A DNA stretch of 21,653 nt from a virus. The stretch spans positions 1-21,653 of the IMG/VR virus record IMGVR_UViG_3300046370_000103, one strand, 5' to 3'. A program made the translations under genes and the position numbers. Under the pieces are notes generated by a model that was given only the letters and a program-made list of their open reading frames with translations, did no database searches and had not been told where the DNA came from. How positions within the stretch are numbered: the stretch's first letter is position 1; every line of letters begins with the position of its first letter. Shown in pieces: positions 1 through 21,653 of this stretch.

Positions 1-232
1 TGTATCCATGTTGAATAGCCCTTTGTTCTGACAACTCTGGCTCTGGTCTAGGACCGCGTAAAGCTTGTGGGTCTGGAAACGCTCTTGGTGGAAACAACTG
101 TGGATGCTTTGGCTCAAACTCATCAGGACCGACCTTTGCGCCAGTCCACTCTGTCTTCATCTCACGAAGACGGTAACGGCGACCTGACCGATCCGATATA
201 CCATAAGCATGTTTGCCACTAGCGTATGCCAT
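1..232 (-). CDS. conserved phage structural protein, partial (3' end missing)
   Basis: The reading frame starts with ATG at 232-230 and is still open at the left edge, so about 77 N-terminal residues are visible. It begins MAYASGKHAYGISDRSGRRY and continues through a Pro-rich stretch with KHPQLFPP. I recall this N-terminus from a short conserved protein next to the tail adaptor in uncultured marine podovirus contigs, but its exact role is unknown to me. The start overlaps the stop of the upstream adaptor gene by one base (TAATG), so translation is probably coupled. In some relatives the pattern CDRCG...CPECFEPKHPQ suggests a former zinc ribbon; here those Cys positions are replaced (SDRSG, GPDEFEP). 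That comparison is from memory. Confidence 0.7.
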   Translation of the reverse strand, partial: MAYASGKHAYGISDRSGRRYRLREMKTEWTGAKVGPDEFEPKHPQLFPPRAFPDPQALRGPRPEPELSEQRAIQHGY

Positions 233-897
233 TAGACTCTCAGATAACTCAAACTAGGCTGCAACTTCAAAGGTGTTCGACCTTGATCCTCGTCCGCTGC
301 GCGTTGAAACTCTTCTTCGTAAACGCTTTTCAACAACTGAATACGATCTGGCGCTCGTTTCATTGCCATGTAGTAGGCTAACCCTGCCACCATACAAGGA
401 TAAAAACGAAAAGGCATGTCAGTAGTGTTAACAAGAGCATCAGCATCTTCTATCCTGCGTACATAATAATAACGAATTTGATCCGTAGAGTTTTCAGGAG
501 TAGACCACAGATACATCACAGGAGTAATCTGCCGATCTAACCAAAACTGACTTGGTCTGCCCTGAGTAGATTTGTTCGGAAGAGTTGCATAATCGCCACG
601 ACTAATTCGTTCTATTTCATAGTCAGTGCTATCACGACGTACAACCACATCTAAAACATCGACAATATCCGCTGCCAACGTATACGAAGAAGTGCCTTGT
701 GTGACTGTAAAATCAGCTTCTTTCACCGTCCACAAGTTGAGACCACGATTAGCCCAGTCTGCAAACATCAGATTCATAGACCTACGAGCCGTCTTAGCAT
801 CATACCCCGTGCGAACTTCTAGTCCACACCTCTCGTATGCTTCTTCGATTACCTCTGCTACATCGAGGTTAAAGTCTCTTGAACCTGAAGTTGCCAT
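232..897 (-). CDS. tail adaptor / head-to-tail connector (P22 gp4- or T7 gp11-like)
   Basis: This 221-residue protein probably binds the portal ring and forms the first layer of the short tail. The visible pattern is an N-terminal helix (VIEEAYERCGLE), then ANRGLNLWTVKE, a beta-rich core with QGTSSYTL and VLDVVVRR, the block TQGRPSQFWLDRQI, and a C-terminal helix with YYMAMKRAPDR and EEEFQRAADED. RGLNLWT and GRPSQFW..DR are recurrent in tail adaptors of P22-like and marine podoviruses; the assignment rests on recall of those patterns, not a search. Its length fits the family (about 165-230). It follows the 66-residue gene directly and overlaps the next gene by one base. It is the main support in this window for a podovirus-type tail. 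Confidence 0.72.
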   Translation of the reverse strand: MATSGSRDFNLDVAEVIEEAYERCGLEVRTGYDAKTARRSMNLMFADWANRGLNLWTVKEADFTVTQGTSSYTLAADIVDVLDVVVRRDSTDYEIERISRGDYATLPNKSTQGRPSQFWLDRQITPVMYLWSTPENSTDQIRYYYVRRIEDADALVNTTDMPFRFYPCMVAGLAYYMAMKRAPDRIQLLKSVYEEEFQRAADEDQGRTPLKLQPSLSYLRV

Positions 898-1097
898 TAG
901 TGATCAGTCCCCATCTTTAGCCCAGACATCTGGACATTAGTGTTACATCCACCAACTTTTCCGCCGTGACCAAACTTAACCTCGCCACCACGCATCATCT
1001 TTACCTTGCCGCCTTTTTTAAAACCTTCAACACCGCGACCTTTCAAGATATCTTTTTTTGTGACCTTACCGTCACCTGTTAAATCAGGGAAGCTCAT
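897..1097 (-). CDS. small basic protein with EF-hand/dockerin-like loop and GG(K/E)V repeats
   Basis: This 66-residue protein has two visible parts. Residues 5-16 (DLTGDGKVTKKD) match the 12-position calcium loop of EF-hand and dockerin repeats (D-x-T-x-D-G-x-V-x-x-x-D). The rest is Lys/Gly-rich with repeated GGKVKMMRGGEVKFGHGGKV, so it shares the MMRGG element with the gene just upstream (1094-1240). It starts ATG at 1097, overlapping the TGA of that gene, and its stop abuts the tail adaptor. Function is unknown; related small basic proteins recur near tail genes in marine phage contigs. A single EF loop usually needs a partner, so calcium binding is only possible. Confidence 0.72.
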   Translation of the reverse strand: MSFPDLTGDGKVTKKDILKGRGVEGFKKGGKVKMMRGGEVKFGHGGKVGGCNTNVQMSGLKMGTDH

Positions 1098-1240
1098 TTC
1101 TTAGCCTTTACCTTACCGCCACGCATCATTTTTACGGGCTTGGCTTTCACCGCACCGCCACGCATCATTTTCTTTTTAGCTCCAGTTTTAACTGAACCGC
1201 CACGCATCATTTTCTTCTTACCGCGCATCATTCCTGGCAT
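1094..1240 (-). CDS. 48-residue MMRGG-repeat basic protein
   Basis: The frame runs from ATG at 1240-1238 to TGA at 1096-1094 and gives MPGMMRGKKKMMRGGSVKTG followed by AKKKMMRGGAVKAKPVKMMR and GGKVKAKK. MMRG occurs four times, each with Lys-rich spacers, and there are no acidic residues. It fills exactly the space between the 66- and 146-residue genes, overlaps the next start (ATGA), and shares the MMRGG element with its downstream neighbour, which together argue that it is real. Such charge suggests binding to nucleic acid or an acidic partner, but no fold or family is evident. The DNA repeat on the plus strand is CGCCACGCATCATTTT. Confidence 0.75.
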   Translation of the reverse strand: MPGMMRGKKKMMRGGSVKTGAKKKMMRGGAVKAKPVKMMRGGKVKAKK

Positions 1241-1241
1241 A

Positions 1242-1682
1242 TCAAGCACTCCTTTTTCTACGCATTAAAATATGACGTTTGTAATCGTCAGGGTCGTAAT
1301 TCTTATAGTAACCTAATTTTTCAAGTTTTGCAGCAGCATTTTCAAGTTCACTCCAACGCTGTACAAATACTACCGCTTCTTCTCCCATATAAGAAAGGAG
1401 CCATAGATCTAATTTGGATTCTGAAAAAAAGTTATTTAGAGTCATGCATTGTTTTTCTAAAGTCTCATAATCATCTGAATACTCGTAGTCAAAAAACATA
1501 CAAACTTTATGTTTATTTTTATGAAAACTTGCACACTCGTGCAAAACATCAGACCACAAGTTATGTGTGATGACGGTCTTTACTTCGTTTTTTACAAGAG
1601 CTTCCAAAGCAAAAGGGCACGAAGCAACACCGTTGTTGTACTCCGATGGTTTCGCTAATTCTTCTGCCCACTCACGAATCAA
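1242..1682 (-). CDS. conserved phage protein of unknown function (146 aa)
   Basis: I do not recognise a biochemical function. The sequence begins IREWAEELAKPSEY, contains ACP-like CPFALEAL, then THNLWSDVLHEC, a stretch resembling a compact alpha/beta fold (KVCMFFDYEYSDDYETLEKQ; LDLWLLSYMGEEAVVFVQRW), and ends ENAAAKLEKLGYYKNYDP plus a basic tail MRRKRSA. The alternating strands and helices suggest a ferredoxin-like or similar small domain. No ATG or GTG lies in frame upstream; the best start is TTG at 1682-1680, which overlaps the TGA of the preceding gene (TTGA), so translation is probably coupled. Similar proteins occur in marine phages, from memory only. Confidence 0.7.
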   Translation of the reverse strand: MIREWAEELAKPSEYNNGVASCPFALEALVKNEVKTVITHNLWSDVLHECASFHKNKHKVCMFFDYEYSDDYETLEKQCMTLNNFFSESKLDLWLLSYMGEEAVVFVQRWSELENAAAKLEKLGYYKNYDPDDYKRHILMRRKRSA

Positions 1683-1918
1683 AATACCCTCACTAAACCA
1701 CCAGTGGCTTTTTTATTTTTCCAACTAATTCTTTTTGATGACTTCTTTTTCTTTGCAGCAGACGTGCATTGTGCCATAGTAGGACGACAAGCAGGATACC
1801 CTTTGCGTTTTTCTCCCTTTTGACGACCACAGGGTTTTCCTGTTTTACAGTCCACCCAACCTTTGCCATCGTTTTGAGCAAACCATTCTCGCAAAGAGTT
1901 TTTCTTTTTCTTCGCCAT
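1679..1918 (-). CDS. small Lys-rich four-Cys protein (DUF5872-like)
   Basis: This 79-residue protein starts MAKKKKNSLREWF and carries KGWVDCKTGKPCGRQKG and YPACRPTMAQC, placing Cys at 24, 30, 44 and 51. The SLR.WF...WVDCKTGKPCGR...YPACRP pattern is what I remember for DUF5872-type proteins of phages and large viruses; their function is unknown. Four Cys suggest a small metal-binding knuckle, though that is inference. The C-terminus has KKATGGLV, also present in the next upstream gene (1918-2199), and both begin MAKKKK, so the two proteins look like relatives by end segments or shared targeting signals. Its start overlaps the upstream stop (TGATG). Confidence 0.8.
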   Translation of the reverse strand: MAKKKKNSLREWFAQNDGKGWVDCKTGKPCGRQKGEKRKGYPACRPTMAQCTSAAKKKKSSKRISWKNKKATGGLVRVF

Positions 1919-2199
1919 CAGACTATCTTTGTCCTCTTGCGTCTAGATTCTGCAACTTGTCCGCACCCCGAAGCTATCATACCTCCGTCTGTGTAACGGT
2001 TACGAGCCAGACGTTTAGGATTATCTACCGCTGCAACCAAACCACCAGTGGCTTTCTTAGTAGAGTTTCCCCAGTTTTTTGCTCCCACCTTTCGGCACTT
2101 TGATAACGCCCCCGAAGCGTAAGCGGAGGGCCATACCTTGTACCGGCTTTTTACTTTGTGATAACAAGCGTCTTTTTTTGTTTTTTTCTTTTTTGCCAT
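1918..2199 (-). CDS. small Lys-rich phage protein with KDACY...KVWPSAYASG block
   Basis: This 93-residue basic protein begins MAKKKKTKKDACYHKVKSRY and continues KVWPSAYASGALSKCRKVGA, a block conserved in many phage small proteins that I recall but cannot name. Cys are at 12, 35 and 79. The middle contains KKATGGLVAAV, shared with the protein encoded directly downstream, and the end is strongly basic (ESRRKRTKIV). It overlaps its upstream gene by one base and its downstream gene by one base. Its role is unknown; position between head and tail genes and high charge are compatible with a minor virion or DNA-associated protein, but nothing proves that. Confidence 0.78.
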   Translation of the reverse strand: MAKKKKTKKDACYHKVKSRYKVWPSAYASGALSKCRKVGAKNWGNSTKKATGGLVAAVDNPKRLARNRYTDGGMIASGCGQVAESRRKRTKIV

Positions 2200-2444
2200 T
2201 AGTTATCCCCTTTGATGGAGGCTTGGATATTTGTTGTCGCATCTGCGCCCTCGAGATTGCCATATGTCCTCTCCATCTCTGTCTTTATATAATCAATTTG
2301 TGAGGCCATGACCTCTGTTCGTTTATCTACGGAGATTAATGTTTTTGTAACCCAATCAGCCCAACTATAGCCGACTCCTCCGACACCGATGATAAAAGCT
2401 GTTATAAGAGTTATTGTAACTTGCCTGTTCACTTTATTCACCAC
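2199..2444 (-). CDS. single-span membrane protein with coiled-coil tail
   Basis: The 81-residue protein has a basic N-terminus, one hydrophobic span at about residues 9-28 (TLITAFIIGVGGVGYSW) and a soluble, probably helical C-terminal part (VDKRTEVMASQIDYIKTEME). This layout fits a type II inner-membrane protein such as an i-spanin, but no partner o-spanin lipobox is seen nearby and the main lysis genes are elsewhere, so the role is open. The start codon is GTG at 2444-2442, with a second GTG directly after it. It overlaps the preceding gene's stop by seven bases and has only a weak ribosome-binding site, which suggests coupled translation. Confidence 0.65.
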   Translation of the reverse strand: MVNKVNRQVTITLITAFIIGVGGVGYSWADWVTKTLISVDKRTEVMASQIDYIKTEMERTYGNLEGADATTNIQASIKGDN

Positions 2445-2683
2445 ATCTTACAAGACCAGTATTTGGCCTTTAGTTTATCAAGGGTGCCTTTATCACAGCC
2501 GTGACGAGCACGAAAAGATTTACGACGTTTTGGGTTTGATTTCTTGATAGTCATATTGGCGTCCCCAAATCTGACTATCTTTTCTTTACCCTTGTCACAT
2601 GCTTTTACAACAAACTTTTTACCACCAGAAACCTGACGTTTTGGTTTGTTGCACTTCATCTTATCCTTATCGATCTTAGCCAT
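2438..2683 (-). CDS. small basic Cys protein with KSFRARH motif (DUF6321-like)
   Basis: The 81-residue protein begins MAKIDKDKMKCNKPKRQVSG and contains EKIVRFGDANM, then PKRRKSFRARHGCDKG and a C-terminal KAKYWSCKMW. The FGD/FGQ...KSFRARH...YW...K(M/V)W pattern matches what I recall of DUF6321-type phage proteins, whose function is unknown. Cys occur at 11, 29, 63 and 78. A GAGG ribosome-binding site sits six bases before the ATG, only about a dozen bases beyond the U-run of the terminator at 2695-2722. This gene is therefore the first one read only by transcripts that escape that terminator, unless a local promoter exists. Confidence 0.75.
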   Translation of the reverse strand: MAKIDKDKMKCNKPKRQVSGGKKFVVKACDKGKEKIVRFGDANMTIKKSNPKRRKSFRARHGCDKGTLDKLKAKYWSCKMW

Positions 2684-2694
2684 CTTACCCTCAG

Positions 2695-2722
2695 AAAAAA
2701 CGGCGGCTTTTACACCGCCGTT
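2695..2722 (-). terminator. intrinsic terminator between structural genes
   Basis: Read on the minus strand, AACGGCGG (2722-2715) pairs perfectly with CCGCCGTT over an 8-nt loop and is followed by a run of six T (2700-2695). It begins four bases after the stop of the 90-residue gene. With no second gene on the other strand here, it acts on the leftward late operon, leaving the basic-protein and tail genes downstream dependent on read-through. Confidence 0.85.
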
Positions 2723-2725
2723 GCT

Positions 2726-2998
2726 TTAACCAAAGAATCCAGTAATTGAGTCAATGTTGGTAAGCGTCACATGACACTCATCATCAAAAATCATGCCATG
2801 ATCTGGAATGGTAATCTGGTTATCATCACTTTGATGAAAGACCATAGATAACTGTGTTGCTCCACCACTACCGTTTTTGAACACAACCGCAGGAGAACCG
2901 CTACCCGCAGTTTTTACATAAAATGATTTTAGTCGAGTTCTACCGCCCTGTAGTGTTCCAGTCGCCGTAGCTGTCTTTGCAAAAATAGAAGCAGCCAT
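2726..2998 (-). CDS. small beta-rich probable virion protein
   Basis: The 90-residue protein begins MAASIFAKTATATGTLQGGR and has alternating short hydrophobic strands (RLKSFYVKTAG, AVVFKNGSG, QLSMVFHQS, HVTLTNID) with many Gly, Thr and Ser, as in small beta-sandwich capsid-decoration or fibre-tip proteins. It has no Cys, no membrane span and no charged tail. A gap of 13 bases containing AGGAG precedes its ATG (ATTCCTCCA-like on the plus strand near 3003-3008). It sits two genes after the capsid gene and just before a terminator, so expression at a structural level is plausible. The exact role is not recognised. Confidence 0.65.
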   Translation of the reverse strand: MAASIFAKTATATGTLQGGRTRLKSFYVKTAGSGSPAVVFKNGSGGATQLSMVFHQSDDNQITIPDHGMIFDDECHVTLTNIDSITGFFG

Positions 2999-3011
2999 CT
3001 AACATCTCCTA

Positions 3012-3482
3012 TTAAGGTTGAACAGTAGTATTAAAAGCTTGAGCATACATTACTGTTATAACAACTGATCCCGCATTTGTACCTGCGCTTGAGGTAGCTG
3101 TTAATTTTAAATCGGATGTACCAGTGTTCTTCCATGTAAGTGTACCACCACCAGAAGCACCTAACGCTTTGATACCTACAGTGGTTCCAGAAGCAACAGC
3201 ATTAACAAGAGTTGCTGCACCGCCTACAGTATCACCAACACTAATATTTGTTGTGGTGTTAGCAGCTACTTCTAAATCGATAATTATATCTACGATTTTT
3301 GAGTTAGCGGGAATCACTATATTTGTGGCTTCTGCTGCAACAGCACCGCCAGATATATCCATTACATGTTGTTGAGTCATTACAACATAGCCAACATTTG
3401 CTATGTCTGATCCAACGGTAGTGCCCGTTGTATTTCTAATGTTACCTGCCCGAATCGGACCTGAAAAAGTTGTCGTACCCAT
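3012..3482 (-). CDS. beta-rich structural protein, probably capsid-associated
   Basis: I place the start at ATG 3482-3480, giving 156 residues (MGTTTFSGPIRAGNIRNTTG...). It is preceded by an AGGAG site eight bases upstream; a longer frame reaching 3590 would run through the capsid-gene terminator and has no ribosome-binding site. The protein is rich in Thr, Gly, Ala and Val, with segments such as NVGYVVMTQQ, IVIPANSKIVDIIIDLEV and SVVITVMYAQAF, which read as beta strands. FSGPIRAG near the N-terminus recurs in marine phage proteins next to the capsid gene. A decoration or minor head protein is the best guess; nothing catalytic is seen. Confidence 0.7.
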   Translation of the reverse strand: MGTTTFSGPIRAGNIRNTTGTTVGSDIANVGYVVMTQQHVMDISGGAVAAEATNIVIPANSKIVDIIIDLEVAANTTTNISVGDTVGGAATLVNAVASGTTVGIKALGASGGGTLTWKNTGTSDLKLTATSSAGTNAGSVVITVMYAQAFNTTVQP

Positions 3483-3558
3483 TTTGATCTCCTGTCTAGG
3501 GTTAGTCAGCCACACCATGTGACTGTCAGGGATACAAACAGAGTAACTTATCTTTACA

Positions 3559-3590
3559 CAAAAAGAAAGGGGCAACCGAAGTCGCCCCAA
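3559..3590 (-). terminator. UUCG-tetraloop intrinsic terminator after the capsid gene
   Basis: On the minus strand GGGGCGAC (3588-3581) pairs with GTTGCCCC (3576-3569), closing the very stable C(TTCG)G tetraloop, and is followed by TTTCTTTTT (3568-3560). The stem has one G-T wobble. It lies 37 bases after the major capsid stop codon and so probably limits transcription into the downstream structural and tail genes. Confidence 0.9.
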
Positions 3591-3624
3591 TCAGGGAGGA
3601 GGTAATCCCTCCTTATATCACAGT

Positions 3625-4536
3625 TTACGCTCCAGGTGAACCGAATACACAGCGTGGATCTGAGAATCCAAAGCTGTAACGCTCACGAGCTTTAAAGCGC
3701 ATGTTGCCTGTGTCGAAGTCTGCTTCCATGTTAGTGGATAGCGGAGTACGCTCAAAGTGGATCATTCCACGAGGAGCATCTGTCATGATAAAGAACGCAT
3801 CAGGATCTGTTAGGAAGTCGTTGACGGCATAACCATCAGGCAACATACCCATAGATCTTAGTGCGTTTGTATCATTGTCCGCTGTACCAACACGAAGGTT
3901 AGATACCATCAGACGTTCTGCAACAAATTGCAACTGACGTGGGATGATTAATTTCAAACCACGTAATGCAACTTTAAGACCACGCTCATCAACAAATCCT
4001 GCAATGTTGATCAAAGCATCTTCAAGAGATGTTTCGTTCAGATCAGCAGCAGTTGCAGGTTCGTTGGCAAACGTGCCACCACTTGTAAGTGGGTGGTTAG
4101 TCGCACATAAAGCAACGCCGTCACCGCCTGCGGATGCGCCTGCGGTAAATGCATTGTTAAGAACCGCAGCGGCCTTAACTTGCTTTGTGTGTGCCATTGA
4201 ACGAGCCAACGCACGAGTATAACGTGAACCAAGACGATCATATAGATTGTCTTCGATAGCTTCCTCAGTAATTGAGAATGCCAACGCTATTGTTTCGTGG
4301 TTGTAACGAGCAGTGTATGCTTCGTTAGCGTCGTCAAAATTTACAGCGCCACCTTCTGATTTAGTTGGTGCCGCTCCGAAACCAGACAACATTACTTCCT
4401 CTTCGAATGCTCGATCAGAAGATTCTGTTGTATAGATCTCTGCATGTTGGTTCTCGTACCGATTGTACTCCATACCAAACAAGGCGTTGAGACCTGGTTC
4501 CAACTCTTTCGCTAGTTGTGCGCGAGATATAGCCAT
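3625..4536 (-). CDS. major capsid protein (HK97 fold, Mu gpT-like)
   Basis: The 303-residue protein should build the icosahedral shell. It starts MAISRAQLAKELEPGLNALF and carries the block RAFEEEVMLSGFGAAPTKSE, then AYTARYNHETIALAFSITEE, ARSMAHTKQVKAAAVLNNAF, GDGVALCATNHPL, and ends MRFKARERYSFGFSDPR..GSPGA. This series matches my recall of Mu-like gpT-type major heads found in many phages. Length is typical (about 300). No pro-domain like the HK97 delta region is fused here, and a separate scaffold gene lies three genes upstream, consistent with scaffold-assisted assembly. The gene is followed by a strong terminator and preceded by a 12-base gap with an AGGAGACTG-type ribosome-binding site. 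Confidence 0.92.
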   Translation of the reverse strand: MAISRAQLAKELEPGLNALFGMEYNRYENQHAEIYTTESSDRAFEEEVMLSGFGAAPTKSEGGAVNFDDANEAYTARYNHETIALAFSITEEAIEDNLYDRLGSRYTRALARSMAHTKQVKAAAVLNNAFTAGASAGGDGVALCATNHPLTSGGTFANEPATAADLNETSLEDALINIAGFVDERGLKVALRGLKLIIPRQLQFVAERLMVSNLRVGTADNDTNALRSMGMLPDGYAVNDFLTDPDAFFIMTDAPRGMIHFERTPLSTNMEADFDTGNMRFKARERYSFGFSDPRCVFGSPGA

Positions 4537-4548
4537 AAGTCAGTCTCC

Positions 4549-5184
4549 TTATACGCCAGTCGTTGAAACAGTACCGCCTGCAATAGCACCATTCGGTGAA
4601 TTGAAGGAGTTGTTTAAACGAACAATTACAGGGATACCCGCCGCAGTAAAGTCTGAGTTCTCAGGGTCATCTTGAATACCCATAATACGCAGATTTAAAT
4701 TTGCGGTGGCGGCGATTGTGCTGACACCCAACTTAGCAGATGAGATACCTGTGGTTGTTGAACCAGAAGTAGCTGTTGCAAAGTTAGCATTAGCAAACAC
4801 ATGTCCTCGAGCAGTTGCTTCGCTTGTTAGTGAAGCATCTGAACAGATGACAAATGATTGTAATGGGTTGTCATATACAAAGGCTTTGACGGGAAAATTA
4901 GAATCCGCGCCAGAACCGGGCCAGTAGTTAGAAAATATTTTCTCACCAGTGGTGGACGAAACGTATTCACAACCCCAGAAAACACCTACAAGACCTACAG
5001 TACCACCCGCAGCCGCGCCAACAATGTCAATAAAGCCAGTTGATAGCGGGATTACAGGAGAACCTTGATAGATCGCGTTAGTGTTTCCAGAGGCAATACG
5101 ATACTCGGTCGCACCAGTAGTGTTAGCAGCCTGACCGACTACTCCAATCGGACGTAGTCCGAATGCACCGTTAGTGTTTGCCAT
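4549..5184 (-). CDS. conserved head protein upstream of the capsid gene, possible decoration protein
   Basis: The 211-residue protein begins MANTNGAFGLRPIGVVGQAA and has segments typical of surface beta domains: YRIASGNTNAIYQGSPVIPL, VGLVGVFWGCEYVS, FPVKAFVYDNPLQSFVICSD, LNLRIMGIQDDPEN, VIVRLNNSFNSPNG. The start NGAFGLRP and the QGSPV / GVF.GCEY blocks recur in marine phage proteins encoded right before the capsid gene; some are seen in virions, so a decoration or minor capsid role is likely. It has no membrane span, coiled coil or catalytic motif. It lies 12 bases upstream of the capsid start and is probably cotranscribed at the same level. Confidence 0.78.
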   Translation of the reverse strand: MANTNGAFGLRPIGVVGQAANTTGATEYRIASGNTNAIYQGSPVIPLSTGFIDIVGAAAGGTVGLVGVFWGCEYVSSTTGEKIFSNYWPGSGADSNFPVKAFVYDNPLQSFVICSDASLTSEATARGHVFANANFATATSGSTTTGISSAKLGVSTIAATANLNLRIMGIQDDPENSDFTAAGIPVIVRLNNSFNSPNGAIAGGTVSTTGV

Positions 5185-5201
5185 AGTAGCAATCCTCTAT
5201 A

Positions 5202-5663
5202 TTAATCGGAGTCGCGTTCACGGCCTCCGAAGGTTACACGACTTTGCCGACTATTTGAAATCGGCATCGAAGGATGTTGTTCCTTCATCAAGTCCTGATC
5301 CACAGCAGTCATTTGTTCGCGGGTTCGGCCCCCGTAATACTCGTTTCTTTCATGCGCTGTCTCTTCAGGTATGCGACACAGCATCAGTCCTCCTTGTCCA
5401 ATCACTCCCTGATATTTGCCATCATCGATGACAGGAGCTTCATAGTTTGGATATTCGTCTGCACGGACGGGTTCCCATCCTTCACGTAGTTTGGCGTGGA
5501 CGTTCATTTTGTCCTCCTCACCACGCATTGCAACTCGTATCCAACGATGCACGTAGCCGTCTGGGGCATCTGGTGCTTCAAGGTGACTGGGCGGTGCCCA
5601 TGGTTTTCTGCGCGTTTCAGTTTCGCGGGTCTGACTCTTTCGAGAAGTTCTTGTATCAGTCAT
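5202..5663 (-). CDS. conserved hydrophilic phage protein between scaffold and head genes
   Basis: This 153-residue protein has a basic, disordered-looking start (MTDTRTSRKSQTRETETRRK), then a conserved core with APDAPDGYVHRWIRV, EDKMNVHAKLREGWEPVRAD and GVIGQGGLMLCRIPEE, and a C-terminal helix AHERNEYYGGRTREQM. The HRWIR...KLREGWE.VRA.EYP...GLML.R.P pattern is familiar from many podovirus and roseophage genomes but carries no assigned function. The start has AGGAG seven bases upstream. Placement between scaffold and head proteins suggests an assembly role. It is not a protease: no Ser/His/Asp triad pattern is visible. Confidence 0.75.
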   Translation of the reverse strand: MTDTRTSRKSQTRETETRRKPWAPPSHLEAPDAPDGYVHRWIRVAMRGEEDKMNVHAKLREGWEPVRADEYPNYEAPVIDDGKYQGVIGQGGLMLCRIPEETAHERNEYYGGRTREQMTAVDQDLMKEQHPSMPISNSRQSRVTFGGRERDSD

Positions 5664-5667
5664 GTTG

Positions 5668-6546
5668 TTACTCCTTCACATATTTAGCGTATTCTTCAAG
5701 AGGTACGCCCAGTTTCTTCGCAATAGCGACCTGTGAATGCGATAACTTGACCGACCTGCGCCCCTGTTTATTACTGCGGGATGCGGAGGAACTAGCAGAA
5801 GCGACCTGGCTTCCTCCACCCGATTTCTTAGCCGTTTGGAACTTGTGAGGAAATTCCGAACGTATGCGTTTATCTACTTCACTATAATACTCTTCGGTGT
5901 TCGGGTCAAACCCCTCTTCTTCAGTAAGTTGATTATGAAGTGCAAATGCCGCAGCTGTCATAATCTTGTCTTCACCGAACCAAGTATTTTTATCTTTCCA
6001 CGCCATAGCACGAGGGTCTGGCTGCGCCTGTTGCTGTTGTTGAGGCGCTTGCTGTTGTACAGGTTGTTGAGGCTGTGCAACTTGTGCTTTTGCTTGCTGT
6101 TCCGCACGGAGTTTGGCGGTATTGTACCGCTGTGTTTCTACCGCAATATTAGACAGAGCTTGTTGAGCTTCTACCATTTTATCGCTGTCGCCTGCGTCAT
6201 AGGCTTCTTTGTAAGCACGTTTCGCAGCTTCAGTTTGCGACTGCAAGCGTGTGCCATACTCAGATAAGTACCCTGTATCCAAAGCCTGCATACGTGACTT
6301 TAACTTTTTGTTTTCTTCAAGAAGTTCTTGAGAAACTCTAAGTGCTTCGGCCTTGTCTCGCTCTTCTTGACGATACTTTTCCGTAAGTTTTTTAATCCGG
6401 CTCTGTACGCCCTTGCTGTACGAATCTAGTTCCTCATCACCAGTTTTAGCTTCTGGCTCTGGTTCAGCAGCCTTTACTTCTTTTTCTTCTTGCTGTGGTT
6501 CTTCTACAACAATTTCTTCTTCAACTGTTTCGTTTTCTTCCGCCAT
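5668..6546 (-). CDS. capsid scaffold protein
   Basis: This 292-residue protein has the usual composition of a scaffold: a very acidic N-terminus (residues 1-40), long helices likely to form coiled coils (about 45-90 and 100-150, e.g. KLTEKYRQEERDKAEALRVS), a Gln-rich linker (about 149-174, with QQPVQQQAPQQQQQ), a mid-domain with AWKDKNTWFGED, and a basic Ser-rich C-terminal part (SASRSNKQGRRSVKLSHSQV) ending in a short helix that would bind the capsid. Scaffold proteins fill the procapsid and leave before packaging. It lies upstream of the capsid gene and next to GroES, in line with an assembly block. Confidence 0.85.
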   Translation of the reverse strand: MAEENETVEEEIVVEEPQQEEKEVKAAEPEPEAKTGDEELDSYSKGVQSRIKKLTEKYRQEERDKAEALRVSQELLEENKKLKSRMQALDTGYLSEYGTRLQSQTEAAKRAYKEAYDAGDSDKMVEAQQALSNIAVETQRYNTAKLRAEQQAKAQVAQPQQPVQQQAPQQQQQAQPDPRAMAWKDKNTWFGEDKIMTAAAFALHNQLTEEEGFDPNTEEYYSEVDKRIRSEFPHKFQTAKKSGGGSQVASASSSASRSNKQGRRSVKLSHSQVAIAKKLGVPLEEYAKYVKE

Positions 6547-6555
6547 ATCTACCTC

Positions 6556-7041
6556 TTAAACATGTTTAATATCATCAGGCTCAAGGATCGTAGCAATAAC
6601 TTCATCATCATTGATTATACGAACCTCCCCGCCATCAATCTTGAATCGAGATCCAGAGTAACGACCAATGCATACCCATTGACCTTCCTTGCACCACGGC
6701 TCACTGTCTGGCCCAAATTTGTTTGGGTCTTTGTAAGCCAATGGTCCAACCTTCATCACGTATGCTACAGTCGTAGCCACGGATTCACGTTCTCGCACTT
6801 CATCAGGAATATATAAGCCACTCGCAGTTTTAGCTTTACCCTGATACGGCATAACTAAAACCCGCCAACCAGTTGGTTGCGGGAGTCTTTCGAGTAACGG
6901 TTTGTCTAAGAGGGACGGGTCTAGTACCCGTTCATTAGCGTCAACATATGCGCCATCCAAAGCAGAAGAGCTTTTAGCTTCTTCTTTTTCTTTGTTCATT
7001 TTCTGCGCAACGTGGTCAGGAAGATATAAGGTCTTCGACAT
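6556..7041 (-). CDS. groES: phage co-chaperonin GroES
   Basis: The 161-residue protein has a GroES-type core from about residue 48: PTGWRVLVMPYQ, the mobile-loop region GKAKTASGLYIPDEVRERES (about 68-87), then ATTVAYVMKVGPLAY and GQWVCIGRYSGSRFKIDGGE with the C-terminal DDEVIATILEPDDI. The mobile loop would dock on host GroEL and the ring would cap a folding chamber, probably for the capsid protein, as T4 gp31 does. An extra N-terminal segment of about 45 residues (Lys/Glu/Ser-rich) precedes the core and is longer than in bacterial GroES (about 95 aa). It overlaps the upstream gene by 26 bases and precedes scaffold by 9. Confidence 0.9.
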   Translation of the reverse strand: MSKTLYLPDHVAQKMNKEKEEAKSSSALDGAYVDANERVLDPSLLDKPLLERLPQPTGWRVLVMPYQGKAKTASGLYIPDEVRERESVATTVAYVMKVGPLAYKDPNKFGPDSEPWCKEGQWVCIGRYSGSRFKIDGGEVRIINDDEVIATILEPDDIKHV

Positions 7042-7228
7042 CGTCTACGTTTTTCTCCAGCAGGGACTTGATTTCTTCTCGTGCAAAAGAGAGTCCCCGT
7101 ATCTCTCCTACCGTCATTTTGTACTGCTCCCAGTCCTTTACGGCCCCGTTTGCAAGAGCTGCGGACAAATCATTTTGCCGCTCCTCTAATTTCTTATACA
7201 AATATTTCGATAAGTCAACAACATCCAT
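7016..7228 (-). CDS. small helical phage protein
   Basis: This 70-residue protein, MDVVDLSKYLYKKLEERQND followed by LSAALANGAVKDWEQYKMTV and GEIRGLSFAREEIKSLLEKN, is almost entirely predicted helix, acidic at the C-terminus, with a heptad-like pattern. GEI.GL..AREEI..LLE recurs in small proteins near head genes in marine phages. It overlaps GroES by 26 bases and meets the next upstream gene in a one-base overlap, so the three are translated in a chain. The function is not known to me; an assembly or GroES-related accessory role is only suggested by location. Confidence 0.72.
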   Translation of the reverse strand: MDVVDLSKYLYKKLEERQNDLSAALANGAVKDWEQYKMTVGEIRGLSFAREEIKSLLEKNVDDVEDLISS

Positions 7229-7710
7229 TATAGATTGTCCCTGTATTCTTCTTGTGTGCTAGATGTTATTGGACCACCAGATACCCAAGCATCACACACT
7301 CTGTTTGAAGCACACTTAAATTTTAAAAACTGACAGTATCCGAGATCCCCTGCATCAACACTGTCATAAGGGTCAGCAACCCCTCCTTCTCCAATTCCTT
7401 CAGCTATACAATCAAGCATCTCAGGGGTTTGATTAAACGCCGCACAATTTCCGCAACGACTATCTAAAGCAGCCTCCATGTCTGTGTTAAAAGTATTTGC
7501 TATTTCTTTCCAAAAATCATCGTTTACCCCTGTATCATCTAAACCAGGGTTCAAAGGTCCGTATTTATACTCATCGATTGCTGTTTGTCTGTTTTCAATA
7601 TTTAGCTCAATGTCTTGGGTGGGGAGAGGGCAAGAGTTGCCGCTTTCATCTGCCTCAATTTCATCCACTGGCATTCCATCTGGTAGGATGGATATCATAA
7701 TGTTAACCAT
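7228..7710 (-). CDS. Cys-rich conserved protein, possible Fe-S or Zn binding
   Basis: The 160-residue protein is acidic with seven Cys, six of them clustered: C86, C89, C101, C126, C133 and C139, in SRCGNCAAFNQTPEMLDC and GYCQFLKFKCASNRVCDAW. The C-x2-C-x-x-F...C...YC..F...C...R.CDAW layout recalls small HiPIP-like or zinc proteins seen in marine phage genomes; I cannot tell which metal. The N-terminal half (residues 1-80) is low in motif content but includes NENRQTAIDEYKYGPLNP-like spacing. It sits between endolysin and GroES. A role in virion assembly, redox or metal sensing is equally possible. No signal peptide or membrane span is seen. Confidence 0.72.
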   Translation of the reverse strand: MVNIMISILPDGMPVDEIEADESGNSCPLPTQDIELNIENRQTAIDEYKYGPLNPGLDDTGVNDDFWKEIANTFNTDMEAALDSRCGNCAAFNQTPEMLDCIAEGIGEGGVADPYDSVDAGDLGYCQFLKFKCASNRVCDAWVSGGPITSSTQEEYRDNL

Positions 7711-7725
7711 TGGTGTGCCTTTCTT

Positions 7726-8334
7726 TTAACTTAACCATTTGTAAATTTTGTGAGTTTCTTCTCTACGGTGTTTTAAACCATTGTAACCGCCATTTATTCT
7801 TTTTGTTAGGCGCTTAATTGTGTCGTCATTAACACCCTCGTCACAAATTTCCCAAAGATCATTTCTTTTAAAAAACCAGAGTGCACTCTCCATTGGGTAC
7901 TTTGTAGCCACAAGATCAGGATCTTTCATTACCTCTGGCAGGTTCATGTCATTAGCGAACATCGCATAATTTTCTTTGAACGTGCATTGCAAAAAACCTC
8001 TGCCACGCCATAAATACCCCTGCCCATTGTTACCATAACGGTGTCCGTAAACACGGTCAGCTAACGCCTGTGGATTACGAGCACAACTCTCAGCTTCACT
8101 TTCTGTTTTAAAGTATTTACCAAAAACTTTAAGGATAGCTTCTTTAGAATAATTTAAGTTTTCTTCAACATACCTAAACGTGCCGCTTTCGTGCACAAGT
8201 TGTCCAAGAAAATGAGCACCACGTTCTGGATTTAATACATAGTGGTGACAAATCTTTTTTGCAGTGTTCGGGCCAAACGCACCATCAGGGGTGGCTCCGA
8301 TCTTTTCTTGTAGATTTTTTAGTGCTTCACTCAT
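7726..8334 (-). CDS. endolysin, GH19 chitinase-like peptidoglycan hydrolase
   Basis: The 202-residue enzyme should cut the glycan strands of peptidoglycan at the end of infection. GH19 features are GQLVHESGTFRYVEENLNYS with the likely catalytic Glu at residue 49 and a second acidic site at 57/58, YGHRYGNNGQGYLWRGRGFL, and the C-terminal KRINGGYNGLKHR with the typical NGG..G...R. The first 28 residues (LQEKIGATPDGAFGPNTAKK) look like half of a peptidoglycan-binding repeat (G-x-x-x-D-G-x-F/G-P-x-T). No signal peptide is seen, so release depends on the adjacent holin. It overlaps the upstream small membrane gene by eight bases. Confidence 0.9.
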   Translation of the reverse strand: MSEALKNLQEKIGATPDGAFGPNTAKKICHHYVLNPERGAHFLGQLVHESGTFRYVEENLNYSKEAILKVFGKYFKTESEAESCARNPQALADRVYGHRYGNNGQGYLWRGRGFLQCTFKENYAMFANDMNLPEVMKDPDLVATKYPMESALWFFKRNDLWEICDEGVNDDTIKRLTKRINGGYNGLKHRREETHKIYKWLS

Positions 8335-8596
8335 TTACAACCTCTTTTGATCCACAAACACGTTCATACACCATATCATCTGTATACGCTTCTGCCCATT
8401 TATTTTCAGTATAGGTACAGAAATACCACAGATCATTTACGTCAGCGTTAAGAATATCCATAATGTCTTGCTGCGCCGATACTTGGCCTTGAAGATGTTC
8501 AATGTCGTGAACGATGTTGCTAATGTACCACACCAAACCAACTAATTGCACCGCCATAGCAAAAACTAAAGCTACTGGTATCTTTAGATCACCCAT
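8327..8596 (-). CDS. small single-span membrane protein of the lysis cassette (spanin- or pinholin-like)
   Basis: This 89-residue protein has an N-terminal membrane span at about residues 5-27 (KIPVALVFAMAVQLVGLVWY) followed by a probable coiled-coil (DIEHLQGQVSAQQDIMDILN) and a tail with two Cys (WYFCTYTENKW, YERVCGSKE). The layout fits an i-spanin facing the periplasm, and the position between holin and endolysin supports a lysis role. A separate o-spanin was not found in other frames of this gene by eye. The last eight bases overlap the endolysin start. The alternative is a regulatory antiholin. Confidence 0.68.
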   Translation of the reverse strand: MGDLKIPVALVFAMAVQLVGLVWYISNIVHDIEHLQGQVSAQQDIMDILNADVNDLWYFCTYTENKWAEAYTDDMVYERVCGSKEVVNE

Positions 8597-8598
8597 TG

Positions 8599-8979
8599 TT
8601 ACCTCTTAAAAAACTTTTGTATTCCCCTGACACCAAACGATGCAGAGATCGCTATGCCCAAACTGTAGAAATACCAGTCTGGTGCTTTTGAAAGCTGTTC
8701 AAACCCGCGATCAACCCAACCCTCTGCACCTGGAATCCAACATAAAATTAATGGAATACTTAAAATAATTACAAAATATTCGTCCTTCCAACTCGATTGA
8801 GAACCCTGTGCCATAATGCGTTCCCAGTCAGCGACTGAAGTTTCTTTACTAAGCATGATCTTAGCTTTGGCTTCTGCCTCTGTAAGTTTTAACTTTGCAC
8901 TTGCAGCTTGTGCTTGTGACTTTGCATCGAGCCAACTCCCTGCTAAATTAGCTATCGGTCCTATTAATGATTGTAGCAT
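8599..8979 (-). CDS. holin, GTA_holin_3TM-like
   Basis: This 126-residue protein has an amphipathic N-terminal region (MLQSLIGPIANLAGSWL) that could sit at the membrane, an Ala/Lys/Glu coiled-coil (about 18-45), and two clear spans at about 69-84 (YFVIILSIPLILCWIPG) and 102-119 (WYFYSLGIAISASFGVRG), ending in a basic FFKR. The WKDE(Y/W)F.I.LSIP.ILC.IPG...P.WY....G.SFG.RG pattern is what I recall for holins of alphaproteobacterial gene-transfer agents and related phages. It would form the lesion that lets the endolysin out. The start overlaps the stop of the upstream gene by one base (TAATG). Confidence 0.82.
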   Translation of the reverse strand: MLQSLIGPIANLAGSWLDAKSQAQAASAKLKLTEAEAKAKIMLSKETSVADWERIMAQGSQSSWKDEYFVIILSIPLILCWIPGAEGWVDRGFEQLSKAPDWYFYSLGIAISASFGVRGIQKFFKR

Positions 8980-9326
8980 TATTCTTCCTCCATCTTAATG
9001 CTAGTCTTTTTGCTTTCAGCCTTCGCGCTATACGCATTAAATCCCATAAAAGCTGCGACCACACCAGAGGCTGCGATTACATATACACTCGCTATGTCTG
9101 TGATTAATGTTGCTGCTTTGTCAAAGCCTAAGACTGAAGCAAGCAAAATAATAAACGGATAAATTAACATTCCTGCCAACGCAAAACCAGTGAACCGTCT
9201 TTCCGCGTTGCGCTTGAGGTCTCGGTCAATCATCTCAAGTCTTCTATCTTCCAGAGCAATTTTATTCCACTCTGCTTTCTCTATAACGCCGTTGTTATTA
9301 AGATCTGCTTTCTCAAACTCTGTCAT
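8979..9326 (-). CDS. EF-hand-containing two-span membrane protein, holin-like
   Basis: The 115-residue protein starts with a canonical 12-residue EF-hand loop at 8-19 (DLNNNGVIEKAE: acidic or amide ligands at 1, 3, 5, Gly at 6, Ile at 8, Glu at 12), followed by a charged helix (LEDRRLEMIDRDLKRNAERR), two spans at about 46-67 and 71-95, and a basic-acidic tail. The layout recurs in marine phage lysis regions. A calcium-sensitive holin or antiholin is an attractive reading, but a single loop with no partner hand may also be structural. It starts ATG at 9326 in an ATGA overlap with the 37-residue gene upstream. Confidence 0.75.
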   Translation of the reverse strand: MTEFEKADLNNNGVIEKAEWNKIALEDRRLEMIDRDLKRNAERRFTGFALAGMLIYPFIILLASVLGFDKAATLITDIASVYVIAASGVVAAFMGFNAYSAKAESKKTSIKMEEE

Positions 9327-9436
9327 TTCTTTGACCTCGCGTGTGCTATGGCAATCCGTTTATCCGTGGTTATTATAACCACTTTTCCATTTTTGTCATA
9401 TACAATGTATTTTCCACAACGCTCAACTAATATCAC
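9323..9436 (-). CDS. 37-residue protein, GTG start, coupled to both neighbours
   Basis: The frame runs GTG 9436-9434 to TGA 9325-9323 and reads MILVERCGKYIVYDKNGKVV then IITTDKRIAIAHARSKK. The start overlaps the stop of the 53-residue gene (GTGA) and the stop overlaps the EF-hand gene start (ATGA). No good ribosome-binding site precedes it, so it would depend on coupled translation. The pattern of two beta strands around a DKNGK turn looks like a small beta-hairpin domain. Support is the exact fit between neighbours and sensible composition; function is unknown. Confidence 0.6.
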   Translation of the reverse strand: MILVERCGKYIVYDKNGKVVIITTDKRIAIAHARSKK

Positions 9437-9594
9437 CGTTCTATTTTTATGCAGACCACTTTAGAATTATTGTTTGTTACCAATACTTTAGCTTTAGATA
9501 GTGCAGCCTTACAAGCTTCTTCGCTTGAATGACTGCCCACATGATAGTGGTCAAATGTACCGCTAACTAGCTGTAGCCATAGCAAAACCCACAT
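9433..9594 (-). CDS. 53-residue conserved small phage protein with N-terminal signal-like segment
   Basis: From ATG 9594-9592 to TGA 9435-9433 the frame gives MWVLLWLQLVSGTFDHYHVG SHSSEE followed by ACKAALSKAKVLVTNN and a final CIKIER. The hydrophobic MWVLLWLQLV start, a short F-D-H-Y-H-V-G strand, ACKAALSKA helix and VCIKIE strand match a small protein family I recall from marine and enteric phages (M-W-x-L-x-W-L-Q...G.F.S...C...). The two Cys could form a disulfide after export. Its start overlaps the stop of the upstream gene (TAATG). Location ahead of the holin genes suggests a lysis or exclusion role, which is only inference. Confidence 0.75.
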   Translation of the reverse strand: MWVLLWLQLVSGTFDHYHVGSHSSEEACKAALSKAKVLVTNNNSKVVCIKIER

Positions 9595-10070
9595 TACCAA
9601 CGCCCCTGCCATTGACCCAAAAGATAAAACCCAATGAACAATATTCCACCACCAACTGCAAATATCAGAGCACCAATAGCAAAATTAATCATAGCATCTA
9701 TTTGAGCTTGCTTTCTGTATAACTCATCCTTGCGTCTTTTACGCATCTGCGCCTCTATTTGGAGGACTTCATCCCATGCTGATTTACCGTAATGCCACGT
9801 TATGTGTTCTTTAATCTCTGCCCTCATTTGTTCCATTTTCTTTTTATTAGCAAAGATTTCTATAGCGGTTTCTTCGTCAGATCCCTTGAATGTTTTTTTC
9901 CAGAACGGTGGGTTTTTTTCTCTTTCTTCTAAATTGGTAAAGTCAGAGAAAGCCTTACCCCATTGGGAAAGCTGACCCGTCATATCTTGTAAGTCCTTCC
10001 CCGCTCCGATAGCGCCCTTGAGCGCCTTAAACGCTCCTGTCGCTAAAGCAACGCAAGATACGGGATCCAT
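9594..10070 (-). CDS. conserved phage protein with C-terminal membrane span (158 aa)
   Basis: The protein begins MDPVSCVALATGAFKALKGA, with a Gly/Ala-rich helix, then KDLQDMTGQLSQWGKAFSDF, REKNPPFWKKTF, AIEIFANKKKMEQMRAEIKE, and ends with a basic helix RKRRKDELYRKQ and one span at about 128-152. The LATGAF..IK..I.AGKDLQDM...LS.WGKA.SD pattern is widely shared by marine podoviruses and, from memory, always lies directly after the portal gene. Function is not assigned. The N-terminal part looks amphipathic, so the protein may be membrane-bound at both ends or be a virion protein that inserts during infection. It overlaps portal and the 53-residue gene by one base each. Confidence 0.78.
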   Translation of the reverse strand: MDPVSCVALATGAFKALKGAIGAGKDLQDMTGQLSQWGKAFSDFTNLEEREKNPPFWKKTFKGSDEETAIEIFANKKKMEQMRAEIKEHITWHYGKSAWDEVLQIEAQMRKRRKDELYRKQAQIDAMINFAIGALIFAVGGGILFIGFYLLGQWQGRW

Positions 10071-12541
10071 TATCCCCTCCGTTGAACCGCCTGACGTTGC
10101 ACGTCAATGCGTTCACGATTTACATCATTACGATTCTGGGCAATTTCTTCTTGACTCTCCATACGAGCAGCATCTGTGGCGGCACGTTGCTGCATTTTTT
10201 GTAACTCAATCAGCAACTGACCTTGGTCGTCTTCTTTCTTACGCTGCAAGTCTTCCTGCTTCAGTGCAAGCTCTTGCATACGGATCTGAACCAAAGGATC
10301 ATCCATAGGGCTGTTACCCGTTGGCAACAGTCCAGGTAAAACTTCAGCCATAAGTTTTTCCATTTGCAATGAAATCAACGACTCCATCTGCGCCGGATCC
10401 TGCATATCTTGCTGCACTTGCATGATCTGCTGCTGTGCAGCCTGCGGATCTATAGCTCCACTTTGCGCTGCAAGTTCTGCTTGAGAGATTATGCTTTGTA
10501 TCTCTTGCATGACCATATTTCTCGCTTTCTGAGAAACGTGTTCCATGATATGTGAGTAGAACGTACCCATAACTTGTGGCGAAGTCATGACAAGTGGTGT
10601 CTTCATAAACGCCATGTGTATACGGATGTGTATATCGTGATCTTGCTCTGAGAACGTATTTAAGATCTCGCCCATCAACGCACGGGCATTCTCAATGGCG
10701 GGGTCAAGTGGCTGCGGCTGCGGAGGTGGGGGTAGTATCTCGTCGATATTCTGGACTTCGAGCGCCTGATACATCCTACGATATGCCGAGTGCAGATTGT
10801 GCAACTGAGGGTTAGATTGCGCAAGCTGCAACTGAGTCTGAGCCAACGTAACACGCTGCGCCATTGAGAATATATTCGGATCGCTGACAGGGATGACATC
10901 CACACGGTTGTCAAAGTCCTCCGCCTTGATCATACGGTTACCGCCCTCAACCTCATACGGGTACTCTGGTGGTAAGTTATCTCTGAAGATTCGTGCTAAT
11001 ACGCGGAACTCCTGTCGTTGCGAATAATGCAACCGCTTGTGTATCGCTGACATAACCTTCATGCCGCGCTCTAGCATAGCCACTGTAGTGCCCACAGGAG
11101 CCGCTGTGTTGCCGTCTCCCGTTTGTTGGTCTGCTAGTGAAACAAAACGTCTTCCGCCCTCTATGAGTGCTCCTAGAAGCTGTGCGAGGGTTCCTGATGG
11201 TTCTTTATACGGTAGCGGTATAATCGCATCCCGTATATTGCCGCCCGGTGCATCTATGTCCCGCCACTCACCCGGTTGTAACGGCTCGTCATCATTGCGA
11301 ACCCTTACGCCCCTAGCCTTGAATCCTGCCGGGAGGTTAGCAAGTGTACCCGCATCGATCAATTGTCGAAGGATACTCGTTGCCGCACGACCAAGACCAC
11401 CAATCATGTGGATCAGACCAAAGCCATAAAAGCCCAGACCTGGCATAAACTTATAGTGCACGAAGTATTGTGTCTTCTTTGCTAATCCTGTGCCCTCTTC
11501 AAAGTTACGGCGGATACCAAGAATCTGTCCTGACCCCTCGTCAATCGTAACAATGTAAGGAAGTGCGATCCCTGTTGGCTCTCCGTTTGGACCCATGTCC
11601 TCAAAACCCTCAATGTCTAGATCGACATGCATTTCAAGAATCGTATAGATCTCATCGGTATATGTGCGAGACGTACCTTGTATCTCGTCTACCTTTTGAC
11701 GAACCTCGCTTTCGTCCTCATCATACTTGCTTAACTCTACTTCCCTGTAGAATCCTGCGATTTGCATCTTGCGAACTTCATTCGCATCCATGCGAAGAAC
11801 ATGCGTAACACGAGAAGCAGTCGCCAGATCCGATGCAGCATAAGGTACAACCAGATCCTGCGCCGGAATGAATTTAGATACAGCCCTTTGTTTCGCTTCG
11901 TCAAAATAAACTTTCTTAAATGTAGAACCAGACAACGGTAAATAGAATAGCAATTGATCCATGTCTGGATCAAACTCTTCCATGACCTCCATGATCTGGT
12001 AGTTCATGAAGTTCTTTACACGACTAGCTTGTTCTTCTCTTTCTGCGTCTTGTAAACCCAAGACTTGTGTCTTTACTGGACCACCAGATGGTAATAGTTC
12101 TTTGTAAGCCTGTGCTTGAAACTGTGTGACACTCTCTGCAATCAGCGGGTGCGTGACCCCAGAAGCCCCTTCAAACGGCTGACTACGCTCTTCATGCTTG
12201 ACACCAAGCTGATCCAAACCTTTTGTATACGTCTCTTCCCACTCAGAACGAGATTCCAAATCTTCTTCGTAAGATCCACGAAGATCCGACGAAAGTTCCC
12301 CAAGATACCCATCATCTAATAACTCCGCTAAGTTTGCGTTATGCGGAACCTCTGGTTCTTGCTCCGCGCCCATAATCGCTTCAGCCAAGGCTTGCACCAT
12401 TGCGCCACCCTGACCGTCTGGTATGACCTCTGCCCCTCCATCAAAGGTTTCAGGCTGTGGTACTGACACATCTACCGATGCATCTGTCGGTAACATGTCT
12501 TCAGGTCTTATTCCTGTATCTACAATCGGTGGCAATGCCAT
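10070..12541 (-). CDS. portal protein (P22-like, 823 aa)
   Basis: This would form the dodecameric ring at one capsid vertex through which DNA is pumped by the terminase. It follows terL directly and is long (823 residues), as in P22-like portals, rather than the 400-550 of HK97-type. Segments include SRSEWEETYTKGLDQLGV near 95-115, GASGVTHPLIAESVTQFQAQ, VKNFMNYQIMEVMEEFDPDM, FIPAQDLVVPYAASDLATAS, the conserved ADQQTGDGNTAAPVGTTVAM with a downstream crown helix, and IPVSDPNIFSMAQRVTLAQT. The last 120 residues are Gln/Glu/Arg-rich helix (LQRKKEDDQGQLLIELQKMQ) that could form the barrel. It overlaps terL by one base (TAATG) and the next gene by one. Confidence 0.93.
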   Translation of the reverse strand: MALPPIVDTGIRPEDMLPTDASVDVSVPQPETFDGGAEVIPDGQGGAMVQALAEAIMGAEQEPEVPHNANLAELLDDGYLGELSSDLRGSYEEDLESRSEWEETYTKGLDQLGVKHEERSQPFEGASGVTHPLIAESVTQFQAQAYKELLPSGGPVKTQVLGLQDAEREEQASRVKNFMNYQIMEVMEEFDPDMDQLLFYLPLSGSTFKKVYFDEAKQRAVSKFIPAQDLVVPYAASDLATASRVTHVLRMDANEVRKMQIAGFYREVELSKYDEDESEVRQKVDEIQGTSRTYTDEIYTILEMHVDLDIEGFEDMGPNGEPTGIALPYIVTIDEGSGQILGIRRNFEEGTGLAKKTQYFVHYKFMPGLGFYGFGLIHMIGGLGRAATSILRQLIDAGTLANLPAGFKARGVRVRNDDEPLQPGEWRDIDAPGGNIRDAIIPLPYKEPSGTLAQLLGALIEGGRRFVSLADQQTGDGNTAAPVGTTVAMLERGMKVMSAIHKRLHYSQRQEFRVLARIFRDNLPPEYPYEVEGGNRMIKAEDFDNRVDVIPVSDPNIFSMAQRVTLAQTQLQLAQSNPQLHNLHSAYRRMYQALEVQNIDEILPPPPQPQPLDPAIENARALMGEILNTFSEQDHDIHIRIHMAFMKTPLVMTSPQVMGTFYSHIMEHVSQKARNMVMQEIQSIISQAELAAQSGAIDPQAAQQQIMQVQQDMQDPAQMESLISLQMEKLMAEVLPGLLPTGNSPMDDPLVQIRMQELALKQEDLQRKKEDDQGQLLIELQKMQQRAATDAARMESQEEIAQNRNDVNRERIDVQRQAVQRRG

Positions 12542-14004
12542 TAGTAATACTCCCGTTTAGGACGGTACTCGTCGTGTTCATCGTTTTCTCCTTGCAGAGA
12601 TATAAACCCGCCCTGCCGAAAACGCATTAGTGCTAACGTCATACTATCACAAAAGTCATCATGATCGCCATTAGGAAATGAAACTACTTCTTCTATAACT
12701 TCGTCAGCAAATTTTTTGTCTATTGGTGCCCATACTACACCTGCTTCGAACAATGGTGCAACCATGTGCATTCTGGTTATTTTATCCTTACCTTTGCCAG
12801 GTGAAAAGCCAAGTGCCGGAATACCGCGTAGCCGCAACTCGTCAATGAGCGGTGTACCCGTCGCTTTCGCTTCGACCACAACCATGTCTGGCTCCCAGTA
12901 TTCGTGTTCTTCATACGCCACCTCTTTAAGTTCAGGAAAATTCCACCGCCCTCGCCGTGCGTCCATCAAAATCAGATTATCTGCCCCACCTTCGTCTGGT
13001 TCAAACACGCCCCATGTCGTAATCGCGCTGTAATCGGCGGATTCTTTCTTGGAAAACGCCGTATCGTAGGACTGTATGATGTATTTTACAGGGGGAATCT
13101 CTTCTTTTTCCCACGGTTGCCACCAATCCCGCTTGATAATCGCGGAATCTGAGCTTGTCGGTGTTTGTTGCCACTGTGCGTTCCATTTTTGTACAGGCAA
13201 CGACGCTTTGATAGACAACAATGCGTCTTTTTCCCAGAACTCAGGCCACAATGGTTCGTCTGAGGGCATAATTGCAGGAAATTCTACGACTTCCCACTGA
13301 TCCGCCATGATATCACTGCCCTGCGCAGCTAACAAACGGCCTGTTAAGTCCTTTTTTCCCCATCGAGTCATAACAATTATGATTGCACCACCCGGTTGGA
13401 GACGCTGACGGGGGCCAGAAGTGTACCATTCATACGCATTGTCGAATGCGCTCTCGCTCAGAGCGTCCTGTTCCGAGTGAGGGTCGTCAATGACAAACAA
13501 GTCCGCACCACGACCAGTAACCGCAGCCCCAACACCCGCCGCAAAATACTCACCACCTTTGTCGGTTTGCCATTTTCCCGCTCCCTTGTTGTCTTCTTTC
13601 AGATTAGTATCAGGAAAGATGTCTTTATATTGTGGATCGTCTATAAGGTCTCGAACCTTACGTCCAAAACGTACCGCCAGTTCTGTATTGTGCGTGGCCT
13701 GAATGATCTTGAGCTTCGGATTGCGACCCAAAAACCATGCAGGCATCAAAAAACTTGCAAATTCAGACTTAGAATGACGCGGTGGCATGTTGATAATCAA
13801 CCGTTTCAACTTACCCTGCGCCACCTGTTCAAGCTTTTCCGCTATAATTCGGTGGTGCCTACCCTCAATAAAGTTCTCATACACATGATGAGCAAACGGC
13901 ATGAACTTGTCCGAGGCTTGTTCCCTCAAATCAAGCCGTTTCTTGGCCTCTGTTAAAGCCAGAATTTCCTTTAAGGCTTCTTCTGGTAAGGTTTGTAAGT
14001 TCAT
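12541..14004 (-). CDS. terL: terminase large subunit
   Basis: The ATP-driven packaging motor and headful nuclease. The N-terminal ATPase has a variant Walker A (NMPPRHSKSE, about 72-81), the Walker B DLFVIDDPHSE (about 168-178) and the coupling region IVMTRWGKKDLTGRLL (about 210-224). The C-terminal RNase H-like nuclease has SYDTAFSKKESADYSA with Asp at about 313, VVVEAKATGTPL with Glu at about 378, and GDHDDFCDSMTLAL with the third acidic site near 449-453. The 487-residue length is typical. The start overlaps the upstream stop by four bases (ATGA). No small-terminase gene is recognisable next to it. Confidence 0.96.
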   Translation of the reverse strand: MNLQTLPEEALKEILALTEAKKRLDLREQASDKFMPFAHHVYENFIEGRHHRIIAEKLEQVAQGKLKRLIINMPPRHSKSEFASFLMPAWFLGRNPKLKIIQATHNTELAVRFGRKVRDLIDDPQYKDIFPDTNLKEDNKGAGKWQTDKGGEYFAAGVGAAVTGRGADLFVIDDPHSEQDALSESAFDNAYEWYTSGPRQRLQPGGAIIIVMTRWGKKDLTGRLLAAQGSDIMADQWEVVEFPAIMPSDEPLWPEFWEKDALLSIKASLPVQKWNAQWQQTPTSSDSAIIKRDWWQPWEKEEIPPVKYIIQSYDTAFSKKESADYSAITTWGVFEPDEGGADNLILMDARRGRWNFPELKEVAYEEHEYWEPDMVVVEAKATGTPLIDELRLRGIPALGFSPGKGKDKITRMHMVAPLFEAGVVWAPIDKKFADEVIEEVVSFPNGDHDDFCDSMTLALMRFRQGGFISLQGENDEHDEYRPKREYY

Positions 14005-17000
14005 GCGCTACGTGTTGTTGGTCTCACCCGACGTGTTGAAGTTACAGTCTTGCGACGTTGACCCGGACTTGCCCGTCCAACATTACCCGCCAAGCCTGTG
14101 TAAGCTCTTGTTCCCGCTCCCGCTCGTTGACGAGCCGAAGAAACCGTCTTCTGGCACATCGGGCCACTTGCTGTTTGGATCATCGTATACCCTTCAGGAC
14201 ACTCAGTAATCGTGTTTCCATCCTTATCTGTTGTGGTAATCGGTGGAACCAAGACATCCATTGGGTCAACAACATCCTCTTCTTCTTCTTCTAACTCAAC
14301 GACCTCTTCGTCATCCTCTGGAGGCTGATCGGTTGTAATCAACGTAGTAACATTAGTATCCGTGGTAGTATCTACATCGGTTTTCGTGTCATCTGTCGTA
14401 TCGTCCGTTGTGTCATCTGTCGTATCGTCCGCTATTTCAACCTCAGTGTTCTCAAGTGTCTCTGCTTCGGCTGTCGTATCGTCCGTTGTGTCATCTGTCG
14501 TATCGTCCGCTATTTCGACTTCCGTTGTGTCATCCAAGCCCAATTCTAATTGCTGATCGGTGTCAGTGTCATCTGCTATTTCAACAACCTCTGCTACGTC
14601 TGTGCCTGTGCCTAAATTCGTCCCTTCAGTTGCTGCCTCCTCACGTAAAGTAGTTGTTTGGTCATCAATAGCTGTCGTAGTCTCATCAAAAACTTGAATC
14701 GCATTATCAAGATCGTCATTGACATCAACCTCCGCTTGAGCACCTGTATTATTATTAATCAAGGTAGTAGTTCCATCCGCGTTAGGAATAACCTGAATGT
14801 TACTTCCACCGCCAATACCTGTGACCTCATCTGTTAACGCACCTGATTTAGGTGCAGCGGGTATATTTACTGGAATAGTCTCAGAACCAACTCTTCTGGT
14901 TCCTGCATTAGCAACCATCTGCCCTAGTTCATCCATTGTAAGACCTGTTGAGTCCTGTAAATTATTCAGAACATTCTGATCTACACCACCTGTTGTAGCA
15001 ACTAAGTCGTTAATAATTTCTTGTGCAGCCATTGCTTCCATGGCTGTTCCTTCTCCTACATCCCCGACGTTACTAATTCCGGCCTCTGCCATTGACTCTG
15101 CGGCTTCTTTATATGCTGACTGTACACCTGGAGGACTTTGTGCAGGCTGACCCACTGTCGCGCCTGTTGGGACAAAGGTGTTTGGATCAACTGTTTTGCC
15201 CATGTCTAACGTAGTAGCGGCAACATTTGGAGTCGAACTTATACCTTGACCAAGCCCACCTTGAACCCCTTGAGCCGGAACGCCTGCAAGTAAATCTGTA
15301 TTCAAACCTGTGCCTACATTAAACGCCAAGTTCGTACCAACCTGCTCTCCGCTCTCGGTCAAACCGCCAGAGATTCCTGCGCCACCAAGTTTAAACGGAG
15401 CCTGAACAACCGCAGGTGCTTTACCAAGTACACCTGGGATTCCTGTGTAACCTAGCCCAAGAGCTAGAGCCGCGTCCCCTGCACCCGCAATCGGCCCCGC
15501 TGTAACCAAGGAAATTTCAGTAGCCGCGTCACGCATCGCTTGCTCCGCTAATGCAGTATCGCCACCGTACTTCTTATCCGCTAGTGCCTGCACATCTACC
15601 GTGCCATCCGAGATAGCCTGCGTAATTCTGTTTTGTGCTTCCGTATTTGAGCTTGCCGCACCTTCCGCTGCGGATGCTCCGAACACTAGCCCTAATCCTT
15701 TTTTCGCCAAGCCGCCTAATAAAACATCACCAACAACGTCATAAAGATCCTCACCGCCTCGAACAATCAACGCAGGGATATCCGTGGTAATAGCTTCACC
15801 ACTTACAGACTTAACATTTCCTGTGAAAATATCTTTAAAAGTAGTATTTGGATCCACTGTCGCATACTTTTCTACACGCTCTTGCATCTGTGGCGACATT
15901 AAGTCTCCAACTTGATCTCCATAACCTGTAATCGTAGAAACAGCGGGAGCTAAAAAGTCGGATACAGTTGTAACCTGATTTGCCGCAGCAGCTTGAGCAG
16001 CATTTTGATCACGAATCGCCGCAGCAGCTTGAGCCAATGCAGGATCAACCTGCCCTGGACCAAAGCCCTGATTACTTAAAATAGGGTCATAACCAAGATA
16101 AGGTGCGTTTGGCCCTGTAGGACTAAAGGCACCTGTTACATTTTCAATGACTTCATCTGCGTATAAACCAAGACCTTGAAGACCTTGAGCCACTGGCCCC
16201 GTTAAAAATCCTGACCCCGCTGAAGCACCAAGGTCATTGATAAACTGACCAAGCCTTTCCCCTGGAGTGTCTACCTCTCCATAACCTATGATGTTCTGAT
16301 ACAAGGCACCCGGTTCCGAATCCGAATCCGAACCCGTTGCGGCACTTCCTGTATACTTAGCTACTTCGTCCGCTAATCCCGCCTCTGTAAAACCGGCAAC
16401 GGTTTCGCCACCACCTGTCGGAGGCATCAAGGCCGCTATATTATCGTCCGTAAGAGTATTACCTTCAATCAGATTTAATGTAGCAATCGCTTCGTCTAGT
16501 CCAACATTTCCCGCACCGATACCCGCTGTAAGATTGAGCAACGCCTCTGTAGTGTCGTTGGCTCCAACAGAGGTGTTCGTACCTCCACCATAAAATTCAT
16601 TACCAACTTGACCCACGGTGTTCGGACCACTGCCATCTAATCCTGTTAGATAATCTGCGCTAGATTGTAAGACATCCTGACCAGACTCATACCCAATTCG
16701 TGGATTCGTGTCTGTCCCCGTACCACTAGGTGATACTGTGGATGTAAGGCCTATGCCCGTCCCAGTAGGTGATACAATCTGATCGCCCCTCGGATCGAGG
16801 GCATCTGGGCCTCCTCCGGCAGGCAAAGCACCAAGATTAAATGTCCCAGGACCACCAGTCGCTATAACGCTTTCAATAGGTGCAGCAGGCAAAGCACCAG
16901 GGGTAAAGGTGCCCGGACCGCCAGTAGGTGTAAACGTATAATTAGGGGCAGCGTCTATCGCTTCCGTCGCTAACTTCTCAATCTCTTCCATAGTTAAAAC

Positions 17001-17795
17001 AGGTGTGCCATCTAGCGTCGTAGTCGTAACCTCGGGTATGTCCAAATCCCCAGGTTGCGCCACAGCAGGTTCAGCAGCAAGTTCCGTCGTGTACAGTTTT
17101 CCATTGAAGGTAAATGTCTCGTTACCCGCCGCTCGGTTTTCCGCAAACGCCTCGTCAAATGTCTGTGTCGCAGCAGGGGTATAAGTATAGGTGTTTGTGG
17201 CTGCATCAAATCCCGCAGAATCTACATCCGTATCCTTAAACGTATCTGTTATGCTGCCAACAAAGTCCGAAGATCCACCCGCCGCAGCTACCTCGTCAGG
17301 AAACATCTCCTCTATGTCTTTCGATACATTCTTCCCAAACGTCGGTCCTTGGCTGTTGTCCTTCGGATCAATGCTGTAATCTCGTCCAAGGGCATTCGTC
17401 CCCTCTATCTGCTTAACAGCGTACCAGTTTCCATTTTCATCCTGCGCTACAGTTCCAACTTTTGCCGCTGCTGAAGCAGATAACTGAGTCCCGCTGTTAT
17501 TATTATTATTATTATTAGAGGTCGTAGTGGTAGATGTCGTACTCCCACCCCCACCAGTATACGTCCCACTCCTGTCGTTAACTAACGCATTTAACTCCGC
17601 ACCGTTGGTCTCCCACGGGTTGTCACTCGACGCATAGATCTCGTTAATACGGTCTTGGTTGGTCTGGGTATTATTATTATTATTGTTATTACCACCGCCG
17701 CCGCCGTTGTCATTGCCGCCGCCGCCGCCGTTATCATCATCACACCCAAACGCTGCGCAGTTCCAAAACTTATAACGATCAACTATGCTAAACAT
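14001..17795 (-). CDS. 1,264-residue low-complexity protein at the head of the packaging genes
   Basis: I do not recognise an enzyme domain. The first 100 residues are extreme in composition: a Gly run, two Asn runs and Ser/Thr-rich spacers. The middle is rich in Gly, Thr, Ala, Asp and Asn with motifs such as TGGPGTFTPGALPAAP and TGGPGTF.LGALPAG (a repeated 15-residue block), and a stretch at about residues 680-830 with Ala-rich helices (KKGLGLVFGASAAEGAAS; GDAALALGLGYTGIPGVLGK) that could enter a membrane. Near the C-terminus are (TDD)n repeats, an acidic run (EEEEEDVVDP), ECPEGYTMIQ...GPMCQK with two Cys, and a basic end (RQRAGAGTRAYTGLAG...TSTRRVRPTTRSA). The size and the lytic transglycosylase two genes upstream make an ejected internal virion protein plausible. 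GGAG lies nine bases before ATG 17795. Confidence 0.8.
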   Translation of the reverse strand: MFSIVDRYKFWNCAAFGCDDDNGGGGGNDNGGGGGNNNNNNNTQTNQDRINEIYASSDNPWETNGAELNALVNDRSGTYTGGGGSTTSTTTTSNNNNNNNSGTQLSASAAAKVGTVAQDENGNWYAVKQIEGTNALGRDYSIDPKDNSQGPTFGKNVSKDIEEMFPDEVAAAGGSSDFVGSITDTFKDTDVDSAGFDAATNTYTYTPAATQTFDEAFAENRAAGNETFTFNGKLYTTELAAEPAVAQPGDLDIPEVTTTTLDGTPVLTMEEIEKLATEAIDAAPNYTFTPTGGPGTFTPGALPAAPIESVIATGGPGTFNLGALPAGGGPDALDPRGDQIVSPTGTGIGLTSTVSPSGTGTDTNPRIGYESGQDVLQSSADYLTGLDGSGPNTVGQVGNEFYGGGTNTSVGANDTTEALLNLTAGIGAGNVGLDEAIATLNLIEGNTLTDDNIAALMPPTGGGETVAGFTEAGLADEVAKYTGSAATGSDSDSEPGALYQNIIGYGEVDTPGERLGQFINDLGASAGSGFLTGPVAQGLQGLGLYADEVIENVTGAFSPTGPNAPYLGYDPILSNQGFGPGQVDPALAQAAAAIRDQNAAQAAAANQVTTVSDFLAPAVSTITGYGDQVGDLMSPQMQERVEKYATVDPNTTFKDIFTGNVKSVSGEAITTDIPALIVRGGEDLYDVVGDVLLGGLAKKGLGLVFGASAAEGAASSNTEAQNRITQAISDGTVDVQALADKKYGGDTALAEQAMRDAATEISLVTAGPIAGAGDAALALGLGYTGIPGVLGKAPAVVQAPFKLGGAGISGGLTESGEQVGTNLAFNVGTGLNTDLLAGVPAQGVQGGLGQGISSTPNVAATTLDMGKTVDPNTFVPTGATVGQPAQSPPGVQSAYKEAAESMAEAGISNVGDVGEGTAMEAMAAQEIINDLVATTGGVDQNVLNNLQDSTGLTMDELGQMVANAGTRRVGSETIPVNIPAAPKSGALTDEVTGIGGGSNIQVIPNADGTTTLINNNTGAQAEVDVNDDLDNAIQVFDETTTAIDDQTTTLREEAATEGTNLGTGTDVAEVVEIADDTDTDQQLELGLDDTTEVEIADDTTDDTTDDTTAEAETLENTEVEIADDTTDDTTDDTTDDTKTDVDTTTDTNVTTLITTDQPPEDDEEVVELEEEEEDVVDPMDVLVPPITTTDKDGNTITECPEGYTMIQTASGPMCQKTVSSARQRAGAGTRAYTGLAGNVGRASPGQRRKTVTSTRRVRPTTRSA
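14393..14516 (-). repeat. two exact 46-bp direct repeats encoding (TDD)n
   Basis: The 46 bp at 14393-14438 recur exactly at 14471-14516, 78 bp apart. Each copy encodes EIADDTTDDTTDDTT on the minus strand and is itself built of shorter TDD-coding units (about 9-15 bp). The identity at nucleotide level, beyond what the amino acids require, points to recent duplication or slippage. Confidence 0.9.
17497..17742 (-). repeat. trinucleotide tracts encoding Asn and Gly runs
   Basis: On the plus strand (TTA)n-like tracts occur at 17497-17517 and 17670-17690, and (GCC)n tracts at 17694-17706 and 17715-17730. On the minus strand they encode poly-Asn and poly-Gly at the N-terminus of the 1,264-residue protein. 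Being multiples of three, slippage would change tract length without shifting the frame. Confidence 0.9.
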
Positions 17796-17796
17796 A

Positions 17797-18264
17797 TCAG
17801 TTCTCCAAACGGTAGTTTGTACCTACCATACTATATCCGCGCTTTTTCATCAAACGATCAAATGCTTCCATGTTTACACCCGTGCTAATCCCAATCCGAA
17901 GTTCCTCAACACCCTTGGCTTTAGCCCAGTTCTCAAATGCATCCAACAACCGTACCCCGATCATCGTCCCTCTAAACTCTGGTAAAACAAACCACGCAAT
18001 GTCACTCGCTACAATCTGATCACTAAAATAATACTTGCTAACGTATCCACCAATCATACCACAAGGCTTATCCCCCTGCATGGCTATAATCCCTATACGA
18101 TCAGGATCATCCATGTAACGCTTGAAAGTCTCTAACAAACGAGGCTTGCTAAACTTTAAATGTGAATAAGACCCCTCCTCATGCATCATCTGACCTAAAT
18201 CACACAATGCAGGGAAATCCTCGTTGGTAATTTCCCGATACTCTGTCTCAACCTTTTTTAGCAC
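17797..18264 (-). CDS. GNAT-family N-acetyltransferase
   Basis: This 155-residue protein should transfer an acetyl group from acetyl-CoA to an amine. It has the GNAT layout: N-terminal strand and helix (YREITNEDFPALCDLGQMMH), strand pair with IGIIAMQGDKPCGMIGGYVS, motif A at about 91-112 (WFVLPEFRGTMIGVRLLDAF) with R98-G99 in the CoA pyrophosphate loop, and a C-terminal NMEAFDRLMKKRGYSMVGTN. In motif A the usual third Gly is Met (RGTMIG). The start is GTG at 18264-18262, 17 bases inside the transglycosylase gene. The substrate is unknown; its place in the virion operon suggests a virion or host protein target, or cell-wall fragments. A gap of one base separates it from the next start. Confidence 0.9.
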   Translation of the reverse strand: MLKKVETEYREITNEDFPALCDLGQMMHEEGSYSHLKFSKPRLLETFKRYMDDPDRIGIIAMQGDKPCGMIGGYVSKYYFSDQIVASDIAWFVLPEFRGTMIGVRLLDAFENWAKAKGVEELRIGISTGVNMEAFDRLMKKRGYSMVGTNYRLEN

Positions 18265-18934
18265 GATACAAACTCTCTATTCCACCAGGGGTCGAATACC
18301 TCTTGATGTTTCCTAAACCCGGAATGCCCGTTCCACTCAACGGACTCATCCGTCCACTCCTACGTGTCCGAGTAAGAGGAGGTGGTGCCTTCAAAGGCAA
18401 AGGCTTCGGATTCAAAAACTCCATGATCCCCTTGCTAATCGCATCCATCCCACGCTTGTCCGCTACCTGCGGTACAAGACCCGTGGGCCGTGGTTCAGGC
18501 TTAATTTGTGGTTGAGTCTCTGGTCGAGGCTTGGGCTTCGTCTGAACTTCCTTCCCACTCATAACTTCCGCAGCGTACTTCTTTGCATCCCCAGATACCG
18601 TGCCCTTGTTCACGTTCCCCGGACCACCGTTATACGCCATCAATGCCTTGTTATAATCGCCGTCGTACTCTTTTACCAACGCACCCAAATACTCCGCACC
18701 AAACCGCAAATTGTCAATCGGATCATTCCGATCCTTGATAGGCGTTACACCATACCCAGGATCTATAGCCGTCTCAGCCATAATCTGCGTATACCCAATC
18801 TCACCCGCAGATCCCTTTGCATTAGGGTTCCAACTGCTTTCCTTCGCAATCAATCTATTAAATATCTCTGGATCCACGCCGTACCGCTTCGCCATCTCCG
18901 CAGCTACCCGCCTGTGCCTGTTGTTCTCGGACAT
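18248..18934 (-). CDS. SLT lytic transglycosylase with Pro-rich C-terminal extension
   Basis: The 228-residue protein has a lysozyme-like SLT domain in its first 115 residues: VDPEIFNRLIAKESSWNPNA with catalytic Glu at 32, GSAGEIGYTQIMAETA, NLRFGAEYLGALVKEYDGDY and the signature ALMAYNGGPGNV. It cleaves peptidoglycan to 1,6-anhydro products; in phages such domains open the wall during DNA entry. Residues 125-228 are a basic, Pro-rich tail (KPKPRPETQPQIKPEPRPTG; PPPLTRTRRSGR), suited to packing in a virion or binding DNA. There is no signal peptide, so it probably travels in the virion. It is the first gene of the leftward operon, with GGAG nine bases before its ATG. Confidence 0.92.
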   Translation of the reverse strand: MSENNRHRRVAAEMAKRYGVDPEIFNRLIAKESSWNPNAKGSAGEIGYTQIMAETAIDPGYGVTPIKDRNDPIDNLRFGAEYLGALVKEYDGDYNKALMAYNGGPGNVNKGTVSGDAKKYAAEVMSGKEVQTKPKPRPETQPQIKPEPRPTGLVPQVADKRGMDAISKGIMEFLNPKPLPLKAPPPLTRTRRSGRMSPLSGTGIPGLGNIKRYSTPGGIESLYRAKKG

Positions 18935-19021
18935 CCGTTCTCGCTCCTTGGTTGTGAAAGTACTTTACAACAAACTGAAATGAAAATACACCCGCGATTT
19001 TTTTCTGGGGGTTAGGGAACC

Positions 19022-19041
19022 TAGTTGTTGTTTACTTGTTG
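19022..19041 (+). repeat. TTG-rich 20-mer, copy A
   Basis: TAGTTGTTGTTTACTTGTTG; 17 of 20 bases match copy B (19243-19262) and 18 of 20 match copy C (20358-20377). All three have the same orientation and lie in non-coding DNA. Confidence 0.75.
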
Positions 19042-19080
19042 CCCAATGGAGATACCCCCGAATGAATTTACAAAACTAAT

Positions 19081-19116
19081 ATTATAGACTGTATTGTGTG
19101 CTACGCACTCATTATA
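19081..19116 (-). promoter_or_regulatory. two candidate -10 boxes for the leftward late operon
   Basis: On the minus strand perfect TATAAT hexamers end at 19081 (19086-19081) and 19111 (19116-19111), upstream of the transglycosylase gene by 147 and 177 bases. Neither has a good -35 at 16-18 bases (AGTGCG and CTGCGG occur there), so any use would need an activator or a phage factor. Confidence 0.4.
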
Positions 19117-19120
19117 TAGG

Positions 19121-19195
19121 GGGGATCCCCTCGCCGCAGTGCAGCATTTGCGCCGCAATGCGGCACAGTAACCCTGAACCTGCTGCATTGCAGCA
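19121..19195. promoter_or_regulatory. cluster of three short palindromes
   Basis: GGGGATCCCC (19121-19130) is a perfect palindrome. GCCGCA-A-TGCGGC (19152-19164) and TGCTGCA-T-TGCAGCA (19181-19195) are perfect inverted repeats around one base. TGCAGCATT also occurs twice directly (19140-19148 and 19189-19197). The set looks like protein-binding sites between the two divergent transcription units. Confidence 0.6.
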
Positions 19196-19242
19196 TTCCC
19201 TGGGATGCAATTAATTTAAAATAATGTTGGATAATTGTAGAT

Positions 19243-19262
19243 TAATTGTTGTTTGCCTGTTG
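19243..19262 (+). repeat. TTG-rich 20-mer, copy B
   Basis: TAATTGTTGTTTGCCTGTTG. Its last bases overlap the candidate -35 TTGACA at 19260-19265 and it ends 71 bases before the first rightward gene. Confidence 0.75.
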
Positions 19263-19310
19263 ACATTCTTGAAAAAGTAATTAACTTGTTACTTGTAACA
19301 AGTTGTTACA
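19260..19310 (+). promoter_or_regulatory. candidate rightward promoter with palindromic operator
   Basis: A perfect -35 TTGACA (19260-19265) is followed after 16 bases by a weak -10 TAACTT (19282-19287). Overlapping it are AACTTGTTAC (19283-19292), TT, and GTAACAAGTT (19295-19304), a perfect 10-bp inverted repeat. A third half-site makes a second inverted repeat, TGTAACA (19294-19300) with TGTTACA (19304-19310). The arms sit where a repressor would block initiation; as RNA they could form two mutually exclusive hairpins just upstream of the first gene. Confidence 0.6.
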
Positions 19311-19319
19311 GTTTAACTA

Positions 19320-19337
19320 GAAAGGAAATACAATGGA
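19320..19337 (+). promoter_or_regulatory. repeated leader, copy 1
   Basis: GAAAGGAAATACAATGGA including the ATG at 19333; identical at 19627-19644 and 19829-19846. It includes the ribosome-binding site AAAGGA. Confidence 0.9.
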
Positions 19338-19593
19338 TAAACAAGAAACACTTGAGAAGATCGAAGATCTTAGAGCCAAGAAAAGCAAGCTAGAAAAGCA
19401 AGCTAGAAAAATTGGTGAAACACTAGCCAAACTAGAAACCGAAGCAGTAGAAAAAGGTTATGGCATGTGGGTGTTTTCTAGAACAAGAAAGATTGTTCCA
19501 GACTTATCATGGTGGAAAGACAATTATCCTAGAAGTTGGGAAAAGTATATTGAGATAAGATCTTACAACAAATTCGAACCATCAACTAAATAA
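19333..19593 (+). CDS. small protein with coiled-coil N-terminus (86 aa), first rightward gene
   Basis: The protein starts MDKQETLEKIEDLRAKKSKL and forms a clear coiled-coil over about residues 4-38, then a compact part with GYGMWVFSRTRKIVPDLSWW and KDNYPRSWEKYIEIRSYNKF that is rich in Trp, Tyr and Arg. The charge is positive. I do not recognise a family. The start carries the leader GAAAGGAAATACAATGGA shared with the next two genes; AAAGGA lies seven bases before ATG. The early position and small size fit an early host-directed or regulatory protein, but this is only context. Confidence 0.75.
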   Translation: MDKQETLEKIEDLRAKKSKLEKQARKIGETLAKLETEAVEKGYGMWVFSRTRKIVPDLSWWKDNYPRSWEKYIEIRSYNKFEPSTK

Positions 19594-19598
19594 CCAAC

Positions 19599-19618
19599 TG
19601 GGGAGCCACGGCTCCCCA
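19599..19618 (+). terminator. G+C hairpin after the first rightward gene
   Basis: TGGGGAGCC (19599-19607) pairs with GGCTCCCCA (19610-19618) around AC. There is no U-run, so this is a weak or non-terminating hairpin, perhaps for mRNA 3' protection or processing. A close relative (GGGGAGC-TGCG-GCTCCCC) followed by TTTT closes the last rightward gene. Confidence 0.5.
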
Positions 19619-19626
19619 ACCATTAC

Positions 19627-19644
19627 GAAAGGAAATACAATGGA
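19627..19644 (+). promoter_or_regulatory. repeated leader, copy 2
   Basis: Identical 18 bases to copies 1 and 3, ending in the start codon region of the 46-residue gene (ATG at 19640). Confidence 0.9.
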
Positions 19645-19780
19645 AACCAAAGAACAAACACTAGGCAATAAGTTGAAGTTCAAATTAGAATGTATGTTCA
19701 TGATGCTACAAGCTGATCGCCGCAAGGAAGCCGCTGCGCTATACGATCAACTGATCGAAGAATTTGATAAACTGAAATAA
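19640..19780 (+). CDS. 46-residue helical protein
   Basis: ATG 19640 to TAA 19778-19780 gives METKEQTLGNKLKFKLECMF followed by MMLQADRRKEAAALYDQLIE and EFDKLK. It is nearly all predicted helix with a Met-rich centre, and looks like a small helical-hairpin protein. The shared leader with an AAAGGA site and ATG at the same spacing as the neighbouring genes strongly supports translation. It was easily overlooked owing to length. The function is not recognised; the ADRRKEAAALYDQLIEEF part could mediate dimerisation. Confidence 0.8.
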   Translation: METKEQTLGNKLKFKLECMFMMLQADRRKEAAALYDQLIEEFDKLK

Positions 19781-19784
19781 ATAC

Positions 19785-19812
19785 TTGTAGCCCAGTTGTT
19801 CCTGGGCTACAA
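19785..19812 (+). terminator. 11-bp hairpin after the 46-residue gene
   Basis: TTGTAGCCCAG (19785-19795) pairs perfectly with CTGGGCTACAA (19802-19812) over TTGTTC. It begins four bases after the stop codon. No U-run follows, so full termination is doubtful; processing or stabilisation of the upstream mRNA is as likely. Confidence 0.5.
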
Positions 19813-19828
19813 TCTAACTGTTCAATTA

Positions 19829-19846
19829 GAAAGGAAATACAATGGA
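19829..19846 (+). promoter_or_regulatory. repeated leader, copy 3
   Basis: GAAAGGAAATACAATGGA with the ATG at 19842; identical to copies 1 and 2. This gene and the first also share the next four bases (TAAA). Confidence 0.9.
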
Positions 19847-20057
19847 TAAACTTAATAAACTAGCTAATGATTGGGGCTATACTTTTCCCGAAGATATGAT
19901 GGGAGACTATGTTCATGATAGCCTGCACCCGGCAATTTGCATGAATAAAGAATGTGACTACTCAACTGAGATGGAACCCGACCAAGATCGAGGTTGGTGC
20001 GAGAACTGTGAAACTAATACAGTTGTATCGGCAGGCATGTTGATGGGGATTGTATAA
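19842..20057 (+). CDS. small four-Cys protein, probable zinc ribbon
   Basis: The 71-residue protein starts MDKLNKLANDWGYTFPEDMM and has Cys at 33, 38, 53 and 56 in AICMNKECDYSTEMEPDQDR and GWCENCETNTV, a C-x4-C-x14-C-x2-C zinc-ribbon-like arrangement, followed by a hydrophobic helix SAGMLMGIV. This family (ICMN..CDYT.E.EPDQ..GWCE.C.TNTV.SA..L.GI) is widespread in phages, from memory, but has no proven role; a host-takeover or transcription accessory role is often supposed. It uses the shared leader and its stop overlaps the next start (TAATG). Confidence 0.85.
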   Translation: MDKLNKLANDWGYTFPEDMMGDYVHDSLHPAICMNKECDYSTEMEPDQDRGWCENCETNTVVSAGMLMGIV

Positions 20058-20197
20058 TGTTCCACGCTATCCAAACTTTGATTAGTTGGATCCAGGGCAG
20101 ACCAACGTCTGCCCTGGATGATCTACTAGGCGGGATTGCTTTATTCGTAATCCTATTCGTTGTAATCTTTTTGCTGTATGGCGCAGCTGTAATGTAA
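20057..20197 (+). CDS. 46-residue single-span membrane protein
   Basis: The frame runs from ATG 20057, overlapping the preceding stop (TAATG), to TAA 20195-20197: MFHAIQTLISWIQGRPTSAL followed by DDLLGGIALFVILFVVIFLL and YGAAVM. Residues 25-43 form a clear membrane span. There is no separate ribosome-binding site, so translation is coupled to the zinc-ribbon gene. Its codons for IQGRPTSALD contain a perfect 13-bp hairpin (20088-20119 region). The reading frame's hydrophobicity and exact overlap favour a real gene, but a chance frame over a hairpin cannot be excluded. Confidence 0.6.
   Translation: MFHAIQTLISWIQGRPTSALDDLLGGIALFVILFVVIFLLYGAAVM
20090..20119 (+). other. 13-bp perfect hairpin inside a coding sequence
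   Basis: ATCCAGGGCAGAC (20090-20102), loop CAAC (20103-20106), GTCTGCCCTGGAT (20107-20119). It lies 33 bases after the start of the 46-residue membrane protein and is the longest uninterrupted stem noticed in the rightward region. No U-run follows. Confidence 0.85.
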
Positions 20198-20204
20198 CAC
20201 TAAT

Positions 20205-20217
20205 CCCTGGCCCAGGG
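20205..20217. promoter_or_regulatory. short palindrome
   Basis: CCCTGG-C-CCAGGG, perfect around one base, in the non-coding gap after the membrane-protein gene. It may be a binding site; no function is evident. Confidence 0.4.
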
Positions 20218-20239
20218 TTACCGGGCATTTCCTTTCGAT

Positions 20240-20270
20240 AGCCCTGGGACCGCAAGGTCGCAGGGCTTTT
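20240..20270 (+). terminator. intrinsic terminator with GCAA loop
   Basis: AGCCCTG (20240-20246) pairs with CAGGGCT (20261-20267), then after a G-G mismatch GACC pairs with GGTC around a GCAA tetraloop; TTTT follows at 20267-20270. It closes the first rightward group of four genes. Confidence 0.75.
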
Positions 20271-20336
20271 GAATATATAAACACAGGGCCGCAGGGCCGC
20301 AGGGCCTGCACAAATCCGGCTCGGACCTGCACAAAA
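20257..20336 (+). repeat. GYCGCAGR octamer cluster, left
   Basis: GTCGCAGG at 20257, then GCCGCAGG in tandem at 20288 and 20296, followed by ATCCGGC at 20314-20320. CCTGCACAAA occurs twice directly (20306-20315 minus the last mismatch, and near 20326). No gene is seen in 20198-20428 apart from these elements, the terminator and a TTG-rich 20-mer. Confidence 0.75.
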
Positions 20337-20357
20337 ATCTCTCAAGGAATTGTGATT

Positions 20358-20377
20358 TAGTTGTTGCTTAGTTGTTG
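20358..20377 (+). repeat. TTG-rich 20-mer, copy C
   Basis: TAGTTGTTGCTTAGTTGTTG. It lies 52 bases before the ATG at 20429 and directly upstream of the AT-rich GATATATGCATAAT, where CATAAT (near 20387-20392) could be a -10 with TTGCTT as a weak -35 at 16 bases. Confidence 0.7.
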
Positions 20378-20428
20378 GATATATGCATAATGAAACTGTT
20401 CTTAATTATTACGAAAGGATCTAGAACA

Positions 20429-20617
20429 ATGACTATCAAAGCAAAATCCGAATGGATCGGAGACGACGGTTTACTTTTAAAAGTAAGCTTAGATACAAGT
20501 GAAAAGATTATAAAAAACTTGCAGGATCCAGATCTAAAAGCCGAAGTAAAAGCGGCGCTAGTTAAAGCCGCCGAAGAAAAGGCCGAGCGGATAACTAAAT
20601 TTTTCAACTATACTTAA
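20429..20617 (+). CDS. 62-residue helical protein
   Basis: I choose ATG 20429, preceded by ATTACGAAAGGATCTAGAACA, which resembles the leader of the upstream genes with AAAGGA ten bases before; a longer frame from 20372 runs through the TTG-rich repeat and lacks a ribosome-binding site. The protein begins MTIKAKSEWIGDDGLLLKVS, then SEKIIKNLQDPDLKAEVKAA and LVKAAEEKAERITKFFNYT, i.e. a short beta pair then a long charged helix. It is not recognised. It is the first gene between the two octamer clusters and is followed by the hairpin that precedes the DUF7227-like gene. Confidence 0.75.
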   Translation: MTIKAKSEWIGDDGLLLKVSLDTSEKIIKNLQDPDLKAEVKAALVKAAEEKAERITKFFNYT

Positions 20618-20621
20618 CCAA

Positions 20622-20654
20622 GGGAGGGAGGGGCGAAAGCCCCTCTAATTTTTT
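20622..20654 (+). promoter_or_regulatory. GNRA hairpin between ribosome-binding site and start codon
   Basis: GGGAGG (20622-20627) is followed by GAGGGGC (20628-20634), GAAA loop, GCCCCTC (20639-20645), then TAATTTTTT and the ATG at 20655. The hairpin plus U-run is a good intrinsic terminator of the 62-residue gene. With the stem folded, GGGAGG lies nine bases from the ATG, so the same stem may place the ribosome-binding site at the proper distance for the next gene. Confidence 0.8.
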
Positions 20655-21335
20655 ATGAAATCAGCTATTATCTACAACGGGCCTAGCTTATTGGATGATA
20701 AACCAATTGTAGTTATTGCCACCTATTCGAACCGTAACACGAAAACTGGCAAGGTAGTCCAGACTTATATATTGCGCGAAGATATAAACCCATTGGAAGC
20801 GTCGAAGACTGGCGAAGACTATTCCATATGCGGCGATTGCCCAATGCGCGGCGAAGTAACAACGGATCCGAGCCGCAAACAAGCTAAAGGCCGCAAGTGT
20901 TACGTTAACTTAGGCCAAGGTGTTTTAATTGTATGGAAGGCATACAAGCGCGGCGTCTATCAAACGGGCGACGCGGCAACAATGGGTCGTGGTCGTTTCG
21001 TCCGCGTCGGCACATACGGCGATCCCGCCGCTGTTCCCTCTCATGTTTGGGACAATCTTTTATCGGAGTGCGAAACGTGGACAGCGTACACTCACCAAAA
21101 ACCATGGCGTCCAGATATTGCAATGCAGTCCGCCGATAGTTACGCGGAAGCTGTTATGCATTGGAAGCAAGGTCGTCGGACGTTCCGAGTTGTCGCGGAT
21201 CTAGGACAGGTCGATAAAGCAAACGAAGCCGTTTGTCCTGCATCAAAAGAAATGAAACGACGGGCACAATGCACCGACTGCAAACTATGCAAGGGATCGA
21301 GCCAAGCAAAATCGATTGCCATAGTTGAGCACTAA
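20655..21335 (+). CDS. DUF7227-like Cys-rich phage protein
   Basis: The 226-residue protein begins MKSAIIYNGPSLLDDKPIVV and carries YSICGDCPMRGEV (C59, C62), GRKCYVNLGQGVLIVWKAYK (C82), GRGRFVRVGTYGDPAAVPSH, TWTAYTHQKPWRP, and a C-terminal CPASKEMKRRAQCTDCKLCK (C194, C206, C209, C212). This order is what I recall of DUF7227 proteins in many phages; function is unknown. Two Cys clusters suggest a metal or Fe-S site. The start is fixed by the family N-terminus, but directly upstream is only TAATTTTTT, so the nearest ribosome-binding site is the GGGAGG behind a hairpin. It is G+C-richer in codon usage (CGC, GGC) than the upstream small genes. A terminator follows five bases after its stop. Confidence 0.85.
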   Translation: MKSAIIYNGPSLLDDKPIVVIATYSNRNTKTGKVVQTYILREDINPLEASKTGEDYSICGDCPMRGEVTTDPSRKQAKGRKCYVNLGQGVLIVWKAYKRGVYQTGDAATMGRGRFVRVGTYGDPAAVPSHVWDNLLSECETWTAYTHQKPWRPDIAMQSADSYAEAVMHWKQGRRTFRVVADLGQVDKANEAVCPASKEMKRRAQCTDCKLCKGSSQAKSIAIVEH

Positions 21336-21340
21336 AAACC

Positions 21341-21362
21341 GGGGAGCTGCGGCTCCCCTTTT
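21341..21362 (+). terminator. intrinsic terminator of the rightward region
   Basis: GGGGAGC (21341-21347) pairs with GCTCCCC (21352-21358) over TGCG, followed by TTTT (21359-21362). It is close in sequence to the hairpin at 19599-19618. Confidence 0.85.
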
Positions 21363-21364
21363 CA

Positions 21365-21382
21365 CTTGCCCCACGGGGCAAG
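21365..21382. other. short perfect inverted repeat
   Basis: CTTGCCCC (21365-21372), AC, GGGGCAAG (21375-21382). It may back up the preceding terminator, or serve the leftward gene that ends at 21402; for the latter there is no T-run on the minus strand. Confidence 0.5.
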
Positions 21383-21401
21383 CATCCATATAATAAATAT
21401 A

Positions 21402-21653
21402 CTAGGCCGCAGAGTCGCAGGGTCGCAGGGTCGCAGAGATCCGGCGCTCTAACTTGGGTCGCAGGGCGCAGAACAAAGACGCAGGATCCTTGAACCTTGA
21501 ACCTTGAGCCGCAGAGACTCCGCCCTTGATCAAATCAGCCCCCTGATCACCGTCAAATAAAATTATATCGCGCTCCTTGAGGCTCTTTACCAAGATAAAA
21601 TTTGATCCACCTCGTGCCCAATATGCCATATTCCAAGCGACTTGATGAGCAGT
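21402..21653 (-). CDS. 3' part of a leftward gene, possibly a VRR-NUC/RecU-like nuclease
   Basis: The frame is open at the right edge and ends with TAG at 21404-21402. Visible residues are TAHQVAWNMAYWARGGSNFI, then LVKSLKERDIILFDGDQGAD and LIKGGVSAAQ, before about 35 residues that come from the octamer and CCTTGAA repeats. The pattern Q..W......GG..F.LV.......L.LFDG......L...G resembles the end of small PD-(D/E)XK resolvase-like nucleases of phages, where it follows the catalytic strands; those lie outside the window, so the call is tentative. The frame faces the rightward genes, so transcription converges here. The repeat-encoded tail may be translated or the gene may have been recently joined to repeat DNA. 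Confidence 0.5.
   Translation of the reverse strand, partial: TAHQVAWNMAYWARGGSNFILVKSLKERDIILFDGDQGADLIKGGVSAAQGSRFKDPASLFCALRPKLERRISATLRPCDSAA
21406..21515 (+). repeat. GYCGCAGR octamer cluster, right
   Basis: Four tandem copies (21406 GCCGCAGA, 21414 GTCGCAGG, 21422 GTCGCAGG, 21430 GTCGCAGA), then ATCCGGC at 21439-21445, a single GTCGCAGG at 21458, GACGCAGG at 21478 and GCCGCAGA at 21508. The same octamer and ATCCGGC occur in the left cluster. Confidence 0.85.
21488..21508 (+). repeat. three tandem 7-bp repeats
   Basis: CCTTGAA, CCTTGAA, CCTTGAG in direct succession inside the right octamer cluster. On the minus strand they encode part of the repeat-derived C-terminus of the partial leftward gene. 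Confidence 0.85.

Follow-up and report, generated by a model that had tools for sequence, protein, structure and literature searches.

In bacteriophage T4, intercistronic hairpins reduce the spacing between the Shine-Dalgarno (SD) sequence and the AUG from 27 to 11 nt for gene 25 (the gene 26-25 junction) and from 22 to 5 nt for gene 38 (PMC3014915, refs 108, 109). Starts with the order SD, hairpin and AUG were known before from few genes, above all these two. In the split ribosome-binding site of E. coli thrS, a folded hairpin is accommodated in the ribosome-binding region without melting (PMC3936740). At gene ends, ribosomes repress terminators positioned 5-6 bp downstream of a stop codon, full function being reached only beyond about 27 nt (PMC4824070). 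Our literature search, which covered few subscription papers, yielded no report of a split site that acts as an exchangeable junction or is fused with hairpins at gene ends. Here we describe a viral gene junction that, judged from its sequence and that of its relatives, is very probably an accommodated (split) ribosome-binding site of the T4 gene 25/38 type, built on the end hairpin of the preceding gene.

The junction in the window

The window analysed is the 21,653-nucleotide stretch of IMG/VR virus record IMGVR_UViG_3300046370_000103. Its junction between a small gene, denoted X, and the following gene contains these features:

20429..20617, + strand: gene X, 62 aa, the upstream partner (open reading frame with SD GAAAGGATC; family alignments)
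20615-20617, + strand: TAA stop codon of gene X (base-by-base reading)
4 nt, + strand: CCAA between the X stop codon and GGGAGG (base-by-base reading)
20622-20627, + strand: SD GGGAGG, assigned to the downstream gene (anti-SD duplex of -11.8 kcal/mol; sole site)
20628-20645, + strand: putative bridging hairpin GAGGGGC-GAAA-GCCCCTC (pairing probability, stem energy, pair-preserving changes in relatives)
20628-20634, + strand: 5' arm of the hairpin, GAGGGGC
20635-20638, + strand: loop, GAAA
20639-20645, + strand: 3' arm, GCCCCTC
20646-20654, + strand: spacer TAATTTTTT, a U-rich single-stranded 9-nt linker (TAA at 20646-20648, then T6 at 20649-20654)
20655..21335, + strand: DUF7227-like / PHROG 2554 gene, 226 aa, starting with ATG at 20655 (start conserved in 80 relatives)

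The initial annotation had located GGGAGG 27 nt upstream of the start, with a stem in between that leaves nine bases when folded, and this proved exact to the base: the SD-to-ATG distance is 27 nt in the linear and 9 nt in the bridged form. Folding the junction, as it had proposed, gave a stem pairing probability of ~1.0 and an energy of the stem alone of -14.5 kcal/mol, and the parallel it drew with T4 gene 38 agrees with the published shortening from 22 to 5 nt (PMC3014915). Its statement that the start has no SD at normal distance was likewise confirmed, since the anti-SD energy scan found no alternative site 4-14 nt before the ATG, the pre-hairpin segment pairing at -11.8 kcal/mol versus +2.0 kcal/mol for the 3' arm plus spacer. 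Each of the 80 IMG/VR relatives found for the downstream protein (82-100% amino-acid identity) aligns from residue 1, hence ATG 20655 is the true start. The name DUF7227-like points in the right direction, yet the match to Pfam DUF7227 (PF23872; E=0.016, 15.2 bits) falls below the curated cut-off of 27 bits; PHROG 2554 matches with E=5e-61.

The minimum free energy of the whole segment is only modestly better than that of shuffled sequences (z -1.57), as G/C-rich shuffles fold too; a single sequence with so unremarkable a value is no proof of function and the case therefore rests on relatives. A weak pairing of the SD with the U-run (GGGA with UUUU) has a probability of about 0.5 in the window and might mask the SD. 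A consensus scan, which a phage-specific promoter could escape, revealed no promoter between X and the DUF7227-like gene.

Comparison of related junctions

We compared 44 distinct junction sequences of this design (modules) from uncultivated, largely marine phages. The stem ends 7, 8, 9 or 10 nt before the ATG in 11, 15, 15 and 3 junctions, respectively, so that all 44 fall within 7-10 nt, and the linear SD-to-ATG distance is 25-30 nt. Hairpin energies range from -12.0 to -21.5 kcal/mol and SD energies from -7.6 to -12.9 kcal/mol, the best alternative linear site in the 44 junctions reaching -2.2 kcal/mol. The 14 distinct stems are all fully paired with both sides of pairs changed; exchanges among G-C, C-G and A-T occur at base pairs 1, 2, 4, 7 and 8, and pair 1 is found as C-G, G-C and A-T. 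Thus aligning the junction in relatives, the second check proposed in the initial annotation, did disclose paired changes. We used stem-anchored counts because RNAalifold on MAFFT alignments misplaces stems; it returned only a small covariation term, partly from misaligned stems.

Across 81 contigs, an ATG follows at 5-11 nt for 29 of the 33 distinct GC hairpins whose 5' base carries an SD, and for 10 of 472 that have none; these figures describe and are no strict probabilities, because the sequences are related, and they come from a module finder limited to ATG at 5-11 nt, part of each set having been collected by such patterns or scripts. A tally by hand of the X junctions gave about 44 with SD and ATG, none with ATG and no SD, 12 with neither and two with SD only (Fisher 1e-10, descriptive only, the sequences being related). 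These associations bear on the reading that the hairpin is simply a terminator or 3' stabiliser that has come to lie against the next gene by chance or through compaction, with the purines before the stem merely a part of the terminator and the start leaderless or served by S1 on the U-run. S1 could bind the U-rich spacers and gene-end hairpins are common here. However, hairpins without a following ATG mostly lack an SD, the spacer length is fixed at 7-10 nt, one junction (L325) keeps the bridge with a U-free spacer, and the DUF7227-like gene has its own SD (GAGGGTAAAA-ATG) where it follows an SD-less hairpin with T9 (L040, L061, L078), making a plain terminator highly improbable.

In random or unrelated phage DNA, ATG at 5-11 nt was no commoner than GTA behind 65 distinct SD-adjacent hairpins, therefore the module is not universal. 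A broad IMG/VR search with the pattern GGAGG-N14-26-ATTTTTTATGA was discarded, the hits being mostly chance matches without a hairpin and the real ones belonging mainly to this phage group. As a rough comparison only, the ATG figures being lower bounds, the complete scan with a GTA control pattern gave 85 stretches with 27 distinct hairpins, 8 of them GTATG, and the ATG pattern scan gave at least 120 stretches with at least 54 distinct hairpins, at least 25 of which have GCAA, GAAA or UUCG loops.

The X proteins constitute a divergent family of about 60-73 aa (consensus M.KSYV.E.TL.V.VDIDLGE...LRREA.EEARREFE.ML), and in nearly all 44 modules the gene upstream of the hairpin encodes one of them. 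X matched nothing in Pfam or PHROG, and the search for phage isolates carrying it found none. The gene that follows is changeable: the module, consisting of stop codon, GGAGG, GC hairpin, 7-10 nt and ATG, precedes about ten different genes, the families being judged by eye. These are the DUF7227-like gene, DUF7417, the HGxPxDRGGADAYYGR protein and the genes whose products begin with METKEQTL, MENRIAQK, MGYRVF, MATYNKEA, MTREEF, MMSISDF and MVTVENP. Sampling by X proteins showed the module in almost all close X clades, the exceptions, L036 and L337, having lost the downstream start or a portion of the stem. In distant X genes the hairpin is followed by an ordinary SD (L306, L348, L351) or forms an ordinary terminator, for instance GGGGCCC-TTCG-GGGCCCC-TTTTCTTT. 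Outside the module these downstream genes rely on ordinary SDs (DUF7227 without the module, DUF7417 away from X, METKEQTL). In the window it is DUF7227 that is bridged, METKEQTL (19641) having an ordinary SD, and in L025 the arrangement is reversed. In Roseobacter phage CRP-901, by contrast, a homologue of one of the downstream genes is arranged in overlap with the gene before it.

Among the window and its 80 DUF7227-like relatives, the hairpin lies directly before the ATG in 13 of 81 (window, L001, L008, L013, L014, L015, L018-L022, L028, L030). In nearly all non-module relatives the gene follows a promoter-like stretch of the ordinary kind and an SD, for example AGAAAGGAAACA-ATG, and L024 has a TAATG overlap instead of the module. 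Loss of the stem alone or of the SD alone in a relative that keeps the gene, which the initial annotation had named as contradicting its proposal, was found in none of the 80 relatives; non-module copies lack both. In L040, L061 and L078 a hairpin CGGGA...TCCCG with T9 and no SD before it lies upstream, and between the U-run and the ATG the gene carries an SD of its own (GAGGGTAAAA-ATG; ATGAGGGTAAAA-ATG). Immediately 5' of this hairpin, which may therefore be a leader attenuator, there is a promoter-like stretch. Bridged and unbridged copies are intermixed in the poorly resolved DUF7227 gene tree, from which the number of origins is not derivable. Short intergenic repeats, CCGCAGGG / GTCGCAGGG, surround the cluster (20282-20305 and 21400-21480 in the window, the same region in most relatives), often just 5' of the promoter-like stretch of the DUF7227-like gene.

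Comparison of these junction sequences shows a conserved geometry, covariation, an SD tied to the AUG and a changeable downstream gene. Three sequence features of a split site were found: a distant SD without an alternative, a stable hairpin leaving 5-11 nt, and pair-keeping changes in relatives. Hence the proposed bridge for a distant SD appears well founded across the 44 modules, with their 7-10 nt spacing, covarying stems and SD tied to the ATG.

Proposed roles of the hairpin in translation and termination

The SD of many modules shares bases with the X stop codon or lies immediately next to it (TAGGAGG, TAAGGAGG), as would suit translational coupling alone, in which ribosomes that terminate on X at 20617 start again at 20655 and the hairpin is neutral or a barrier. 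This leaves the conserved covarying stem (-12 to -21 kcal/mol) and the fixed stem-to-ATG spacing unexplained, and we regard it as improbable; coupling may nevertheless act together with the bridge. For the split site we propose that the SD directly 5' of the very stable hairpin, which follows the X stop codon, would be used with the folded hairpin positioned alongside the 30S subunit and 9 nt left between SD and AUG, so that the downstream gene would be translated despite the linear distance of 27 nt. Probably the hairpin is the gene-end structure of X itself, which in distant relatives serves as a terminator or 3' stabiliser, and has been co-opted for the next start. Since 5-10 nt separate the stop codon of X from the stem, a ribosome that completes X should prevent the hairpin from closing as RNA polymerase passes; after its departure the hairpin would refold and present the SD. 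Initiation on the folded RNA, a dependence of readthrough on X translation and any termination are our inferences; attenuation at the X-end hairpin is possibly translation-gated.

The initial annotation further suggested that the same stem plus U-run should end the preceding transcript; the junction would then be a working intrinsic terminator for X and, on readthrough RNA, a bridge. The window stem (7-8 bp, 6 G-C pairs) lies within the range for intrinsic terminators (at least 5-6 bp, GC-rich), and a terminator scan rated the hairpin with its U-run as terminator-like. A run of U5-U8 lies 1-3 nt from the stem in 31 of 44 modules, and ordinary terminators such as that quoted above end distant X members. 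On the other hand, the U5 run is lost or broken in 13 of 44 modules while the bridge is kept, five of the 44 lacking even U4; SD, stem and spacing are retained with degraded spacers such as ATTTACAT, ATTTAATT, ATTTTAC, TTTTCAC and AACCGCAC, the last of which (L325) is without any U. Moreover, the U-run never follows the stem at gap 0 (0/21 U5 modules versus 34/48 other U-run hairpins on the same contigs, p=1e-8): it is offset in 21/21 U5 modules versus 14/48 others, and the T6 of the window is set 2-3 nt off the stem, so that TAATTTTTT is a possible weakened terminator U-tract. Conservation of the U-tract across hairpin-bearing relatives, as expected of an intrinsic terminator, was not observed. 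Finally, the stem lies within the zone after the X stop codon in which translation represses terminators (PMC4824070). L364 and L365 illustrate both forms within one contig, GAGGGGC...GCCCCTC-TTTTTTTG as a terminator and the same stem with TATTTTTTTATG as a bridge. A junction serving both functions is thus plausible if somewhat doubtful. With the U-run degraded or offset and the stem near the X stop, the conserved duty in this phage group appears to be the bridge and termination optional; termination, if present, probably occurs only when X is untranslated. Of the joined control of transcription and translation originally suggested, the translation half is strongly supported and the terminator half finds partial but no general support in this phage group.

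Other hairpins were observed nearby. At 19593-19640 and 19782-19841 of the window, gene-end hairpins without a U-run directly follow stop codons (TGGGGAGCC-ACG-GGCTCCCCA; GTAGCCCAG-TTGTTC-CTGGGCTAC), each followed by an ordinary SD, AAAGGAAATACA-ATG. L006, L010, L012 and L028 carry a covarying 9-10 bp hairpin, GATGAGCCAG...CTGGCTCATC, with no SD, about 4 nt upstream of the MRLASINQ/MRLASVNE start codon; some of those contigs have a similar element on the other strand.

The pattern scan of other phages revealed a second, unrelated junction (L569-L628) between the major capsid gene (PF05065) and a DUF7302-like gene, its DUF7302 match (E=0.002) being below the family cut-off; a search of bacterial genomes and phage isolates for the DUF7302-like protein found none. 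When junctions were collected through the downstream protein, SD, hairpin and an ATG at 9-11 nt were present in 29 of 33 distinct ones; the remaining four carry an extended form. The module comprises G(A)GG, a 7-8-bp stem with covariation at pairs 5 and 7 (both sides changed), a GNRA-type loop and U5-7 at a gap of 0-1 in all 29 bridged cases. This good U-run, which gives a convincing terminator, makes terminator and bridge jointly plausible there and speaks for the combined function discussed above. A third junction, from a PF19821 capsid gene to a tail tubular gene (PF17212; L369, L410, L381), has the same layout and no U-run.

More tentatively, and rather unlikely in our view, the X end could constitute a socket carrying a ready-made start site, with genes exchanged by recombination at the AUG and gated by X. 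With X untranslated the hairpin could end transcription; with X translated the polymerase would pass and the refolded hairpin would recruit the ribosome. If so, X would control whether the inserted gene is transcribed and also whether it is translated, all in about 35 bases.

Relation to known systems

Gene callers and ribosome-binding-site models that expect a spacing of 4-14 nt would label such genes SD-less or leaderless. Dozens of natural variants in stems, loops and spacers exist at one site before different genes, in addition to the capsid junction, which makes the rules of hairpin accommodation and the link to gene-end termination directly testable, and the modules are compact ready-made parts.

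The closest likeness is to T4 genes 25 and 38, which also have a distant upstream SD and an intercistronic hairpin between SD and AUG, shortening the distance here from 27 to 9 nt, nearly the figures of gene 25; as in T4, members of one phage group retain the arrangement and more distant relatives lack it. In contrast to T4, one site here serves about ten interchangeable downstream genes in unrelated phages, and the predicted structure combines very GC-rich stems, GAAA/UUCG-type loops and a U-rich spacer on a gene-end hairpin. As at thrS, the ribosome would accommodate a folded hairpin, but the thrS hairpin, an autoregulatory operator, lies upstream of the SD, whereas in the present junctions SD and AUG flank the hairpin. 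The GC hairpin and U-run a few nt after the stop codon resemble the ribosome-repressed terminators at stop codons (tR2 constructs, pyrBI; PMC4824070), from which the modules differ in that the U-run is offset or missing in many of them and the structure doubles as the start of the next gene.
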